A DNA stretch of 64,000 nt from assembly GCF_008087345.1 (NCBI RefSeq), contig NZ_VHIB01000001.1, forward strand, positions 186,001-250,000, in the 5' to 3' direction. Below the pieces are notes generated by a model. It had not been told where the DNA came from and did not search any database. It worked only from the letters and a program-made list of their open reading frames with translations. Position numbers and translations under genes: made by a program. The first letter of the stretch is position 1. The number at the start of each line of letters is the position of its first letter. Source of the DNA: Nocardioides caldifontis (lineage in GTDB: Bacteria > Actinomycetota > Actinomycetes > Propionibacteriales > Nocardioidaceae). Of the stretch, positions 1 to 64,000 are shown in pieces.

Positions 1-2
1 TC

Positions 3-995
3 CGGTGCCACGTGGAGGCCGCGCCGTCCACGGCCCGGCGTACCCCCGCGGACGTGCGGGCGCTCCTCGACGGCGCCGACCTCCCCGAGCCGGTGCGCGC
101 CTCCGCGCAGGCGGTCTTCGACCGGCTGGCCACCGCCGAGGCCGAGGTGCACGGGGTCGGGGTCGAGAAGGTGCACTTCCACGAGGTCGGCGCCCTCGAC
201 GCGGTCGCCGACGTGGTCGGGGTGTGCGCCGGGTTCCACCACCTCGGGCTCACCGCGCTGACCGTCTCCACGGTCGCCGTCGGCTCCGGCCGCACCGACT
301 CCGAGCACGGCAGCCTCCCGGTCCCGGTCCCGGCGGTCGCCCGGCTGCTCCGCGGCGTGCCGTCGTACGCCGGACCCGCGACCGCGGAGGCGTGCACGCC
401 GACCGGCGCGGCCCTGCTGGTGACCCTCGCCGACGGGTTCGGACCGCAGCCGCCGATGACCGTGGCCGCCGTCGGCTCCGGGGCCGGCGGTCGCGACCCC
501 GGGTCGCACCCCAACGTGACCAGGCTGCTGGTCGGCGAGCCCGTGGGAGCGACTCCGGCCGCCGTCGTCGTGGAGACCAACGTCGACGACCTCGACCCGC
601 GGCTCTGGCCCGACGTGCTGGCCGCGCTGCTCGCCGCGGGGGCGTCGGACGCGTGGCTCACCCCGATCCTGATGAAGAAGGGGCGCCCGGCCCACACCCT
701 CTCGGTGCTCGTCGCTCCCGGCCGGCTGGCGGCCGTGCGCCGGGAGGTCTTCCGGCACACCTCGACGATCGGGGTGCGCGAGGTCGGCTACGCGAAGACC
801 GCCCTCGACCGGGAGGTGCACCGCGTCGACGTGGACGGCCACCAGGTGCGGGTGAAGGTCGCGCGGCTCGACGGCGAGGTCGTCAACGTCCAGCCGGAGT
901 ACGACGACGTGGCCGCCGTGGCCCGCACGACCGGCCGCTCCGGCAAGGACGTCCTCGCCGACGCGTGTTCCCGCGCCCGGGCGCTCCGCCTGTGA
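3..995 (+). CDS. larC: LarC-family nickel insertion protein (5' end missing)
   Basis: C-terminal ~330 residues of the nickel-pincer cofactor protein. LarC uses CTP to insert nickel into the pyridinium bis-thiocarboxylate mononucleotide that serves lactate racemase and related enzymes. Seen here: the family segment VEKVHFHEVGALDAVADVVG near the visible start, the motif VVETNVDDLDPRLWPDVL opening the second domain, and DAWLTPILMKKGRPAHTL and TSTIGVREVGYAKTAL after it. The frame is open to the window edge, so the true start and part of domain 1 lie upstream. Both domains are in one frame; some lactobacilli make the second by ribosomal frameshifting. LarB or LarE would be expected upstream but cannot be seen. 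Confidence 0.9.
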   Translation, partial: RCHVEAAPSTARRTPADVRALLDGADLPEPVRASAQAVFDRLATAEAEVHGVGVEKVHFHEVGALDAVADVVGVCAGFHHLGLTALTVSTVAVGSGRTDSEHGSLPVPVPAVARLLRGVPSYAGPATAEACTPTGAALLVTLADGFGPQPPMTVAAVGSGAGGRDPGSHPNVTRLLVGEPVGATPAAVVVETNVDDLDPRLWPDVLAALLAAGASDAWLTPILMKKGRPAHTLSVLVAPGRLAAVRREVFRHTSTIGVREVGYAKTALDREVHRVDVDGHQVRVKVARLDGEVVNVQPEYDDVAAVARTTGRSGKDVLADACSRARALRL

Positions 996-1036
996 CAGGC
1001 TGCCGTCCGCCGACGACCGAGGGAGAGGGAACGACG

Positions 1037-1714
1037 ATGCGCGCACCACGGACCACAGGGGCGGTGCTCGCCGCCGTTCTCGGCACGACCGGAGCAGCCA
1101 CGCTGGCGCCCGCAGCCGCCGCGGGACCGGGGGTCTGCGACGGGGTCCGGGGGTGCAAGGTCGTCGCCCGGGTGGACGTCGACGGGGACGGCACCAAGGA
1201 CGCCGTCGGGGTGGCCCGCCGCGGCGGGAAGGGTGCGCCCGAGGGGCGCGTGGTCGTCCGGGTGAGGACCGACCGAGGCATCCTGAAGGCGACCCGCACG
1301 ACGTCGTACTGGTTCGGCGCGCCGTTCCACGGCACCAGCGACCTCGACGGCCGCGGCGGTCGCGAGGTGGTCGTCGGCGCGACGACCGGCGCGCACACCT
1401 CGTTCTACTGGGTCCTCACCGTGCGCAAGGGCGCGCTCGAGACGCTGCCGGCGCCGGCGTTCGGCAAGCAGTGGGCGGTCGACTCGGCGGCCATGGTGAC
1501 GCTCGGCTGGCACCGCACCGCGGAGCAGCCTGCCGGACGCGTGCAGCTCCGGCAGGGCGAGCGGATCGGCAGCACGAAGCGGTTCGACGTGCGGCTGACG
1601 ACGTACCGCTGGAAGGGCGGCTGGAAGGTCGTCGACCGCGACCGGAAGAGGGTCTCGGAGACCAAGGCCTGGAAGTGGGGCGGCTGGCACGTGCCGGGGC
1701 TCCCCCGCTGGTGA
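1037..1714 (+). CDS. secreted hypothetical protein with a DxDGDG calcium-type loop
   Basis: A 225-residue protein with a clear Sec signal peptide: MRAPR, then an Ala/Leu/Thr-rich core ending APAAAAGPG at about residue 30. Just after it lies DVDGDGTKDAVGV, which resembles the calcium loop of FG-GAP/VCBS propeller repeats. Two Cys residues near the mature N-terminus could form a disulfide. The rest is Trp- and Lys-rich and resembles no enzyme I know. The ATG was chosen because GGGAGAGGGA lies about 6 nt upstream and the signal peptide starts there; the longer open frame only shadows larC. Function unknown, probably extracellular. Confidence 0.75.
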   Translation: MRAPRTTGAVLAAVLGTTGAATLAPAAAAGPGVCDGVRGCKVVARVDVDGDGTKDAVGVARRGGKGAPEGRVVVRVRTDRGILKATRTTSYWFGAPFHGTSDLDGRGGREVVVGATTGAHTSFYWVLTVRKGALETLPAPAFGKQWAVDSAAMVTLGWHRTAEQPAGRVQLRQGERIGSTKRFDVRLTTYRWKGGWKVVDRDRKRVSETKAWKWGGWHVPGLPRW

Positions 1715-1737
1715 CCGCCCCCTGCGGTGGCCGTGGT

Positions 1738-1743
1738 TAGGGT
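1738..1743 (+). promoter_or_regulatory. -10 element TAGGGT of leaderless arcA
   Basis: TAGGGT ends 7 nt before the arcA ATG. The same spacing recurs before at least 16 other genes in this window. With actinobacterial TANNNT promoters this places the transcription start at or next to the start codon. Confidence 0.6.
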
Positions 1744-1750
1744 GGCGGCC

Positions 1751-2980
1751 ATGACGGCTCCCGGGGTCAGCAGCGAGGTCGGCGCCCTGCGCACCGTGGT
1801 GCTCCACCGCCCCGGCCCCGAGCTGAAGCGGCTCACGCCGCGCAACAACGACCGGCTGCTCTTCGACGGCATCCCTTGGGTCAGCCGGGCGCAGGAGGAG
1901 CACGACGCGTTCGCCGAGGTGTTGCGGTCGCGCGGGGTCGAGGTCCTCTACCTCGTCGAGCTCCTGGTCGAGGCGCTGGCGTCGGAGGAGGCCCGCGCGC
2001 AGGCGATCGAGTCCGCGCTGGCCGACCTGCACCTCGGTGTCACGCTCCGCCGCCACCTGGCCGGCGAGCTGGCGACCTACAGCCCCGAGCGGCTCGCGCA
2101 GGTGCTCTGCGAGGGGATCCGCAACGACGAGGTCCGCGGCGGTCACGGGCTGGTGACCAGCCTGCTCGCGCACGACGACTTCCTCCTCGCACCGCTGCCG
2201 AACCTGCTCTTCACCCGTGACTCGAGCGCGTGGGTCCGCGACCACGTCGCGATCACCAGCCTCGCGATGCCGGCCCGTGAGCGGGAGACGCAGCTGACCG
2301 AGCTGATCTGGACCCGCCACCCCCGCTTCGCCGGCACCCCCACCGTGCACGGCTGGCGCCGCGAGCACGTCGAGGGCGGCGACGTGCTGCTGCTCGGCGA
2401 CGGGGTCGTCGCGGTCGGCGTCGGGGAGCGCACCACCCCGGCCGGTGCGGAGCGGCTCGCCCGCCAGCTCTTCGGCGCCGGGCTCGTCGACACGCTGCTC
2501 GCGGTGCCGATCGCCCAGGAGCGGGCGACGATGCACCTCGACACGATCTGCACGATGGTCGACGTCGACAAGGTGCTGATGTACCCCAACATCGCCGACC
2601 ACCTGACCGCCTACGCGGTCACCGTCGCCGACCGTCCGACCTCCGACCACCCCGACGGCGACGACGGGCTGGTCCTCGACGTCGCCCCGCCCGAGCCGTT
2701 CCTGGTGGCGGCCGCGAAGGCGATGGGGATCGACACCCTGCACCGCATCGACACCGGGCTCGACCCCGTCACCGCCGAACGTGAGCAGTGGGACGACGGC
2801 AACAACACGCTGGCGATCGCGCCGCGGGTGGCGATCGCCTACGAGCGGAACACCGAGACCAACGCCCGCCTCGAGGAGGCCGGCATCGAGGTCCTCGCGA
2901 TCTCCGGATCCGAGCTCGGCTCCGGCCGCGGCGGGCCGAGGTGCATGTCCTGCCCCGTGGCGCGCGACCCGCTCGGCTAG
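1751..2980 (+). CDS. arcA: arginine deiminase
   Basis: Hydrolyses L-arginine to citrulline and ammonia. The 409-residue length fits the family. Visible hallmarks are FTRDSSAWV, the acid/His region [20 protein letters not shown], the [10 protein letters not shown] stretch, and the C-terminal catalytic motif MSCPV with nucleophile Cys at about 401. The ATG at 1751 is preferred over an upstream GTG because a TAGGGT -10 hexamer ends 7 nt before it, which predicts a leaderless mRNA. No ornithine carbamoyltransferase, carbamate kinase or antiporter gene is adjacent, so it is not in a classical arc operon here. Confidence 0.95.
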
Positions 2981-2988
2981 CTCCTGGC

Positions 2989-3026
2989 GGTCGAGCTCAC
3001 CCTCGGCCGGTCGAGCTCGTCGAGAC
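2989..3026. repeat. GGTCGAGCTC-type dispersed repeat, two half copies
   Basis: GGTCGAGCTCACC and GGTCGAGCTCGTCGAGAC lie 20 bp apart between the convergent ends of arcA and the hot-dog-like gene. Each contains the palindrome GAGCTC. Related copies occur at 17457-17516 and 52706-52724, so this is a dispersed family. A role in termination is possible but not shown. Confidence 0.55.
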
Positions 3027-3028
3027 AC

Positions 3029-3733
3029 CTATCCCTGTCGCAGCCGGGCCAGCATCTCGGGGCCGATCTCGAGCCACACGTGCTCGGCCCGCGCCAGGAG
3101 CCGGCCGTCGGCGTCGAACAGGGCGCTGGCCGTGCGTACCTTCCGGCCCTCGCCGCCCACGTGCTGCCCCACCACGACGTACGACGTGCCGGGCTGCGGC
3201 GTCGACAGCACCTGCGCGGTCATCTCGCCGAGCACCAGCGGCCGCGCCTCGAGGTCGGTGGACCACGCGCTCGGGCAGTCGAGGGCGGCCCAGGTCAGCG
3301 ACTCGTCGACAGCGCCGACCGGCTCCCACGTCGCCGCGACCTTCCCCGGGGCCACCCGCCCCGGGAAGAGCCGGAGCCCGTCCCCGACCTCGCGGTCCGG
3401 GCCGCAGACGAAGCAGGTCGGGAAGGGGTGGCCGGTGAGCCCGGCGTACGACGCCTCCGCCGCGCGGGCGGTCGCCACGGCCACCGGCTCGACCTCCGAC
3501 CAGGTGACCTCCCCGGTGGCCGCGGTGGCGACCGGGCCGTCCGCGCCCCGGAGCCCGACCCCGCCGCCGGTCGGCACCACGTCGAGCGGCTCCTCGAGCG
3601 GCGGCGGGCGGAGCAGCCGGACGGTGACCGGGCCGGGGAGCCCGGACGCCGCGGCCAGCAGCCCCGCCGTGCAGCCGCCGTTGCCGGAGTGCGCGGGCCC
3701 GTTGAACCGGCGCCCGATCGTCAGCTGGGTCAT
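3029..3733 (-). CDS. hot-dog-fold, thioesterase-like hypothetical protein
   Basis: A 234-residue protein. It has no clear catalytic motif, but its layout resembles actinobacterial acyl-CoA thioesterase-like hot-dog proteins. An N-terminal half (FNGPAHSGNGGCTAGLLA) is followed by a second half opening with the conserved PFPTCFVCGPDR segment and ending VRTASALFDADGRLLARAEHVW, which looks like the terminal strand and helix of a hot-dog domain. Two Cys in CFVCG could bind metal or be structural. It is convergent with arcA and lies downstream of the ABC importer, 99 bp away. Substrate unknown. Confidence 0.6.
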   Translation of the reverse strand: MTQLTIGRRFNGPAHSGNGGCTAGLLAAASGLPGPVTVRLLRPPPLEEPLDVVPTGGGVGLRGADGPVATAATGEVTWSEVEPVAVATARAAEASYAGLTGHPFPTCFVCGPDREVGDGLRLFPGRVAPGKVAATWEPVGAVDESLTWAALDCPSAWSTDLEARPLVLGEMTAQVLSTPQPGTSYVVVGQHVGGEGRKVRTASALFDADGRLLARAEHVWLEIGPEMLARLRQG

Positions 3734-3780
3734 GGGGCCAGCGTCGCAGAGAGCGGGGCGCCGGTCGGGACGGCCCCGCG

Positions 3781-3801
3781 CGCCACGAGGGGCGGCTCGA
3801 C
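3781..3801 (-). repeat. single copy of the 21-bp repeat (family 1)
   Basis: Reads CGCCACGAGGGGCGGCTCGA on the plus strand. This is the inverted form of the core that is arrayed at 15848-16190 and 56812-57108. It lies downstream of the importer operon (last stop at 3833) and upstream of the next minus-strand gene. Confidence 0.75.
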
Positions 3802-3832
3802 AACCCCCAGCGTCAGGCGAGACGTCCCACGG

Positions 3833-4750
3833 TCAGTCGAGGCCGGCCTCGGCGAGGAAGTCGGCCGCGACGTCGGCCGGGTCCTCCTTGTCGGTGACCA
3901 CCCGGGCGAGGAGCTCGCCGAGCAGCTCGGTGTCGAGCGCGGCCGAGACCTCGTCGACCGTCGAGGTCACCTCGTCGGTGGCGACGTCGCTGCTGAGCAG
4001 CGGGACGATGTTCTGCGCGGCGAACAGCGACTCGGGGTCCTCCAGCGTCACCAGGTCGCCCTCGGCGAGCGCCGGGTCGGTGGTGAAGAGGTTGCCGGCG
4101 TCGACGCGCCCGTCGCGGAGCGCACCGAGCGTCTGCGGGCCACCGGCGTCGAGCTCGACGAAGTCGGCGAACTCGACCCCGTAGACCTCCTTGAGCCCGG
4201 GGACGCCGGTGAACCGGGTCTTCCACTCCGGAGGCCCACCGAGCTTGAGCTCGCCGGCCACGGGTGCGAGGTCGGCGATGGTCGTGAGGTCGTACTCCTC
4301 CGCGGTCTCCGAGGTGACGACGACGGCGTCCTTGTCCTCCGCCTCGGAGTACTCGGTCACCTCGAGCCCCTCGGGGAGCACCTCGAGGAGCTCGTCGTAC
4401 ACCTCCTGGGGCTCGGTGGCCTTCACGTTCTCGTCGAAGTAGAGCCGGAGGTTGCCGGTGTACTCCGGGATCATCTGGATGGAGCCGTCCTCGAGCGCGG
4501 GGATGTACGTCTCCCGGGACCCGATGTTCGGCCTCGTCTCGGCCTCGACGCCCGCCGCGTTCAACGCGCCGGCGTAGATCTCGGCGAGCAGCACGTTCTC
4601 GGGGAAGTTCGCCGAGCCGACCACGATCGTGCCGGTGTCGCCGCTCCCTCCGTCGCCGCCACTCTCCAACGGGTCGCTGTCGTCGCCGCAGCCGACGAGC
4701 GCCAGGGCGGTCGCCGCAGCGAGCGAGGGGAGGAGCATCAGGCGCTTCAT
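3833..4750 (-). CDS. osmoprotectant ABC transporter substrate-binding lipoprotein (OpuAC family)
   Basis: The 305-residue extracytoplasmic binding protein of the importer. It has a lipoprotein signal with lipobox LVGC at residues 18-21, then an acidic/Gly linker and an OpuAC domain. Family anchors are VGSANFPENVLLAEIYAGAL, the ALEDGSIQMIPEYTGNL stretch typical of glycine betaine/choline/carnitine binders, and NIVPLLSS near the end. Start codon and upstream permease stop overlap as ATGA, so it is the last gene of a four-gene operon. Ligand unknown; betaine-like quaternary amines are most likely, and related proteins also bind ergothioneine. Confidence 0.88.
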   Translation of the reverse strand: MKRLMLLPSLAAATALALVGCGDDSDPLESGGDGGSGDTGTIVVGSANFPENVLLAEIYAGALNAAGVEAETRPNIGSRETYIPALEDGSIQMIPEYTGNLRLYFDENVKATEPQEVYDELLEVLPEGLEVTEYSEAEDKDAVVVTSETAEEYDLTTIADLAPVAGELKLGGPPEWKTRFTGVPGLKEVYGVEFADFVELDAGGPQTLGALRDGRVDAGNLFTTDPALAEGDLVTLEDPESLFAAQNIVPLLSSDVATDEVTSTVDEVSAALDTELLGELLARVVTDKEDPADVAADFLAEAGLD

Positions 4751-5511
4751 CTGGTGGAGCCTTCCGTGAGGACCCCCACGTCCCGAGGGTCTGAAGAGGC
4801 GGCGGTCTCGCCCGCCGCGGTCCTGCGGCCAGTCTTGCCGGTCAGCCCCGGCGAGACCACGAGGCGCTGCAGCGTGGCGGCCAGGAGGTCGAGGAGGAGC
4901 GCGAGCGCGGCGACGAGCACGGCCCCTCCGGCCATCTGGGCGTAGTCGCGGACCGCGAGCCCGTCGATCAGGTACCGGCCCAGGCCACCCAGCCCGACCG
5001 TCGCGGCCAGCGTCGCGGTCGCCACCACCTGGAGCACCGCGGAGCGGAGCCCCGAGAAGACCAGCGGCAGCGCGCACGGCAGCTCGACGCGGAGCAGGAC
5101 GTCGCGGCCCTGCATGCCCATGCCCCGCGCCGCGTCGCGGGCAGCGGGGTCCACCGCCTCGACGCCGGCGTACGCACCGGCGAGCACCGGAGGCATCGCG
5201 AGCACGACGAGGACGACCTGGACCGGCACGTGCACGCCGAGCTCCCCCGGGATCTTCGGGCCGAGGATCATCAGCGAGGCGAAGAGCAGCCCCAGGCTCG
5301 GGACCGCCCGCAGGATCCCGACCAGGTTGACCGCGAGGAACCGCCCGCGCCCGGTGTGGCCCACCCACAGCCCGGCGGGGACGGCGAGCACCGCCGCGAT
5401 GCCGACCGCGATCAGCGAGTAGGCGACGTGCTGCCAGACCCGCAGCGGGATCCCCTCGCCGCCCTGCCAGTGGGCGCCGTCGAGGAGCCAGTCGAGGACG
5501 TCGCGGGTCAC
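4747..5511 (-). CDS. osmoprotectant ABC transporter permease (second)
   Basis: A 254-residue inner-membrane permease with about six hydrophobic segments. The ABC coupling loop ARGMGMQGRDVLLRVELP follows the usual EAA pattern, and the ALPLVFSGLRSAVLQVVATA stretch is typical of ProW/OpuC permeases. The GTG start overlaps the upstream permease stop (GTGA), and its own stop overlaps the binding-protein start (ATGA). It should pair with the other permease to form the channel. Confidence 0.88.
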   Translation of the reverse strand: MTRDVLDWLLDGAHWQGGEGIPLRVWQHVAYSLIAVGIAAVLAVPAGLWVGHTGRGRFLAVNLVGILRAVPSLGLLFASLMILGPKIPGELGVHVPVQVVLVVLAMPPVLAGAYAGVEAVDPAARDAARGMGMQGRDVLLRVELPCALPLVFSGLRSAVLQVVATATLAATVGLGGLGRYLIDGLAVRDYAQMAGGAVLVAALALLLDLLAATLQRLVVSPGLTGKTGRRTAAGETAASSDPRDVGVLTEGSTR

Positions 5512-6176
5512 GACGGCGCCTCCGACCCGGAGCGGGCGGCGGCCGGTGTCCGGTGCCACGGCGTCAGCACCCGGGCCAGCGCCACGATCGCGAGGTCGAA
5601 CAGGAGCGCGAGCAGCGCCGAGGCCACGAGCCCCGCGACGATCGGGTCGAGGAAGTCCCGGTAGAAGCCGTCGGTGAACAGCACGCCGAGCTGCGGCACC
5701 CCGATCAGCGCCGCGACGCTCACGATGCTGACGTTGCTCACCGCAGCCACCCGGAGCCCGGCCGCGATCACCGGGACCGCCATCGGGAGCTCGACGGTGA
5801 GCAGCCGCCGCACCGGACCGAGCCCCATGGCGGTCGCCGCCGCGACCACGTCGTCCGGCACCGCCCCGAGCGCGTCGGCGACGGTCCGGGTCAGCAGCGC
5901 GACCGTGTAGATCGTCATCGCCGCGATCACGTTCTCCTCGTCGAGGATCCGGGTGCCGAGCACCAGCGGCATGAGGATGAACAGCGCGAGCGACGGGATC
6001 GTGTAGAGCAGCCCGGTGCCCGCGACGATCGGCGTGTAGAGCCAGCTCCGGCGCCGCGCCAGCCACCCCAGGGGTACGGCGACCGCCAGCCCGAGGAGCA
6101 GCGGGAGCCCGGCCAGCCACGCGTGCTGGACGGTGTAGCCGCCGATGTCGTCGAGGTGGCCCAGGATCCAGTCCAT
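5508..6176 (-). CDS. osmoprotectant ABC transporter permease (first)
   Basis: A 222-residue membrane protein with five or six hydrophobic helices. Its coupling loop ATAMGLGPVRRLLTVELPMA is the EAA-type motif. The TGLLYTIPSLALFILMPLVLG segment is characteristic of OpuC/ProW permeases. Its ATG shares one base with the ATPase stop (TGATG) and it overlaps the next permease by 4 bp, so the four genes are translationally coupled. Confidence 0.88.
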   Translation of the reverse strand: MDWILGHLDDIGGYTVQHAWLAGLPLLLGLAVAVPLGWLARRRSWLYTPIVAGTGLLYTIPSLALFILMPLVLGTRILDEENVIAAMTIYTVALLTRTVADALGAVPDDVVAAATAMGLGPVRRLLTVELPMAVPVIAAGLRVAAVSNVSIVSVAALIGVPQLGVLFTDGFYRDFLDPIVAGLVASALLALLFDLAIVALARVLTPWHRTPAAARSGSEAPS

Positions 6177-7294
6177 CAGCGCTCCACCGGCTCCGGGGGC
6201 TCGACCGGGTCGGTCCGCGGCACGCCGTCGAGGGCGGCGACGACGGCCGACGCGGTGACCGTGCCGAGGAGCAGCCCGTCGTCGTCCACCAACACCCCGC
6301 GGCCGCTGGGCGAGGAGAGGGCGGCGTCGAGGATCGCGCGGAGCGACCCGTCGAGCCGGGCCACCGTGCCTCCGCGGTGGAGCCGGTCGGTGGTCACCGG
6401 GGCGTCGATCGCCCGGGGCTCCACCCAGCCGACGGGGCGTCCGGCGTCGACCACGAGGACCCAGTCGGCGGTCACCCGGCGTACCTCCTCGGGTGCGGCG
6501 CCGAGCGGCACCGTCGGCTCCTCGCGCGGCTCGAGCGGCGGTGCCGGCCGGAACGCGAGGCCGCGGTAGCCGCGGTCGCGGCCCACGAACTCGGCGACGA
6601 AGTCGTCGGCGGGGTCGGCGAGCAGCCGGCCGGGGGCGTCGAGCTGCGCGAGCCTGCCGCCGACCCGGAGCACCGCCACCTGGTCACCGAGCTTCACCGC
6701 CTCGTCGATGTCGTGGGTGACGAACAGGATCGTCTTGCCGAGCTCGGCCTGGAGCCGGAGGAACTCGTCCTGGAGCTGTTCGCGGACCACCGGGTCGACG
6801 GCGCTGAACGGCTCGTCCATCAGCATCACCGGCGGGTCGGCGGCGAGCGCCCGTGCGACCCCGACCCGCTGCTGCTGGCCCCCGGAGAGCTGGTGGGGGT
6901 AGCGGCGCGCAAGCTCGGCGGGCAGCCCGACCCGCTCGAGCAGCTCCATGCTGCGGTCGCGCGCCTTGCGCCGGTCCCAGCCGAGCAGCCTCGGGACCGT
7001 GGCCACGTTGTCGACGACGGTGCGGTGCGGGAAGAGCCCGGCGTGCTGGATGACGTAGCCGATCCCTCGCCGCAGCCGGGCCGGGTCCATCGTCGCGGTG
7101 TCCTCGCCGTCGATGGTGATCCGGCCGGCGGTCGGCTCGATCATCCGGTTGACCATCCGCAGCGACGTGGTCTTGCCGCACCCGGACGGCCCGACCAGCA
7201 CCGTGATGGCCCCGGTGGGCGCATTCAGCGAAAGCCCACCCACGGCGGTGGTGCCGTCGGCATACTCCTTGGTCACGCCCTCGAAGCGGATCAC
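6176..7294 (-). CDS. osmoprotectant ABC transporter ATPase with CBS domains
   Basis: A 372-residue ATPase that drives the importer. Seen in order: Walker A GPSGCGKTTSLRM, signature LSGGQQQRVGVARAL, Walker B VMLMDEPFSAVD, H-loop FVTHDIDEA. Beyond about residue 245 comes a C-terminal region with two CBS-like repeats (TADWVLVVDAGRPVGWVEPR and GRGVLVDDDGLLLGTVTAS). In OpuA/OpuC systems such domains sense ionic strength or nucleotides. GTG at 7294 was chosen because MIRFEGVTKEY is the family N-terminus; the frame extends 25 codons further upstream without likeness to anything. First gene of the operon. Confidence 0.92.
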   Translation of the reverse strand: MIRFEGVTKEYADGTTAVGGLSLNAPTGAITVLVGPSGCGKTTSLRMVNRMIEPTAGRITIDGEDTATMDPARLRRGIGYVIQHAGLFPHRTVVDNVATVPRLLGWDRRKARDRSMELLERVGLPAELARRYPHQLSGGQQQRVGVARALAADPPVMLMDEPFSAVDPVVREQLQDEFLRLQAELGKTILFVTHDIDEAVKLGDQVAVLRVGGRLAQLDAPGRLLADPADDFVAEFVGRDRGYRGLAFRPAPPLEPREEPTVPLGAAPEEVRRVTADWVLVVDAGRPVGWVEPRAIDAPVTTDRLHRGGTVARLDGSLRAILDAALSSPSGRGVLVDDDGLLLGTVTASAVVAALDGVPRTDPVEPPEPVER

Positions 7295-7446
7295 GCGTGG
7301 AAGCCAACCACACGGCTCCAGCCCTGCGTGCCCGCATAACACACCGCTGGTCCAGACCGGCGTCGACACGCCGGAGAAACCTTCAGAAACCCGCTCGCGC
7401 CGCCGACAACAAGAGTGTCACTGCCCCCCACCGCCCCGAAGGACCC

Positions 7447-8394
7447 ATGCGCATCCCCAAGGCGTTCCGCAGCCTCGCCCTCACGTTCGTCGCGACCACG
7501 GCCCTCAGCACGGGGCTGACCACGGTCGCCACCCAGCTGCCCGCGAACGCGGCGGGCTCCCCCTCGGACCTGGTGACCGCCGTCCAGGCCAAGAAGCCGA
7601 AGAAGAAGCGCACGACGGTCGTCAAGGACCTCAGCTTCAACGTCGCGTCCTTCAACATCCTCGGCTCCAACCACACCGACGGGAAGAAGAAGAAGCGCTC
7701 CCGCTACGCCAGCGGCGTGACCCGCGCCCGGTGGGCGGTCGACCTGCTGAAGACGCACAAGACCAGCGTCGTCGGCTTCTCCGAGATCCAGCCCGACCAG
7801 CTCCGCACGGTCCTGGCGTACGGCGGGGGGAAGTACACCTCCTACCCGAGCCCGGACGCCCCGAAGAAGGCCGTGCCGACCGCCATCGTGTGGAAGAAGC
7901 GGTGGTGGACCCTGGTCTCCACCCACGAGCTCGTCGTGCCGTTCCTCGGCCAGAAGCGCCCCCAGGCGGCCATCGTGCTCCAGCACAAGACGACCGGCCA
8001 GAAGGTCGGCTTCGTCAACGTGCACCTCACGCCGGTCCGCAAGCGGGACAAGAGCTTCGGCGAGAAGGAGCGCAACATCGGCACCAACCGGATGATCAAG
8101 CAGGCCCAGGCGTTCGCCTCGACCGGCATCCCGGTGTTCCTCACCGGTGACATGAACGAGCGCGAAGAGGTCTTCTGCGACGTCACCACGCGGACCGACA
8201 TGGTCGCCGCGGCGGGTGGCACCAACGACGGCAACAGCTGCCAGCCGCCGAAGAACATCGGGCTCGACTGGATCTTCACCACGCCGCAGGTGCTGCTCTC
8301 GCAGTTCCGGTTCCAGGCCGACCCGCTGGTCAAGAAGATCACCGACCACCGGGTGCCGATGGTCCGGGCGACGATCCCGGCCGCGGGGAGCTGA
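7447..8394 (+). CDS. secreted endonuclease/exonuclease/phosphatase-family protein
   Basis: A 315-residue protein with a signal peptide (MRIPKAFRSL, hydrophobic core, then PANAAG), followed by an EEP-fold hydrolase domain. Metal-site and catalytic motifs are ASFNILG, VVGFSEIQPDQ (metal Glu), VGFVNVHLTPV, FLTGDMNERE (Asp/Asn) and the terminal KKITDHRVPM (Asp/His). It is likely an extracellular nuclease or phosphodiesterase. The ATG is supported by GAAGGA 3-8 nt upstream and by the signal peptide, so the in-frame GTG at 7297 is rejected. A strong hairpin terminator follows. Exact substrate unknown. Confidence 0.85.
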   Translation: MRIPKAFRSLALTFVATTALSTGLTTVATQLPANAAGSPSDLVTAVQAKKPKKKRTTVVKDLSFNVASFNILGSNHTDGKKKKRSRYASGVTRARWAVDLLKTHKTSVVGFSEIQPDQLRTVLAYGGGKYTSYPSPDAPKKAVPTAIVWKKRWWTLVSTHELVVPFLGQKRPQAAIVLQHKTTGQKVGFVNVHLTPVRKRDKSFGEKERNIGTNRMIKQAQAFASTGIPVFLTGDMNEREEVFCDVTTRTDMVAAAGGTNDGNSCQPPKNIGLDWIFTTPQVLLSQFRFQADPLVKKITDHRVPMVRATIPAAGS

Positions 8395-8423
8395 GCTCCG
8401 AGGACCCGGGCGACCACAGCAGG

Positions 8424-8455
8424 ACAGCCCCGACCGCCTGAGCGGTCGGGGCTGT
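8424..8455 (+). terminator. strong hairpin terminator after the EEP gene
   Basis: Perfect 14-bp GC-rich stem (8424-8437 with 8442-8455) around a CTGA tetraloop, 29 nt past the stop codon. No U-tract follows, as is common for actinobacterial terminators. The remaining ~180 bp up to the next stop at 8640 hold no gene I can support. Confidence 0.85.
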
Positions 8456-8639
8456 TCCGTGTCCTGGGGCGCGGCGCCGAACGGCCGTCGCCACGGTCGT
8501 GACAGCAGGGAAAGACAATGCCCGGCCGCTGCTGACGGGGGATACAACAACGACCGGGCGCGCCCACTATATGACCGGGGTCCACGTTCCACAACCACGC
8601 TGCCCGGCGGCGCGGCGAGGGCGGAAGTGCCCCCCCGGA

Positions 8640-9584
8640 TCAGCGGATCGTGACCTGCCGGTTGGCGAGGCCGAGCCGCGCCGAGCGCTCCTCGGTGGTG
8701 AGCGGAGCGTTCTCCGTGACCGCCTCCGCGAACGCGGTGGCGAGGGCGTCGAGCGGCTCCTCCAGGGCCTCCGGGCCGGTGCCGACCGGGAGGTCCCACA
8801 CCGGGACGAGCAACCCGTGGGCGCGGAAGGCGCCGACCAGCCGGCCGTCGTCGACGAGCCGGTCGCGGCCGGCGGCGTGCAGCCGGGCCAGCGCGTCGAG
8901 CGCGGTGTCCTCGTCCTCGCCGAGCACCCAGCGCAGGTGCTCCTTCGTGCCGACGTTCGTCCAGTACGCCGCCTCGGCGGAGGTCAGCCTCGCCGAGGGG
9001 GACGCCGCGGCGTTGGCCTGCTCGAGCGAGGCCGCCACCGAACCGGTCGGGTCGTCGACGTCGGCGATCCAGAACTCGAACCCCTCGTGCACGGTCACGG
9101 TCAGGGGCTCGTCGTCGACGAGGTCCTGGAGCCGCGGCCCGTCACCCGGGTCCTCGGTCAGTCCGACCATCGCGCCGGGCTCGGCCTCGAGCGCCTGCTG
9201 CAGCACGGCGGCGAGCTCGCGGCTCGGGTCGCCGAAGCCGTGCTGCACCTGCAGCCCGAGCCACACGGTGCCGTCGGCGCGGACCAGGGCCGGTGCGGCC
9301 ATCGGCAGCAGGGTGGCGAGCAGCACCGGCCTCTCCCCCTGCTCGGCGAGGGGCAGCGGGGCGGTCGCCGCCGGCACCAGCTCGCGGAGGGCGACGAGGT
9401 CGCGCTCGAAGGCGAGCCCCGCGAAGGGGCGGGCCACCCGCCGGGTGGTCGGGCCGGAGGGGCTGCCGTGGCAGTTCTTGTACCGCCGGCCCGAGCCGCA
9501 CGGGCACGGCTGCCGGGGACCCACCTCGCCGGCCGGGGTCTCGGCACCCTGAGGACGGTTCTTCTGACGCGCGCGCTTGCCCAT
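8640..9584 (-). CDS. SEC-C motif protein, DUF5926 type
   Basis: A 314-residue protein. The basic N-terminus MGKRARQKNRPQ is followed at about residue 26 by a SEC-C zinc motif, PCPCGSGRRYKNCHG, as at the SecA C-terminus. The rest matches the actinobacterial DUF5926 layout, with an ARPFAGLAFERDLVALRELVPAA-like opening and WTNVGTKEHLRWVLGEDED. The ATG at 9584 is supported by TAGGTT ending 7 nt upstream (leaderless). The function of this family is not established; zinc binding is inferred from the CxC...CH pattern. Confidence 0.85.
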   Translation of the reverse strand: MGKRARQKNRPQGAETPAGEVGPRQPCPCGSGRRYKNCHGSPSGPTTRRVARPFAGLAFERDLVALRELVPAATAPLPLAEQGERPVLLATLLPMAAPALVRADGTVWLGLQVQHGFGDPSRELAAVLQQALEAEPGAMVGLTEDPGDGPRLQDLVDDEPLTVTVHEGFEFWIADVDDPTGSVAASLEQANAAASPSARLTSAEAAYWTNVGTKEHLRWVLGEDEDTALDALARLHAAGRDRLVDDGRLVGAFRAHGLLVPVWDLPVGTGPEALEEPLDALATAFAEAVTENAPLTTEERSARLGLANRQVTIR

Positions 9585-9591
9585 GGCCCGC

Positions 9592-9597
9592 AACCTA
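9592..9597 (-). promoter_or_regulatory. -10 element TAGGTT of the leaderless SEC-C gene
   Basis: On the minus strand TAGGTT ends 7 nt before the ATG at 9584, the spacing seen at many starts in this window. Confidence 0.55.
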
Positions 9598-9655
9598 CCG
9601 ACCGGCCGTGGGCCGGGGTGCGGCGCGTCAGGGGCCGGTTCGGATCCGGCCAGGA

Positions 9656-10060
9656 TCAACCCTGCAGGGGGATCCGGACGTGCACCGTGGTCTGACCACG
9701 GTCGCTGTCGACCCACCAGCGGTCGACCAGGGCCTCGACGATGCTCAGCCCGCGGCCTGAGATCGCCGACCGCTCGGTGCTCACGACCTGGGGGCTCGTC
9801 GTCCCCCCGCCGTCACTCACCGAGATCACCAGGTCGCTGCCCTCAAGCGCCCACGAGACGGCGATGTCGTTCACCGGCAGCGGCGCCGCGTGGCGCACGC
9901 TGTTGCCGACCAGCTCCGAGACCACGACGCGGGCGTCGTCCACGGTCTCGCCCTCGAACCCCTTCGACTCCAGCCAATTGCGGAGCTCGCGCCGCACGAC
10001 CGAGGCCGAGGGCGCCTGGAAGGGCACTCTGAGGTTCACAGCATCAGGCTGCGCCGGCAT
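9656..10060 (-). CDS. anti-sigma-factor-like ATP-binding protein (HATPase_c)
   Basis: A 134-residue single-domain GHKL ATPase of the RsbW/SpoIIAB-like type. The N-box is VVSELVGNSVRHA, the G1 box ISVSDGGG, and the second Gly box SAISGRGLSIVEALVDRW. Actinobacteria carry many such stand-alone proteins; they may bind sigma factors or anti-anti-sigma (STAS) partners or act as Ser kinases. No sigma or STAS gene is adjacent, so the partner is unknown. The start could be the ATG at 10060 or a GTG 12 nt further out; MPAQPDAVNLRVPF is the more usual N-terminus. Confidence 0.8.
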   Translation of the reverse strand: MPAQPDAVNLRVPFQAPSASVVRRELRNWLESKGFEGETVDDARVVVSELVGNSVRHAAPLPVNDIAVSWALEGSDLVISVSDGGGTTSPQVVSTERSAISGRGLSIVEALVDRWWVDSDRGQTTVHVRIPLQG

Positions 10061-10170
10061 GTTTCCGTCCCACACATGGCTCGCCTTCCGCCTTCCTCGC
10101 ACCGGTCCTGCAAATGCTTCCCGGGGCACCTGCCGCCAAACACCTGCGGCGCCGTGCGGCGGCCCACAGC

Positions 10171-10242
10171 GGGCTGCTCGGTGGGCTGCTCGGTGGGCTG
10201 CTCGGTGGGCTGGTCGGCGGGCTGCTCGGCGGGCTGGTCGGC
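10171..10242. repeat. 12-bp tandem repeat, six copies
   Basis: Six head-to-tail 12-mers: three exact GGGCTGCTCGGT, then GGGCTGGTCGGC, GGGCTGCTCGGC and GGGCTGGTCGGC. They lie in the 201-bp gap between the phosphodiesterase stop (10262, minus strand) and the ATP-binding gene. A plus-strand frame through them encodes only a Leu-Gly run and is not a credible gene. Confidence 0.9.
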
Positions 10243-10261
10243 TGGCGGTCGTTCCCCCGCG

Positions 10262-11092
10262 TCACCCGTCGAGCAGCCGTCGGATGTGGCCCGGCCGGTC
10301 CGTGATCACGGCCTCCACGCCCAGCTGCTGGCAGAGCGCCAGCTGGTCGGCGGTGTTCACGATCCAGACGTGCACCCGGTAGCCACCCTCGACCAGCCGG
10401 CGGCGCAGCCGGGGCCGTTCGCGGAGGGTCTCGACGCCGGGCCCGACGATCCACCCGGGACGGAGCATGCCGTGGATCATCGTCCAGGGAGTGGCGCCCT
10501 CGACGAGCAGGACGAGCTCGAGGTCGGGGGCGAGCCGGGCGACCCGGTTGAGGGCGAGCGCGGAGAAGCTCATCACGGTCACCGGGGCGTCGCTCCCGGT
10601 CCACCCGAACTCCTGGAGCAGCTCCACGAGCTTCCGCTCGACGAGCCCGGCGTACCGCGTCGGGTGCTTGGTCTCGATCGCCAGCCGCACCGGCCGGTCG
10701 TAGTCGCGGACCACCTCGAGGAGCCGGCGGAGGGTGAGGACCCGGTTGTACTCCAGGTCCATCTCCACCGCCTCGTCGTCGAGGTCCGCCCACGGACGCT
10801 TCCAGGACGCCGCGTCGAGCTCGTCGAGCTCGTCGAGGGTCATCGTCGACACGACACCTCGGGCGTTGGTGGTGCGGTCGACGCGACGGTCGTGGACGCA
10901 GACGAGGTGGCCGTCGGCAGTGAGCCGGACGTCGCACTCGAGCCCCTCGGCACCCTGGTCGAGGGCGAGGACGTAGGCACCGAGGGTGTGCTCGGCCTCG
11001 GTGTCGGTCGCTCCGCGGTGGGCGATGACGAGGGGACGTCGGTGGGGCTGCGCGGGCTCGTGCTGGTCGCCACGCCGGTCCATGCCCGCCAT
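10262..11092 (-). CDS. glycerophosphodiester phosphodiesterase
   Basis: A 276-residue GDPD-family TIM-barrel enzyme that hydrolyses glycerophosphodiesters to glycerol 3-phosphate and an alcohol. Motifs: VIAHRGATDTEAEHT (HR and metal Glu), GLECDVRLTADGHLVCVHD (metal Glu/Asp and catalytic His), RLAIETKHPT, and the terminal VHVWIVNTADQ and AVITDRPG. No signal peptide, so it is probably cytoplasmic. The start is ATG 11092 or ATG 11083. The first ~250 bp overlap, in another frame, the extended 3' end of the EamA gene. Confidence 0.88.
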   Translation of the reverse strand: MAGMDRRGDQHEPAQPHRRPLVIAHRGATDTEAEHTLGAYVLALDQGAEGLECDVRLTADGHLVCVHDRRVDRTTNARGVVSTMTLDELDELDAASWKRPWADLDDEAVEMDLEYNRVLTLRRLLEVVRDYDRPVRLAIETKHPTRYAGLVERKLVELLQEFGWTGSDAPVTVMSFSALALNRVARLAPDLELVLLVEGATPWTMIHGMLRPGWIVGPGVETLRERPRLRRRLVEGGYRVHVWIVNTADQLALCQQLGVEAVITDRPGHIRRLLDG

Positions 11093-11961
11093 CGTGTCAG
11101 CAACACCGGCGCTTCGGCGCGCTGCCCCGCGGCGATGGCTCCGAGTGCCAGGACGAACCCGGCCGCCTGCACGGGCGTCAGGGTCTCGGCGAGCACCAGC
11201 CACCCGAGCAGGGTCGCGACCACCGGCGACAGCAGCGGCAGGAACGCGGCCTGGCCGGCGGGGAGCAGCGCGAGGCCGCGGAACCAGAGGACGTAGGCGA
11301 CGAGCGTCCCCACGCCGCCCAGCCAGAGGTACCCCCACACGGCGGCCGCGTCCACCGCCGGGGGCGCGCCCTCGACGAGCAGGCTCAGCGGCGCCAGCAC
11401 CAGGCCACCGATCGCGAGCTGCCACCCGGTGTAGGCCAGTAGCCCGACCGGCCGGCCCCAGCGACGGACCAGCACGGTGCCCAGCGCCATCGCGAGCACC
11501 CCGAGGGCGCCGGCGGCGACGCCGACCGGGTCGAGCGACGCGGCCGGGCCGAGCACGACGAGCCCGACGCCGATCAGTCCGGCGACCCCGCTGGCGAGCT
11601 GCCAGCCGGTGGCGCGCTCGGCGAGCAGCCAGGCCGCGAGCCCGGCGACCACCAGCGGCCCCGCCGCGCCGAAGGTCGCCGCCACACCGCCCGGGAGCCG
11701 GTACGCCGAGACGAAGAGCAGCGCCTGGAACGCCGCGATGTTGAGGAGCGCGAGCACCGTCGCCCGCCACCACCAGCGGCCCTTCGGCAGGGTGCGCGCG
11801 AACGCGACGAGCAGCAGCCCGGCAGGCAGCGTCCGCACCGCTGCGGTGAACAGCGGCCGGTCGGGCGGCAGCAGCTCGGTGGTGACCACGTAGGTGGTCC
11901 CCCACGTGACGGGGCCGACCCCCGTGAGCAGGGCCGTCGCGACGGCGCTCGAGCGGTTCAT
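10840..11961 (-). CDS. EamA/DMT-family transporter with out-of-frame C-terminal extension
   Basis: A ten-helix drug/metabolite transporter of the EamA type. Helices run from the N-terminus to about residue 287, with the internal two-repeat pattern (GPVTWGTTYVVTTELLPPDRP, later LWFRGLALLPAGQAAFLPLLSPVVATLLGWLVL). After QRAEAPVLLTRWRAW the frame stays open for about 85 more codons inside the phosphodiesterase gene, giving a Ser/Thr/Pro-rich tail that is plainly an alternative-frame reading. The functional end is probably near 11095 and the ancestral stop appears lost. It is divergent from the MarR gene, whose likely operators lie between them. Confidence 0.82.
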   Translation of the reverse strand: MNRSSAVATALLTGVGPVTWGTTYVVTTELLPPDRPLFTAAVRTLPAGLLLVAFARTLPKGRWWWRATVLALLNIAAFQALLFVSAYRLPGGVAATFGAAGPLVVAGLAAWLLAERATGWQLASGVAGLIGVGLVVLGPAASLDPVGVAAGALGVLAMALGTVLVRRWGRPVGLLAYTGWQLAIGGLVLAPLSLLVEGAPPAVDAAAVWGYLWLGGVGTLVAYVLWFRGLALLPAGQAAFLPLLSPVVATLLGWLVLAETLTPVQAAGFVLALGAIAAGQRAEAPVLLTRWRAWTGVATSTSPRSPTDVPSSSPTAERPTPRPSTPSVPTSSPSTRVPRGSSATSGSLPTATSSASTTVASTAPPTPEVSCRR

Positions 11962-11970
11962 CTCTCACTC

Positions 11971-11990
11971 CTCAATATTTCAATGTTGAG
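11971..11990. promoter_or_regulatory. probable MarR operator 1
   Basis: An imperfect 20-bp dyad, CTCAATATT then CAATGTTGAG around the centre, 16 of 20 positions symmetric, in the 85-bp divergent gap between the EamA exporter and marR. The half-site TTCAATGTTGAGAG recurs once closer to marR. Confidence 0.6.
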
Positions 11991-12023
11991 AGATTACGCC
12001 CGTGCTAACTTGCCGTCAAACAG

Positions 12024-12037
12024 TTCAATGGTGAGAG
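12024..12037 (+). promoter_or_regulatory. probable MarR operator 2 (half-site repeat)
   Basis: TTCAATGGTGAGAG differs by one base from the half-site at 11979-11992. It overlaps the likely ribosome-binding region just before the marR ATG, so binding here would suit autorepression. Confidence 0.5.
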
Positions 12038-12046
12038 GTTGGGCAC

Positions 12047-12550
12047 ATGCGGGACCACGTGGACACCGTGCTGGCCCAGTGGGAGCAGGAGCGCCCCGAC
12101 CTCGACGTGGCGGCGATGGGCGTGATCGGCCGGCTCTCCCGCGCGTCCAGGCTGCTCGAACGCGGCGTCGACCGGGTGCTCGACCAGCGTGGCGTCGGCG
12201 GGGGCGAGTTCGACATCCTCGCGACGCTGCGCCGGACGGGAGCGCCGTACCGGCTGACGCCGGGGCAGCTGGTGCGCTCGTCGATGGTCACCTCCGGCGC
12301 CGTGACCGCTCGGCTGGACCGGCTCGTGGCCAAGGGGTTGGTGACCCGCGAGACCGACCCGGACAACCGCCGGTCGGTGCTCGTGACGCTCACCCCTCGG
12401 GGTCGACGGCTCGTCGACCGGGCCGTGGAGGCGCACGTCGCCAACGAGGAGGAGCTCCTCAGCGGCCTGTCGGGGCGCGAGCGGGAGCAGCTTGCCGGGC
12501 TGCTGCGGCGGTTGCTGGTGAGCCTCGGGGACGCCGCGGAGGAGCCCTAG
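12047..12550 (+). CDS. MarR-family transcriptional regulator
   Basis: A 167-residue winged-helix regulator. The dimerisation helices flank a MarR core: FDILATLRRTGAPYRLTPGQL, the recognition helix region SSMVTSGAVTARLDRLVAKGLV, and the wing RETDPDNRRSVLVTLTPRG. DPDNRRS is the classic DxRxx wing signature. It is divergent from the EamA exporter and followed after 22 bp by an ABC exporter, so it probably controls one or both and itself through the TTCAATG-type sites. The inducer is unknown. Confidence 0.88.
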   Translation: MRDHVDTVLAQWEQERPDLDVAAMGVIGRLSRASRLLERGVDRVLDQRGVGGGEFDILATLRRTGAPYRLTPGQLVRSSMVTSGAVTARLDRLVAKGLVTRETDPDNRRSVLVTLTPRGRRLVDRAVEAHVANEEELLSGLSGREREQLAGLLRRLLVSLGDAAEEP

Positions 12551-12559
12551 CCCGGCCGG

Positions 12560-12565
12560 TAACGT
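12560..12565 (+). promoter_or_regulatory. -10 element TAACGT of the leaderless ABC ATPase gene
   Basis: TAACGT ends 7 nt before the ATG at 12573. It suggests the ABC pair has its own promoter despite the short gap behind marR. Confidence 0.5.
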
Positions 12566-12572
12566 CGCTTGC

Positions 12573-13451
12573 ATGTTGCAGGTCAACCACCTCACGCGCC
12601 GGTACGGCGACGCGACCGCCCTGGACGACGTCAGCTTCGAGGTACGCCCCGGGAGGATGACCGGGTTCGTCGGCGCCAACGGAGCCGGAAAGACCACCAC
12701 GATGCGGATCATCGTCGGCGTCCTCGCCCCGACGTCCGGCACCGTCACGTGGGGTGGTGAGGAGCTCACGACGGAGCAGCGCCGCCGCTTCGGCTACATG
12801 CCGGAGGAGCGCGGGCTCTACCCGAAGATGAGGCTCCGCGACCAGCTCACCTTCTTCGGCCGGCTGCACGGCATGACCGCGACGCAGGCGCACGCCCGCG
12901 CCACCGACCTCCTCACCAGGCTGGGGCTCGGCGAGCGGATCGACGACGTGCTCGAGACGCTCTCGCTCGGCAACCAGCAGCGCGTGCAGGTCGCGGCCGC
13001 GCTCGTGCACCACCCCACCGCACTGATCCTCGACGAGCCGTTCAGCGGCCTCGACCCGCTGGCCGTCGACACCATGGTCGAGCTGCTCTCCTCCGAGCTG
13101 TCCCCCGACCTGCCCGTGCTCTTCTCGAGCCACCAGCTCGAGCTCGTCGAGCGGCTCTGCGACGACCTCGTCATCCTCTCCGGCGGGCGCGTGGTCGCGG
13201 CCGGACCGGTCGAGGCGCTCCGTGACCAGGAGGCGCCGCGCTACCGGGTCGTGGTGGCCGAGGGCGGCGTCGAACAGCTCCGCTCGGCGGGGCTCACACT
13301 GCTGTCCACCAACGGCTCCGAGGCGGTGGTCGAGGGCAACGGTCAGCCCGCCGACCAGCTCCTCGACGCCGTACGACGGGCGGCGCCGGTGAGCGAGTTC
13401 AGCCGCGTCGTACGCCCGCTGTCGCAGATCTACCGGGACGTGATCGCATGA
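12573..13451 (+). CDS. ABC-2 type exporter ATPase (NatA-like)
   Basis: A 292-residue ATPase: Walker A GANGAGKTTTMRI, the variant signature LSLGNQQRVQVAAAL, Walker B LILDEPFSGLD, H-loop FSSHQLELV. A C-terminal DUF4162-like domain (YRVVVAEGGVEQL, then VSEFSRVVRPLSQIYRDVI) is typical of NatA-type exporters. It overlaps the permease by 4 bp (ATGA). Energises efflux or sodium-type export; the substrate is unknown. Confidence 0.88.
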   Translation: MLQVNHLTRRYGDATALDDVSFEVRPGRMTGFVGANGAGKTTTMRIIVGVLAPTSGTVTWGGEELTTEQRRRFGYMPEERGLYPKMRLRDQLTFFGRLHGMTATQAHARATDLLTRLGLGERIDDVLETLSLGNQQRVQVAAALVHHPTALILDEPFSGLDPLAVDTMVELLSSELSPDLPVLFSSHQLELVERLCDDLVILSGGRVVAAGPVEALRDQEAPRYRVVVAEGGVEQLRSAGLTLLSTNGSEAVVEGNGQPADQLLDAVRRAAPVSEFSRVVRPLSQIYRDVIA

Positions 13452-14674
13452 GCACCACCACGCAGACCGCCGCGCCGGGGCGAGGCTCCGGGTCCGCCGG
13501 CTCCTCCACCCCGGTCTGGCGGGTCGTCGCCGAGCGGGAGGTCACGACGCGCGTGCGGGACAAGACGTTCCTCGCCGCCACCGGCGTCTCGCTGCTGCTG
13601 GTCGTCGGGTTCTTCGTCGTGATGCTGCTGCTCGGTGGCGGCGCCGACGAGTACGACGTCGCGGTCACCTCCGACGCCGACGAGACCGTGCTGGCCACCG
13701 CGCAGGAGGTGATGCGGGAGTCCGGCTCGCCCGACGCCGAGCTGAACGCCGAGGTGGTCGACGACGCCGACGCGGCCGAGCAGCTGGTCCGCGACGGCGA
13801 CGTGGACGTCGCACTGCTGCCGGCGGACGGCGGCTACACGCTGGTCGGTGACGACGAGATCGACGCCGGCCTCGCCGCGGGGCTCTCCTCCGCCGTGGCG
13901 TCGCAGGCGCTGCAGGACAACGCCGAGGAGCAGGGTGTCGACCTCGCGGCGCTCTCGGAGGGCACCGAGGTGCAGCAGCGGCTGCTCGACCCCAACGCCG
14001 ACGAGGCGGACGCCCGCTCGGGCGTGGCCTTCGCGTTCGCGCTGGTCTTCCTGCTGACCGCGATGGGGTTCGGGATGACGATCGCCCAGAGTGTCGCGCA
14101 GGAGAAGGAGAGCCGGGTGGTGGAGATCCTCGCCGCCGCGGTCCCGGTCCGGGCGCTGCTGTGGGGCAAGGTCGTCGGCAACACCGTGCTCGCGATGGGC
14201 CAGATCCTGCTGATCACGGTGGTCGGCGTGCTCGGCCTGGTGGCCACCGGCCGCACCGACTTCCTCTCCGGCATCTCCGGCGCCGTGGTCGCCTACGTCG
14301 TCTTCTTCCTGCTCGGCTTCGTCGCGCTCGCGGCGCTCTGGTCGGTCGCCGGTGCGCTGGCCTCGCGGCAGGAGGACCTGAGCTCGACGACGCTGCCGGG
14401 GCAGATGCTCCTCTTCCTGCCCTACTTCATCGGCGCCTTCGGCAGCGACGACGTGCGCACCGTGGTCTCGATGCTGCCGATCGTCTCGACGATGCTGATG
14501 CCGGGACGGATGGCGGAGGGCGACGTGCCGTGGTGGCAGATCGGCGTCGCCGTGGCCGTGACGGTCGCCGCGATGGTGCTGTTCATCCGGATCGGGGCGC
14601 GGATGTACGAGCGCACCCTGCTCCGGACCGGCGGCAAGATCGGCTGGGGCGAGGCGCTGAAGGCCTCGGACTGA
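13448..14674 (+). CDS. ABC-2 type exporter permease (NatB-like)
   Basis: A 408-residue permease. One N-terminal membrane helix (TGVSLLLVVGFFVVMLLLGG) is followed by a large acidic extracytoplasmic domain, residues ~65-185, then a bundle of five helices from about residue 190, as in NatB/ABC2_membrane_3 proteins. The conserved SVAQEKESRVVEILAAAVPV motif marks the family. Translationally coupled to the ATPase. Its stop is 6 bp from the convergent Pcm-like gene end, so the two must share or lack a terminator. Confidence 0.87.
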   Translation: MSTTTQTAAPGRGSGSAGSSTPVWRVVAEREVTTRVRDKTFLAATGVSLLLVVGFFVVMLLLGGGADEYDVAVTSDADETVLATAQEVMRESGSPDAELNAEVVDDADAAEQLVRDGDVDVALLPADGGYTLVGDDEIDAGLAAGLSSAVASQALQDNAEEQGVDLAALSEGTEVQQRLLDPNADEADARSGVAFAFALVFLLTAMGFGMTIAQSVAQEKESRVVEILAAAVPVRALLWGKVVGNTVLAMGQILLITVVGVLGLVATGRTDFLSGISGAVVAYVVFFLLGFVALAALWSVAGALASRQEDLSSTTLPGQMLLFLPYFIGAFGSDDVRTVVSMLPIVSTMLMPGRMAEGDVPWWQIGVAVAVTVAAMVLFIRIGARMYERTLLRTGGKIGWGEALKASD

Positions 14675-14680
14675 CCGCTC

Positions 14681-15253
14681 CTACTCGACGAGCGGCACGA
14701 ACCGGTAGCGGCCGTGCTCCGAGGTGGTCACGCCGTCGGCGGTCCGCTCCACGAGGAGCATCCGGCCCCGCACCGGGATGACCATCCGGCCGCCCTCGGC
14801 GAGCTGCTCCACCAGCGCGTCGGGGAGCGCGTCGGCCTCGGCGGACACGAGGATCCGGTCGTAGGGCGCCTGGTCCGGCAGCCCCAGCACGCCGGGGCCG
14901 GCGAGGTGGACCGTCGCCCAGCTCTGGCCGGTGGCGGCCACGTTGGCCGCGCCCGTCATCGCGAGGTCGTGGACCCGCTCGACGCCGAGCACCCGCCCCT
15001 CGGGGCCGACGAGGTGGGCGAGCAGCGCCGTGGTCCACCCCGATCCCGACCCGACGTCCAGCACCCGCTGCCCCCGGCGTACGTCGAGGAGGCGCAGCAT
15101 GTCCTCGACCGTGCGTGGCTGCGAGTTCGTCTGGCCGTGGCCGATGTCGAGCGGGCCGTCGTGACCGGCGCGGCGGCGGGCTCGACGAGGGAGGAACCCC
15201 TCGCGAGGCACCTCCTCGAACGCCGTGCGGACCGCGTCCACCTGCCCAGCCAA
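14681..15253 (-). CDS. protein-L-isoaspartate O-methyltransferase family protein
   Basis: A 190-residue AdoMet methyltransferase related to Pcm, which methylates isoaspartyl residues in damaged proteins. Seen: the PCMT N-terminal segment FEEVPREGFLPRRAR, then IGHGQTNSQPRTVEDML, AdoMet motif I VLDVGSGSGWTTALLAHL, GVERVHDLA, and YDRILVSAEADALPDALVEQL. Conserved throughout, though shorter at the C-terminus than E. coli Pcm. Some actinobacterial members act on other substrates, so I give only the family name. Confidence 0.85.
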   Translation of the reverse strand: MAGQVDAVRTAFEEVPREGFLPRRARRRAGHDGPLDIGHGQTNSQPRTVEDMLRLLDVRRGQRVLDVGSGSGWTTALLAHLVGPEGRVLGVERVHDLAMTGAANVAATGQSWATVHLAGPGVLGLPDQAPYDRILVSAEADALPDALVEQLAEGGRMVIPVRGRMLLVERTADGVTTSEHGRYRFVPLVE

Positions 15254-15313
15254 CCACTCCCCCCGCTCACGTCAAGGGTGTGTCGGCACGGCGCAGGTGA
15301 GCAGACTGGCCCC

Positions 15314-15823
15314 ATGACGAGCCCTACCGACCTCCTGCTGGACGCCTTCGGCCGCGCGCACGACCTCGTGCCCGCCGCGATCGAGGAGCTCACCGTCGAC
15401 GAGCTGCTCTGGCGACCCGACCCGGACGCGAACCCGATCGCGTGGCTGGTCTGGCACCTGACCCGGGTCCAGGACGACCACCTCGCCGAGCTCGGCGGGG
15501 TCGAGCAGCGGTACACCGCCGACGGGTGGGCCGACCGGTTCGGGCTGCCGTACCCGACCGACGCCCTCGGGTACGGCCAGAGCAGCGAGGAGGTCGGCGC
15601 CTTCCGGCTGACGGACCCCTCCCTGCTGACCGGCTACCACGAGTCGGTGCACGCGATGACCGTCGACGTGGTCCGCGACCTCGACGACCTCGACCGGGTC
15701 GTCGACGAGCGGTGGGACCCGCCCGTGACCGCCGCCGTCCGGTTGGTGTCGGTCGTCAACGACATCACCCAGCACGTCGGCCAGGCGGCGTACGTCCGGG
15801 GACTCGCCCTGCGTCGCCGCTGA
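15314..15823 (+). CDS. DinB-family protein (DUF664, mycothiol-transferase type)
   Basis: A 169-residue four-helix-bundle protein. The family layout is seen: LLLDAFGRAHDLVPAAIEEL, then DPDANPIAWLVWHLTRVQDDHLAEL with two likely metal-binding His, and the C-terminal SVVNDITQHVGQAAYVRGL with the third His. In mycothiol-producing actinobacteria such proteins are mycothiol-dependent transferases or detoxification enzymes. The ATG has GACT-type upstream sequence only; no strong Shine-Dalgarno is visible. The gene is convergent with the AAA ATPase gene across the repeat array. Confidence 0.82.
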   Translation: MTSPTDLLLDAFGRAHDLVPAAIEELTVDELLWRPDPDANPIAWLVWHLTRVQDDHLAELGGVEQRYTADGWADRFGLPYPTDALGYGQSSEEVGAFRLTDPSLLTGYHESVHAMTVDVVRDLDDLDRVVDERWDPPVTAAVRLVSVVNDITQHVGQAAYVRGLALRRR

Positions 15824-15847
15824 CCCGTTGTCCCCGGCCGATGTGGT

Positions 15848-15933
15848 GTTGAGCCGCCCCTCGTGGCGTCCGTTCTGGTGTTGAGCCGCCCCTCGTGGCG
15901 CGCGTTGGGTGGGTTGAGCCGCCCCTCGTGGCG
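15848..15933 (+). repeat. 21-bp repeat array 1, left half (three forward copies)
   Basis: Three copies at 15848, 15880 and 15913 with a 32-33 bp period. The first 20 bases are GTTGAGCCGCCCCTCGTGGC. All three are identical over 21 bp and separated by unlike 11-12 bp spacers. Together with the inverted copies they fill most of the 371-bp gap between the convergent DinB and AAA genes. Confidence 0.92.
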
Positions 15934-15952
15934 TCCGGACGCGGCGGACCGA

Positions 15953-15981
15953 CGATTGGTGTCACCTGGTGACACCGATCG
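15953..15981. repeat. long dyad inside repeat array 1
   Basis: Two 14-nt arms (CGATTGGTGTCACC and GGTGACACCGATCG) around one T, with a single mismatched position. It lies between the forward and inverted repeat triplets. The rest of 15982-16105 holds nothing I recognise. Confidence 0.75.
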
Positions 15982-16105
15982 GCTGACTGCTTGCCCGTGA
16001 CCGGTCCGCCCTGTTCCGGATCGTTCAGGTGCGCGGACTTCGACGTCGTACGGCGCGGGTCGGGGCCGAAGTTCGTTCACCTGCAAGGGTCGGCCCGCCC
16101 ACGCG

Positions 16106-16190
16106 CGCCACGAAGGGCGGCTCAACGCGGAAGCGTGCGCCACGAGGGGCGGCTCAACGCAGAAGCGTGCGCCACGAAGGGCGGCTCGAC
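16106..16190 (-). repeat. 21-bp repeat array 1, right half (three inverted copies)
   Basis: Inverted copies at 16106, 16138 and 16170, exact 32-bp period, core CGCCACGAAGGGCGGCTCAA with G/A and A/G variants. The two 11-nt spacers are nearly identical (GCGGAAGCGTG and GCAGAAGCGTG). The last copy ends 5 bp before the AAA gene's stop. Confidence 0.92.
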
Positions 16191-16194
16191 ACAC

Positions 16195-17388
16195 TCACGT
16201 GCGCTGGGCGCGGAGGAACTTGCCGAAGTGCGGGACGGTGAAGGCCACGGCTCCACGTTCGGCGGAGTAGACGAGCCCCTTCTTGATCAGCCCGTCGCGG
16301 GCCGGGCTCAGCGACTGCGGCTTGCGGCCCAGCGCCTTGGCGACCTCGGCGGTGGTGACCGACTCGTCGCCGTTGTTCGCCCCGAGGTCGGCCATGGTGC
16401 GCATGTAGTCGCGCTCGGCGGGGGTGGCCCGTTCGTACCGCGCCCCGAAGAACCCGACCCCGAGCTCGGCCTCCGCCTCGGGGGCCGCCTCGGCCACGTC
16501 GGCGCCCCGGATCGGGGACCCGACCGCGGCGTCCCAGGTGACCTTGCCGTACGCCTGCACGAAGTAGGGGTAGCCGTCGGTCAGCGCGTACAACGCGTCG
16601 AGCGCGTCCTGCTCGTAGCTGACCCCCTCCTCGGCGGCCGGCACCAGCCATGCCCGGTCGGCCATCTCCCGCGGCAGCCGGTCGACGGCGACGTACCGGA
16701 ACAGCCGCTCGGCGTACGACTTCGACGCGGCCAGCGCGACCGGCAGGTGCGGCAGCCCGGCGCCGACGACGACGAGCGGCGACCCCTGCTGGCTGATCTC
16801 GTGGACCGCCCCGCACAGCGCGGCGAGCTCGGCCGGGGCGACGTCCTGCATCTCGTCGACGAAGAGCCCGACCCCGACGCCGAGGTCCCGGGCGAGGTCG
16901 GCGACGTCGGTGAACAGCTCGATCAGGTCGAGCTCGAGGTCGCCGGAGTCCGCACGTCCTTTGGTGGCCGGGACGTCGGACGGTGGGTTCCACCGGAACC
17001 CCTTGCGGTCCTTCAGCTCGGTGCGCTGCGCGAACGACTTCAGCACGCCGGCCACCGCGTCGACGCGGTCCGGGTCGCGGTGCCGGTGGCCGAGCTCGCG
17101 TACGGCGGCGTGGACGGCCTGCGCGATCGGCAGCCGGACCGACTGGTCGGGGCGGGCCTCGATCTTCCCGGTCCCCCACGCCCGGTTCACCGCCTGGCCG
17201 CGGAGCGCGTTGAGGAGCACGGTCTTGCCCACGCCGCGGAGCCCGGAGACCACCATGCTGCGTTCGGGGCGGCCGGCGGCGACCCGTTCGAGGGTCACCT
17301 CGAACTGCGCGAGCTCCCGGTCGCGGCCGGCGAGCTCGGGCGGCCGTTGGCCGGCTCCGGGGGCGTACGGGTTCCTGATCGGGTCCAC
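16195..17388 (-). CDS. AAA/STAND-like ATPase with C-terminal winged helix
   Basis: A 397-residue ATPase. Walker A SGLRGVGKT is at residues 48-56 and Walker B GLFVDEMQD at 174-182. A sensor-like region follows (QQGSPLVVVGAGLPHLP), then TDGYPYFVQAYG, typical of archaeal-ATPase/ORC-like proteins. A winged-helix segment lies near residues 340-390 (ESVTTAEVAKALGRKPQSLSPARDGLIKKGLV). It could bind DNA; its target is unknown. The GTG start is set by TACTGT 6 nt upstream. It lies directly beside repeat array 1, and its promoter carries four CTAG tetramers. Confidence 0.8.
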   Translation of the reverse strand: MDPIRNPYAPGAGQRPPELAGRDRELAQFEVTLERVAAGRPERSMVVSGLRGVGKTVLLNALRGQAVNRAWGTGKIEARPDQSVRLPIAQAVHAAVRELGHRHRDPDRVDAVAGVLKSFAQRTELKDRKGFRWNPPSDVPATKGRADSGDLELDLIELFTDVADLARDLGVGVGLFVDEMQDVAPAELAALCGAVHEISQQGSPLVVVGAGLPHLPVALAASKSYAERLFRYVAVDRLPREMADRAWLVPAAEEGVSYEQDALDALYALTDGYPYFVQAYGKVTWDAAVGSPIRGADVAEAAPEAEAELGVGFFGARYERATPAERDYMRTMADLGANNGDESVTTAEVAKALGRKPQSLSPARDGLIKKGLVYSAERGAVAFTVPHFGKFLRAQRT

Positions 17389-17394
17389 GCGAGG

Positions 17395-17400
17395 ACAGTA
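17395..17400 (-). promoter_or_regulatory. -10 element TACTGT of the leaderless AAA gene
   Basis: On the minus strand TACTGT ends 6 nt before the GTG at 17388. The CTAG dyads lie immediately upstream of it. Confidence 0.55.
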
Positions 17401-17408
17401 TCCGCGTA

Positions 17409-17446
17409 TCTAGCGTCCGCCCTAGATTTCGCTAGTCAGCCCTAGC
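17409..17446. promoter_or_regulatory. CTAG-rich double-dyad operator upstream of the AAA gene
   Basis: CTAG occurs at 17410, 17422, 17432 and 17442. Read on the minus strand these form CGCTAG-N6-CTAGCG and TCTAG-N8-CTAGA, two adjacent dyads spaced about one helical turn apart, just upstream of the -10 hexamer. CTAG is usually rare in high-GC genomes, so this clustering is unlikely to be chance. Confidence 0.6.
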
Positions 17447-17456
17447 GTGTCGTAGC

Positions 17457-17516
17457 GGTGGTTTCGACAAGCTCACCCACCTCGGGCGGGCGGTGGTTCC
17501 GACGAGCTCGACCACC
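17457..17516. repeat. GGTCGAGCTC-type dispersed repeat, two copies
   Basis: GGTGGTTTCGACAAGCTCAC at 17457 and GGTGGTTCCGACGAGCTCGA at 17492, each ending in ACCACC or a near match, 35 bp apart. These are the reverse form of the family seen at 2989-3026 and 52706-52724. They sit between the AAA promoter and the next minus-strand gene. Confidence 0.65.
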
Positions 17517-17517
17517 C

Positions 17518-17742
17518 TCAGCTGGCGGCCCGCGCCGGGCCGGCCGGCAGCCCCTCGGCGAGCGCCCGGATGAACCGCGGCAGCTCCTCGGCCTCGAGCC
17601 GGAACGAGCCGGCGCACACCGAGTCGCGCCAGAGCGACAGCACGACGACGCCCTTCTCGCCGTGCCACGTCACCCGGAGGCTCCGGTCGCCGCCGCGCGG
17701 GTCGAGGAACACCTCGCCGCGCGCCGGGTTGACGCTCTGCAT
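17518..17742 (-). CDS. small conserved hypothetical protein
   Basis: A 74-residue protein: FLDPRGGDRSLRVTWHGEKGVVVLSLWRDSVCAGSFRLEAEELPRF and on (first half beta-rich, last part a helix). I recognise it only as a type of small actinobacterial protein of unknown function. No signal peptide or membrane helix. It is divergent from the fpg/nei-like gene. The start has a poorly matching upstream signal (CATCAT 6 nt before the ATG). Confidence 0.6.
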   Translation of the reverse strand: MQSVNPARGEVFLDPRGGDRSLRVTWHGEKGVVVLSLWRDSVCAGSFRLEAEELPRFIRALAEGLPAGPARAAS

Positions 17743-17791
17743 CGCTCCATGATGGCGCGCTCGCGCACCTCCGTCGAGGGACCGACCTCCC

Positions 17792-17797
17792 TACACT
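17792..17797 (+). promoter_or_regulatory. -10 element TACACT of the leaderless glycosylase gene
   Basis: TACACT ends 6 nt before the ATG at 17804. Confidence 0.55.
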
Positions 17798-17803
17798 GAC
17801 CGC

Positions 17804-18676
17804 ATGCCCGAGCTCCCGGAGGTCGAGGCCCTCGTGCAGGACCTCCGCGGTCGCCTCGCCGACCGCGCACTCGTCCGTGTCGACCTGGCGGCGTTCAGCG
17901 CCTTGAAGACCTATGACCCGCCGCTCACCGCGCTCAGCGGGACGATGGTCGACGGTGTCGAGCGGCACGGGAAGTTCCTCGACATCTCCGCCTCCGGGCT
18001 CCACCTGGTCATCCACCTCTCGCGCGCCGGCTGGATCCGGTGGCGCGACAAGGTCCCGGCCACCCCGCCGAAGCCGAGCAGCAAGTCGCCGATGGCGGCC
18101 CGGGTCGTGCTCGACGACGACTCGGGGATCGACATCACCGAGGCCGGCACCCAGAAGCGGCTCGCGATCTACGTCGTGCGGTCGCCGGAGGAGGTGCCCG
18201 GCATCGCCCGGCTCGGCCCCGACCCGCTCGCCGACGAGTTCACGATCGAGGCGTTCGAGCAGATCCTCCGCGACGCCGGCCGGGCGCAGCTCAAGGGCGT
18301 GCTCCGCTCCCAGTCGACGATCGCGGGGATAGGCAACGCCTACTCCGACGAGCTGCTGCACGCGGCGAGGATGTCGCCGTTCAAGCCCGCGGCCTCGGTG
18401 GTCGAGTCGCCCGACGACCTCAGGACGTTGTACGACGCGATCCGGACCGTCCTGAAGGACGCGGTCGAGCGCTCCTCGGGGCTGGCGATGTCGGAGCTCA
18501 AGGGCGAGAAGAAGTCGCACCTCAACGTGCACGGGCGGACCGGCCAGCCGTGCCCGGTCTGCGGCGACACGGTGCGAGAGGTGTCGTTCGCGGACTCGTC
18601 GTTGCAGTACTGCCCTACCTGCCAGACCGGCGGCAAGCCGCTCGCCGACCGGCGGCTGTCGAAGCTGCTGAAGTAG
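17804..18676 (+). CDS. Fpg/Nei-family DNA glycosylase
   Basis: A 290-residue base-excision repair enzyme. MPELPEVE at the N-terminus carries the catalytic Pro2 and Glu3, and HGKFL places the conserved Lys at 57. The H2TH region contains QSTIAGIGNAYSDELLHAAR. The C-terminal zinc finger is CPVCGDTV...YCPTCQTGG followed by the conserved Arg. It removes oxidised bases and cleaves the abasic site. Fpg and Nei subclasses cannot be separated by eye; actinobacteria often have several paralogues, and the short distance between K57 and the insert KPSSKSP suggests a divergent one. Confidence 0.92.
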   Translation: MPELPEVEALVQDLRGRLADRALVRVDLAAFSALKTYDPPLTALSGTMVDGVERHGKFLDISASGLHLVIHLSRAGWIRWRDKVPATPPKPSSKSPMAARVVLDDDSGIDITEAGTQKRLAIYVVRSPEEVPGIARLGPDPLADEFTIEAFEQILRDAGRAQLKGVLRSQSTIAGIGNAYSDELLHAARMSPFKPAASVVESPDDLRTLYDAIRTVLKDAVERSSGLAMSELKGEKKSHLNVHGRTGQPCPVCGDTVREVSFADSSLQYCPTCQTGGKPLADRRLSKLLK

Positions 18677-18677
18677 C

Positions 18678-19361
18678 TCAGCGCCAGGGCGCCGGCAGCG
18701 GGAGGGCGATCGCCCGCCGGAGCCGGTGGAGGTACTCCTGACGGTCGACGGCGACGACCCCGAGGGACGCCAAGTGGGGGGTCTGCCACTGGACGTCGAG
18801 CAGCCGCTCCCCCGCGTGCTCGTCGGCGAGCAGCTCGACCAGCCCCAGCAGGGCGACCTTCGAGGCGTCGGTGCGGCGGTGGAACATCGACTCGCCGGCG
18901 AAGAGCCCACCGACCGCGACGCCGTACAACCCGCCGACGAGCTCGCCGTCGGCCCAGCACTCCACCGAGTGCGCCCAGCCGAGCCGGTGGAGCTCGGCGT
19001 ACGCGCCGGCGATCGCTCCGTCGATCCACCCGCCGTCCCGCGACGGGTCGGCGCACGCCTCGACGACCGCGTCGAAGGCGGTGTCGACGCGCACCTCCAT
19101 CCGGCGCGCCGACTTCCGCAACGACCGGGTGACCCGCAACCCGTCGAGCGGCAGCACGCCCCGCTCGACCGGCGACCACCAGGTCAGCGACCCCAGCCGC
19201 TCCCCCGGCATCGGGAACAGCCCGCCGCGGTAGGCCGCGAGCAGCGTCCCCGGCTCGAGGTCCGCGCCGACACCCACCAGGTCCTCGGGAAGGGCGGCGT
19301 CGACCTCCGGGTCGGTGAGGTCCGGGAACCGCCACGGCGTCGCTGGCGGCTCCACGGGCAT
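18678..19361 (-). CDS. aat: leucyl/phenylalanyl-tRNA--protein transferase
   Basis: A 227-residue enzyme of the N-degron pathway that adds Leu or Phe from tRNA to N-terminal Arg/Lys of proteins. Family features: FPDLTDPEVDAALPEDLVGVGADLEPGTLLAAYRGG (split in conserved blocks), GLFPMPGERLGSLTWWSPVERGVLPL, WIDGAIAGAYAELHRLGWAHSVE, LVGGLYGVAVGGLFAGESMFHR, and LLDVQWQTPHLASLG at the end. Length and motif order are normal. Its stop is one base from the convergent glycosylase stop. Confidence 0.95.
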   Translation of the reverse strand: MPVEPPATPWRFPDLTDPEVDAALPEDLVGVGADLEPGTLLAAYRGGLFPMPGERLGSLTWWSPVERGVLPLDGLRVTRSLRKSARRMEVRVDTAFDAVVEACADPSRDGGWIDGAIAGAYAELHRLGWAHSVECWADGELVGGLYGVAVGGLFAGESMFHRRTDASKVALLGLVELLADEHAGERLLDVQWQTPHLASLGVVAVDRQEYLHRLRRAIALPLPAPWR

Positions 19362-19461
19362 GGGCCCATTCTCACCGCACCCGTCGAGCGACCCACCTCA
19401 CGGCTGGCGTTGGACGGGATGGGCACACTGTCACCGTGCGGCCGCCGGCCGCACCCGGCGC

Positions 19462-19470
19462 GAAGGAGGT
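19462..19470 (+). promoter_or_regulatory. near-perfect Shine-Dalgarno GAAGGAGGT of the EcsC gene
   Basis: GAAGGAGGT lies 8 nt before the ATG at 19479 and fixes the start of the EcsC-family gene. It contrasts with the many leaderless starts nearby. Confidence 0.75.
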
Positions 19471-19478
19471 GTGGGTCG

Positions 19479-20198
19479 ATGATCCGTCAGGCGATCCTCA
19501 AGAAGGTCATGCCCGACGTGCACCGCGTCGCGCCCGACCTCAACGCCGGCTTCGTGCACCAGACCGTGCAGCGCGCGATCCACGGCGTCGGCCCGCTCCC
19601 GCCGGCCGCGGCCGCCGCGGACAAGCAGCTCGAGGAGCAGGGCGGCGACGTCGACCGGGCCATCCAGGAGCTGATCGAGAACCACACCTCGCTGGCCGCG
19701 GCCCAGGGGTTCGTCACCAACCTCGGCGGGCTGGTCACGATGGCCGCGACCGTGCCCGTCAACATCACCGGGATGGCGCTGCTGCAGTGCCGGATGGTCG
19801 CGGGCATCGCCTACCTGCGCGGCTACGACCTCACCGACGGCCGGGTCCGCAACGCGGTGCTGCTGTGCACCCTCGGCGAGGACACGGTCAAGGAGCTCGT
19901 GAAGCAGCACAAGGTCCCCGGCACCCCGATGGTCGTCGCGACCGCACCGGCGTACGACCCCGAGCTCGACAAGGTGGTCGCCGCGGAGGTGACCACCGCC
20001 CTCGTCAACCGCGTCATCGGGAAGCGTGCGGCAGGCACGGTCGCCCGGCGCATCCCGGTCGCCGGCGGGGTGTACGGCGCGGGCAGCGACGGCTACGCCA
20101 CCTGGCAGGTCGGCAAGTACGCCGCCCGCGAGCTCCGGTCCCGCAACAAGCCCGCCGAGCTCACCACCGACACGAAGCGCCGCTGGCCCCGCCGCTGA
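19479..20198 (+). CDS. EcsC family protein
   Basis: A 239-residue protein. The layout resembles EcsC-type membrane-associated proteins: an amphipathic N-terminal helix (MIRQAILKKVMPDVHRVAPD), a helical linker, then a hydrophobic region (GFVTNLGGLVTMAATVPVNITGMALLQCRMVAGIAYLRGYDL) and a Gly-rich end (ARRIPVAGGVYGAGSDGYATWQVGKYA). The molecular role of this family is not settled; in Bacillus EcsC is linked to the Ecs transporter. Start set by the GAAGGAGGT ribosome site. Confidence 0.78.
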   Translation: MIRQAILKKVMPDVHRVAPDLNAGFVHQTVQRAIHGVGPLPPAAAAADKQLEEQGGDVDRAIQELIENHTSLAAAQGFVTNLGGLVTMAATVPVNITGMALLQCRMVAGIAYLRGYDLTDGRVRNAVLLCTLGEDTVKELVKQHKVPGTPMVVATAPAYDPELDKVVAAEVTTALVNRVIGKRAAGTVARRIPVAGGVYGAGSDGYATWQVGKYAARELRSRNKPAELTTDTKRRWPRR

Positions 20199-20204
20199 CC
20201 CTGC

Positions 20205-21413
20205 TCAGCGCCGGACCACCCGCTTGACCGCCCGGTAGCCGCGGAGCACCGCACGGGACCAGCCCCGCTCGTCGGCCTTCGCGATCACCCTGCGGCGCGC
20301 CTTGAGGCTCCAGCCGATCTCGCTGCGGGCGATGTCGCGCTCGACCTCGAGCTCCCGGATCCGGCGGTGCAGCTCGTCGGTCTCCGTCCGCAGCTCGGCG
20401 GTGCGGATCAGCAACGCCTCCAGGCTGTGCAGCGCGGAGTCGGCGACCAGCCGGTGCGGCGGGCGGTCGGGGTCGGAGAACGGCAGGTGCTCCGGCTCGG
20501 GCCGCAGGTCGTCCAGCGAGCCGACGACGTCGTACTCCCGGGCGGCGAGGTCGCGGATCCAGGACTCCGAGAGGTCGACGGCCCAGCTGCGGACCTCGTC
20601 GGGGAGCCGGAGCGGCACCTTCCCCGGTCGCCGCGACAGCGTGCGGTGGGCGAGCAGCTCGCGGACGAACTCGCGGTAGTGCTCGTTCGCCAGCCGGCCG
20701 TTGACCCGCTGGTTGAGCCGGCGCACCATCGCGGTCTCCGCGACCCCGAGGGAGGGGTTGGCGCGCTGCACGCTCTCGGTGTCGTACGCGGCGGGGTCGA
20801 GCCCGAAGACCGAGGCGAACCGCTCCCACAGCAGCGTCGGGGGCGCCCCCGGGCGGGGCACGGTGACCACGTGCACCTGCTGCGGCGGCAGGTCGCCGCC
20901 CCACCGGTCGAGGATCGCCGGGATGTCCTGCACCCCCCAGAACCAGGTCGGGATGGTGCCGGTCGCGGTCGGGTCCATGATCTGGCGGAGGAACTGCTGG
21001 TAGCGCAGGGTCCGCCGGTGCTTGACGTTCTCCTGCCACTCGGCCGGGATCTGGCGCACCAGGTCGCGCACCGAGGCGATGACGTGGACCTCGGCGTCCG
21101 GGCCGAACGACTCCACGGCCCGGCGGGCGTTGTCCTTCGAGGCGGTCGCGAGGATCTCGTGGGAGATGATCACGGTCCCCGGCCAGGCGCGGACCTGCTC
21201 GGCGAGCCGGTCCCAGGCGCCGACCGCCTGCTGCTCGAGCCCGCCCCACGGCAGCTGCATCAGGTCGAGGGCGGCGAGGAAGTGGGCGTCGAACCGCTCG
21301 GCCGGGTAGAGGACCCCCTCCGCGGCGAGCCGCTCGCGGTTCTGGAACAGCAGGTCCTGCACGAACGACGTGCCGGTCTTGGGCGCCCCGACGTGCAGCA
21401 GCACCTTCCGCAC
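20205..21413 (-). CDS. sulfotransferase-like protein with C-terminal coiled coil
   Basis: A 402-residue cytoplasmic enzyme of the PAPS-dependent sulfotransferase type. The 5'-phosphosulfate loop GAPKTGTSFVQDLLF is at residues ~8-22, and the 3'-phosphate-binding region is VHVIASVRDLVRQIPAEWQE. The C-terminal third adds a predicted coiled coil (RTAELRTETDELHRRIRELE, ~ residues 340-375) and a basic tail. It is 2 nt downstream of a degenerate paralogue and belongs to a three-gene set. Probable acceptor: a surface glycan or glycolipid, by analogy only. Confidence 0.82.
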   Translation of the reverse strand: MRKVLLHVGAPKTGTSFVQDLLFQNRERLAAEGVLYPAERFDAHFLAALDLMQLPWGGLEQQAVGAWDRLAEQVRAWPGTVIISHEILATASKDNARRAVESFGPDAEVHVIASVRDLVRQIPAEWQENVKHRRTLRYQQFLRQIMDPTATGTIPTWFWGVQDIPAILDRWGGDLPPQQVHVVTVPRPGAPPTLLWERFASVFGLDPAAYDTESVQRANPSLGVAETAMVRRLNQRVNGRLANEHYREFVRELLAHRTLSRRPGKVPLRLPDEVRSWAVDLSESWIRDLAAREYDVVGSLDDLRPEPEHLPFSDPDRPPHRLVADSALHSLEALLIRTAELRTETDELHRRIRELEVERDIARSEIGWSLKARRRVIAKADERGWSRAVLRGYRAVKRVVRR

Positions 21414-21415
21414 GC

Positions 21416-22642
21416 TCAGCCCTGCCTTCCGACCCCGACCCTGTCGACCACCCGCCCGACCCGGTGGATCATACGGACGGCGGCGGCCACGATGCGGTCG
21501 TGGCGCACCCGCAGCTCCCGATCCGCCCCGGCCGGCGCCTCGGGAGCGGCGGCACCGGTCCGGTCCAGCAGGAGCGCGCCGACGTCTCCGTGGACCCGGC
21601 AACCGACGGCGTCGAGCTCCTCGCGCAGGCGGCGCCCGGCGCCCTCCAGCCACGGCTCGACCTCGTCGGGCAGCGCCAGCCGGCGCGGGCCGAGCGTCGG
21701 GTCCCACTCCGCCGCGTCCTCCCGCAGGTGGGCCACGAACGCGCCACGACGCCGGGGCAGCTCGTCGGCGGGCACGACGAAGGGCATCACGTTGCTGACC
21801 CGGCGGAGCAGCTCGGTGTGTGCCGGACCGAGCGGGACGACGGGGGCGAGCCGGGCCCCGGGGACGCGCACGCCGAGCAGCTGCTCGAACGCACCGGCGG
21901 CCGCGGACCGTGCGACGACGTGCACCGCCTCCGGCCCGACCCGGTCGGCCCACCGCCGCGCCAGCGCACCGACCTCGAGGCCGGGAGGCAGCCGGTCCCG
22001 TTCGACGCAGCTCGCGAGGAACCGGAGCCAGGTGCCGACCGGCCCCTTCTCCGCCCGTCGCGTCCACGCCTCGTGCAGCCCCTCTTCGAGCGGCGCGACG
22101 GCGATCACGACGAGGTCGGGGTCGCGGCGGTGGGACCAGGGCCACCGGCGCCCGGAGCTCGTCGGCCGGCCGGCGGCCGCGAGCCCCTCGCGCATCCCGG
22201 CCACCGAGCAGGGCGGCCCCTCGAGCACCCAGGCGGGGCCGCGGCGCCGGAGGGGCGGGGGGCGCCAGCGGCGTACGGGCGGGGCGGGGTCGGGCAGGAC
22301 GGCGACCAGGTCGGCGAGCACCCCGGCGGCGACGCGCAGCAGCTCGCGGTCGGCGGCCGGCCGGGCCGGCGGCCACGGCAGCCGCAGGTCGACCGCACCC
22401 CGGCCGGTGGCCGAGCGGCGCAGCACGTGGCCGGCGCGCGCCGGTTGCGGGCCGAGCGCGTTGAGCCGGCGCAGCAGCTCGAGCTGCGCGGCGCCCGGGA
22501 GGTCGTCGCCGGAGGCTGTCCCCGGCACGACGGGGCGGCCCGGGTCGCGGGGCCACTCCGGCCACGGCGTGGTGCCACCGCTGCGCAGGTGGGCGACCCA
22601 GCCGGCCGCGGCCGCCGAGTACTCCGGGTCGCCCTCGCTCAC
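21416..22642 (-). CDS. degenerate sulfotransferase-like protein (no P-loop)
   Basis: A 408-residue protein I do not recognise as any named family. The N-terminal half is Pro/Arg-rich and variable. The C-terminal half lines up with its two neighbours: RVGPEAVHVVARS with LPPERVHLVTVPR, HTELLRRVSN with ETSLLRELNR, and ALPDEVEPWLEGA with TLPPRAREWAAEV, ending before a GDVGALL/GDVDELR match. The PAPS loop APKTGT is absent. It looks like a third paralogue that lost catalysis, perhaps a structural partner. Start GTG overlaps the upstream stop (GTGA). Confidence 0.65.
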   Translation of the reverse strand: MSEGDPEYSAAAAGWVAHLRSGGTTPWPEWPRDPGRPVVPGTASGDDLPGAAQLELLRRLNALGPQPARAGHVLRRSATGRGAVDLRLPWPPARPAADRELLRVAAGVLADLVAVLPDPAPPVRRWRPPPLRRRGPAWVLEGPPCSVAGMREGLAAAGRPTSSGRRWPWSHRRDPDLVVIAVAPLEEGLHEAWTRRAEKGPVGTWLRFLASCVERDRLPPGLEVGALARRWADRVGPEAVHVVARSAAAGAFEQLLGVRVPGARLAPVVPLGPAHTELLRRVSNVMPFVVPADELPRRRGAFVAHLREDAAEWDPTLGPRRLALPDEVEPWLEGAGRRLREELDAVGCRVHGDVGALLLDRTGAAAPEAPAGADRELRVRHDRIVAAAVRMIHRVGRVVDRVGVGRQG

Positions 22643-23724
22643 GTGCCCGCGAGCTTCCGTGCCGCGCGGCCGAGGAGCGCCAGCGGCGGCTTGGGCTCCG
22701 GCCGTGCCGCGGCCTCGAGCACGACGGCGACCAGCGCGTCGAGGGCGGCGTCGGCGAGCACCCGCTTCCGCGGCTTGTCCGGGTCCACCCACGGCTCGTC
22801 GTCGCGGAACACCGGGCGGAGCTCGTCGACGTCGCCGACCACGTCGATCCCCGCTCCCTCGACCCAGTCGATCCAGCTGTCGGCGACCTCCGCGGCCCAC
22901 TCGCGGGCCCGGGGCGGGAGGGTGACCTTCCGCATCCCGTCGCGGTGCGCGAGCGTCTCGTGCGCGACGAGGTGGCGGACGATGGCGCGGTACGACGCGG
23001 AGTCGAGCCCGGCCTCCTTGAGCCGGCGGTTCAGCTCGCGGAGGAGGGAGGTCTCCTCGATGCCGAGGGAGGCGTTCGGCCGCCCGCCCTCGACCGGAGC
23101 CGCGGCGGGGTCGATCCCGAAGGCCCGGCAGTAGCGGCGCCACAGCTCGTCGGCGGCCGCCCCCGGCCGCGGGACCGTGACGAGGTGGACGCGCTCCGGC
23201 GGCAGGCCGCCGGCCCACCGGTTGAGCACGTCGGGGAGCCCCTGGACGCGCCAGAACCAGAGGGAGCCGCTGCGGCGGTGGGAGCGCTGGAGCTGGCGGA
23301 GGTACTGCGCGAACGACCGCTCGTCGCGGTGCTTGACCGACTCCTGCCACTCGGCGGGGATCTGCCGGGCGATGTCGCGGGCGGAGTAGACGAGGTGGAG
23401 CTCGGCACCGGCGAGGTCGCGCTTGGCACGCTCGACCTGCTCCGGGCGGGCCCCGGCGAGCACCTCGTGGCTGACCACCGCGGTGCCACGGACGGCGGCG
23501 ACCCGCTGCACCAGCGCGTCCCACTCCCCGCGGACCTCGTCCCGGATGCCGCCCCAGTGCCGGTCGATCAGGTCGAGCGCCGGGGCGAACATGTCCTTGC
23601 CCGACCCGACCGGGTAGTGGATCCCGCGCTCCGCGAGCGAGGAGCGGTTGGCGAGCAGCCGGTCCTGCAGGTAGGTCGTCCCCGTCTTCGGCGCCCCGAT
23701 GTGGAGGTAGACGACGTCGGCCAT
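22639..23724 (-). CDS. sulfotransferase-like protein
   Basis: A 361-residue PAPS-dependent sulfotransferase homologue. The 5'-phosphosulfate loop is LHIGAPKTGTTYLQDRLL at residues ~7-24, the His-containing strand AVVSHEVLAG follows, and the 3'-phosphate motif is LHLVYSARDIARQIPAEWQE. It ends without the coiled coil seen in its paralogue at 20205-21413. First gene of the three-gene set. A role in sulfating a cell-surface or exported compound is inferred from the family. Confidence 0.83.
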   Translation of the reverse strand: MADVVYLHIGAPKTGTTYLQDRLLANRSSLAERGIHYPVGSGKDMFAPALDLIDRHWGGIRDEVRGEWDALVQRVAAVRGTAVVSHEVLAGARPEQVERAKRDLAGAELHLVYSARDIARQIPAEWQESVKHRDERSFAQYLRQLQRSHRRSGSLWFWRVQGLPDVLNRWAGGLPPERVHLVTVPRPGAAADELWRRYCRAFGIDPAAAPVEGGRPNASLGIEETSLLRELNRRLKEAGLDSASYRAIVRHLVAHETLAHRDGMRKVTLPPRAREWAAEVADSWIDWVEGAGIDVVGDVDELRPVFRDDEPWVDPDKPRKRVLADAALDALVAVVLEAAARPEPKPPLALLGRAARKLAGT

Positions 23725-23767
23725 GCGGGCGATTGTGCCGCACCCTGCCGAGCGCACCGGCCTGCGG

Positions 23768-25747
23768 TCAGCCGGTCGGCTCGCCGCTCGGTTCCACGTG
23801 GAACAACGTCGCGCCGAGGGCGACCTGGCCGCCCGCGGCCGCACCCACCTCGACCACCGTGCCGGCGAACGGAGCCCGCAGCGCGAGCTCCATCTTCATC
23901 GCCTCCAGCACGCCGAGCAGCTGCCCCTCCTCCACGACCTGCCCCGCGGTGACCTCGACGGCGAGCAGCGTGCCCGGCATCGGCGCGGTCACCGTCCCGT
24001 CGCCGACGGCGGTCCGGCGGCCGGCGGCGAACGCGTCGGGCCGGGTGAAGGTGAGGACGTGGCCGCGGTAGGCGACCTGCACCTGCCGTCGTGACGTCGC
24101 GACGCACGCCTCGTGGACCCGGCCGTCGACTTCGAGCCGGAGCACCCCCACGTCGGTGGCGACCGCGTGGACCCGGTGGGAGCCGGTGGGCGTCTCCACG
24201 GTGTCCATGCCGACCTCCAGCACGTGGCGGTCGCCGGCGTGCTCGAGCTCGACGGTCACCGGGGCCGGCGGTCCGGCGAGCCGCCACCCGTCGGCGACGT
24301 CGAACGGTCCGGTGCCCCCGCGTTCGTCGCCGCCGCGGGCCAGCGCCCACGCGGCGAGCACCATCGGCAGCTCGGGCTCCGGCGGCCGGACGGCTTCGGG
24401 GTTGCGGTCCAGCCAGGCGGTGTCGACCTGGTGGTCGCGGAAGGCGTCGGAGGCGGCCAGCGCGCGCAGGTAGCCGACGTTGGTGGTCAGCCCCAGGATC
24501 GCGGTGTCGTCGAGCGCCGTGACGAGCGAGCGGCGCGCGGCCTCGCGGTCCGGACCTTCGGCGATGACCTTGCCGAGCATCGGGTCGTAGGCGGTCGACA
24601 CCTCGGCACCCGGCTCGAGCGCGGCGTCGATCCGGGCCCGCGGTGACCAGCGCACGACGGTGGCCCGCCCAGCCTGCGGCAGGAAGCCGCCGAAGGCGTC
24701 CTCGGCGTAGACCCGCGCCTCGATCGCGTGCCCCTCGCACCGCACCTGCTCCTGGGTGAACGGCAGCTCCTCCCCCGCGGCGACCCGGAGCTGCAGCTCG
24801 ACCAGGTCGAGGGGGGCGCCGGCCACGGTCACCACCGACTCGGTGACCGGGTGCTCGACCTGCAGCCGGGTGTTCATCTCGAGGAAGAAGACCTCCTCGG
24901 CCCCGGTCTCGCCGGCCACCAGGAACTCCACGGTCCCGGCGTTCTCGTAGCCCACCTCGCGGGCCAGCGCCACCGCCGAGGAGAGCAGCAGCTCGCGCGC
25001 CGCCTCGCCGAGCCCCGGGGCCGGTGCCTCCTCGAGGACCTTCTGGTGACGGCGCTGCGCGGAGCAGTCCCGCTCGAAGAGGTGGACCACGTGGCCGTGC
25101 GCGTCCGCGAGCACCTGCACCTCGACGTGGCGGCCGCGCTCGACGTACCGCTCGAGGAGGAGGGTGTCGTCGCCGAACGCCGACGCCGCCTCCCGCCGGG
25201 CCGCCGCCACGGCGGCGTCGAGCTCGCCGGGGGTGCGGACGATCCGCATCCCCTTGCCGCCCCCGCCGGCCGCGGCCTTGACCAGCAGCGGGAAGTCGAC
25301 CGCCTCGCCGGGCTCGGCACGCGGCACCACCGGCACGCCGGCGGCCACCGCGATCTCCCGCGCCCGGTCCTTGCGCCCCATCTGCTCCATCACCCGCGCG
25401 GACGGGCCGACGAAGGTCAGCCCCGCGTCGACGACCGCGGCGGCGAACTCGGCGCGCTCGGAGAGGAAGCCGTAGCCCGGGTGCACCGCGTCGGCGCCGG
25501 TGCGGCGGGCCGCGTCCAGCAGCCCCTCGACCCGCAGGTACGACGCGTTGGCCGGCGTCGGACCGAGGTGCACCGCCTCGTCCGCGGCCCGCACGTGCGG
25601 CGCGTCGCGGTCGGCGTCGGAGTACACCGCCACCGTCCGGATCCCCATCCGGTGCGCGGTGCGGATCACCCGCAGCGCGATCTCGCCACGGTTGGCGACC
25701 AGCAACGTCCCGACCGGTCGCGCCGCACTGCTCGACGTCACCTGCAC
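23768..25747 (-). CDS. acyl-CoA carboxylase alpha subunit (biotin carboxylase + BCCP)
   Basis: A 659-residue fusion. Biotin carboxylase domain, residues ~10-460: LLVANRGEIALRVIRTA, ATP-grasp Gly loop KAAAGGGGKGMRIV, EVQVLADAHG, DCSAQRRHQKVLEEAPAP and FLEMNTRLQVEHPVTE. After a linker domain the C-terminal biotinyl domain carries LEAMKMEL with the biotinylated Lys at about 615. It carboxylates biotin for the beta subunit encoded 29 bp upstream. GTG 25747 is supported by AAGGAG 7 nt before it. In mycobacteria the equivalent is AccA1 (leucine catabolism). A parS-like palindrome overlaps its last codons. Confidence 0.93.
   Translation of the reverse strand: MQVTSSSAARPVGTLLVANRGEIALRVIRTAHRMGIRTVAVYSDADRDAPHVRAADEAVHLGPTPANASYLRVEGLLDAARRTGADAVHPGYGFLSERAEFAAAVVDAGLTFVGPSARVMEQMGRKDRAREIAVAAGVPVVPRAEPGEAVDFPLLVKAAAGGGGKGMRIVRTPGELDAAVAAARREAASAFGDDTLLLERYVERGRHVEVQVLADAHGHVVHLFERDCSAQRRHQKVLEEAPAPGLGEAARELLLSSAVALAREVGYENAGTVEFLVAGETGAEEVFFLEMNTRLQVEHPVTESVVTVAGAPLDLVELQLRVAAGEELPFTQEQVRCEGHAIEARVYAEDAFGGFLPQAGRATVVRWSPRARIDAALEPGAEVSTAYDPMLGKVIAEGPDREAARRSLVTALDDTAILGLTTNVGYLRALAASDAFRDHQVDTAWLDRNPEAVRPPEPELPMVLAAWALARGGDERGGTGPFDVADGWRLAGPPAPVTVELEHAGDRHVLEVGMDTVETPTGSHRVHAVATDVGVLRLEVDGRVHEACVATSRRQVQVAYRGHVLTFTRPDAFAAGRRTAVGDGTVTAPMPGTLLAVEVTAGQVVEEGQLLGVLEAMKMELALRAPFAGTVVEVGAAAGGQVALGATLFHVEPSGEPTG
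23790..23805. promoter_or_regulatory. parS-like palindrome 1
   Basis: GTTCCACGTGGAAC with flanking G and A. Perfect 14-bp palindrome resembling the ParB-binding parS consensus TGTTTCACGTGAAACA. It encodes Phe-His-Val-Glu near the end of the carboxylase gene. Confidence 0.5.
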
Positions 25748-25776
25748 GCCCGGCTCCTTCCTCGTCGGCTCCACGG

Positions 25777-27333
25777 TCACATCCGGAAGATGCCGTAGGA
25801 GGGCTCGGCCACCGGCGCGTGCGCCGCGGCCGCGAGCCCCATCCCGAGGACCCGCCGGGTCTCGGCCGGCTCGATGATCCCGTCGTCCCACAGCCGGGCC
25901 GTGGAGTAGTACGGCGACCCCTGCCGCTCGTACTGCTCGAGGATCGGGGCCTTGAACTCGGCCTCCTCCTCGGCGCTCCAGCTCTCCCCGCGCGCCTCGA
26001 TCCCGTCGCGACGCACGGTCGCCAGCACCGCGGCCGCCTGCTCGCCGCCCATCACCGAGATCCGCGCGTTGGGCCACATCCACAGGAAACGCGGGTCGTA
26101 CGCGCGGCCGCACATCCCGTAGTTCCCCGCCCCGAAGGAACCCCCGATCACCACGGTGAACTTCGGGACGACCGAGCAGGACACGGCGGTGACGAGCTTG
26201 GCGCCGTCCCGGGCGATCCCGCGGTTCTCGTAGTCGCGGCCGACCATGAAGCCGCTGATGTTCTGCAGGAAGACCAGCGGGATGCGCCGCTGGTTGCACA
26301 GCTCGACGAAGTGCGCACCCTTGAGCGCCGACTCCGAGAAGAGGATCCCGTTGTTCGCCACGATCCCCACCGGGTGGCCCCAGATCGTCGCGAACCCGGT
26401 CACCAGCGTCTCGCCGTACAGCTCCTTGAACTCGTGGAACCGGCTGCCGTCGACGACCCGCCGGATCACCTCGCGCACGTCGTACGGCGTCCGCGGGTCG
26501 GTCGGGACGACGGTGTCGAGCTCCTCCGGGTCGAGGAGCGGCTCCTCGGGGACCGGGGTGGTCGATCTCGCCGAGACCTCCTCCCGCGGGAGCGTCCCGA
26601 CGATCGACCGGACGATCTCCAGCGCGTGGGCGTCGTCCTCGGCCAGGTGGTCGACGACGCCGGAGCGGCGGGCGTGCACCTCGCCGCCGCCGAGCTCCTC
26701 TGCCGTGACGACCTCGCCGGTCGCGGCCTTCACGAGGGGCGGGCCGCCGAGGAAGATCGTGCCCTGGTCGCGCACGATGACGGTCTCGTCGCTCATCGCA
26801 GGGACGTAGGCGCCGCCGGCGGTGCAGGAGCCCATCACCGAGGCGATCTGCGGGATCCCCTCGGCGCTCATGTTGGCCTGGTTGAAGAAGATCCGGCCGA
26901 AGTGCTCGCGGTCGGGGAAGACCTCGTCCTGCATCGGGAGGTAGGCGCCGCCGGAGTCGACGAGGTAGAGGCAGGGCAGCTTGTTGGCCCGGGCGACCTC
27001 CTGCGCGCGGAGGTGCTTCTTGACCGTCATCGGGTAGTAGGTGCCGCCCTTGACGGTGGCGTCGTTGGCGACGACCACGCAGAGCCGGCCGTCGACGCGA
27101 CCGATGCCGGTGACGATGCCGGCGCTGTTGATGTCGCCGCCGTACATGTCGTGGGCGGCGAGCGGGCTCAGCTCGAGGAACGGGCTGCCGGGATCGAGCA
27201 GCCGGTCGACACGGTCGCGGACCAGGAGCTTCCCGCGGGCGGTGTGCTTGGCCCGTGCGGCCTCGCTGCCACCGCGGCGGGCGGCGGCGGTCTTCTCGCG
27301 CAGCTCCTCGACGAGCTCCCGCATCTGGGTCAT
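25777..27333 (-). CDS. methylcrotonyl-CoA-type carboxylase beta subunit
   Basis: A 518-residue carboxyltransferase that transfers CO2 from carboxybiotin to an acyl-CoA. Diagnostic blocks of the methylcrotonyl-CoA branch are seen: [54 protein letters not shown], and [17 protein letters not shown] in the N-domain; [34 protein letters not shown] and [15 protein letters not shown] in the C-domain. Together with the alpha subunit it points to leucine degradation (AccD1/LiuB type). TAGAGT sits 7 nt before the ATG, so it is probably leaderless and starts the operon. Confidence 0.93.
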
Positions 27334-27340
27334 GGGCGCG

Positions 27341-27346
27341 ACTCTA
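27341..27346 (-). promoter_or_regulatory. -10 element TAGAGT of the leaderless carboxylase beta gene
   Basis: On the minus strand TAGAGT ends 7 nt before the ATG at 27333. A divergent -10 (TAGGGT, 27379-27384) lies 32 bp away and serves the metallo-hydrolase gene. Confidence 0.55.
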
Positions 27347-27378
27347 GGAGACGGCAGGGCACCGGACCCCGAGGCTCC

Positions 27379-27384
27379 TAGGGT
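27379..27384 (+). promoter_or_regulatory. -10 element TAGGGT of the leaderless metallo-hydrolase gene
   Basis: TAGGGT ends 6 nt before the GTG at 27391 and selects that GTG over the one at 27385. Confidence 0.55.
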
Positions 27385-27390
27385 GTGGCC

Positions 27391-28310
27391 GTGAGAGCGA
27401 GGCTCGGCCGTCCCGACATCGACGCGTACGCCGACCGGTTCGCGGTGCCGCCCGTGACACCGGGCTCGCCGCTGACCGTGACGTTCCTCGGGGTGGCGAC
27501 GCTGCACGTGAGCGACGGGGAGTCGGCGCTGCTCACCGACGGCTACTTCAGCCGGCCGTCGCTGGCCACCGTGGCGCTGCGCCGCCTCGCGCCGGACACC
27601 CGCCGCGTGGCGGGGTGCCTCCGCGGCGCGGGGATCGACCGGCTCGACGCGGTGGTGCCGGTGCACACGCACTTCGACCACGCGCTGGACTCGGCGGTGG
27701 TGGCCCAGCGGACCGGTGCGCTGCTGGTCGGCGGCCGCTCGGCGGTGAACCTGGGGCGGGGCGGCGGGCTGCCGGAGGAGCGGCTCCGCCAGGTCTCGTC
27801 GGGCGACGAGGTGCGGCTGGGCGCGTTCGACGTGGCGTTCCTGGAGTCGGATCACTGCCCGCCGGACCGGTACCCCGGCGAGATCACCGCGCCGGTGGTG
27901 CCGCCGGCGAAGGCGACGGCCTACCGGTGCGGCGAGGCGTGGTCGCTGCTGGTCGAGCACCGGCCGACCGGGCGGAGCCTGCTGGTGCAGGGCAGCGCCG
28001 GGTTCGTGGCCGGCGCGCTGGAGGGGCGGTCGGCGGAGGTCGCGTACCTCGGGGTCGGCCAGCTCGGGATCCAGGACGAGGCGTACCTCCGCGACTACTG
28101 GCGCCACACCGTCGGCACCGTCGGCGCCCGCCGGGCGGTCCTGGTCCACTGGGACGACTTCTTCCGCCCGCTCGACCGCCCGCTCCGCGCGCTGCCTACG
28201 CCGGCGACGATCTCGACGTGACGATGCGGGTCCTCGGCGCCCTCGCCGACCGGGACGGGGTCGAGCTGTGGCTGCCGCGGGTGTGGCACCCCGAGGACCC
28301 CTGGCGCTGA
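27391..28310 (+). pseudogene. MBL-fold metallo-hydrolase, frameshifted near its 3' end
   Basis: A metallo-beta-lactamase-fold hydrolase. The metal motif is [10 protein letters not shown], preceded by [27 protein letters not shown] and followed by [14 protein letters not shown] and [13 protein letters not shown]. The reading frame ends at 28221 with LPTPATIST. From about 28197 the other frame reads [20 protein letters not shown] and on to [12 protein letters not shown], ending at 28310, which is the natural C-terminus. A single missing base near 28196-28197 explains this. It may be a sequencing error or a true truncation losing ~37 residues; the core enzyme may still work. Confidence 0.75.
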
Positions 28311-28330
28311 TCCCCCGGTCGGAACGACGT

Positions 28331-28380
28331 GCAGCTCGGCCCTCCCGGCACCTCCCAGGGGCGCCGGGCGGCCGAGCTGC
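28331..28380. terminator. bidirectional hairpin terminator
   Basis: Perfect 11-bp arms (GCAGCTCGGCC at 28331, GGCCGAGCTGC at 28370) with a second inner stem CCCGGC/GCCGGG. It lies between the convergent metallo-hydrolase and membrane-protein genes and could serve both. Confidence 0.8.
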
Positions 28381-28396
28381 CCGTCCGAGTGGCCCC

Positions 28397-29074
28397 TCAG
28401 GCCGCGAGCCGGCCCCGCTGGACGAGCCGCCACCCGGTGACGAACGCCGCCGCGGTGCAGCCGGTGGCCAGGGCGATCCCGAGGACGCCTGGAACCACCG
28501 CGAAGACCACCATCGGGAGCAGCGACGGGACGACGAGCCACCAGCTGATCACCCCGGCGCGGGCGAGTCCGGCGTAGAGCACCGGGAAGCCGAGCAGCCC
28601 GAACACCTTCGCGGTCATGAGCCAGCTGACGAAGCCCGGGTCGCCCATGGCGTGGAAGATCTCCACCGACTGCTCGATCGAGATCTCGTTGCCCATCGCG
28701 GCGAGGAACCAGTCGTTGAGCAGCAGCCCGGTGAACTGGATGGCGCCGAACGCCCCGGCCAGCGCGCCGACCGTGGTCAGCCCACGCCCGCGCCGGCCAC
28801 GCACGAGCCCGAGAGCCGCCAAGGCCCCGAACGCGTAGAGCACCCAGGAGTAGTGGAAGAAGGTCGCCGAGATCGTGGTGAGCGACGGGTCCTCCGCGAG
28901 CGAGGCGATGTAGTCGGCGTCGCTCGCGCTCTCCTGCGGCGGCGAGGTCCACGCGCCGGCCGCGAAGAGCAGCGGGGCCGCGATGAAGGCGGCACCGCCG
29001 AGGGTGGTGAGGGAGCCGCCGCGCGCCGCCTGCTCGTGGCCGGTGGCGGGGCGGTCGAGGATGGTGCTGGTCAT
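28397..29074 (-). CDS. multi-pass membrane protein of unknown function
   Basis: A 225-residue protein with about six hydrophobic segments: [97 protein letters not shown] and [17 protein letters not shown]. It resembles small DUF-type actinobacterial membrane proteins. GAAGGA lies about 9 nt before the ATG. It is divergent from a histidine kinase/response regulator pair across 200 bp, so it is a candidate target or sensor partner of that system. Function unknown. Confidence 0.7.
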
Positions 29075-29262
29075 GGTGAGCGTCCTTCGGATCGAGTTGT
29101 TGTTGCGGTGACCAGAACGCTAGGGACGGCGACCAGCCGGCGGATCGGACGGCGAGCCCGACCTGGTTGCGACCCGGAGCCGGTCCGGAGGGTCCCGGGA
29201 TCCTCCTGGGGTAGGAGGTCCCGTCGTGTCCCGGGAGGAGCCTCGGCAGCCCCGGAGCCCCT

Positions 29263-29268
29263 TACATT
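29263..29268 (+). promoter_or_regulatory. -10 element TACATT of the leaderless histidine kinase gene
   Basis: TACATT ends 6 nt before the GTG at 29275. Confidence 0.55.
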
Positions 29269-29274
29269 TGCCCG

Positions 29275-30441
29275 GTGAACCGCCTCCTGACCGGCCCCGC
29301 GCCGTACGCCGGCGCCGCGGTCGTGATGACGGCAGCGGCGCTCTTCGAGTCCGGGTACGGCGGTCCGGAGGCCGGGTTCACCGTCCACAACGTCTCGGTC
29401 TCCCTGGTCGTCGGGGCGTCCGTGCTGCTCGCCCGGTGGGCGCCGTTCGCGGGCGTGCTGCTCCTCGTCGCCTCGATCGGCGTCCCGCCGCTGTTCCAGG
29501 AGCTCCCGCCGACCGGCGGCACCCAGCTGATCGCCGCGATGCTGCTCGTCGGCAACGCCGCCTACCGGCTCGGCCCCAGGATGGGGCTGCTGGCCTACGC
29601 GGTCGGCGCGTTGGTCCCCGCGACGACGCTGGTCTGGGCCGGGGAGACGGTCTGGGAGTTCGCGTTCTTCGTCCTCGTCCTCGGGCCGGCGTGGGTGGTG
29701 GGGATCCTGCTTCGACGCGAGCACGAGCGGTCCGCGGAGCTGCACCGGCTGACGGAGGCGCTCCGTGTGGAGCGGAGCAAGCAGGCCGAGGTGGCGGTCG
29801 CCGCCGAGCGCACCCGGATCTCGCAGGAGCTGCACGACGCGGTCGCCCACACGGTGAGCGTGATGACCCTCCAGGTCGGGGTCGTGCGGCGACGGCTCCA
29901 GGACCGTCCCGTCGAGGAGGAGGCCCTGCGCGGCGCCGAGGAGCTCGGTCGCCAGGCGGTCGACGAGCTGCGGCGGATCGTCGGGCTGGTGCGCGAGGGC
30001 GAGCCGGCGGCCCTCGCCCCGCTCCCCTCCCTGGCCCAGCTCGACGAGCTCGTCGCCAACGTCCGCACCGCCGGCACGACCGTGGCCATGACGCTGACCG
30101 GTCCCCTGGAGGAGGTGCCGCAGGCGGTGGACATGTCGGCGTACCGGATCCTCCAGGAGGCGCTCACCAACGCCCTCCGCCACGCGCCGGGCGCCCCGGT
30201 GGAGGTGGCTGTCGAGGTCGACCGGCAGGCGATCCGGCTCGCGGTCGTCAACGGCCGCGCGACCCGTCCCGCGGTCGCGCACCCGGCCGGCGGCCACGGG
30301 TTGCCGGGGATGCGGGAGCGGGCGGCGGTGCTCGGCGGGACGCTCGCGGCGGAGCCCCGGGGCGACGGGTTCGCGGTCGAGGCGGTCCTGCCGCTCGCCG
30401 CTCCGCGGGCGGTCGCTGCTCGCGAGGGGGCGACGGCGTGA
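29275..30441 (+). CDS. two-component sensor histidine kinase (NarL/HisKA_3 type)
   Basis: A 388-residue membrane kinase. Four or five N-terminal helices (residues ~10-145) are followed by a HisKA_3 dimerisation domain with the phospho-acceptor in RISQELHDAVAHTVSVM (His187). The HATPase domain has the N-box YRILQEALTNALRHAPG and GGHGLPGMRERAAVLGG. No large extracellular domain, so it probably senses membrane or intracellular cues, perhaps with the divergent membrane protein. Coupled to its response regulator by a GTGA overlap. Confidence 0.92.
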   Translation: MNRLLTGPAPYAGAAVVMTAAALFESGYGGPEAGFTVHNVSVSLVVGASVLLARWAPFAGVLLLVASIGVPPLFQELPPTGGTQLIAAMLLVGNAAYRLGPRMGLLAYAVGALVPATTLVWAGETVWEFAFFVLVLGPAWVVGILLRREHERSAELHRLTEALRVERSKQAEVAVAAERTRISQELHDAVAHTVSVMTLQVGVVRRRLQDRPVEEEALRGAEELGRQAVDELRRIVGLVREGEPAALAPLPSLAQLDELVANVRTAGTTVAMTLTGPLEEVPQAVDMSAYRILQEALTNALRHAPGAPVEVAVEVDRQAIRLAVVNGRATRPAVAHPAGGHGLPGMRERAAVLGGTLAAEPRGDGFAVEAVLPLAAPRAVAAREGATA

Positions 30442-31097
30442 CGACGCTGCGGGTGGTGCTCGCCGACGACGAGGCGATGGTCCGCGCCGGGCTCCGGCTG
30501 CTCATCGACGGGGAGCCCGACCTCGAGGTGGTCGGCGAGGCCGTCGACGGCGAGGACGCCGTCCGCGTGGTGACCGCCCAGCGCCCCGACGTGGTGCTGA
30601 TGGACGTCCGGATGCCGCGGCTCGACGGGCTCGCGGCCGCGGAGCGGATCGTCGAGGCGGCGCCGGGCACGCGCGTGCTGATCCTGACCACCTTCGACGA
30701 GGACGCAGTCGTCGACCAGGCGATGCGCCACGGGGTGGCCGGGTTCCTGCTGAAGAGCTCACCGCCGGAGGACATGGTCGAGGCGATCCGCCGGGCCAGC
30801 CGCGGTCAGGGGGTGATCGACCCCGCGGTGGTGCCGGGGGTGATCTCCCGGTTCGGTGCCGGGCCGGCGACCGTCCGGCACCCGGCGCTCGACCAGCTCA
30901 CCCCGCGGGAGACCCAGGTGCTCGCGCTGGTCGGGAAGGGGCTGAGCAACGCCGAGATCGCGGCGGAGCTGTACCTCGGGGAGACGACGGTGAAGACCCA
31001 CCTCGGCAAGGTGCTGGAGAAGCTCGGGCTGCGGGACCGGCCGCGGGCGATCGCGTTCGCCTACGAGAGCGGGCTGCTGACCCCGGGCGAGCGGTGA
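30438..31097 (+). CDS. NarL/LuxR-type response regulator
   Basis: A 219-residue regulator. The receiver domain has acidic pocket LADDEAMV, phospho-acceptor Asp56 in VLMDVRMP and Lys in FLLKSS. The C-terminal LuxR helix-turn-helix is LDQLTPRETQVLALVGKGLSNAEIAAELYLGETTVKTHLGKVLEKLGLRDR (two halves of the motif, residues ~148-198). It overlaps the kinase stop by 4 bp. Likely targets are its own operon and the divergent membrane protein; the shared gap has a CCTCC-N7-GGAGG dyad and two TCCCGGGA boxes. Confidence 0.92.
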   Translation: MTTLRVVLADDEAMVRAGLRLLIDGEPDLEVVGEAVDGEDAVRVVTAQRPDVVLMDVRMPRLDGLAAAERIVEAAPGTRVLILTTFDEDAVVDQAMRHGVAGFLLKSSPPEDMVEAIRRASRGQGVIDPAVVPGVISRFGAGPATVRHPALDQLTPRETQVLALVGKGLSNAEIAAELYLGETTVKTHLGKVLEKLGLRDRPRAIAFAYESGLLTPGER

Positions 31098-31146
31098 ACC
31101 GGGCTGCCCCGGCCCCGGAGGGGTGACGGCTGTCGGCGGGCGGGCG

Positions 31147-31152
31147 TACCGT
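31147..31152 (+). promoter_or_regulatory. -10 element TACCGT of a leaderless hypothetical gene
   Basis: TACCGT ends 7 nt before the GTG at 31160 and selects it over the in-frame GTG at 31151. Confidence 0.45.
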
Positions 31153-31159
31153 GCCGTGC

Positions 31160-31543
31160 GTGCGGAGGCAGCCCCACGAGAACGTCGCCACGGTGCTGGT
31201 GGATCCCGCGGTGCTGCGCGAGCTCGAGCTGGCGCTGATGGGCCGGGACATGTGGGTGTGGCCGGTCGAGACGGCGCCGACGTACACCGACGGACCGCGG
31301 ATGGCGTTCCAGATCCGCCGCCGGATGCTGTTGGCGCGCCGCGGTGCCTGGGACGACGCTGCGGAGTGGACGCCGGTGTTCGTCTCGTTCGGGGACAGCT
31401 GGCGCGAGGGCGACGAACCGCTGCCGTGGGCGGCCCACCAGGCGCTGTGGGACACCCTCGGCGAGTTCGCCGCGCACACGCGGTACCGGCTCGGCCTCGG
31501 CGGCGTCCCGCGGCTCTCGGTGCCGCACGAGACGGCGGGGTGA
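31160..31543 (+). CDS. conserved hypothetical protein
   Basis: A 127-residue protein I do not recognise. The middle reads MGRDMWVWPVETAPTYTDGP, then FQIRRRMLLARRGAWDDAAEW and TPVFVSFGDSWREGDEPLPW, with a high Trp content. No signal peptide or membrane helix. It stands alone between the response regulator and the convergent DsbA-like gene, 3 bp from the latter's stop. Confidence 0.55.
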   Translation: MRRQPHENVATVLVDPAVLRELELALMGRDMWVWPVETAPTYTDGPRMAFQIRRRMLLARRGAWDDAAEWTPVFVSFGDSWREGDEPLPWAAHQALWDTLGEFAAHTRYRLGLGGVPRLSVPHETAG

Positions 31544-31546
31544 CGG

Positions 31547-32287
31547 CTACTTCTTCTGCCGGCGGCTGCCGCCGTGCCAGTCCTCCTCGGTGCCGGTCTC
31601 GTCCTCCTCCACGCCCAGGCCCCGCAGCTGCGGCAGCTCGCGCAGGCTGCGCTTGAGCTCGGCGAAGCCGCCGAAGGTCGCCAGCCCGACGACGTGGTCC
31701 CACAGCCGTACGGCGTCCTCGTCGCTCGGCAGCCGGGAGATCACCGGACCGAAGAAGGCGACCCCCTCCGGCGGCTCGAAGTGGATGATCGGCGTGCCGA
31801 CGTCCTTGCCGGCCAGGGCGAGCGCCTCGTCGGTCTCGGCGCGGATGCCGAGGTCGAGCGCCTCGTCGTCGAGCCGGTCCGCGAGCCCGGCGGGGAGGCC
31901 GAGCTCCTCGAGCACGGGCAGGAGGAAGGCGGGGGTGCCACGCGGGTCGAGCCCGTCCTCGGTGGCTCCCCACCCGTCCTCCGGCGGGGGCGAGTCCCAG
32001 ATGCGGGTGCCGAGCGCCTCGTAGAGCCGGCCGACGACCTCGGGGCCGTGGTCGGCGCGGGCGGCGTGGGCGACCCGGAGGAGCCGGAGCCCGGCGGTGT
32101 GGCTGGCTTCGTACTCGGGCGGGAAGTGCGCGTCGTAGTCGACGTGGGCGTTGAGCATGCGCAGCGAGATCGTGCGCCACTCCACGTCGTACTCCTTGAG
32201 CCGCTGCACCTTCCGCACCCACTTGCTGGTCATCCAGGCGAAGGGGCAGACAGGGTCGAAGTAGTAGCGGATCTCGGGGTGCGTCAT
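31547..32287 (-). CDS. DsbA-family protein of the mycothiol-dependent nitroreductase (Rv2466c) type
   Basis: A 246-residue thioredoxin-fold protein. It matches the Rv2466c family closely: IRYYFDPVCPFAWMTSKWV, LRMLNAHVDYDAHFP, the DVGTPIIHFEPP cis-Pro region and GVAFFGPVISRLPSDEDA. The family active site is CPWC; here it is CPFA, so the resolving Cys is replaced and only one thiol remains. Reduction by mycothiol with NADPH and mycoredoxin is known for Rv2466c; with a single Cys this copy may use a monothiol mechanism. The tail after ~220 is charged and unlike the family. Confidence 0.85.
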   Translation of the reverse strand: MTHPEIRYYFDPVCPFAWMTSKWVRKVQRLKEYDVEWRTISLRMLNAHVDYDAHFPPEYEASHTAGLRLLRVAHAARADHGPEVVGRLYEALGTRIWDSPPPEDGWGATEDGLDPRGTPAFLLPVLEELGLPAGLADRLDDEALDLGIRAETDEALALAGKDVGTPIIHFEPPEGVAFFGPVISRLPSDEDAVRLWDHVVGLATFGGFAELKRSLRELPQLRGLGVEEDETGTEEDWHGGSRRQKK

Positions 32288-32325
32288 GGGGGCAGCATGC
32301 CCAGCAGGCCGACGGACCCAACCCG

Positions 32326-33366
32326 TCAGTTGCCGACGGCCCGCTGCAGCCACCCACGCGGGACGGTGACGCCGAGCTCCTCGAGGTCGGCGCGGAGCCC
32401 GTCGTCGAGCACCCCGCCGCGCAGCACCTGGAGGGTGCGGAGCCGGATGTCGCGGTTGCCCTCGAGCATCCGCGGGCCGTCGTCGGTGACCATCACGTCC
32501 CAGCCGACGAACCGGACCTCGGGGAACAGCTGCGCCACCGTCTCGCACAGCGCGCGCACCTCGCCCCACCACGGCACGGTGGTGCCCCGGAACACCACCC
32601 CGGTCTCGGGGTGCCGGTCGGTGGGCTCGTAGCCGGCCTTGCTCACCTGCACGCCCTGCCCGACCAGCCCGGTGTCGACGTCGATGTCGGCCCCGACCGA
32701 GCCGCCCCAGACGTGGTCGGTCATCGAGTGGCGCCGCCCGAGCCGGAGGTGGGCCCCGACGTGGCGGAGAGTGCCGTCCACGCGGCGGAGCGTGTAGACC
32801 CGGACGGTGCTGTGGCCCTGCGGCGCGTACGGGTCCATCGCGTGGTGCTGCCGGAGCCGCCGCTGCACGACCACCGGGCCCTCCACCGCAGCCGCGCTCC
32901 GCTCGAGCGCCTTCACCAGCCGGACCTTCTTGCCCCGCACGGTCGTGCCGGTCCGGGCGTCCTCGTCGAGGTCGGTGAAGATCACCACCCCGCGACCCCG
33001 GCCGCCGCGGGCCGGCTTGACCACCAGCCCGTCGCGGTACGCCGTCAGCGCCGCCCGGACCTCGTGCGGGTCGTCGGTGCGCGGGTCGAAGACCGCGACC
33101 GTCTCGGGGACCGGGAGCCCGCGAGCCGCGAGCACGGCGCGGAACTCCTCCTTGTCGTCGAGCACGGCGAGGTCCGGCCCGGTGTTGAGGACCGGCAGCC
33201 AGCGCGCGCAGGCCGGCCAGCCGACGTAGCCGGTGGCCTCCTTCAACGGCCGGTGGTCGAACCCGAAGGCGGCGTAGTCCCCGTCGTCGAGCTCCGCGAT
33301 CCTCGCGACGGCGGCCCGGCGGAGCCGGTCCCGCACCTGCACCGCACCGGTCCGCACCCGGCTCAC
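32326..33366 (-). CDS. ATP-grasp protein (sugar-transfer-associated type)
   Basis: A 346-residue ATP-grasp enzyme. ATP-binding strands: LVVKPARGGRGRGVVIF and VVVQRRLRQH. Family markers follow: HSTVRVYTLRRVDG, GGSVGADIDVDTGLV, DRHPETGVVFRGTTVPWW and FVGWDVMVTDDGPRMLEGN with metal-binding residues. These fit the ATPgrasp_ST/alpha-L-glutamate-ligase-like family, whose substrates are poorly known. Its GTG start overlaps the recD stop by 4 bp (GTGA), so it is translationally linked to recBCD. No other glycan gene is near. Confidence 0.8.
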   Translation of the reverse strand: MSRVRTGAVQVRDRLRRAAVARIAELDDGDYAAFGFDHRPLKEATGYVGWPACARWLPVLNTGPDLAVLDDKEEFRAVLAARGLPVPETVAVFDPRTDDPHEVRAALTAYRDGLVVKPARGGRGRGVVIFTDLDEDARTGTTVRGKKVRLVKALERSAAAVEGPVVVQRRLRQHHAMDPYAPQGHSTVRVYTLRRVDGTLRHVGAHLRLGRRHSMTDHVWGGSVGADIDVDTGLVGQGVQVSKAGYEPTDRHPETGVVFRGTTVPWWGEVRALCETVAQLFPEVRFVGWDVMVTDDGPRMLEGNRDIRLRTLQVLRGGVLDDGLRADLEELGVTVPRGWLQRAVGN

Positions 33367-35144
33367 CCGCCGAGCCGCCGGGCCAGGCCGGTCGCCCGCT
33401 GGGCCTGGCGCTCGACGGCGGCGCGGACCGACTCCTCGCTCCCCACCACGCGCACGGCGGAGCGGGCGCGGGTCACCGCGGTGTAGAAGAGCTCCCGGGT
33501 CAGGATCCGTGACTCGGGCTCGGGGAGGAGGACCGTCACCTCGTCGAACTGGCTGCCCTGGCTGCGGTGCACCGTCATCGCGTGGGCGGTCGACACGTCG
33601 GCGAGCCGCGCGGTGCTCAGGGTCTTCACCGCTCCCGGCACCGCCCCGTCCCCGAGCACCGCGGTCACCCCGCCGGCCGGGTCGGCGCAGACCACGCCGG
33701 TGTCGCCGTTGAACAGCCCGAGGCCGTAGTCGTTGGAGCTCACGATCAGCGGGCGGCCGGCGTACCACTCGGGGAGCCAGTCGCGCCCGGTCCCCTCCAT
33801 GAGGAGCCGTTCGACGAACCGGTTCCAGTGGCCGACGCCGTAGGGCCCCTCGCGGTGGGCGCAGAGCAGCCGGTGGCGGTCGAACCGCAGCAGCGCCTCC
33901 GCGTGGTCCCCCGCCTCGGCCGCCGCCGCGAGCGCGAGGACGTGCTCGCCCAGCAGCCCGGGAAGCTCGTCGGCGTCGGCCCACCGGACGCGCTCATCGC
34001 CGGCCCCCAGCCGGGCCAGCACCTCGTCGGCGTCCCCGGTGCGCACCGCCTCGGCCAGTCCCCCGATCGCGTGGCCGTAGCGGCGGGTGGTGGTGAGCCG
34101 GGTGACCGGGCCGGCGCCTGTCGAGGCTGCCGCCGCGTAGCCGTCGACCAGGTCCTTGAGCACCGCCCCGGCCTCCACCGACGCCAGCTGGTCGGCGTCG
34201 CCGACGAGCACCAGCCGCGCGTCGGGGCGGACCGCCTCGAGCAGCCGGGCCATCAGCGACAGCGACACCATCGAGGTCTCGTCGACGACCACCACGTCGT
34301 GCGGGAGCCGGTTGCCGCGGTGGTGGCGGAACCGCGTGCGGTTGTCGGGGCGGCTGCCGAGCAGCCGGTGCAGCGTGGTCGCCTCGAGCGAACGGATCCG
34401 CTCGACCCGGGCGCGCTCCTGCTCGCCGTCGTCGGGCCGGGCGCCGGGGAAGGTGGGCTGCTGCGTCGCCTCGCGGACCGCCTGCGCCATCCGGGCGGCG
34501 GCCTTCCCGGTCGGCGCGGCCAGCGCGATCCGCAGCGGCTCGTCCGACTGGCTCAGCAGCACGCCGAGCAGCCGCGCGACCGTCGTGGTCTTGCCGGTGC
34601 CGGGGCCGCCGGTCATCACCGTCGTCCACTGCCGGCAGGCCGCCTCGGCCGCGCCCCGCTGGTCGGTGAAGGAGTCGCCGGGGAAGTACGCCTCGAGCCC
34701 CTGCGGCAGCCGGGTCCCCGGCTCGGGCGGTGGCGCGGCCGCCCGCGCCTCGAGGGCCGCGACGACCTGGCTCTCCTCCCGCCAGTAGCGGTCGAGGTAG
34801 AGCAGCCCGTCCTCGACCCGGAGCGCCGACCCCGCGAGCGGGCTCGCGGAGACGGTCGCCGCCCATCGGTCGGGGTCCGGCCAGGGGAGCTCGGGCGCCA
34901 CCTCGGCGACCCGGTCGAGCGCGAGGGAGACCGAGCCGGAGCGGACCGCCCGCACGGCGAGCGCGGCCGCGAGCAGCACCTCCTCGTCGTCCTCCCCGGC
35001 GAGCCGGCCGAGCCGCCGGGCGACGTGGACGTCGGCGGCGGTCAGCACCCCCGCGGCGTTGTGGTCGTGGAGCAGCCCCGTGGCCCGCAGCGCGAGTCGA
35101 CGGTCGCGGGGGTCCTCGGGCGGCGCGAGCTCGGTCGTGGTCAT
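33363..35144 (-). CDS. recD: exodeoxyribonuclease V subunit alpha (RecD helicase)
   Basis: A 593-residue SF1 5'-3' helicase. The N-terminal domain is typical RecD (LALRATGLLHDHNAAGVLTAADV). Motif I is TGGPGTGKTTTVARLLG at residue ~177. Later motifs are VVVDETSMVSLSLMARLL, LVGDADQLASVEAGAVLKD and MTVHRSQGSQFDEVTVLLP, with YTAVTRARSAVRVVG at the end. It forms the RecBCD complex with the two upstream genes for double-strand-break end resection. Start overlaps the recB stop (ATGA). Confidence 0.95.
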   Translation of the reverse strand: MTTTELAPPEDPRDRRLALRATGLLHDHNAAGVLTAADVHVARRLGRLAGEDDEEVLLAAALAVRAVRSGSVSLALDRVAEVAPELPWPDPDRWAATVSASPLAGSALRVEDGLLYLDRYWREESQVVAALEARAAAPPPEPGTRLPQGLEAYFPGDSFTDQRGAAEAACRQWTTVMTGGPGTGKTTTVARLLGVLLSQSDEPLRIALAAPTGKAAARMAQAVREATQQPTFPGARPDDGEQERARVERIRSLEATTLHRLLGSRPDNRTRFRHHRGNRLPHDVVVVDETSMVSLSLMARLLEAVRPDARLVLVGDADQLASVEAGAVLKDLVDGYAAAASTGAGPVTRLTTTRRYGHAIGGLAEAVRTGDADEVLARLGAGDERVRWADADELPGLLGEHVLALAAAAEAGDHAEALLRFDRHRLLCAHREGPYGVGHWNRFVERLLMEGTGRDWLPEWYAGRPLIVSSNDYGLGLFNGDTGVVCADPAGGVTAVLGDGAVPGAVKTLSTARLADVSTAHAMTVHRSQGSQFDEVTVLLPEPESRILTRELFYTAVTRARSAVRVVGSEESVRAAVERQAQRATGLARRLGG

Positions 35145-38100
35145 CGGCCCACCCCTCCCTGTCGACCGGGCGCTCCGGCGCCGCCACGGACACCGTCGAG
35201 CAGCCCCGAGACCGCGTCGACGAGCGCGACCGGCGGTCGCCACGAGAACACGCCGCAGGGGTGGCCGTCCACCAGCGGTGTGTCGGGACCGCACATGCCG
35301 CGGAGGTAGAGGTACGCCACGCCGCCGAGGTGGCGCTCCGGCTCGTAGCCCCGGACCCGCCACCGCAGGAACCGGTGCAGCACCACGGCGTACAGCAGGG
35401 CCTGGAGCGGGTAGCTCGAGTGCGTCATCGCCGCGGCGAGCCGCTCGGGGCGGTAGTGGTCGGAGGTCAGCGGCTCGTCCGGTCCGCCGAGCCAGTTGCT
35501 CTTGTAGTCGACGACCAGGAACCGCTCGCCCAGCCGGAGCACGACGTCGACCGAGCCGGTGAGGTAGCCGTGCAGCAGCTGGGCGGCGTGGCCCTCCCCG
35601 TCGAGGACGTCGGCGTACGGCAACAGCGGGTCGCCCTCGGGGAGGTGCGCCCGCAGCAGCGGCCCGAGGTCGGAGAGCCGGGCGCGGGTGGCGGGGTGGT
35701 CGAGCACGTCCCCGCCGGCGAGCGGCAGCTCGAAGTCGAGCTCGGCCATCCGGTCCTGCAGCCCGATGGTCCGCAGCGTGCGCCCCTCGGCGAGCGGGCC
35801 TAGCGGCGAGTCGTGGACCGCGACGAGCGCCGACGCGAGCGCCTCCTCGTCGACGTCGACGGGCCACCGGACCCGATGGGCGCGGACCTGCTCCAGCAAC
35901 GCCGCGTGGAGGTCGCCGCCGTGGTCGGGCGCCGCGGGGTCAGTCGTCTCCAGCACCGCGTGGACCAGCGACCCGAAGGTCGCGCCGACGGGCAGGTCGG
36001 CCATCGGCGACGGCACCCCGCCACCGCTCGCCACCGGCGGCACCACCACGTCGGGCTCGTCCTGCTTGGGGACGACCTCCGGCTCGCTGCCGAAGGCAGC
36101 CACCGGCTCGGCCGCCGCTGCGGCGCTGCTCAGCGCGGTGTACGACGTGCGCCGCCACACCGGGTCGACCGCGCGGGTCCACCGGCGCACCTGGAGCCGC
36201 TCGGCACCCGGGCGGGCCGGCGGGGGCACGGCCGGACGGTCGCCGACCGGCTCCACGCTCGGACCACCGGCGGCCTCCCAGTGGCGGAGGATCTCGAGGG
36301 CCCGCTCGTCACCGGGCACCGGGGCGGAGCGGAGCACCTCGGCCTGGCCGGGACGGCGTCCGAAGAGCATCCGGTGCAGCGGTGCGGTCGCGGTGTTCTT
36401 CGCGCTCGGGAACCACCAGGTGACCAGCTGGGACTGGGCACGGGTCATGGCGACGTACAGCAGCCGGAGGTCCTCCCCCGCCTCCTCCTCGGTGGCGCGG
36501 TGGCACGCCTCGGAGCCGGAGCCGCTGCCGCCGACGTCGAGGCACCGGGTGCCGTCGTCGTCGTGGTAGAGCGGGTAGGCCGGGGTGCGCGGGTAAAGGT
36601 CGGCGACGAACGGCAGGTGGACGACCGGGAACTGCAGCCCCTTGCTGCCGTGGATGGTGAGGATCTGCACCGCCGCGGCGTCGCTGTCGAGCCGGCGGGT
36701 CCGCTCGCCGGTGACGTCGAGCCGTGCCTGCGCCATCCGCTCGCGCATCCACGCGAGCAGGGCGACCAGCCCGAGCCGGTCCCGGGAGGCGACGTCGTGG
36801 AGCGACTCCCCGACGTGGCGCAGGTCGGTCATCAGCCGTTCGCCGCCCTCCTGGCCGAGGGCGCGCGAGACCAGCCCCTGACGGGCGACCGCGGTCTCGA
36901 AGACCGCCGCCACGCCGCGGAGCCGGAGCAGGTCCGCCCAGTCGCGCAGGACCTCGCCGACCCGCTGGGTGAGCGCGTCGCCCTCCTCGTCGAGCTCCGC
37001 CGCGGTGTGGCCGAAGAAGGTGGTGAGGGCCGCCGCCCGCACCCGCCCGCTGCGGTGCGGCTGCTCCATCGCCTCGAGCAGGCAGAGCCACTCGTCGGCG
37101 CCCTGGGTCGAGTAGACGCTGCCGCTCCCGGCGATCACTGCCTGGATCCCCGCGGCGGCGAGCCCTGCGCGGGCGACCTCGCACTGTTTGCGTGTCTCGC
37201 AGAGCACCGCGACGTCGGCGGCCCGCAGCGGCCGGCCGCAGAAGGTGGCGTCGGAGGCGAGCAGCGCCTTGATGTCCGCGGCCAGGTCGGCCGCGACGAG
37301 CTCACGGAGCTCCCCGATCGCGACGCCCTTGCTCCTTCCACCGCTCTTCCCTTGGGGGAACCGGGCGGCGTCGACCACCCGGATCCGGAACGGCGCCGGT
37401 GACGGCGCACCCTCCAACCGGCGGTCGGGGTGCGCGGCGGTCACGTCGCGGACGACGATCTTCTCCTCGCCGAGCGCGGCCCCCCGGAGGACGGCCTGGA
37501 CGGAGTCGAGGAGCGGCCGGTCGCTGCGGTAGCTGGTGCCGAGCGTCCGCTTCTCGTGGGCGGTCTCCTCGGCCTGCAGGTAGGTGACCACGTCGCCGCC
37601 GCGGAAGGCGTAGATCGCCTGCTTGGGGTCACCGATGAGCACCATCCGCGCCTGGCCGCCGAACGCCCGGTCGAGCACCTGCCACTGCACGGGGTCGGTG
37701 TCCTGGAACTCGTCGACGAGGACGACGTGCCACCGCTCCTGCATCCGCTGCCGTGCCGGGGCGTCGTCGTCCTCGAGCGCGTCGGCGAGCCGGCTCAGCA
37801 GGTCGTCGTAGCTGAGGACGCCGAGCCGCCGCTTGCGGAGCTCCATCTCGTCGCGGACCGCGCGGGCGAACCGGAACCGCATCCCGGCCGGGGTTCCCTC
37901 CTCGGCGTCCTGCGGCTCGAGCCGTGCCTGCGGGTCGCCGACGGCCTTCCGCGCCACCTCCAGCGCCGTACGGCGGTCGAAGGCCGGGACCTCGTCGACG
38001 TGGGCGTACCGCCGGAGGTACAGGTCGTCGACCACCTCGACCAGCAGGTCGTCGAGGTCCTCCACGAGCCGGGCCCCCGCGTCGGTGTCGCCGGCCACGC

Positions 38101-38536
38101 CGAGGCTGCGGAGCACCAGCTGGCAGAACTGGTGGGTGGTGGCGATCGTCGCGCCGTCGAAGTCGGTGAGCGCGTCGCGGAGCCGGGCACGCCGCTCCTC
38201 GAGCTCGGCGGTGTCGGCGTCGAGGAGCTGCTCGACCAGGGCGTCCGGCTCCGACGACGGCCGACCGTCCAGCGCAGCATCGAGCGCCTGCTCGGCGGCG
38301 ACGAGCTGGGTGCGGACCCGTTCGCGGAGCTCCTGGCTCGCAGCGCGTCCGAAGGTGACCACCAGCATCTTCTCGAGCGGGGCGTGCCCCTCGGCGACGA
38401 ACCGGGTGACGAGCGCGGCGATCGTCCAGGTCTTGCCGGTGCCGGCGCTCGCCTCGAGGAGCGTGGTGGTCCCGGGCGCAGGCAGCGGCCCGCAGATGTC
38501 GAAGACCTCGGGCTCGAGGGCGGTGGGGGCGGTCAC
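35141..38536 (-). CDS. recB: exodeoxyribonuclease V subunit beta (RecB helicase-nuclease)
   Basis: A 1131-residue UvrD-type helicase fused to a nuclease. Motif I is LLEASAGTGKTWTIAAL (~30-45). Motif II is VVLVDEFQDTDPVQWQVL and later LTIHGSKGLQFPVVHLPFV, with YVAMTRAQSQLVTWW. The C-terminal nuclease domain has FLVVDYKSNWLGG near residue 1007 (catalytic Asp and Lys) and a QLLHGYLTGSVDVVL region before it. Length and order match RecB. GTG start overlaps the recC stop (GTGA). Confidence 0.95.
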   Translation of the reverse strand: MTAPTALEPEVFDICGPLPAPGTTTLLEASAGTGKTWTIAALVTRFVAEGHAPLEKMLVVTFGRAASQELRERVRTQLVAAEQALDAALDGRPSSEPDALVEQLLDADTAELEERRARLRDALTDFDGATIATTHQFCQLVLRSLGVAGDTDAGARLVEDLDDLLVEVVDDLYLRRYAHVDEVPAFDRRTALEVARKAVGDPQARLEPQDAEEGTPAGMRFRFARAVRDEMELRKRRLGVLSYDDLLSRLADALEDDDAPARQRMQERWHVVLVDEFQDTDPVQWQVLDRAFGGQARMVLIGDPKQAIYAFRGGDVVTYLQAEETAHEKRTLGTSYRSDRPLLDSVQAVLRGAALGEEKIVVRDVTAAHPDRRLEGAPSPAPFRIRVVDAARFPQGKSGGRSKGVAIGELRELVAADLAADIKALLASDATFCGRPLRAADVAVLCETRKQCEVARAGLAAAGIQAVIAGSGSVYSTQGADEWLCLLEAMEQPHRSGRVRAAALTTFFGHTAAELDEEGDALTQRVGEVLRDWADLLRLRGVAAVFETAVARQGLVSRALGQEGGERLMTDLRHVGESLHDVASRDRLGLVALLAWMRERMAQARLDVTGERTRRLDSDAAAVQILTIHGSKGLQFPVVHLPFVADLYPRTPAYPLYHDDDGTRCLDVGGSGSGSEACHRATEEEAGEDLRLLYVAMTRAQSQLVTWWFPSAKNTATAPLHRMLFGRRPGQAEVLRSAPVPGDERALEILRHWEAAGGPSVEPVGDRPAVPPPARPGAERLQVRRWTRAVDPVWRRTSYTALSSAAAAAEPVAAFGSEPEVVPKQDEPDVVVPPVASGGGVPSPMADLPVGATFGSLVHAVLETTDPAAPDHGGDLHAALLEQVRAHRVRWPVDVDEEALASALVAVHDSPLGPLAEGRTLRTIGLQDRMAELDFELPLAGGDVLDHPATRARLSDLGPLLRAHLPEGDPLLPYADVLDGEGHAAQLLHGYLTGSVDVVLRLGERFLVVDYKSNWLGGPDEPLTSDHYRPERLAAAMTHSSYPLQALLYAVVLHRFLRWRVRGYEPERHLGGVAYLYLRGMCGPDTPLVDGHPCGVFSWRPPVALVDAVSGLLDGVRGGAGAPGRQGGVGR

Positions 38537-41500
38537 GAGCTCACCTGCTCGTGGTCGAAGACGGGGTCCCAGATGCGGCGGGAGTACTGGCCCAGCCGGT
38601 TCCGCTCCCCGGCGACCCACTGCTCGTCGGGGCGCGCATCCTCGAGGAGCCGGCTGAACGGGGCTGCCCGGCCGTGCACCCGCACGTGGGCGGCGTCCTC
38701 CTGCTCGCCGGGCACCGGACTGTTGTCGCCGGGCTCCCACTCCCGCTTCGCGGACCAGAGCGGGTTCTTGTGCGCCCGGACCGCGTCGGCCCAAGCGTGG
38801 CCGGTCTTCAACGGCAGCGGCAGCGGCTCGCGGAGCCCCCGGTCGTGGACGTCGACCAGCGCGCGGAGGAGGTCGAGGGCGGAGTGGTCGACCGGGCCGA
38901 GCAGCGAGCGCCGCCACCCCTGGGCCTTGTGGTAGCCGTAGGTCGCCGCGGTCCACACCTGGTCGGGGAGCCCCGCCGAGAGCGCGAGCAGGTCCACCCA
39001 GCTGGCGAGCCGGTGCTTGGCCGACAGCGAGGAGTAGTGGACCCGCACGATCCGGTTGCCGCGCACGTCGGGCACCACCCCGGTCAGCCGCCGGCCGCCG
39101 CCGAGGTCGACGGTGACGTCGACGGACCGAGGCTCGAGCGAGCGGTCGGGGGCGCTGGCGAGGTAGAGCCCGTTGACCCGCTGGGCGATCTCCTCGAGCA
39201 GCCGGGTGCCGAGCTGGAGCGGGGGCAGGTCGCCGCGGTACTGCTCGGCGAGGAAGACGTGCTGCGGGTCGAGCCCCGAGATCGCCTGGCGGAGGACCCG
39301 GTCGCCGACCTGCCACTTGGTCAATGCGTCGAGCTCGACCGGCAGCGCGTCGTCGACCTGCTCGTGCTCGGCGGGGACGGCCACGTCCAGCCGCTGCCGC
39401 AGGAAGCCGCGGACCGGGTGGGCGAGGAACGCCTGGAGCGCCTCGAGGGTCACGTCCGGAGCGGTGGCGGCCGGCAGCGGCTCGCCCGCGATCGGCACGG
39501 CCTCCGCCCGTGGACCGGCGGCCGCGCGGGCCCCGGCGAGCGCCGCGCGGTCGAAGCTGAACGGGCGGTCGCCGGTGAAGTTGCGCGGGTCGAACGGCTG
39601 GAGCGGGTGGCGGACCAGCGCCTGCTCGCGGGCGCCGGGGACGGTCCGCTCGAGGGCGTCGAGCAGCTCACCGAGCGGGACCGCCGGCGGCCGCTCCTGG
39701 CCGGAGTGCTCGTTGGCCCCGGTGTAGGTGACGACGAGCGTCTCGCCGGTGGCCAGCACCGCGTCGAGGAGGAGCTGGCGGTCCTCGCTCCTCGGGTCGC
39801 GCTCGCCGGTCATCGGGTCGCGGGCGAGGACGTCGTCGCCGTCGGTCACGGTGCTCCGCGGGAAGAGTCCGTCGTCGAGCCCGACGAGGCAGACCACGCG
39901 GTGCGGCACCGAGCGCATCGGGACGAGCGTGGAGACGGTGAGGTTGCCGGTGCGGAAGTTCGCCCGGGTGGGCCGGGGCTCCAGCCGCAGCTCGAGGAGG
40001 GTGCGGACGTCGGGGAGCCGCAGCTCGGTGCCCCCGCTGCCGGCGGTCCGCCCCGCCTCCAGCACCCCGTCGAGCTCGCGCTCGAACTGGGTGACCTGCC
40101 AGGCGTCCCGTGGCGCCGTCGAGCCGAGGTCGAGCACCCCTTCGCGGAGCAGCGTCACCCACTCCTCGAGGGTGCGTGCCCCGCGGAGCGCGACGACCAC
40201 CCGCTCGAGCCGGTCCACCATCTCGGCGAGCCGGCCGGCGAGGTCGACGGCCGAGCTGCCGACGTCGTCGAGCGGCAGGCACGGCCCAAGGGTGCACCCC
40301 TCCTCCTCGGCCATCGCCGCGCCGAGCAGGATCCGGTCGAGCCCGGCCTGCCAGGTGTTCTGGCCGAGCCGCTGCAGCTTGTACGGCGCCCGCAGCTCGC
40401 TGGTCAGCCCCCACCGGACCCCGGCGGACTCCACCCACGTGGTGATCGTCGCGAGGTCGTCGTCGCCCCAGGCGAACCGGTGGCGCACCGGCTCGGCGGC
40501 CGCCAGGTCGAGCACCTCGCTGGCCGTGGCCCGGCCGCCGGCGATCGTGACCAGGGTCGCCGCCATCGCGAGCAGCGGGTTGGTGCTCATCAGCCCGCGG
40601 TCGGCGAGCCGGACCCGGAGCCCGTGAGCCGGGTGGGCGTCGGTCGCACCGTCCCCGAGCCCGAAGGCGGCGGAGAACAGCGGCGCGTAGGCCTCCACGT
40701 CGGGGCACATGACGAGGACGTCGCGCGGCTCGAGGGTCGGGTCGTCCTCCATCAGCCCGACCAGCAACTCGCGGAGCACCTCCACCTGGCGCATCGCCCC
40801 GTGGCAGGCGTGCACCTGGACGCTGCGGTCGGCCGGGTCGAGGGTGCGGGAGGCGGTGCTGGCAGCCGTCGGGACCGTGTCGTCCCGGAGGTCCTGCTGG
40901 AGGAGGCCGAGGAGCGTGGTCCGCGGTGGCGCGGACGCCGGCACGACGTGGCTCTCCACCGGCCCGAGCACCGCCAGCGACCGTTGCAGCTCGCGGGCGT
41001 CCCGGCCCAGCGACGAGAGCAGCGGGTGGTGCACGAGGCGGCCGCTGCCGTCCGCAGCGCGCCGGACCGGCCCGTCGGCGAGGGCGCCCTCCAGCCGCGA
41101 CCACGCCGCGGGCGACGGCTGCGGGAGCCAGAGGTGGACCTCGCGGACCTCGCCGACCGCCCGCAGCAGCTCGAGCTCGGTCCGCGGCATCCGGGTGTGG
41201 CCGAACATCGACAGCCGGTCGGGCAGCGCGAGAGGTCGCCCGCCGCGGACCTCCTCCAGGACGGTGGCGTGGCGGACGTCGGGCGGCGGGGCGTCGACCT
41301 GCGCGACCAGCCGCCGCCACAGCTCCGGCTGCCAGGCGAGGTCGGTGGGGAGCACCACCCCGCAGCCGTCGGTGTCACGGCCCTCCCGCCAGTCGGTGAG
41401 CACGCCGGGACGCTGCACGGCGTAGGCGGCGAACAGCCCCGCGATCCGGCGTACGACGGAGTAGCGGCGCTCCCGTCGCAGCTCGCCCTGCTCACCCTCC

Positions 41501-41865
41501 ACGCCGTGGCCCAGGTGACGGGCGAGCGTGCGGCACCACGGCTCGTCGAGCGCGTCGTCGACGACGTCGAGGAGCGGCCACACGTAGCGGTCCGGGTCCC
41601 AGGGGTCGTCCCGCTCGGTGCCGGTCAGCATCGCCACCAGCGAGCGGGGGTTGAGGAACCGCACCCCGGCGCAGACGCCGTCCTCACCCCGCGGTCCGGC
41701 CCCGAGCCGGTGCGACAGCCGCTGGGCGAGCCACCGCTCGACGCCCTTCGCCGGCACGACGACGACCTCCTCGGCGAAGGGGTCGTCCAGGGGCTCGGCG
41801 AGCAGGGCTGCCAGGGCGTCCGCGAGCGCGTCGGTGCGGGTCGCGTGGTGGAGGTGCAGGGTCAT
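38533..41865 (-). CDS. recC: exodeoxyribonuclease V subunit gamma (RecC)
   Basis: A 1110-residue subunit that recognises Chi-like sites and holds the complex together. N-terminal segment LHLHHATRTDALADALAALL, then VVVPAKGVERWLAQRLSHRLG are RecC hallmarks. A helicase-like fold without a Walker motif follows, with LSMFGHTRMPRTELELLRAV, VHACHGAMRQVEVLRELLVG, DVLVMCPDVEAYAPLFSAAFG and VVCLVGLDDGLFPR. First gene of recC-recB-recD-ATP-grasp. The VOC gene lies only 17 bp upstream on the same strand and may lead the operon. Confidence 0.95.
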   Translation of the reverse strand: MTLHLHHATRTDALADALAALLAEPLDDPFAEEVVVVPAKGVERWLAQRLSHRLGAGPRGEDGVCAGVRFLNPRSLVAMLTGTERDDPWDPDRYVWPLLDVVDDALDEPWCRTLARHLGHGVEGEQGELRRERRYSVVRRIAGLFAAYAVQRPGVLTDWREGRDTDGCGVVLPTDLAWQPELWRRLVAQVDAPPPDVRHATVLEEVRGGRPLALPDRLSMFGHTRMPRTELELLRAVGEVREVHLWLPQPSPAAWSRLEGALADGPVRRAADGSGRLVHHPLLSSLGRDARELQRSLAVLGPVESHVVPASAPPRTTLLGLLQQDLRDDTVPTAASTASRTLDPADRSVQVHACHGAMRQVEVLRELLVGLMEDDPTLEPRDVLVMCPDVEAYAPLFSAAFGLGDGATDAHPAHGLRVRLADRGLMSTNPLLAMAATLVTIAGGRATASEVLDLAAAEPVRHRFAWGDDDLATITTWVESAGVRWGLTSELRAPYKLQRLGQNTWQAGLDRILLGAAMAEEEGCTLGPCLPLDDVGSSAVDLAGRLAEMVDRLERVVVALRGARTLEEWVTLLREGVLDLGSTAPRDAWQVTQFERELDGVLEAGRTAGSGGTELRLPDVRTLLELRLEPRPTRANFRTGNLTVSTLVPMRSVPHRVVCLVGLDDGLFPRSTVTDGDDVLARDPMTGERDPRSEDRQLLLDAVLATGETLVVTYTGANEHSGQERPPAVPLGELLDALERTVPGAREQALVRHPLQPFDPRNFTGDRPFSFDRAALAGARAAAGPRAEAVPIAGEPLPAATAPDVTLEALQAFLAHPVRGFLRQRLDVAVPAEHEQVDDALPVELDALTKWQVGDRVLRQAISGLDPQHVFLAEQYRGDLPPLQLGTRLLEEIAQRVNGLYLASAPDRSLEPRSVDVTVDLGGGRRLTGVVPDVRGNRIVRVHYSSLSAKHRLASWVDLLALSAGLPDQVWTAATYGYHKAQGWRRSLLGPVDHSALDLLRALVDVHDRGLREPLPLPLKTGHAWADAVRAHKNPLWSAKREWEPGDNSPVPGEQEDAAHVRVHGRAAPFSRLLEDARPDEQWVAGERNRLGQYSRRIWDPVFDHEQVSS

Positions 41866-41882
41866 GGAGGTCCGGCGGTCCC

Positions 41883-42560
41883 TCAGGCTTCCGGCGCGAA
41901 GACGCAGAACTCGTTGCCGTGGGGATCGGCCATCACCGTCCACGAGATCGTCTCGTCGGGTTCGCGGAGGACGGTCGCACCCTTGGCGGTGAGAGCGGCG
42001 GCGTCGCCGTCGACGTCGAAGTGGATCCGGTTCTTCACCGTCTTGGGCTCCGGGACCGGGACGAAGTCGATCGTCTCGAAGGGGAGCCCCGGGACCTCCT
42101 CGATGTAGGCGAACTCCTCCTCCTCGTGCAGCTCCGCACCGAGCACCTCGGCCCACCACCGCGCGAGCGCCTTCGGGTCCTGGTCGGTCGCGATGATCAG
42201 CTCGAACATGCCGTGCGGCTTCTCCGGCGACCCGGGCGTCTCGAAGACGCAGAGCTCGCCGCCCTCGGGGTCCTTCATGACCGTCCAGGAGAAGCTCTCC
42301 GCGTCGACGACCGTGGCCCCCAGCGCCTCGACGTCCTTCACGCTCGCGGCGCGGACGTCGACGTGGGCCCGCTGCTTCACCGTCACCGGCTCCGGGACCC
42401 GCGCGTGCCACACCGTGTGCTGCTCGGTCGGGCCGACGAGCCTGACCAGGCCGTCCCCGCGGGATTCCGGCTCGAGGCGGAGCAGGGCGCCCCAGAACCG
42501 ACCCATCCGGTCGGGGTCCACCGCGTCGATGGAGAGGTCCTTGTAGGTCGCGATCGCCAT
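41883..42560 (-). CDS. VOC-family protein (two glyoxalase-like domains)
   Basis: A 225-residue protein made of two vicinal-oxygen-chelate repeats. The first is SIDAVDPDRMGRFWGALL with WTVMKDPEGGELCVFE; the second is IIATDQDPKALARWWAEVLG with WTVMADPHGNEFCVFAPE. Each has the betaalphabetabetabeta pattern and a potential metal ligand set (Asp/Glu in PEGGELC and PHGNEFC). These proteins often act in resistance or small-molecule metabolism; the substrate is unknown. It is 17 bp from recC and could be cotranscribed with it. Confidence 0.82.
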   Translation of the reverse strand: MAIATYKDLSIDAVDPDRMGRFWGALLRLEPESRGDGLVRLVGPTEQHTVWHARVPEPVTVKQRAHVDVRAASVKDVEALGATVVDAESFSWTVMKDPEGGELCVFETPGSPEKPHGMFELIIATDQDPKALARWWAEVLGAELHEEEEFAYIEEVPGLPFETIDFVPVPEPKTVKNRIHFDVDGDAAALTAKGATVLREPDETISWTVMADPHGNEFCVFAPEA

Positions 42561-42653
42561 GGCCCATTCCTACACGGGGCTCCCGACAGAACGTGGCAGC
42601 GACCGCCCCCGTCCACAGGCCCCCGGATGCCGCCCGGAACGGTCCGCCCGTCC

Positions 42654-43964
42654 TCAGTTGCCGCGCAGCACCAGCAGCGCCTCGTCGGTCCGTACGACGA
42701 GGTGGTCCCCGACCGGGAGCAGCTGCTCGACGGCGACGTCGCTGTCACGCCGTTCGACCTCGCCCGACACCGGGTCGACGAGCAGCACACCGTTGGGCGA
42801 GGGAAGCGCGAGGGAGGAGCCGAGCACGACCGCACCACCGAAGGAGCGCCGCGGCTGCTGCCCGACCGTGGGCGCGGCCGACGACCGCACGGTCCACGCC
42901 GGGTCACCGGTCGCGGCGTCGAACGCCCGGAGCTGCGGGCCGCCCCGGGGGTCGGCGCCGTGGACCAGCACCAGCGAGCCGGAGAGCGAGGCCGACCAGA
43001 GACCGCGGCCGAGCCCCACCGACCACCGTTGCTCGCCGTCCGCGTCCAGGGCGACGAGCCGGTCCTCCGACGCACGTCCGGCCCCGGTCGAGGCCAGCAC
43101 CAGCAGCTGGTCGTCCACCACCCCGACGACGTCGGCCGCGGTCGACGTCGGGTCCTCGGGGAACGTCCACCCGCGCTCGCCGTCCGCCAGCGACCAGGTC
43201 GTCACCGTGGGGCCGGCGATCCCACCGGCCACCGCCATCTCCGAGCGGCGGACCGGGTCCTGGCCGAGCCGCCCCACGACGACCGAGGAGCCGAAGACGT
43301 CGACCGATCCGGCCTCCGTCACCTCGGGCAGCGACCGCTCCCACTCCACCGAGCCGGCCGGGTCGACCCGCGCCAGCCGGACCGGCGAGGCCGGCGGAGC
43401 CACGGCCACGACGACGTCGGTGGCTGCCTGGTCGGTCAGCAGCGTCGCGGCCTCGCCCCCGGCGACGGGGAGCTCGACGCAGGACGAGACCTCGCCCGAG
43501 TCGGGCGCGAAGGAGACCAGGGTCGGCGACGACCCGCCGACCAGCGTCACGAACCGGTCGCCCACCAGCCCGCCGCCCGCGGCGTCGCCACCGAACGAAC
43601 GCCCCCACCGGACCTCGCCGTCGGGAAGGGCCACCAGCCGCACGGATCGCGAGGCGGCCAGCGCCAGGTCGCCGCCGACGGGCACGAGCGACGGCACCCC
43701 GGAGTCGAAGAACCGGCCGGCGACCACGGTGCCGAGGCCGAGCCCGTCGACCGCGTCGAGCACCGGCTGCCGTTCGTCGCCGACGGAGCCGGAAGGAGCG
43801 AGCTCCGCGACCGGCACCAGCTCGGTCGACGTGCCGGTCGGCTCGCTGACCTCGACGCCGCACGAAGGGCCGCCCAGCGCCCTGCCGACGACGACCGCGC
43901 CGGCGCCCACCAGGGCGAGGACGACGAGCCCGGCGACCAGGAGCCACCGCCGGTCGACGCGCAT
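42654..43964 (-). CDS. membrane-anchored beta-propeller (PQQ-like) protein
   Basis: A 436-residue protein. One N-terminal membrane segment, RWLLVAGLVVLALVGAGAVVVG, is followed by an extracytoplasmic domain of PQQ-like propeller blades with repeated strand patterns: VRLVALPDGEVRWGRSFGG, VRLARVDPAGSVEWERSLP, DRLVALDADGEQRWSVGLG, LRAFDAATGDPAWTVRS. The Trp-docking W at each blade end is visible. It is probably a ligand-binding or scaffold protein, not an enzyme with bound PQQ. TAGGGT 7 nt before the ATG indicates a leaderless start. Confidence 0.78.
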   Translation of the reverse strand: MRVDRRWLLVAGLVVLALVGAGAVVVGRALGGPSCGVEVSEPTGTSTELVPVAELAPSGSVGDERQPVLDAVDGLGLGTVVAGRFFDSGVPSLVPVGGDLALAASRSVRLVALPDGEVRWGRSFGGDAAGGGLVGDRFVTLVGGSSPTLVSFAPDSGEVSSCVELPVAGGEAATLLTDQAATDVVVAVAPPASPVRLARVDPAGSVEWERSLPEVTEAGSVDVFGSSVVVGRLGQDPVRRSEMAVAGGIAGPTVTTWSLADGERGWTFPEDPTSTAADVVGVVDDQLLVLASTGAGRASEDRLVALDADGEQRWSVGLGRGLWSASLSGSLVLVHGADPRGGPQLRAFDAATGDPAWTVRSSAAPTVGQQPRRSFGGAVVLGSSLALPSPNGVLLVDPVSGEVERRDSDVAVEQLLPVGDHLVVRTDEALLVLRGN

Positions 43965-43971
43965 GCGGGAG

Positions 43972-43977
43972 ACCCTA
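43972..43977 (-). promoter_or_regulatory. -10 element TAGGGT of the leaderless propeller gene
   Basis: On the minus strand TAGGGT ends 7 nt before the ATG at 43964. Confidence 0.55.
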
Positions 43978-44021
43978 GAGGGCGGTCGGGTCGACGACCC
44001 CGACCTGGTTGCTGCACCGCT

Positions 44022-44037
44022 TCGAACGTACCATCGA
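44022..44037. promoter_or_regulatory. SOS-box-like site over the -10 of the small gene at 44041
   Basis: TCGAACGTACCATCGA compares with the actinobacterial LexA consensus TCGAACN4GTTCGA: 10 of 12 specified bases match. It overlaps the -10 hexamer TACCAT (44029-44034), so a bound repressor would block the leaderless promoter. Confidence 0.45.
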
Positions 44038-44040
44038 ATG

Positions 44041-44310
44041 ATGGCGGGCGGGATGGGCGGACGCGGCGCACCGCTGCACGCCCGGATCGCCCGCGCGGTG
44101 CCGACCCCGGCGCTCGCGTGCCCGGCCCGGCACTGCTGGGTGACCGCGCCGGCGGACGGCGGTGACCCGAGGCCAGGGCTGCTGCTGGAGTGGCGCAAGG
44201 ACGTGCACGGCCAGTGGGAGGGCCGGGTCGTGTACGCAGCCGAGCTCCGCGCCGGCCGGTGGTCGAGCGTGGAGGAGTGGGTCTCCGCCGACCTGTTGAA
44301 GGACGGTTGA
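44041..44310 (+). CDS. small hypothetical protein, possibly SOS-controlled
   Basis: An 89-residue protein: after a Gly-rich start come HCWVTAPADGGDPRPGLLLE, WRKDVHGQWEGRVVYAAELR and GRWSSVEEWVSADLLKDG. I recall similar small proteins beside actinobacterial mutagenic-repair genes but cannot assign a function. ATG 44041 is preferred over ATG 44038 because TACCAT ends 6 nt before it. It has an SOS-box-like promoter. No domain recognised. Confidence 0.55.
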   Translation: MAGGMGGRGAPLHARIARAVPTPALACPARHCWVTAPADGGDPRPGLLLEWRKDVHGQWEGRVVYAAELRAGRWSSVEEWVSADLLKDG

Positions 44311-44333
44311 GCGGGATCCGCCCGGGGGCTGGA

Positions 44334-44339
44334 TAGCCT
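44334..44339 (+). promoter_or_regulatory. -10 element TAGCCT of the glutathione peroxidase gene
   Basis: TAGCCT ends 8 nt before the ATG at 44348, close to the spacing of other leaderless starts. Confidence 0.45.
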
Positions 44340-44347
44340 TCGAGGCC

Positions 44348-44881
44348 ATGGACCTCCTCTCGCACCCGATCGCCCGCCTCGACGGCACGCCGTCCACCCT
44401 CGGCGAGATCATCGGCGGCCGGCCCGCCCTCCTCGTCAACGTCGCCTCGAAGTGCGGGCTGACCCCGCAGTACGAAGCGCTCGAGGCGGTGCACGAGAAG
44501 TACGCCCCCCGCGGGTTCACCGTCGTGGGGATCCCGTGCAACCAGTTCATGGGCCAGGAGCCGGGGTCCGCCGACGAGATCGCCGAGTTCTGCTCCTCGA
44601 CGTACGGCGTGACCTTCCCGATGACCGAGAAGATCGACGTGAACGGCGAGAACCGGCACCCGGTCTACGCCGAGCTCTGCCTCGTCCCGGTCACCGGCGG
44701 CGAGCCCGGCGACATCTCCTGGAACTTCGAGAAGTTCGTCCTCGACGCCGATGGCAAGCCGTTCGCCCGGTTCGGGCCGCGCACGGTGCCCGACGACCCG
44801 AAGGTGATCGAGGCGATCGAGTACGTCCTCGACAAGCGCGGCGACCGCCAGCCGACCGAGCACCGGCCCACCGAGGGCTGA
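44348..44881 (+). CDS. glutathione/thioredoxin peroxidase (Gpx family)
   Basis: A 177-residue peroxidase. Peroxidatic Cys36 is in NVASKCGLTPQYEAL, Gln70 in FMGQEPG, and Trp125/Asn126 in ISWNFEKFVLD, so the catalytic tetrad is complete. Cys64 in PCNQ and Cys82 are candidate resolving residues; the lack of selenocysteine suggests a thioredoxin-linked peroxidase. It reduces H2O2 and lipid hydroperoxides. A 6-bp gap separates it from the EgtC-like gene, which suggests an operon for redox defence. Confidence 0.92.
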   Translation: MDLLSHPIARLDGTPSTLGEIIGGRPALLVNVASKCGLTPQYEALEAVHEKYAPRGFTVVGIPCNQFMGQEPGSADEIAEFCSSTYGVTFPMTEKIDVNGENRHPVYAELCLVPVTGGEPGDISWNFEKFVLDADGKPFARFGPRTVPDDPKVIEAIEYVLDKRGDRQPTEHRPTEG

Positions 44882-44887
44882 GCACCC

Positions 44888-45625
44888 GTGGGCTCCCGGC
44901 ACCTCGCGTACGTCGGTGAGCCCCGCACGCTCCAGTCGCTCCTGCTCGACCCGCCGCACTCGCTGGCGGCGCAGTCGTGGTCGCCACGCACGCAGCTGCA
45001 CGGGGTGGTGAACGCCGACGGGTTCGGCGCCGGGTGGTACGCCCTCGGCCGTGACGAGCCGGTCCGGTACCGCCGCGCGCAGCCGATCTGGACCGACGCC
45101 TCGTTCGCGTCGCTCGCCCCGACGATCGCCAGCGGCTGCATCCTCGGCGCCGTCCGCTCGGACACCACCGCGTTCGCGCACGACGAGTCGGTGGTCGCGC
45201 CGTACACGCAGGGTCGCTGGTTGTTCAGCCACAACGGCGGCGTCGCCGACTGGCACCGGGCGCGCCGCACCCTCTACGACCGGACGCTCGACATCCCCGA
45301 GGCGGCGGCCCCGACCGACTCGGCGCTGATGTTCGGGCTGGCGGCGTCGCGCTGGACGGCCGGCACGCCGCTCGGGAAGGCGCTGGTCGAGGTGATCCGC
45401 GAGGTCGAGGTGGTCGGCGGCGGGCGGCTCAACATGCTGGCGGTCGACGGGCGGAGCATCGCGGGCACGACGTACGGCGAGCGGCTGTGGGTCCTGGAGA
45501 AGGACACCGGGATCAGCGTGGCCTCGGAGCCGTACGACGACGACCCGGACTGGCAGGAGGTCCCCGAGGGGGTGCTGGTCGAGGGCAACGAGCACGGGCT
45601 GACGCTCACCCCGCTCGAGCTCTGA
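44888..45625 (+). CDS. EgtC-like class II glutamine amidotransferase without the N-terminal Cys
   Basis: A 245-residue protein. It matches EgtC-type amidohydrolases along its length: RHLAYVGEPRTLQSLLLDPP, QSWSPRTQLHGVVNADGFGAGWY, LGAVRSDTTAFAHDESVVAPY, WLFSHNGGVADW and LEKDTGISVASEPYDDDP. In EgtC the chain begins MCRHLAY, with Cys as the N-terminal nucleophile; here it begins MGSRHLAY, so the nucleophile is missing. EgtC removes the glutamyl group in ergothioneine synthesis, and no egtB or egtD is nearby. Either it is inactive, or Ser3 acts after processing. Probably cotranscribed with the peroxidase. Confidence 0.82.
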   Translation: MGSRHLAYVGEPRTLQSLLLDPPHSLAAQSWSPRTQLHGVVNADGFGAGWYALGRDEPVRYRRAQPIWTDASFASLAPTIASGCILGAVRSDTTAFAHDESVVAPYTQGRWLFSHNGGVADWHRARRTLYDRTLDIPEAAAPTDSALMFGLAASRWTAGTPLGKALVEVIREVEVVGGGRLNMLAVDGRSIAGTTYGERLWVLEKDTGISVASEPYDDDPDWQEVPEGVLVEGNEHGLTLTPLEL

Positions 45626-45646
45626 GCGGCCGCCGGACGACCCCGG

Positions 45647-46405
45647 TCAGACCTCCGCGCCGAGCCGGAGCCGCCGGAGCCGCAGCCCGGCGTAGACCGT
45701 CGAGCCGACCGCGACGACGACGAGCAGCACCCACCCGGTCGCGGGGCCGACCGCGGCGGACAGCTCGAGCCGCTCGGCGTCGTCCCCGAACACCCCGACG
45801 ACCGTCGCCAGCGACCACTGCTGCGCGCTGAGGTTCTGCACGCCGGGCACGAACTGGCCGACCACCGACTCCCACACCAGCGCGTAGATCAGCCCCACCA
45901 CGACGGCGTGCCGGGTCACTACGGCGAGGAGCAGGAACAGCGCGCAGTACGCGAGCCCGCCGGACAGCGCCCCGACGGTGAACCCCGCGGTGACCAGGTC
46001 GAGCTCGCCGGTGAGCACCAGCCCGGACGCCGCGACGGGCAGCACGCCCAGGAGCAGCACCACCGCGACCGCGACCCCGAGCTTGGTGAGCACGATCGTG
46101 AACCGGTCGATCGGCTTCGTGAGCAGGTAGACGATCGACCCCTCGTCGATCTCCGGGCCGATCACGCCCGTCCCCGCGATCAGCCCGAGCAGCGGCATCA
46201 GGACCCCGAGGCCGAAGCCGGCGAGCAGGTCGACCGCCAGCGCGTCGGACACCTCGGCGTCGCCGCCCTCCAGCGCGGCGAGCGCCCGCGCCAGCGCGCA
46301 GAGCGCGAGCAGCGCGACCGGGAGGAGGAGCAGGACGAGGGCGCGGCGGCGGCCGAGGACGGAGTGCCAGGTCAGCCGGGCGACGGTCGGGTCCCAGGGG
46401 CTCAT
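45647..46405 (-). CDS. ABC-2 type transporter permease
   Basis: A 252-residue permease with six hydrophobic segments, including LVLLLLPVALLALCALARAL, GFGLGVLMPLLGLIAGTGVI, AVAVVLLLGVLPVAASGLVL, GLAYCALFLLLAVVTRHAVV and GWVLLVVVAVGSTVYAGLRL. The cytoplasmic loop DEGSIVYLLTKPIDRF is typical of ABC-2 exporters. It is last in an ATPase-permease-ATPase-permease set; its start overlaps the ATPase stop (ATGA). Substrate unknown. Confidence 0.8.
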   Translation of the reverse strand: MSPWDPTVARLTWHSVLGRRRALVLLLLPVALLALCALARALAALEGGDAEVSDALAVDLLAGFGLGVLMPLLGLIAGTGVIGPEIDEGSIVYLLTKPIDRFTIVLTKLGVAVAVVLLLGVLPVAASGLVLTGELDLVTAGFTVGALSGGLAYCALFLLLAVVTRHAVVVGLIYALVWESVVGQFVPGVQNLSAQQWSLATVVGVFGDDAERLELSAAVGPATGWVLLVVVAVGSTVYAGLRLRRLRLGAEV

Positions 46406-47328
46406 CGCGCCACCAGGTAGCCGAAGACGCTCTCCAGGGACTCGTCGGTCGGCAGCACCTCGTGCAGCCGGATCCCCTGGGTGGAGGCGAGCACGGGCAG
46501 AGCGTGGACGAACGCCGAGAAGTCGGTGGCCTGCACGACGACCGCGGTGGTGCCGTCGCGGCCGGTCACCAGCTCGACGGCGGAGACGCACGGCTCGGCC
46601 ATCACGGCGGCGGCGAGGCGGCGGTCGTCCGCGGAGCGGATCCGGTACTGGTGCGGGCGCTGCGTCATCAGCCGACGGATCTCGCGGAAGTCGCCCGACG
46701 CGGCATGCCGGCCGGCCACCATCACCTCGATCCGGGTCGCCACCTGCTCGACCTCCTCGAGGATGTGCGAGCTGAAGAGGATCGTCCGGCCCTGGTCGCC
46801 GAGGGTGGTGAGCAGCTCCATCATGTGCAGCCGCTGCCGCGGGTCCATCCCGTTGAACGGCTCGTCGAGGAGCAGGACCTCGGGGTCGTGCACGAGCGCG
46901 CTGGCCATCTTGACGCGCTGCCGCATCCCCTTGGAGTACGTGCGGATCGGCCGGTCCTGCGCGTCGACCATCTCCACGGTCTCCAGCGACCGGCGTGCCG
47001 CCGCGGCCGGGTCGGGCAACCGGTGGAGCCGGGCGTTGGCGAGCACGAAGGTCCAGCCGGTGAGCCCGTCGTACAGCTCCTCCCGCTCGGGGACCAGCCC
47101 GAGCCGGCGGTAGACCTGCTCGTCGCCCCACACCGCCCGGCCGTCGAGCTCGACGGTCCCCGACGACGGCGCGAGGAACCCGGACATCAGGTTGATCAGC
47201 GTGGACTTCCCCGCCCCGTTGGGGCCGAGCAGCCCGGTGACCCCGGGGCCGATCTCCATCGTGACGTCGTTGACCGCGACGACGTTGCCGAACCAGCGGG
47301 AGGTCTCGTGGATCCGCACGGTCGTCAT
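46402..47328 (-). CDS. ABC transporter ATPase (exporter type)
   Basis: A 308-residue ATPase. Walker A GPNGAGKSTLINLMSG, signature YSKGMRQRVKMASALVH, Walker B VLLLDEPFNGMDPRQR, H-loop LFSSHILEEVE. The C-terminal region (RRLAAAVMAEPCVSAVELV, then LHEVLPTDESLESVFGYLV) is typical of antibiotic-type exporters. It should serve the permease encoded just downstream. Start ATG overlaps the permease stop at 47325. Confidence 0.88.
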   Translation of the reverse strand: MTTVRIHETSRWFGNVVAVNDVTMEIGPGVTGLLGPNGAGKSTLINLMSGFLAPSSGTVELDGRAVWGDEQVYRRLGLVPEREELYDGLTGWTFVLANARLHRLPDPAAAARRSLETVEMVDAQDRPIRTYSKGMRQRVKMASALVHDPEVLLLDEPFNGMDPRQRLHMMELLTTLGDQGRTILFSSHILEEVEQVATRIEVMVAGRHAASGDFREIRRLMTQRPHQYRIRSADDRRLAAAVMAEPCVSAVELVTGRDGTTAVVVQATDFSAFVHALPVLASTQGIRLHEVLPTDESLESVFGYLVAR

Positions 47329-48218
47329 CCGATCCCCACCTTGCGGAAGCGGCGGACCAGCAGCGCGTAGCAGCCGGCGACGACCAGCACGACGAGCAGC
47401 GGGTAGAGCACGCCGAGCCCCTCGTCGAGCCCGGGCGCCCGGATCGAGGCGTCGTCCGCGCCGAGCACCCCGAGGGTGCCGTCGACCAGGGCGAAGGGCG
47501 AGAGCAGCCCGCCGAGGTCGGCCAGCGTCGAGGCGCCGAACTCCTCGGCGAGCGCGGTCACCGTCGCCTGCAACCCGGAGAGCACGAGCAGCACCGTCAC
47601 GATCGCGGCGACCCCGAGCCCGCGGCGGGGCGTGAGCGCGGCGATGAGCAGCCCGATGCCGGCGAGCACGAGTGCGTGGAGCGCGGCGCCGCCCATGGCC
47701 GTGAGGTACGCCGTCACCTGCTCGCGCCACGGGAGCTCGGCGAGGAGCGCACCGACCACGAGGATCGTCAGCGGGAGCGCGATGAGGACGAAGAGCGCGA
47801 CGGCCATCCCGGCGTACCTGGCCCGGACGTACTGGGTCCGGCTGAGCGGGCGGGAGAAGTACAGCGGCGCCACCCGGAACCGCAGGTCCTTCGAGATCAC
47901 CGCCGGCGCCTGCGAGCCGACGAAGACCGCGAGGGCCACCTGCACCGAGAAGGGGTACGACGGGTAGCCGCCCGGGACCTCGTCGACCAGCGGGACCACC
48001 GAGATCACGATGCAGATGATCAGCGCCGGGAGGCACGTCGAGGCGAGCAGGAGCAACGGCATCACCTTCGAGCGGGCCGACCGGCCCCACCCGAACGCCG
48101 CCCGCACCGTCTCGGTGAACAGCGCCCGCTCGATCTGGCGCGTGGTGAGCCGCGGCCCGTCGTAGTGGCGGTAGCCGATGTCGTGGATGACCGTGCCGGC
48201 CCTGGTCTGCTCGGTCAT
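47325..48218 (-). CDS. ABC-2 type transporter permease
   Basis: A 297-residue permease. A soluble N-terminal stretch (IHDIGYRHYDGPRLTTRQIE, typical of the ABC2 family with a leading YRRY-like segment) precedes the six membrane helices, among them LLLLASTCLPALIICIVISV and VALFVLIALPLTILVVGALL. SRPLSRTQYVRARY is the coupling loop. Overlaps both neighbours by 4 bp. It pairs with the ATPase at 48215-49120. Confidence 0.82.
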   Translation of the reverse strand: MTEQTRAGTVIHDIGYRHYDGPRLTTRQIERALFTETVRAAFGWGRSARSKVMPLLLLASTCLPALIICIVISVVPLVDEVPGGYPSYPFSVQVALAVFVGSQAPAVISKDLRFRVAPLYFSRPLSRTQYVRARYAGMAVALFVLIALPLTILVVGALLAELPWREQVTAYLTAMGGAALHALVLAGIGLLIAALTPRRGLGVAAIVTVLLVLSGLQATVTALAEEFGASTLADLGGLLSPFALVDGTLGVLGADDASIRAPGLDEGLGVLYPLLVVLVVAGCYALLVRRFRKVGIG

Positions 48219-49120
48219 GGCGCGCCCACCGGCTCCTCGAAGAGCTCGGTCATCCGGTGGCGCTGCCGCTCCAGCCGGACCAGCCCGAGCCCGAGCCGGG
48301 CGACTGCGTCGCGCACGGTGTCGAGCGCAGCGTCGTCCTCGACCCGGACCAGCAGCGTGGCGCCGTCGGCCCGGAGCGTGAGCCCCGCCTCGACCAGCAC
48401 CGGCAGGAGCGCGCCGACGTCGCCGTCGACCTCGACCGCGACGACCGGGGTCTCCTGGGTCACCGCCGCCAGCGTCGACTGGCGCAGCAGCCGGCCGCCG
48501 TCGATCACCACCAGCCCGTCGCAGACCCGCTCGAGCTCGCCGAGCAGGTGGGAGGTGACGAGGACCGAGATGCCGAACTCCGTGCTCGCGCGACGGACCA
48601 GCTCGAGCATGTCGTCGCGGCCGGCAGGGTCGAGCCCGTTGGTCGGCTCGTCGAGGAGCACCAGCTGCGGGTCGTGGACGATCGCCTGGGCGAGCTTGAC
48701 CCGCTGGCGCATGCCGGTGGAGTAGCCACCCATGGGGCGGTACCGCTCCTCGTAGAGCCCGACGTGGCGCAACGTGTCCGCGGTCCGTTCACGCGCGGCG
48801 GCGGCCGGGAGCCCCGACATCCGCCCCATGTGGACGACGAACTCGGTGGCCGACATGTCCGGCGGCAGGCAGTCGTGCTCGGGCATGTAGCCGACCCGGC
48901 CGCGGATCTCCGGGCCGTCGGTGGTGACGTCGAGCCCCAGGACGCGCGCCTCGCCGGCGGTCGGCTCGAGGAGCCCGAGGAGGATCTTGAGGACCGTGGA
49001 CTTGCCGGCGCCGTTCGCGCCTACCAGCCCGGTGATGCCGGCGCCGACCTCGACGTCGAGCTCCTCGACGGCGGTGACCGCGCCGAAGCGCTTGGTCAGC
49101 CCGCGGGTCTCGATCAGCAC
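48215..49120 (-). CDS. ABC transporter ATPase (exporter type)
   Basis: A 301-residue ATPase. Walker A GANGAGKSTVLKILLG, signature YSTGMRQRVKLAQAIVH, Walker B LVLLDEPTNGLDPAGR, H-loop VTSHLLGELE. The GTG start is supported by TAGGGT ending 6 nt before it, so this is probably the leaderless first gene of a four-gene operon encoding two ATPase/permease pairs, perhaps one heteromeric exporter. It lies next to the FMN glutamate-synthase-like gene without shared control. Confidence 0.88.
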   Translation of the reverse strand: MLIETRGLTKRFGAVTAVEELDVEVGAGITGLVGANGAGKSTVLKILLGLLEPTAGEARVLGLDVTTDGPEIRGRVGYMPEHDCLPPDMSATEFVVHMGRMSGLPAAAARERTADTLRHVGLYEERYRPMGGYSTGMRQRVKLAQAIVHDPQLVLLDEPTNGLDPAGRDDMLELVRRASTEFGISVLVTSHLLGELERVCDGLVVIDGGRLLRQSTLAAVTQETPVVAVEVDGDVGALLPVLVEAGLTLRADGATLLVRVEDDAALDTVRDAVARLGLGLVRLERQRHRMTELFEEPVGAP

Positions 49121-49126
49121 GATGTC

Positions 49127-49132
49127 ACCCTA
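49127..49132 (-). promoter_or_regulatory. -10 element TAGGGT of the leaderless ABC operon
   Basis: On the minus strand TAGGGT ends 6 nt before the GTG at 49120. Confidence 0.55.
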
Positions 49133-49210
49133 GGTCGTCCGGCCCCGCGCTCCCGGGTGCCGATCGGGGAGATTCCGTGCAGGTGCTGTGGAGGAGGCCG
49201 GCGAGGCGTC

Positions 49211-50782
49211 TCAGCCCTGGGCGTGCGTGGACGGCGGCGCGGTCTCGGGCTCCGCGGAGTCGCCGACCAGCGCGAGGAGCTCATCGGTGAGCTGCGGGCC
49301 GAGCCCGCCCCACCCGGGTTCGTAGCCGACGAGCTTCCGCAGCGGCACCGATTCGCGCTGCGCGAAGAGGATCTCGATGTCGTCGGCGTCGACCATCGCG
49401 GGGTGCGGGACCCCGCAGGCCTCGGAGACCTTGAGCAGGTCGCGGCGGAGCGTGCGGACGTAGTTGGCCGCCCGCACGGACTTCAGCTGCGGGTCGAGCC
49501 CGTGGGCCAGCCAGGGGTTCTGGGTCGCGACGCCGGTCGGGCACTCGTCGGTGTGGCACTTCTGCGCCTGGATGCAGCCGATCGCGAGCATCGCCTCGCG
49601 GGCCACGTTGAGCATGTCGCAGCCGAGCGCCATCGCGGTGATCGCGTTGTCGGGGAGGCCGAGCTTGCCGGCGCCGATGAACGTGACCCGGTCGGCGATG
49701 CCGGCGCGGGCGAAGAGCGAGTACACCCGCGGGAACCCCATCCGGAAGGGCAGGTCGACGGAGTCGCTGAAGATCAGCGGCGCGGCGCCCGTACCTCCCT
49801 CGCCGCCGTCGATCGTCACGAAGTCGACCCCGCGCTCCCCCGGCTCCATGTGCGCGACGAGCGTCTCCCAGAAGGCCATGTCGCCGACGGCCGACTTGAT
49901 CCCGACCGGCAGCCCGGTCTCGCTGGCGATGAGCTCGATCCAGTCGAGCATGCTGTCGACGTCGCTGAACTCGGCGTGGCGCGACGGGCTCACGCAGTCC
50001 TCGCCGACCGGGATGCCGCGGATCTCGGCGATCTCCGGGGTCACCTTCGCCCCGGGCAGCAGCCCGCCCAGCCCAGGCTTGGCACCCTGGGAGAGCTTGA
50101 CCTCGATCGCCCGCACCGGGGCGGACTCGCACTTCTCCTTGAGCCGGGCGAGGTCGAAGCGGCCTTTCTCGTCCCGGCAGCCGAAGTAGCCGGTGCCGAT
50201 CTGCAGCACCAGGTCGCCGCCGTTGCGGTGGTACGACGCCAGCCCGCCCTCGCCGGTGTTGTGCATGCACCCGGCCAGCGCCGCGCCCTTGTTGAGCGCC
50301 TCGACCGCGTTCCCGGAGAGCGAGCCGTAGCTCATCGCCGAGATGTTCACCATCGACGGCGGCCGGAACGCCTTCGCGCGCCCCCGCGCCCGGCCGAGCA
50401 CCTTCGCCGACGGGATCGGGCTGTCAACGTCGGAGTAGTGGTGGGTCGAGGGGCCGAAGTCCGCGAACGTGCGGTGCTTGATGATCGTGTGGCCCTCGGT
50501 GTGCTCGACGTCGTTGTCGGTGCCGAACCCGAAGTAGTTGTTCTCGAGCTTGGAGCTGGCGTAGACCCACCGGCGCTGGTCCCGGCTGAACGGCCGCTCG
50601 TCGTCGTTGCCGGCCACCACGTACTGGCGCAGCTCCGGGCCGATCGTCTCCAGCCAGTAGCGGAAGTGGCCGACCACCGGGAAGTTCCGCAGGATCGCGT
50701 GCTGCCTCTGCGTCAGGTCACGGGCGGCGACGCCGGCGACCGCGGCGACGGGGGCGAGCTTGAGGGCGCGGGACCACTTCAT
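49211..50782 (-). CDS. FMN-binding glutamate synthase-family protein
   Basis: A 523-residue protein made of the central FMN-binding domain of glutamate synthase without the amidotransferase or FAD parts. Seen: HTIIKHRTFADFGPS, VNISAMSYGSLSGNAVEALN (FMN loop), GEGGLASYHRNGGDLVLQIGTGYFG, GAKPGLGGLLPGAKV, FVTIDGGEGGTGAAPLIF, and a Cys cluster IQAQKCHTDECPTGVATQNPWL suitable for an Fe-S centre. An N-terminal hydrophobic helix ([13 protein letters not shown]) suggests membrane attachment. The physiological reaction is unknown for such stand-alone proteins. Confidence 0.85.
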   Translation of the reverse strand: MKWSRALKLAPVAAVAGVAARDLTQRQHAILRNFPVVGHFRYWLETIGPELRQYVVAGNDDERPFSRDQRRWVYASSKLENNYFGFGTDNDVEHTEGHTIIKHRTFADFGPSTHHYSDVDSPIPSAKVLGRARGRAKAFRPPSMVNISAMSYGSLSGNAVEALNKGAALAGCMHNTGEGGLASYHRNGGDLVLQIGTGYFGCRDEKGRFDLARLKEKCESAPVRAIEVKLSQGAKPGLGGLLPGAKVTPEIAEIRGIPVGEDCVSPSRHAEFSDVDSMLDWIELIASETGLPVGIKSAVGDMAFWETLVAHMEPGERGVDFVTIDGGEGGTGAAPLIFSDSVDLPFRMGFPRVYSLFARAGIADRVTFIGAGKLGLPDNAITAMALGCDMLNVAREAMLAIGCIQAQKCHTDECPTGVATQNPWLAHGLDPQLKSVRAANYVRTLRRDLLKVSEACGVPHPAMVDADDIEILFAQRESVPLRKLVGYEPGWGGLGPQLTDELLALVGDSAEPETAPPSTHAQG

Positions 50783-50856
50783 GCCGGGCTTCTACCCAAC
50801 GCCGCCCCCACCGAGTCGTCGCATCTTCACGCGGGTTCACGCGTCTCCATGCAGAA

Positions 50857-50897
50857 CGGGGAGCCCGTGGTGCACCAGGTGCGTCACGGGCTCCCCG
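50857..50897 (-). terminator. terminator of the M13 peptidase gene
   Basis: Perfect 13-bp GC-rich stem (50857-50869 with 50885-50897) and a 15-nt loop that itself folds (GCAC/GTGC). It begins 9 nt past the M13 stop codon on the minus strand. Confidence 0.8.
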
Positions 50898-50905
50898 ATC
50901 CCGGC

Positions 50906-52918
50906 TCACCAGATCCGGACGCGGTCCTCGGGGTCGAGCCAGAGCCCGTCGCCGGGGCGGGTGCCGAAGGCCTCGTGGAACTCGTCGAGGTTGCGCACGA
51001 TGTTCGCCCGGAACTCCGGCGGGCTGTGCGGGTCGACGGTCAGCAGCTGCTGGGCGAGCTCGTCGCGCTGCTTGGTGCGCCAGACGTACGCCCAGTTCAT
51101 GAAGAGCCGCTGCGACCCGGTGAGCCCGTCGCGCTCCGGCGTCTTGGCCGGCGTCTCCCCCGGCTCCTCGGTCGACCCGGTGGTGATGCCGAGGCTGATG
51201 AGGTACGCCTTGTGGCCGATCGTCAGGCCGCCGAGGTCGCCGATGTTCTCGCCCACCGTCAGCTGGCCGTTGACCTTCTCGCCCGGGAGCTCACGCGGGC
51301 TGAACCCGTCGTACTGCTGGACGAGCTTGTCGGCCCGCTCCTTGAAAGCCGCCTTGTCCGCGGGGGTCCACCACTCGTTGAGGTTGCCGAGCTCGTCGTA
51401 CTCCGAGCCCTGGTCGTCGAAGCCGTGGCCGATCTCGTGGCCGATGACCGCGCCGATGCCGCCGTAGTTCTCGGCCGGGTCGGCCTCGGCGTCGAAGAAC
51501 GGCCGCTGCAGGATCCCCGCGGGGAAGCAGATCTCGTTGGTGCCGGGGTTGTAGTAGGCGTTCACCGTCTGCGGGAGCATGAACCACTCGTCGCGGTCGA
51601 CCGGGGAACCGATCTTCGCCAGCTGCCGGTCGTGCTCGTAGACCGCGGCGGCCTTGGCGTTGTGCCAGAGGTCGTCGGGTCGGACGTCGATCGAGGAGTA
51701 GTCGCGGAACTTCTCCGGGTAGCCGATCTTCGGGCGGAACGTCTCCAGCTTGCGGAACGCCCGCTGCTTGGTCTCGTCGGTCATCCAGTCGAGCGCGGTG
51801 ATGCTCTGCCGGTACGCCTCGATCAGGTTCGCCACCAGCTCGTCCATCGCGGCCTTGCTGGTCGGCGGGAAGTGGCGCTCGACGTACAGCTGCCCGACGG
51901 CCTCGCCGACGCACCCCTCGACGAACGCGACGCCGCGCTTCCAGCGGGCGCGGAGCTCCGGGGTCCCCGAGAGGGTGCGGCCGTAGAAGTCGAAGTTGGT
52001 CTCGACGAACGGGCTCGAGAGGTACGGCGCGGCCGCGCGCACGATCTTGACCGCGGCCCAGGCCTTCCAGTCGTCGATGACGACCTCGTCGACCACGGTC
52101 GAGAGGTGCTCGAAGAACGAGGGCTGGCGGACGACGACCTCGGCGAAGGTCTGCTCGTCGGCGCCGAGCGCGTCGGCGTACTGCTGCCAGGCGAGGGCCG
52201 GCGCGATCTGCTGGAGCTCGGCCCAGGTGCGGAGGTTGTACCCCTTGAGGACGTCGCGGGTCTCGGCGCGCTCCCAGTGGCCCTCGGCGAGCCGGGTCTC
52301 GAGCGCCATGACGCGCTCGGCCATCTCCTTCGCCGTATCGAACCCGGCGAGGGCGAGCATCCGCTCGAGGTAGCCGACGTAGGCCTCGCGGATCGCGGCG
52401 AACTTCTCCTCGCGGTAGTACGACTCGTCGGGGAGGCCGGTGCCGCCCTGGACCAGGTTGACCAGGTAGCGGTCGGAGTTGCGGTCGTCGGTGTCGACGT
52501 AGGAGCGGAAGAAGCCGCCGCCACCGCGCCGCTCGAAGGCGCCGATGAACGAGGCGAGCCCGGCGTGGTCGGTGACCGCCGCCAGCGCCGCGAGGTCCTC
52601 CTGGATCGGCTCCGCGCCGAGGGCCTCGATGCGCTCCTCGTCCATGAACGAGGTCCACAGGTCACCGATCTGCTGGACCGGGGTGCCCTTCTCGGCCTTG
52701 GTGCCGGTCGAGCCCGTCGAGACCGCCGCGCACTCCTCGATGATCGCCCGGACCTGCTTCTCCGCCTCCTCCGCGATCAGCGCGAACGCCCCGTAGGTCG
52801 AGCGGTCGGACGGGATCTCCGTCTCAGCCAGCCAGGTGCCGTTCACGTGGCCGAAGAGGTCGTCCTGGGGCCGGACCGAGTGGTCCATCCCCGCTCGTGC
52901 GTCGTCCAGGATCGTCAT
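50906..52918 (-). CDS. M13-family zinc metallopeptidase (neprilysin-like)
   Basis: A 670-residue peptidase. Zinc motif HEIGHGFDDQG at residues ~494-504 and the third ligand in ENIGDLGG at ~557. The substrate-binding motif NAYYNPGTNEICFPAGIL comes before it. An M13 N-terminal lobe precedes them (DDLFGHVNGTWL). No signal peptide or membrane helix is visible, unlike many family members, so it may be cytoplasmic. Residues ~65-71 (VSTGSTG) are encoded by a dispersed DNA repeat, giving an extra loop before EKGTPVQQIGDLW. TAGGCT 7 nt upstream of the ATG suggests a leaderless start. Confidence 0.9.
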   Translation of the reverse strand: MTILDDARAGMDHSVRPQDDLFGHVNGTWLAETEIPSDRSTYGAFALIAEEAEKQVRAIIEECAAVSTGSTGTKAEKGTPVQQIGDLWTSFMDEERIEALGAEPIQEDLAALAAVTDHAGLASFIGAFERRGGGGFFRSYVDTDDRNSDRYLVNLVQGGTGLPDESYYREEKFAAIREAYVGYLERMLALAGFDTAKEMAERVMALETRLAEGHWERAETRDVLKGYNLRTWAELQQIAPALAWQQYADALGADEQTFAEVVVRQPSFFEHLSTVVDEVVIDDWKAWAAVKIVRAAAPYLSSPFVETNFDFYGRTLSGTPELRARWKRGVAFVEGCVGEAVGQLYVERHFPPTSKAAMDELVANLIEAYRQSITALDWMTDETKQRAFRKLETFRPKIGYPEKFRDYSSIDVRPDDLWHNAKAAAVYEHDRQLAKIGSPVDRDEWFMLPQTVNAYYNPGTNEICFPAGILQRPFFDAEADPAENYGGIGAVIGHEIGHGFDDQGSEYDELGNLNEWWTPADKAAFKERADKLVQQYDGFSPRELPGEKVNGQLTVGENIGDLGGLTIGHKAYLISLGITTGSTEEPGETPAKTPERDGLTGSQRLFMNWAYVWRTKQRDELAQQLLTVDPHSPPEFRANIVRNLDEFHEAFGTRPGDGLWLDPEDRVRIW
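52706..52724. repeat. GGTCGAGC-type dispersed repeat inside the M13 gene
   Basis: GGTCGAGCCCGTCGAGACC lies in frame inside the M13 coding sequence. It encodes the VSTGSTG stretch. The shape matches the copies at 2989-3026 and 17457-17516. Confidence 0.65.
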
Positions 52919-52925
52919 GGCGGCG

Positions 52926-52931
52926 AGCCTA
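52926..52931 (-). promoter_or_regulatory. -10 element TAGGCT of the leaderless M13 gene
   Basis: On the minus strand TAGGCT ends 7 nt before the ATG at 52918. Confidence 0.55.
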
Positions 52932-52940
52932 ACGCGGGTG

Positions 52941-52968
52941 CGGTTTCCCATGGTGCCCTGGGAAACCG
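52941..52968 (-). terminator. hairpin between the GNAT and M13 genes
   Basis: Perfect 10-bp stem CGGTTTCCCA/TGGGAAACCG with an 8-nt loop. It lies 80 bp past the GNAT stop and just upstream of the M13 promoter, so it probably ends GNAT transcription. Confidence 0.6.
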
Positions 52969-53047
52969 GCCCTCCCCACAGGTTGCAGTCGATGGGGAGC
53001 ACCAGTTCCTCGTGGGGAGCTCGGCGCCGGCGTCCGGGCACGGACCT

Positions 53048-54001
53048 TCAGAGCCGGGTCGCCCGGTGCACCCAGGTCGAGGTGACCTCCATGCCGACCT
53101 TCTCGTAGAGCCCGAGCGCGCCGGTGCGACTGTCGGTGGCGAGCTCGGAGCGGATCGCGCCGTGCTCGCGAGCTCCCCGGAACGCGTCGGCGAGGAGAGC
53201 GCGCGCGAGCCCGAGCCCCCTCTGGTCCCGTCGTACGGCGAGGGAGTGCACGTAGCCGACCGGGCCGGTCAGCGCGGCGTCCTCCGGGGCGGCCATCTGG
53301 AGGTAGCAGCCGCCCACGGCCGCGCCGTCGGGGTCGACCAGCACCCGCAGGTTCCACGGCTCGAACCCCGGCCGCTGCACGCTGACCGCGAGGAACTCCT
53401 CGAACGAGCGCCGCTCGCGCTCCGACCACTCGAGGAAGGCGTCCTCGATGACCGAGAACACCGCGCGCCGGTCCTCCTCGGACTCGGCGGTGCGGATCTC
53501 GTAACCGGCCGGCAGCGGCTGGGCCAGGATCTCCTTGCCCTCGGGGAGCTGGAGCACCCAGGAGGTCCAACGGACGAACCAGCCGAGCGAGGCGAGCAGC
53601 CGGTCGCCCGGCGACCCCTCCGGCACCGGCATCCCGACCACCTCCGAGCCGCGGCTCCGGGCCAGCTCGACGAGCCACTGGTTGAGCGCGGTGCCGATCC
53701 CCCGCCCGTGGTAGGCGGGATCGACGGCCGCGTCCCCGCGGTAGGGGTCGGTGAGCTCGACGTAGGCGACCAGCTTCTCCGCACCATGTTCCACGTGGAA
53801 CACGCCCATCGTGCTCGCCTCGACGTCGAAGCCGGGGCGCTGCCAGTCGCCGATGATGTCGGCCTCCTCGATCTCCACCGACCCGAGGTCGTGGAGCTGC
53901 TCCGCGGCCATCACCCGGGTCACCTCGGCGGTGTCGGCGAGCGTGAGCGGGCGGGCGGTCAGGCCGGCGGGCAGGGTCGGGAGGGCGGGGGTCACCGTCA
54001 T
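53048..54001 (-). CDS. GNAT N-acetyltransferase (two GNAT-type domains)
   Basis: A 317-residue protein. The C-terminal GNAT domain has the acetyl-CoA loop VRRDQRGLGLARALLADAF and the end strand GLYEKVGMEVT. The N-terminal half contains a second, partial domain with VDPAYHGRGIGTALNQWLVE. The two-domain order resembles mycothiol-synthase-type proteins, but the motifs do not clearly identify MshD. The substrate is unknown. A parS-like palindrome encodes its VFHVEHG stretch. No ribosome site is obvious before the ATG at 54001. Confidence 0.82.
   Translation of the reverse strand: MTVTPALPTLPAGLTARPLTLADTAEVTRVMAAEQLHDLGSVEIEEADIIGDWQRPGFDVEASTMGVFHVEHGAEKLVAYVELTDPYRGDAAVDPAYHGRGIGTALNQWLVELARSRGSEVVGMPVPEGSPGDRLLASLGWFVRWTSWVLQLPEGKEILAQPLPAGYEIRTAESEEDRRAVFSVIEDAFLEWSERERRSFEEFLAVSVQRPGFEPWNLRVLVDPDGAAVGGCYLQMAAPEDAALTGPVGYVHSLAVRRDQRGLGLARALLADAFRGAREHGAIRSELATDSRTGALGLYEKVGMEVTSTWVHRATRL
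53787..53802. promoter_or_regulatory. parS-like palindrome 2
   Basis: Perfect 16-bp palindrome TGTTCCACGTGGAACA. It differs from the common parS consensus TGTTTCACGTGAAACA at two symmetric bases and lies inside the GNAT gene, where it encodes Phe-His-Val-Glu-His. Confidence 0.6.
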
Positions 54002-54075
54002 GCGCGAAGTGAACCCTGCGGCCAGCCCCGCCGGCCAGCGCTTTACCTCCACCACCCACCGGGCAGGGTGGAGTC

Positions 54076-54411
54076 ATGGCGAAGACACCGGTGGAGATCA
54101 GGCACGACCGCGAGGCGCACCGCGTCGAGGCGGTCCTCGAGGACGGCCGGGTGGCCGGGTTCGCGGAGTACCGCCCCCGCACCGGGACCGTCCACTCCTT
54201 CACCCACACCGAGGTCGGCGACGAGTTCGAGGGGCAGGGCATCGGCAGCCAGCTCGCCCGCGGCGTCGTCCAGACCGCGCGGGACGAGGGGTTCCGGATC
54301 CTGCCGTCGTGCTCGTTCCTCCGCGGCTACCTGCGCGGCCACGAGGAGCTCCAGGACGTCCTCGCGCCGGGCGCTCGGCTCGAGCCGGACGCGGAACAGC
54401 CCGCCGGCTGA
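54076..54411 (+). CDS. small GNAT-family acetyltransferase (YjdJ-like)
   Basis: A 111-residue single-domain protein of the Gcn5-like YjdJ type. Seen: REAHRVEAVLEDGRVAGFAEYR, VHSFTHTEVGDEFEGQGIGSQLARGVV (acetyl-CoA loop with QGIGS) and ILPSCSFLRGYLRGHEELQDVL at the end. Members are small and poorly characterised. CAGGGT ends 6 nt before the ATG, a slightly degenerate form of the -10 hexamer seen elsewhere. Divergent from the two-domain GNAT gene. Confidence 0.83.
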   Translation: MAKTPVEIRHDREAHRVEAVLEDGRVAGFAEYRPRTGTVHSFTHTEVGDEFEGQGIGSQLARGVVQTARDEGFRILPSCSFLRGYLRGHEELQDVLAPGARLEPDAEQPAG

Positions 54412-54481
54412 CCCCTTCGCGTGACCCCGGCGTGGCCGCGATCGTCTTGACACCACTGGTACGAGCCACCTTGATACGTCC

Positions 54482-56218
54482 ATGACCTTCGACGTGGTGG
54501 TGCAGGGCGGGCTGTGGTTCGACGGCACGGGTGCGGCGCCCGCCGTACGCGACCTCGGGATCGAGGACGGCCGCGTCGTCGCGATCTCGCCGACGGCGTT
54601 GCCGACCGAGGGCGCCCGGGTGGTCGACGCAGCCGGCTGCTGGGTGACGCCGGGGATGGTCGACATCCACACCCATTACGACATCGAGGTGCTCGAGGGG
54701 CCGGCGCTCCCTGAGTCGCTCCGCCACGGGGTGACGACCATCCTCATGGGCTCGTGCTCGCTGTCGACGATCCACGTCGACCCGACCACGGCGGGTGACC
54801 TCTTCGGCCGGGTGGAGGCGCTGCCGCGGCGCCCGGTCATCGAGGCCCTCGAGCGGGCGAAGAGCTGGAGCAGCGCCGCGGAGTACGTCGAGGCACTGGA
54901 GGCCCTGCCCCTCGGCCCGAACATCTCGGCGTTCGTCGGCCACTCCGACATGCGCGCCGCGGTGATGGGGCTCGACCGGGCCACCCGGCGCGACGTACGA
55001 CCCAGCGAGCGCGAGATCGTCGCGATGCAGGCGATGCTCGGCGAGGCGCTGGACGCCGGGTTCGTCGGGATGTCCGCGCAGGAGCTGACCTTCGACAAGC
55101 TCGACGGCGAGATCGCCAGGTCCCGCACGCTGCCGTCGACGTACGCCACCGGACGCGAGCGGCGCCGGCTCAACCGGATGCTCCGCGAGCGCGGCGGCGT
55201 CCTCCAGGGCGGCCCGGACATCACCTCGGTCGCCAGCATCGCGCGGATGTGCACCGGCACGCTCCCGCGTGGTGGCGGCGCCCTGAAGACCAGCCTGCTC
55301 TCGGCGGCCGACATCAAGGCGAACCCGCTGCTGGTCAACATCATGGGTCCGATCGCGCGGACGATGAACGCGCTCGGCGGCGACTTCCGGTGGCAGCACC
55401 TGCCGGTGCCGTTCGAGGTGTACGCCGACGGCATCGACCTCGTGATCTTCGAGGAGCTCGGCTCCGGGGCCGCCGCGCTGCACCTCGCCGACCAGGTGGA
55501 ACGCAACGCGCTGCTGCAGGACGAGGAGTACCGCCGCTGGTTCCGCAAGGACTACGACTCCCGGTTCGGGATGCGGGTCTGGCACCGGGACTTCTTCGAC
55601 GCCGACATCGTGGAGTGCCCCGACGGGACGGTGATCGGGAAGACGTTCGGCCAGGTCGGGGTCGACCGGGGCGGGATCCACCCGGTCGACGCGTTCCTCG
55701 ACCTCGTCGTCGAGCACGGCACGAAGCTCCGCTGGCGGACGACGATCTCGAACCACCGGCCGAAGGTGCTCGAGAAGCTCGGCCGGAACCCCGGCGTGCA
55801 GATCGGCTTCTCCGACGCCGGCGCGCACCTGCGGAACATGTCGTTCTACAACTTCGGGTTGCGGTTCCTCCGCCGCGTGCACGACGCCGCGAAGGCGGGG
55901 CGGCCGTTCATGTCGCTCGAGCACGCGGTGCACCGGCTGACCGGCGAGCTCGGCGAGTGGTACGGCCTCGACGCCGGCTTCCTCCGCCTCGGCGACCGCG
56001 CCGACCTCGTGGTCATCGACCCTGCGGGGCTGGACGACTCGCTGGACTCCTACCACGAGTCGCCGGTGCCGCAGTTCGAGCAGCTGCCCCGGATGGTGAA
56101 CCGCAACGACGCCGCCGTCCGCTCGGTGCTCGTCGGCGGGGAGCAGGTCTTCGCCGACGGGCAGCTCGGGGAGACGGTCGGGCAGCGGCGCACGGGACGG
56201 TTCCTCCGCGCCGGCTGA
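54482..56218 (+). CDS. D-aminoacylase/N-acyl-D-amino-acid amidohydrolase family protein
   Basis: A 578-residue amidohydrolase-superfamily enzyme. The N-terminal metal motif is VDIHTHYDIEVLEGP at about residue 60. Later blocks are FVGHSDMRAAVMG, GMSAQELTFDKLDGEIA, FSDAGAHLRNMSFYNFGLRFL (metal Asp) and HRLTGELGEWYGLDAGFLRLGDRADLVVIDPAGL, typical of D-aminoacylases. It probably deacylates N-acyl-D-amino acids, but close relatives have other substrates. The ATG at 54482 opens a good family N-terminus (FDVVVQGGLWFDGTGAAP). Confidence 0.85.
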   Translation: MTFDVVVQGGLWFDGTGAAPAVRDLGIEDGRVVAISPTALPTEGARVVDAAGCWVTPGMVDIHTHYDIEVLEGPALPESLRHGVTTILMGSCSLSTIHVDPTTAGDLFGRVEALPRRPVIEALERAKSWSSAAEYVEALEALPLGPNISAFVGHSDMRAAVMGLDRATRRDVRPSEREIVAMQAMLGEALDAGFVGMSAQELTFDKLDGEIARSRTLPSTYATGRERRRLNRMLRERGGVLQGGPDITSVASIARMCTGTLPRGGGALKTSLLSAADIKANPLLVNIMGPIARTMNALGGDFRWQHLPVPFEVYADGIDLVIFEELGSGAAALHLADQVERNALLQDEEYRRWFRKDYDSRFGMRVWHRDFFDADIVECPDGTVIGKTFGQVGVDRGGIHPVDAFLDLVVEHGTKLRWRTTISNHRPKVLEKLGRNPGVQIGFSDAGAHLRNMSFYNFGLRFLRRVHDAAKAGRPFMSLEHAVHRLTGELGEWYGLDAGFLRLGDRADLVVIDPAGLDDSLDSYHESPVPQFEQLPRMVNRNDAAVRSVLVGGEQVFADGQLGETVGQRRTGRFLRAG

Positions 56219-56225
56219 GCATTTG

Positions 56226-56231
56226 TAGGGT
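56226..56231 (+). promoter_or_regulatory. -10 element TAGGGT of leaderless pyrE
   Basis: TAGGGT ends 6 nt before the GTG at 56238. Confidence 0.55.
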
Positions 56232-56237
56232 CGCCCC

Positions 56238-56801
56238 GTGACCAACGCGCGCGAGGAAGCCGTCCGGCTCGTCAGGGAGAAGGGGTACGAGCGGCGCGAG
56301 GAGCCGTTCAAGCTCGCCAGCGGGGCGCTCAGCCATGACTACGTCGACGGGAAGTACGCCGTCGAGGACGGCCCGTCCCTGGCCGTCGTGTCCCGGGCGA
56401 TCGTCGAGATGCTCCGCGAGGAGGGGATCACCTTCACCGCGGTCGGCGGGTTGACGATGGGCGCGGACGCGTTCGCCGTCGGCGTGGCGATCGAGTCGGG
56501 GGCGAAGTGGTTCTCGGTCCGCAAGGAGCCCAAGGAGCGCGGCCGCGAGCAGGGCGTCGAGGGCGCGCGGCTCACCGCCGACGACACCGTGCTCCTCGTC
56601 GACGACGTGATCACCACGGGCGGCTCGACGAAGAAGGCCTACGACCGGGTCGTCGCCATCGGCGCCACCGTCGTCTGCGTGACCCCCTTCGTCGACCGCG
56701 GCGACACCGGCCGGGAGCTGTTCGAGGGGCTCGGCGTGACGTACCGCCCCCTCATGACCTACCGCGACCTCGGCATCGACCCCGTCGTCCCTCCCGCCTG
56801 A
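56238..56801 (+). CDS. pyrE: orotate phosphoribosyltransferase-like protein
   Basis: A 187-residue type I phosphoribosyltransferase that joins orotate and PRPP to make OMP in pyrimidine synthesis. The PRPP loop is VLLVDDVITTGGSTKKAYD. FKLASGALSHDYVDGKYA is a typical PyrE N-terminal block, and KWFSVRKEPKERGREQGVEGARL is the flexible catalytic loop. Other pyr genes are not adjacent. A leaderless GTG start is likely. The gene is convergent with the quinone oxidoreductase gene across repeat array 2. Confidence 0.85.
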   Translation: MTNAREEAVRLVREKGYERREEPFKLASGALSHDYVDGKYAVEDGPSLAVVSRAIVEMLREEGITFTAVGGLTMGADAFAVGVAIESGAKWFSVRKEPKERGREQGVEGARLTADDTVLLVDDVITTGGSTKKAYDRVVAIGATVVCVTPFVDRGDTGRELFEGLGVTYRPLMTYRDLGIDPVVPPA

Positions 56802-56811
56802 CGCTCATCCC

Positions 56812-56895
56812 GTCGAGCCGCCCCTCGTGGCGCGTCGGGAGCGTGTCGAGCCGCCCTTCGTGGCGCCCGAGCACGTTGAGCCGCCCTTCGTGGTG
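56812..56895 (+). repeat. 21-bp repeat array 2, left half (three forward copies)
   Basis: Copies at 56812, 56845 and 56875, period 33 then 30 bp. The first 20 bases of copy 1 are GTCGAGCCGCCCCTCGTGGC; the other two have CCCTTCG, and the third ends GTGGTG. They start 11 bp after pyrE and match array 1 in sequence and order. Confidence 0.92.
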
Positions 56896-56999
56896 GCGGC
56901 CGGGTAGGGGTGGGCGGCAGGCGTGGATGGGACTGCCCCCCGGAGCGACGAAGGACCGCAGGGGTGGTTGCCCGCACCGCGACCCCGGACGGCCGACGA

Positions 57000-57015
57000 C
57001 CGCCGCCAGCGGCGG
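57000..57015. repeat. short hairpin in the centre of array 2
   Basis: Perfect 7-bp CCGCCGC/GCGGCGG stem with a 2-nt loop. It lies between the forward and inverted repeats of array 2, the position taken by a longer dyad in array 1. The rest of 56896-57022 shows nothing I recognise. Confidence 0.6.
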
Positions 57016-57022
57016 CTCCCCT

Positions 57023-57108
57023 CACCACGAAGGGCGGCTCAACACCCACGACCCGCGCCACGAGGGACGGCTCAACACCAGACCCCTCACCACGAAGGGC
57101 GGCTCAAC
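57023..57108 (-). repeat. 21-bp repeat array 2, right half (three inverted copies)
   Basis: Inverted copies at 57023, 57056 and 57088, period 33 then 32 bp, core CACCACGAAGGGCGGCTCAA with minor variants (CGCCACGAGGGACGG in the middle). They end 12 bp before the quinone oxidoreductase stop. Confidence 0.92.
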
Positions 57109-57120
57109 ACACCAGACCGG

Positions 57121-58086
57121 TCAGAAGACGACGACCGACTTGCCGAGGGTCTTGCGGGCGTCCATGTCGGCGAGCACCGCGGTGATCTCGTCGACCGGCC
57201 GGACGGAGCCCAGCGGCGGGTTCACCGCTCCGGACTCGATCATCGGCACGAGCCGGTCCCACTGGGCGCGCATGAACCCGGGCCGGACCATGGCGTACGC
57301 ACCCCAACCCACGCCCCGCACGTCGATGTTGTTGAGCAGCAGCCGGTTGACCTTGACCTGCGGGATCGACCCGCCGGTGAACCCGATGACGAGCAGTCGG
57401 CCCAGCGGTCCCAGGCACCGCAGGTAGTCGGTCATCGCGTCCCCACCGACCACGTCGACGACGACGTCGACGCCCTTGCCGCCGGTCAGCTCCTTGACGG
57501 CGTCGCGGAACCCGTCGACGAGCACCGTCTCGTCGGCGCCGGCCTCCTTCGCGACGGCCGCCTTCTCCTCGGTCGAGACGACGCCGACGACCCGGGCGCC
57601 CATCCCCTTCGCGACCTGGATCGAGGCGGTGCCGACCCCGCCGGCGGCGCCGTTGACCAGCACCGTGTCACCGGGCTGCACGCCGGCCCGGGTGCCGAGG
57701 GCGAACTCCGCGGTCAGGTAGTTCATCGGCAGCGCCGCACCCTGCTCGAACGACGTCGAGGACGGGAGCGGAAAGACCGAGTCCTGGTGGACGGCGACGA
57801 GCTCCGCGCCCCCGCCGTACGGCAGGACGCACGCGACGTGGTCGCCGGAGGAGAAGCCGGAGCCTTCCGGCGCGGACCGGACGGTCCCGGCGAAGTCGAC
57901 GCCGAGCTGGAACGGGAGCGCGGGCTTGAGCTGGTACTCCCCCTTGGTCTGCAGCAGGTCCGGCCAGCTGACGCCCAAGGCCCGGACCTCGACGAGCACG
58001 TCCTCGGGGCCGGGGGTGGGCTCCGGGGCGTCGGCGACGGAGACGGCGGCGGGGCCGTCGAGGGCGGTGACCTGGACCGAGCGCAT
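57121..58086 (-). CDS. quinone oxidoreductase-like zinc-free alcohol dehydrogenase
   Basis: A 321-residue MDR-family enzyme. GroES-like start (SVADAPEPTPGPEDVLVEVRALGVSWPDLL), then LGVDFAGTVRSAPEGSGFSSGDHVACV. The nucleotide fold carries VLVNGAAGGVGTASIQVAKGMGARVVGVV (AAGGVG motif). Zinc-ligand residues of classical alcohol dehydrogenases are missing, as expected for quinone oxidoreductases that use NADPH. The physiological substrate is unknown. It lies 30 bp downstream of the small gene at 58117 on the same strand. Confidence 0.88.
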   Translation of the reverse strand: MRSVQVTALDGPAAVSVADAPEPTPGPEDVLVEVRALGVSWPDLLQTKGEYQLKPALPFQLGVDFAGTVRSAPEGSGFSSGDHVACVLPYGGGAELVAVHQDSVFPLPSSTSFEQGAALPMNYLTAEFALGTRAGVQPGDTVLVNGAAGGVGTASIQVAKGMGARVVGVVSTEEKAAVAKEAGADETVLVDGFRDAVKELTGGKGVDVVVDVVGGDAMTDYLRCLGPLGRLLVIGFTGGSIPQVKVNRLLLNNIDVRGVGWGAYAMVRPGFMRAQWDRLVPMIESGAVNPPLGSVRPVDEITAVLADMDARKTLGKSVVVF

Positions 58087-58116
58087 GGGGGGAGTATGCC
58101 GACCGGGTCCGACAGG

Positions 58117-58278
58117 TCAGCCGGCGGCGTTCCTCAGCAGCCAGCCGTCGATCCCGTCGCGCGGCTCGTCCGGTGGCGGGTCGGCGTCGGCGGAGCTGAT
58201 CGTCCGCTCGAGGTCGACGGGCTCGGGGAGCCGGCGGTAGGCGTCGGGGTCGAGCGGTTGCGGCGTCCGGTGGCCCAT
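58117..58278 (-). CDS. small hypothetical protein (53 aa)
   Basis: A very short gene: MGHRTPQPLDPDAYRRLPEP, then VDLERTISSADADPPPDEPR and DGIDGWLLRNAAG. Reasons for accepting it: a TACCGT -10 hexamer ends 6 nt before the ATG, it sits 30 bp upstream of the same-strand quinone oxidoreductase, and a gap would otherwise be left. I know of similar short actinobacterial proteins ending in a WLLRNAGG-like stretch, but no function. Confidence 0.6.
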   Translation of the reverse strand: MGHRTPQPLDPDAYRRLPEPVDLERTISSADADPPPDEPRDGIDGWLLRNAAG

Positions 58279-58284
58279 GCTCGG

Positions 58285-58290
58285 ACGGTA
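58285..58290 (-). promoter_or_regulatory. -10 element TACCGT of the leaderless small gene
   Basis: On the minus strand TACCGT ends 6 nt before the ATG at 58278. Confidence 0.5.
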
Positions 58291-58309
58291 CGCCGGAACG
58301 GGCCGGCCG

Positions 58310-59608
58310 TCACCCGGGCCGGACCACCGAGCTCATCTCGAAGTGCATGGGGTCGGTGTAGTTCCAGTCGCCACCCCAGTCCATCCCCCACTTCTTCATG
58401 ATGGTGACGACGCCCCGGTCGATCTCGCCGACGGTGCCGCGGAGGTTGCCGGGGACGTTGATGTCGACGGCGATCCCCCAGCTGTGCAGCGAGAGGCCGT
58501 TCGACGGGTCGCGCCCGATGTAGCGGGGGTAGTAGCAGCCGGCGTACTCGTCGGGGTTGATCTCGTCGGCGAGCCCGCTCGCGACGATCTCCTGGAGCGC
58601 GGCGCGGAGCTGCGGGAGGTACGCCTTGTTGCAGGTCACGGTGCCGAGGATCGGGACCTCCTCGGTGCGGATGTACTCCTCCACCCACGCCGGGTCCGGG
58701 TTGATCGTCCCGTCGGGGCCGTTGGTGTAGGAGAAGGTGCCGACCGCGTCGGAGACGTTGGTGCCGATCAGCACCGCGCTCTGCAGCCCGGTGTCGAGCT
58801 CGAGCGCGAGCGCCTGGAAGGTCGCGGAGCCACCGATGACCCGCTTGAACTGCTTCTCGAACTTCGACGGCACGTAGGTGCCGGTGCTCACCAGCAGCGC
58901 GTTGTGGTGCGGGATGCCGAGCTGCTCGCCACGCTTGTCGTTCACCAGCGCGTGGAAGGCGGGGGCGCTCTTGTCGATCGTGAGCCGCCGGTCGACCAGC
59001 GGGGCGTAGGCGCCGACGTGCAGCTCCGGGGTGTCCTCGGTGACGCCGAGGGTGATCATGTCGCCCTCCGACACCACCTTCTTGGGGGTGTCGATGTCGA
59101 GCGCCGCCTCGCCGCCGGCGAGCCGCTCCCACACGAAGTCGGCGGTGCGCGACTCGTTCGGGGTGAACCGGCGGAACTCGCCGGGGTCGACGGCCGCCAC
59201 CGTCAGCGTCTTGCCGTTGACCGGAGCCACCCCGACCGAGATCGGGAGCGCCGCCTCGACGATCCGCTTGCCGCGCGACTCCAGCGACCGCACCCGCTCG
59301 ACGACCTCGTCGGGGAGCGTCCCCTTCTGGCTGACGATGAGCACGTCGGCGGTGAGGGCCGACCCCTCCTCCGGGTCGGGCGGCTCGACGGCGTACTCCG
59401 ACGACGACGGGCTCACCTCCCCGCTGTCGTCCGGCGCGGGCGTCTCCACCGGGCTGCCGTTGGTCTCCTGCACCTCCGTCGTCGGCTGGTCCGAGCAGCC
59501 GGCGACCAGCGCCGCGGCCACGAGGGCAGCACCGAGCCCGGCGGCGGCCCGCGTGCGCCGCCCCCTTCCGGTCGCGGGGCGCAGGACGCGGCCCCGACGT
59601 CGTGGCAT
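58310..59608 (-). CDS. lipoprotein D-alanyl-D-alanine carboxypeptidase-like peptidase (M15/VanY type)
   Basis: A 432-residue secreted lipoprotein. Lipobox LVAGC follows a hydrophobic segment, then a Ser/Pro/Glu linker. The C-terminal M15 domain shows LSLHSWGIAVDINVPGN (zinc His and Asp) and KKWGMDWGGDWNYTDPMHFEMS (catalytic Asp and terminal zinc His). The large N-terminal half (ALTADVLIVSQKGTLPDEVV and on) is not recognised. Probably trims peptidoglycan stem peptides at the cell surface. GGGAG lies about 9 nt before the ATG. Confidence 0.83.
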   Translation of the reverse strand: MPRRRGRVLRPATGRGRRTRAAAGLGAALVAAALVAGCSDQPTTEVQETNGSPVETPAPDDSGEVSPSSSEYAVEPPDPEEGSALTADVLIVSQKGTLPDEVVERVRSLESRGKRIVEAALPISVGVAPVNGKTLTVAAVDPGEFRRFTPNESRTADFVWERLAGGEAALDIDTPKKVVSEGDMITLGVTEDTPELHVGAYAPLVDRRLTIDKSAPAFHALVNDKRGEQLGIPHHNALLVSTGTYVPSKFEKQFKRVIGGSATFQALALELDTGLQSAVLIGTNVSDAVGTFSYTNGPDGTINPDPAWVEEYIRTEEVPILGTVTCNKAYLPQLRAALQEIVASGLADEINPDEYAGCYYPRYIGRDPSNGLSLHSWGIAVDINVPGNLRGTVGEIDRGVVTIMKKWGMDWGGDWNYTDPMHFEMSSVVRPG

Positions 59609-59722
59609 CCGTCGGTCTCCCAGGTGTGCGGCTCCGGGGTGAGCCGTCCGACCCGCATTGTCCCCCGGGACCCCACCCTCATGCACGGGCGCGAACGGCC
59701 CCGACCGCGCCCGCCCCGTGGA

Positions 59723-59728
59723 TAGGCT
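59723..59728 (+). promoter_or_regulatory. -10 element TAGGCT of leaderless lepB
   Basis: TAGGCT ends 6 nt before the ATG at 59735. Confidence 0.55.
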
Positions 59729-59734
59729 CCGGCC

Positions 59735-60421
59735 ATGACGCGATGGTCCGGCGCCAGGCGCACCCCACCGGGCCGCACGAAGCGCCGCATCCCCGGCTGG
59801 CTCGAGATCCTGCTCCTCGCCGCCGTGGCGCTGGTCGTCTCGATCGTCGTGAAGACCTTCTTCGTGCAGATGTTCTTCGTGCCGTCGGCGTCCATGGAGC
59901 CGCTGTTCGTCACCGACGACCGGATCCTGGTGCAGAAGGTGAGCTACTGGTCCGGTGACGTGGAGCGCGGCGACGTCGTGGTCTTCGAGGATCCCGGCGG
60001 CTGGCTGGAGCCGCAGCCCGAGCTCAACGGGGTCCAGCAGCTGCTGTCGACGATCGGTCTCTACCCCACCGGCGGCCACCTGGTGAAGCGGGTCGTCGGG
60101 GTGGGTGGCGACCACGTCGTCTGCTGCGACGCCGAGGGGCGGGTGACGGTGAACGACGTGCCGCTGGAGGAGGACTACCTCGCGGACGGGAAGCGGCAGC
60201 GCACCTTCGACGTCACCGTGCCGGAGGGCCGACTCTGGGTGATGGGCGACAACCGCGCGAACAGCGAGGACTCCCGCTACCACCAGAACCTCCCCGGCGA
60301 GGGGTCGATCCCCCGGGACAACGTCGTCGGCAAGGTCTGGGCGGTGGTGTGGCCGTTCGACCGGCTCGACGTCCTCGACCGGCCGGAGACCTACGAGCAG
60401 GTGCTGGACCCACCCGGCTGA
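59735..60421 (+). CDS. lepB: signal peptidase I
   Basis: A 228-residue membrane protease that removes signal peptides. One N-terminal membrane helix (WLEILLLAAVALVVSIVVK), then box B PSASMEPLF with catalytic Ser53, box D HLVKRVVGVGGD with catalytic Lys118, and box E VMGDNRANSEDSR. Normal order and spacing. Start fixed by the TAGGCT hexamer. It lies divergent from the M15 lipoprotein gene and ahead of the molybdopterin gene. Actinobacteria usually have more than one such peptidase. Confidence 0.95.
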   Translation: MTRWSGARRTPPGRTKRRIPGWLEILLLAAVALVVSIVVKTFFVQMFFVPSASMEPLFVTDDRILVQKVSYWSGDVERGDVVVFEDPGGWLEPQPELNGVQQLLSTIGLYPTGGHLVKRVVGVGGDHVVCCDAEGRVTVNDVPLEEDYLADGKRQRTFDVTVPEGRLWVMGDNRANSEDSRYHQNLPGEGSIPRDNVVGKVWAVVWPFDRLDVLDRPETYEQVLDPPG

Positions 60422-60478
60422 CCCGCTGACCATGCGCTCCTGACCAAGCGCGGACATCCGGTGCTGCGAACCCCCGGC

Positions 60479-62002
60479 ATGGCTGCTCCCCCGTCCCGCG
60501 CCCTCGGCGCCCTCACCGGTCTCCTCTCGGCAGCGGCGGGAGTGGCCGCGAGCGAGGCGACCGCCGCGCTGCTGACCGGCGTGAGCAGCCCGGTCGTCGC
60601 GGTCGGCAACCGCGCGGTCGACCTGACGCCGCGGCCGGTGAAGGAGTGGGCGGTCGACACCTTCGGTGCCGCGGACAAGCCGCTGCTGCTGGCCGGGATC
60701 GCGGTCGTCGTCGCGCTGGTCGCGGCGGCCGCGGGCGCCGTGGGGGTACGACGGCCGCGGCTCGCCGCCGGGGTGTTCCTGCTCCTCAGCGTCGTCGCCG
60801 GGTCGGTCGCCGTGACGGACCGGGCGGCGGACGCAGGGGTCGGGCCACGGCTGCTCCCGGTCGCGGCCCTCGCCGCCGTCGCGGTCGGGGCGCTGCTGGT
60901 GCTGCTGCGGTCGCTGCGCCCCGCCGCCCGGACCCGGTCCGACCGGCGCACCTTCCTGCTCGCCGCAGCCGCGGTCGCCGGGGTCGCCGCCGCCGGCACC
61001 CTCCTCGCCCGTCGGTACGGCGAGCTCGCCGCCGCGGCCTCCCGGGCGGGAGTCCGGCTCCCCCGTCCGGGCTCCCCCGCGCCACCCGTCCCCGCGGGAA
61101 CCGCGCTCGACGTCGTGGGCATCTCGCCGTACCTCACCCCGAACGACGACTTCTACCGCGTCGACACCGCGCTGCGGGTCCCGGACGTGCCCGTCGAGGG
61201 GTGGCGGCTGCGGCTCCGCGGCATGGTCGAGCGGGAGCTGGAGCTCTCCTACGCCGACCTCCTCGACCGCGGGCTGGTGGAGCGACGGATCACCCTGACC
61301 TGTGTCTCGAACCCGGTCGGCGGCGAGCTCGCCGGCAACGCCACCTGGCTCGGCGTCCCCATGCACGTGCTCCTGGAGGAGGCCGGGGTGCGTCCGGGCG
61401 CCGACGCCGTGCGCTCCCTCAGCGCCGACGGGTTCACCGCCGGCACCCCGCTCTCCGTTCTGGCCGACCCGGACCGAGGGGCGCTGGTCGCCGTCGGCAT
61501 GAACGGCGAGCCGCTGCCCCTGGAGCACGGCTTCCCCGCCCGGATGGTGACGCCGGGGCTCTACGGCTACGTCTCGGCGACCAAGTGGCTGGTGGAGCTC
61601 GAGGTGAGCAGGTTCGCCGACTTCGACGCGTACTGGACCACCCGTGGCTACGCGGAGGAGGCGCCGATCAAGGTCGCGAGCCGGATCGACGTGCCCGGCT
61701 CCTTCGCCGGCCTGCGGCCGGGGCGCACGCCGGTCGCGGGGGTCGCGTGGTCGCAGGGGCGGGGCATCGACCGCGTCGAGGTCCGGGTCGACGAGGGCCC
61801 CTGGGAGGCGGCGGAGCTCGCAGCCGAGGACGGTGTGGACACCTGGCGGCAGTGGGTCTGGTGGTGGGACGCGGCCCCGGGCAACCACACCCTCGAGGTG
61901 CGTGCGACCGACCGCACGGGCACCACCCAGACGTCCCGGCGTGCGCCCATCGCGCCCGACGGCGCCACCGGCTGGCACAGCGTCACCCTGACGGTGGGCT
62001 GA
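60479..62002 (+). CDS. membrane molybdopterin-dependent oxidoreductase (sulfite-oxidase fold)
   Basis: A 507-residue enzyme. Four or five membrane helices occupy the first ~180 residues, followed by a sulfite-oxidase-fold domain outside the membrane: [57 protein letters not shown] (molybdenum ligand Cys in the TLTCVSN block), [19 protein letters not shown], and a C-terminal dimer domain. Related enzymes repair oxidised methionine or act on sulfite; here the partner is unknown. ATG 60479 is chosen; an in-frame GTG lies 18 nt upstream. The fasciclin gene follows. Confidence 0.88.
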
Positions 62003-62022
62003 CAAGAAGTCTGTGATCCCAC

Positions 62023-62050
62023 CAATCCGACGCCGGGCCCCCTGCGAATC
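62023..62050 (+). promoter_or_regulatory. SigK-like promoter of the fasciclin gene
   Basis: CAATCC and CGAATC are separated by 16 bp, about 46 nt before the fasciclin start region. The pair resembles the mycobacterial SigK promoter (CCATCC then CGAAT), whose targets include fasciclin-domain proteins. The match is recalled from memory. Confidence 0.4.
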
Positions 62051-62102
62051 CCAAGGCAGACAAGGGAAAACCCCCGCACCCACCCGAAGGGACTGCATTT
62101 CC

Positions 62103-62774
62103 ATGCGCCGTTACAAGAAATTCGCCGCCAGTGTGGCTGCGGTGTCCACCGTGGCCATGCTCGCCGCCTGTGGTGACGACTCCGAGCCCAGCGCCGGCAG
62201 CTCGTCCGAGTCGACCGACATGGCCAGCGAGGCACCCAGCGAGTCGCCCAGCGAGGAGATGGAGACGGGCATGGACCCGGCTGCGAACCTGGTGGGCCCC
62301 GGCTGCGCGGACTACGCCGAGCAGGTCCCCGAGGGTGCCGGCTCGGTGGAGGGGATGGCGCAGGACCCGGTCGCCGTGGCGGCCTCCAACAACCCGCTCC
62401 TCAAGACCCTGACCGCCGCGGTCTCCGGTGCGCTGAACCCCGACGTGAACCTCGTCGACACCCTCAACGGCGACGAGTTCACCGTCTTCGCGCCGGTGGA
62501 CGACGCCTTCGCGGCGGTCCCGAAGAAGACCGTGAACCAGCTCTCGAAGGACGCCGACCTGCTCACCACCGTGCTGACCTACCACGTGGTGCCCGGCCAG
62601 ATCGCCCCGAGCGACCTCGCCGGCATGCAGGAGACCGTCCAGGGCGAGCCGGTCGAGGTGACCGGCTCCGGGGACGAGCTCATGGTCAACGGCGCCAACG
62701 TCATCTGCGGCGGCGTCCAGACCGCCAACGCGACCGTCTACCTCGTCGACGGCGTGCTGATGCCTCCCATGTGA
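62103..62774 (+). CDS. fasciclin (FAS1) domain lipoprotein
   Basis: A 223-residue secreted protein. Lipobox MLAAC at residues ~19-23, a Ser/Glu-rich linker, then one FAS1 domain: [58 protein letters not shown] and [12 protein letters not shown]. It resembles the MPT70/MPT83 type. Adjacent to a membrane molybdopterin oxidoreductase, a pairing also seen elsewhere in actinobacteria. GAAGGGA lies about 10 nt before the ATG. Likely cell-surface, adhesive or accessory to the oxidoreductase. Confidence 0.88.
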
Positions 62775-62781
62775 CGGGTGC

Positions 62782-63720
62782 TCACGCTGCACCCCCGTGG
62801 CCCCGGTCGTCGACCGGGGCCACGGCTGCGTCCGGGTACCTCGCCTCGCAGAACGAGTTGAGCCTCCGAGCGACGTCCTCCACCACCCGGACGGCGTGGT
62901 GGTCGGCCCGCCACGCCGCGTAGAGCCGGACCACGACGAGCCCGTCGCCGCTCTCGACCGCGACCGGCACGAGCCCGAACCGGGGGTCGTCGGAGACCAG
63001 CGCGACCCCGCGTCCGGCCGCCGCCACCGCCTGCGCCACCTCGGGGGTGCCCACCTCGGTGGTGGCGCCGAGCCGCACCCCGGCCGCCTGGATCGCGGTG
63101 TCCAGAGCCTGCCGGGAGTGCTGCTCGGGGCCGAGGAGCAGCAGCGGCTCCTCCGCGAGCTCCTCCAGCCTCACCGAGGTCCGGTCGGCCCACCGGTGCC
63201 CGGGGCGGACGTAGGCCCACACGGGCAACGACGCCAGCGGGAGCGACGCGAGGTGGTCGGGCGGCGGGACCGTGCCGACCGCGAGGTCCGCACCGGTCTC
63301 CACCGACGGGTAGATCTGCGCCGGGAGCCGCTCCTCCACCGTCGGCATCGGGTCGGTCGGCCCCCAGGTCGCCAGGAACGGCGCGATCACGTCGGTGAGC
63401 GTCGTACCGGGACAGCTGATCGTCATCGTGGTCAACGCGCCGGTGCGCAGGGCCGCGGCCGCGCTGGCGGCGATGTCGGCGCGGGCGACCAGCTCTCGCG
63501 CGATCGGCAGGAAGTGGCGCCCCGCCGAGGTGAGCGCCAGCCGCCCCTCGCCACGGGTGAAGAGGGTCAGCCCGAGCCGCCGCTCGAGCTCGCGCAGCTG
63601 GCGGGAGAGCGACGGCTGCGCGACGTGCACCACGCGGGCGGCAGCGGTCACGCTCCCCGCGTCGACGACGGCGAGGAAGTAGCGGAGCAGCCGCAGCTCG
63701 ATGACATACCTCCGAGGCAT
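62782..63720 (-). CDS. LysR-family transcriptional regulator
   Basis: A 312-residue regulator. N-terminal winged helix: LRLLRYFLAVVDAGSVTAAARVVHVAQPSLSRQLRELERRLG (recognised by the SVTAAA...QPSLSRQ pattern). The effector-binding domain begins near residue 90 with the usual strand order, and GRGVALVSDDPRFGL is a typical loop. It is divergent from gabT, 57 bp away, so it probably regulates that gene. The start ATG at 63720 reads MPRRYVIELRLL. The last 40 bp of the gene fold into a terminator hairpin. Confidence 0.9.
   Translation of the reverse strand: MPRRYVIELRLLRYFLAVVDAGSVTAAARVVHVAQPSLSRQLRELERRLGLTLFTRGEGRLALTSAGRHFLPIARELVARADIAASAAAALRTGALTTMTISCPGTTLTDVIAPFLATWGPTDPMPTVEERLPAQIYPSVETGADLAVGTVPPPDHLASLPLASLPVWAYVRPGHRWADRTSVRLEELAEEPLLLLGPEQHSRQALDTAIQAAGVRLGATTEVGTPEVAQAVAAAGRGVALVSDDPRFGLVPVAVESGDGLVVVRLYAAWRADHHAVRVVEDVARRLNSFCEARYPDAAVAPVDDRGHGGAA
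62795..62825. terminator. bidirectional terminator inside the LysR 3' end
   Basis: Perfect 14-bp stem (62795-62808 with 62812-62825), loop GTC. It starts 20 nt past the fasciclin stop and lies within the last codons of the convergent LysR gene. Confidence 0.75.
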
Positions 63721-63777
63721 GGGAGGGGGAACAAACAGGTATTGGACAGTATGGCTCCTCGGGCGTTCGATGAGCGG

Positions 63778-64000
63778 GTGAGCATCGACCAGAACCGCCG
63801 CCTCGTCACCTCGCTCCCGGGCCCCCGTTCCCAGGAGCTCCACGCGCGCAAGAACGCCGCCGTCTCCTCCGGGGTCGGCGTCGGGCTCCCGGCGTACATC
63901 GAGAAGGCCGGCGGCGGCATCCTCGTCGACGTCGACGGCAACCACCTCATCGACTTCGGCTCCGGCATCGCCGTGACCACCGTCGGCAACGCCGCCCCCG
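63778..64000 (+). CDS. gabT: 4-aminobutyrate aminotransferase (3' end missing)
   Basis: First ~74 residues of a class III PLP aminotransferase that converts 4-aminobutyrate and 2-oxoglutarate to succinate semialdehyde and glutamate. The opening SIDQNRRLVTSLPGPRSQEL and HARKNAAVSSGVGVGLPAYI, then EKAGGGILVDVDGNHLIDFG and SGIAVTTVGNAAP are typical of actinobacterial GabT. The GTG at 63778 is used; an in-frame ATG at 63751 would add nine residues. No active-site Lys is reached before the window ends. Divergent from the LysR gene. Confidence 0.87.
   Translation, partial: MSIDQNRRLVTSLPGPRSQELHARKNAAVSSGVGVGLPAYIEKAGGGILVDVDGNHLIDFGSGIAVTTVGNAAP

Follow-up and report, generated by a model that had tools for sequence, protein, structure and literature searches.

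The region at 56812–57108 of the window, as we call the whole 64,000-nucleotide stretch of DNA analysed here, lies between two convergent genes and is composed of two arrays of the same short repeat that face each other across a loop. The pyrE-like gene ends at 56801 and the zinc-binding dehydrogenase gene at 57121, with 10 nt between the stop of the former and the first forward core, and 12 nt between the outermost inverted core and the end of the latter. The repeat also forms a second facing pair (array 1) elsewhere in the window. The relevant features are as follows:

3783–3801, minus strand: lone core of the window repeat, from a core match
15848–15931, plus strand: forward half of array 1, three cores, from core matches
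16108–16190, minus strand: inverted half of array 1, three cores, from core matches
50813–50831 (G000:C1:236813-236831), plus strand: lone copy, with one mismatch, of the genome's second repeat, GAGTCGTCGCATCTTCACG
56238–56801, plus strand: pyrE-like phosphoribosyltransferase gene (ORF, PF00156), 5' of the forward array
56812–56893, plus strand: forward half of array 2, cores at 56812–56830, 56845–56863 and 56875–56893, from core matches
56894–57024, plus strand: loop between the halves of array 2, a copy of a dispersed hairpin element (model region 56907–56985)
57025–57108, minus strand: inverted half of array 2, cores at 57025–57043, 57058–57076 and 57090–57108, from core matches
57121–58086, minus strand: quinone oxidoreductase-like gene of the zinc-binding dehydrogenase family (ORF; PF00107, PF13602, PF08240)

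Core matching combined with the open reading frames confirmed the three forward and three inverted copies that an earlier note had described between convergent genes at this site. The forward starts (56812, 56845, 56875) were reproduced exactly, whereas the inverted cores begin at 57025, 57058 and 57090, the positions given before (57023, 57056, 57088) taking in two flanking bases. The cores of array 2 are spelled GTYGAGCCGCCCYTCGTGG, with GCCGTCCC in one copy, and are spaced 33 and 30 bp apart in the forward half and 33 and 32 bp in the inverted half. Among the variants said to appear in both arrays, CCCCTCG and CCCTTCG do so, whereas GTGGTG is found in array 2 only, array 1 carrying GTGGCG in 6/6 copies. 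The window contains 13 core matches (≤3 mismatches) compared with 0.04 expected from shuffles, and these fall in three places, the two 3+3 loci and the lone copy. The argument against chance expansion holds, as does that for a recurring layout. The predicted fold of the array 2 locus is −197 kcal/mol over 340 nt. No terminator-like site (hairpin then T-run) was identified in 56500–57400, no Rfam family matched at gathering score in the window or in seven array-bearing loci, and blastn of the window's gap against plasmids and phages gave no match.

The 131-bp loop of array 2 is a copy of a separate dispersed element with four near-full copies in the genome, all four of which are located between facing window-type arrays. 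Its ~50-nt core, GTGGATGGGACTGGCC...GGAGCGACGAAGGAGCG...TGGTTG, was found in 22 of 120 Nocardioidaceae genomes, including this one, with 1–8 copies each that at times form close pairs. In the loci analysed for this element (window 56894–57024, L156–L161 and L171–L174), its outer stems vary yet stay complementary, 15 of the 21 predicted pairs having changed on both sides in at least one of 12 sequences. No Rfam family corresponds to the element; the sole match up to E 5 in 11 loci (in L161) falls elsewhere. In three congeners the element lies inside an open reading frame that, judging by the encoded residues, we take to be fbiC. Other hairpin-like motifs are common to several gaps between facing arrays, window 15932–16107 included, for example GGTGTCACCTGGTGACACC and CAGGTGCGCGGACTTCGAC ... 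GAAGTTCGTTCACCTG.

Named best hits of a single protein place the host in Nocardioidaceae. Across its 4.8-Mb genome, the 23-mer GTTGAGCCGCCCYTCGTGGCGCG gave 275 matches (≤3 mismatches), a figure that counts core copies rather than arrays, and its reversed control gave 0. Each of 340 other Nocardioidaceae genomes contained 0–3 matches (1–3 in 64 of them), with control columns likewise at 0–3. The tandem core pair occurs 63 times in this genome compared with 0/57 relatives; it was absent from viral contigs and from a wider genome-contig collection that perhaps does not include this genome, and no window-type core was found in G003, of the same genus. The repeat unit consists of a ~20-bp core and a loose ~12-nt spacer; for neighbours less than 80 bp apart, the spacing is 32 or 33 in 87/102 pairs. 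A sample covering 16% of the genome contains arrays of 1–7 units, a count that omits single copies lacking an exact core. Arrays are mostly positioned behind gene stops with the head of the core (GTTGAG) facing the gene, and in five arrays located at distance −2 from the stop of the gene, the stop codon is accordingly the TGA within GTTGA.

Such a species-restricted burst, 275 copies here compared with 0–3 in each of 340 relatives, would be consistent with a mobile or self-amplifying repeat, similar to REPs or MIRUs, that has no host function, is tolerated behind gene ends, where it disturbs no promoter, and is oriented by an insertion or amplification bias. According to the excerpts available of the respective sources, MIRUs are apparently mobile (PMC12548453), and in the convergent gaps of two species most REPs sit no more than 20 bp from a gene 3' end (PMC3733652). 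We consider this reading quite possible, although the lack of the tandem core pair in viral contigs and of any plasmid or phage match to the window's gap by blastn argues against it.

The distribution of copies was examined in an unselected contiguous 400 kb, where we identified 63 copies of the window repeat (≤1 mismatch), 48 intergenic and 15 within called genes. Although convergent gaps account for 6.0 of the 38.0 kb of gap DNA, they hold 39 of the 48 intergenic copies; 10 of the 64 convergent gaps are occupied. Genes were called with a custom codon-usage caller rather than a standard one, and the codon model of this genome was also applied to the relatives' 32-bp-repeat loci described below. 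For counts per locus we used 65 loci, comprising those in the 400 kb and those in 20 stretches (L061–L080) that, like 20 stretches of G002, were picked for holding arrays and are uninformative on frequency. Thirty-seven of these loci were counted as intergenic; the other 28, the second locus of the window among them, contain a called gene or touch a stretch edge and were omitted. Placement between convergent genes is not a general rule, since 14/37 intergenic loci are codirectional and 3/37 divergent. The mobile-repeat reading agrees with the copies in divergent gaps and with those within called genes (in frame in one case). At G000:C1:132386-132500, four window-repeat units with an exact 33-bp period lie in frame within a called 602-codon reading frame, where they encode VEPPLVASEKA-type repeats at residues 445, 456, 467 and 478.

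The proposal that these loci represent a defined 3+3 element did not survive the wider sample. Eighteen cleanly paired loci, including some of the 28 omitted from the intergenic count, display ten copy-number combinations (1+1, 2+1, 2+2, 3+1, 3+2, 3+3, 3+4, 4+2, 5+1 and 5+3). The 3+3 layout was identified only at the two window loci, of which array 1 was counted, the second being merged with a chance match inside pyrE. Because arrays range from 1 to 7 units, pair in ten ways and have one orientation in 10/20 intergenic convergent loci, 3+3 is not preferred, and the copy-number counts at the sampled loci rule it out as a favoured form.

These counts also bear on whether selection acts on a facing pair as a single long inverted repeat (the structural element of the earlier note), in which the hairpin of a read-through RNA terminates transcription or is cut. 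Two exact dimers, each with 19-bp arms around a CGCG loop (C3:247153-247194 and C10:33056-33097; fold −42 kcal/mol) and the predicted fold of the window locus are in line with this idea, as is the interpretation of Neisseria '+-' uptake-sequence pairs as terminators, with motifs in tail-to-tail gaps, in the accessible part of PMC1852404. We nevertheless consider it unlikely: half of the intergenic convergent loci carry the repeat on one strand only, plus and minus copy numbers show no significant correlation (rho 0.39, p 0.11), facing copies are 4 to 259 bp apart, single arrays fold near shuffles, and the locus contains no terminator-like site.

Arrays of similar organisation were found with other sequences. 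The genome has a second repeat, CGCCGAGYCGTCGCATCTTCACG, with a period of 32 (TRF, 400 kb), present in 124 copies (≤2 mismatches) compared with 2 in the control; its facing order is '+-' 3 to 0. In L066 (15133–15314 and 15650–15768), a forward array of the second repeat faces an inverted window-repeat array, as if the two were interchangeable. A 22-bp unit, GCGAAGCGTCRCTCSTGTACGCG, characterises G002, a genome of the same genus: 63 matches were counted there and zero in each of the four further genomes searched. Across 26 loci of this repeat most arrays begin 5–30 nt past the stop, the spacing is 22 in 91/94 cases, and the order is '+-' 6 to 0. The tandem pattern CGAGTCGKCGC-N15-30-CGAGTCGKCGC was detected in 24/159 family genomes, including this one, with at least three matches in 18/159 and up to 134 matches, compared with 1 match in total for the reversed control. 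In five genomes the corresponding 32-bp unit features a constant half, CCGAGTCGGCGC (GTCGTCGC in this genome), a species-specific 9-mer (ATCTGCAGA, TCGTTGACG, TTGTGCACG, AAAGAGGCA or ATCTTCACG) and a loose spacer. Based on 83 units of exactly 43 letters from these genomes, with repeated rows mostly omitted, the 9-mer carries 1.4–1.8 bits per position and the spacer 0.5–0.9. Twenty-eight loci of the relatives' 32-bp repeat (two places being present twice) gave facing arrays in '+-' order 14 to 0, and by rough gene calls the forward array starts 0–4 nt past the called stop in nine of them.

The sequence relationships among these repeats were compared by shuffling, using 10 hand-picked unit spellings. 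The G002 unit is significantly similar to the CCGAGTCGGCGC family (5/4000 shuffles as good). Homology of the window core with this family is not established, as 514/4000 shuffles of the T form and 116/4000 of the C form scored as well. G003 has only three intergenic tandem arrays in 200 kb (TRF). A sampled 100 kb of G225 (L312–L316) contains three intergenic tandem arrays of a 26-bp unit, GCCGAGGGGTCGCGCGCTG..., which suggest another spelling with a different period. In the literature searched, constant-half strings included, we found no description of such gene-end arrays. The patchy occurrence of related repeats across the family is a further point in favour of a mobile repeat.

Orientation proved far more regular than copy number. 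Over the four repeat sets, facing pairs are '+-' in 44 cases and '-+' in 1, or 43 to 1 with the duplicate locus L336/L359 counted once; for the window repeat alone, '+' precedes '-' in 21/22 adjacent pairs, the sole reversed pair likely coming from L077 ('-++--'). Of the arbitrary copy numbers and orientations that the earlier note had named as speaking against its proposal, the former were thus observed and the latter were not ('+ then -' in 43/44). In codirectional gaps, one-orientation arrays of the window repeat are sense in 7 cases and antisense in 1. The corresponding ratios are 6 to 1 for the G002 repeat (L261 and L268, with a called gene inside, being omitted), 5 to 2 for the relatives' 32-bp repeat and 2 to 2, without sense bias, for the second repeat of this genome; pooled, 20 are sense and 6 antisense (20/26, p 0.009). 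All 39/39 copies in convergent gaps are sense, which is true by definition because such a copy is always sense to one flanking gene; this figure was dropped as evidence in favour of the order and codirectional tests. We conclude with high confidence that the window repeat is a lineage-specific, polar tandem repeat of gene ends, and that the family contains further repeats of this kind that differ in sequence.

Cores diverge several-fold less than spacers. At the next period downstream, the sequence following 154 near-perfect units has 0–3 mismatches in 95 cases, 8–12 (near random) in 59 and 4–7 in none. In 47 unit triples, for which only spacers lying between two units were used, divergence is 17% between consecutive spacers and 4.1% at strict core positions. 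Spacers are less than 10% different in 25/47 triples, so that recent tandem duplication accounts for part of the core identity; this near-identity of neighbouring units and the variable copy number also fit a mobile repeat. Spacers from different arrays differ by 45%. Where spacers within a triple diverge by 25% or more (15/47 triples, mean 41%), the cores differ by 6.3%. The contrast of 6.3% with 41% in these older triples, along with the 43 to 1 order, is left unexplained by a mobile repeat alone.

Across 48 arrays, folding compared with shuffles gave a mean z of −1.0 in sense and −0.9 in antisense. A small hairpin can be formed by 98/155 single units; in this putative stem, pair 5-13 is G-T in 180/192 units and pair 2-16 varies without compensation. 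Weak folding and the lack of covariation led us to reject the unit as an RNA hairpin. Because arrays barely fold beyond shuffles and the putative stem shows no compensation, we think that the core is read as sequence, either by a host factor or by the machinery of a mobile repeat.

The genes that carry arrays include, by names we assigned from sequence, what are presumably rpoC, rplA, rplI and secA. Sixteen of 42 array-bearing gene ends, picked as recognisable or long, were traced in four congeners, where hairpins of 14–18 pairs were found behind rpoC (3/3), rplI (4/4) and rplA (2/3). These hairpin terminators of the genus resemble the arrays in their location behind gene ends; unlike them, the array units fold little. 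In this genome a hairpin lies between the stop and the array at rpoC, rplA and rplI, which would make the array redundant as a terminator there, and the array as a simple terminator replacement was rejected for these three genes on this basis. A hairpin score of at least 30 between stop and array was observed in 6/10 ends with 40–480 nt at this position. Reading by eye a segment that is syntenic between this genome and G003, apart from one additional called gene here, we found that hairpins follow the two flanking genes in G003 and arrays follow them in this genome; a G003 hairpin there is some 16–20 nt behind the stop, and one of the arrays starts 11 nt past the stop with no hairpin before it.

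Tandem repeats were identified within 90 nt of 7/32 orthologues of array-bearing ends compared with 8/275 background ends (p 0.0002), and of 5/32 compared with 6/275 at a higher score cut; their sequences and periods are other than those of the window repeat. This enrichment at orthologous ends is suggestive only, because a stricter detector had given 1/41 compared with 3/275 and the looser one was tried afterwards. Orthologues below 60% identity were omitted from both tests, and G004 (9 ends, no background) from the looser one as well.

The location of arrays between convergent genes and behind rpoC, rplA and rplI would also suit a supercoil sink, with gyrase or a nucleoid protein recruited by the arrays downstream of active operons. 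Such a role has been proposed for E. coli REPs, which are targeted by gyrase according to the excerpted text of PMC3733652. By arithmetic, periods of 32–33 or 22 bp approximate whole helical turns. The 26-bp period of the three G225 arrays, putatively of the same kind, counts against this, and a conserved enzyme would not be expected to go with species-specific spellings; we regard this explanation as improbable, slightly more so than selection for a long inverted repeat.

Comparison with known repeat systems, as far as the excerpts of the cited sources describe them, identified partial likeness only. REP/BIME elements of the GTAG and CGTC superfamilies share with the window repeat many short intergenic copies, a location at gene 3' ends and in convergent gaps, and a set pair orientation. 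However, REP units are palindromic (PMC3733652), whereas the window unit folds little (z about −1 on both strands) and is arranged head-to-tail, mostly at 32–33 bp. GTAG types accompany transposase genes and CGTC types occur without them (PMC3733652). The Y1/RAYT transposase (PF01797) was found in 0/5 genomes of the genus, this one and four congeners, with control genomes positive in 5/14 cases; we rejected a RAYT/REP identity on this ground, and the result also argues against a mobile repeat. Mycobacterial MIRUs are likewise actinobacterial, lineage-restricted tandem units at gene borders, and MIRU-bearing gaps are longer than those of relatives, which we count as a likeness to the arrays here. 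MIRU units, however, are 40–100 bp in length and insert at start codons with a coupled ORF (PMC12548453, PMC2734929). The arrays described here have periods of 32–33 or 22 bp and lie behind stops, mostly in convergent gaps, and the 39/48 intergenic copies between convergent genes have no start codon ahead.

The uptake sequences of Neisseria and Pasteurellaceae resemble the window repeat in being short motifs with a '+-' order in tail-to-tail gaps. In the available portion of PMC1852404 they are about 9–11 nt in length, generally number 1,000 or more copies, and when paired within about 10 nt form hairpins with T-tails. The window repeat differs in its ~20-bp core, its 275 copies, its direct tandem arrays and the distance of 4–259 bp between facing copies. 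DNA uptake sequences with species dialects would account for a species-specific spelling beside a common half and, given the tail-to-tail placement in the excerpts of PMC1852404, for the location; tandem arrays behind genes, in hundreds of copies where uptake sequences generally number 1,000 or more, make this reading very improbable.

As our tentative main reading, we hypothesise that the arrays may be bound by a sequence-specific factor that influences transcription as it exits the gene. The conserved core would be a putative recognition site for a DNA- or nascent-RNA-binding factor, which would act with polarity on transcription from the adjacent gene, either in termination or in insulating mostly convergent neighbours from each other. 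Species-specific spelling would then track the divergence of the factor, and copy number would be set by tandem duplication and loss, with no fixed meaning. On sequence evidence, the polarity of facing pairs, the sense excess in codirectional gaps, the convergent-gap placement, the constraint on the core, the recurrence of such arrays, the anatomy of their unit, the presence of genes such as rpoC among those with arrays and the enrichment at orthologue ends speak for this possible function. The occupation of only 10/64 convergent gaps, the 15/63 copies in genes, the patchy family distribution, the result for G003, the hairpins preceding arrays at rpoC, rplA and rplI, the lack of sense bias in the second repeat, the share of core identity due to recent duplication and the detector dependence of the orthologue enrichment count against it. 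We consider the factor-site reading and a mobile repeat without host function about equally likely. A broader proposal is rather doubtful: a Nocardioidaceae-wide, undescribed gene-end system, in which polar arrays built from constant and 'dialect' half-sites would be recognised by a fast-evolving dedicated factor and provide a one-way polymerase stop or insulation for each gene end. The window array would then represent a far-diverged dialect beside a second one.

If polarity and dialects are functional, these arrays would represent a signal of a new type, read as sequence where bacterial genes end and recording the coevolution of a factor and its sites, and would offer a testable route to how high-GC bacteria separate convergent genes. 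If they are selfish, their order is unusual for such a repeat, and a mechanism for the orientation bias is required. In both cases, the constant half provides a handle for annotating hundreds of arrays.
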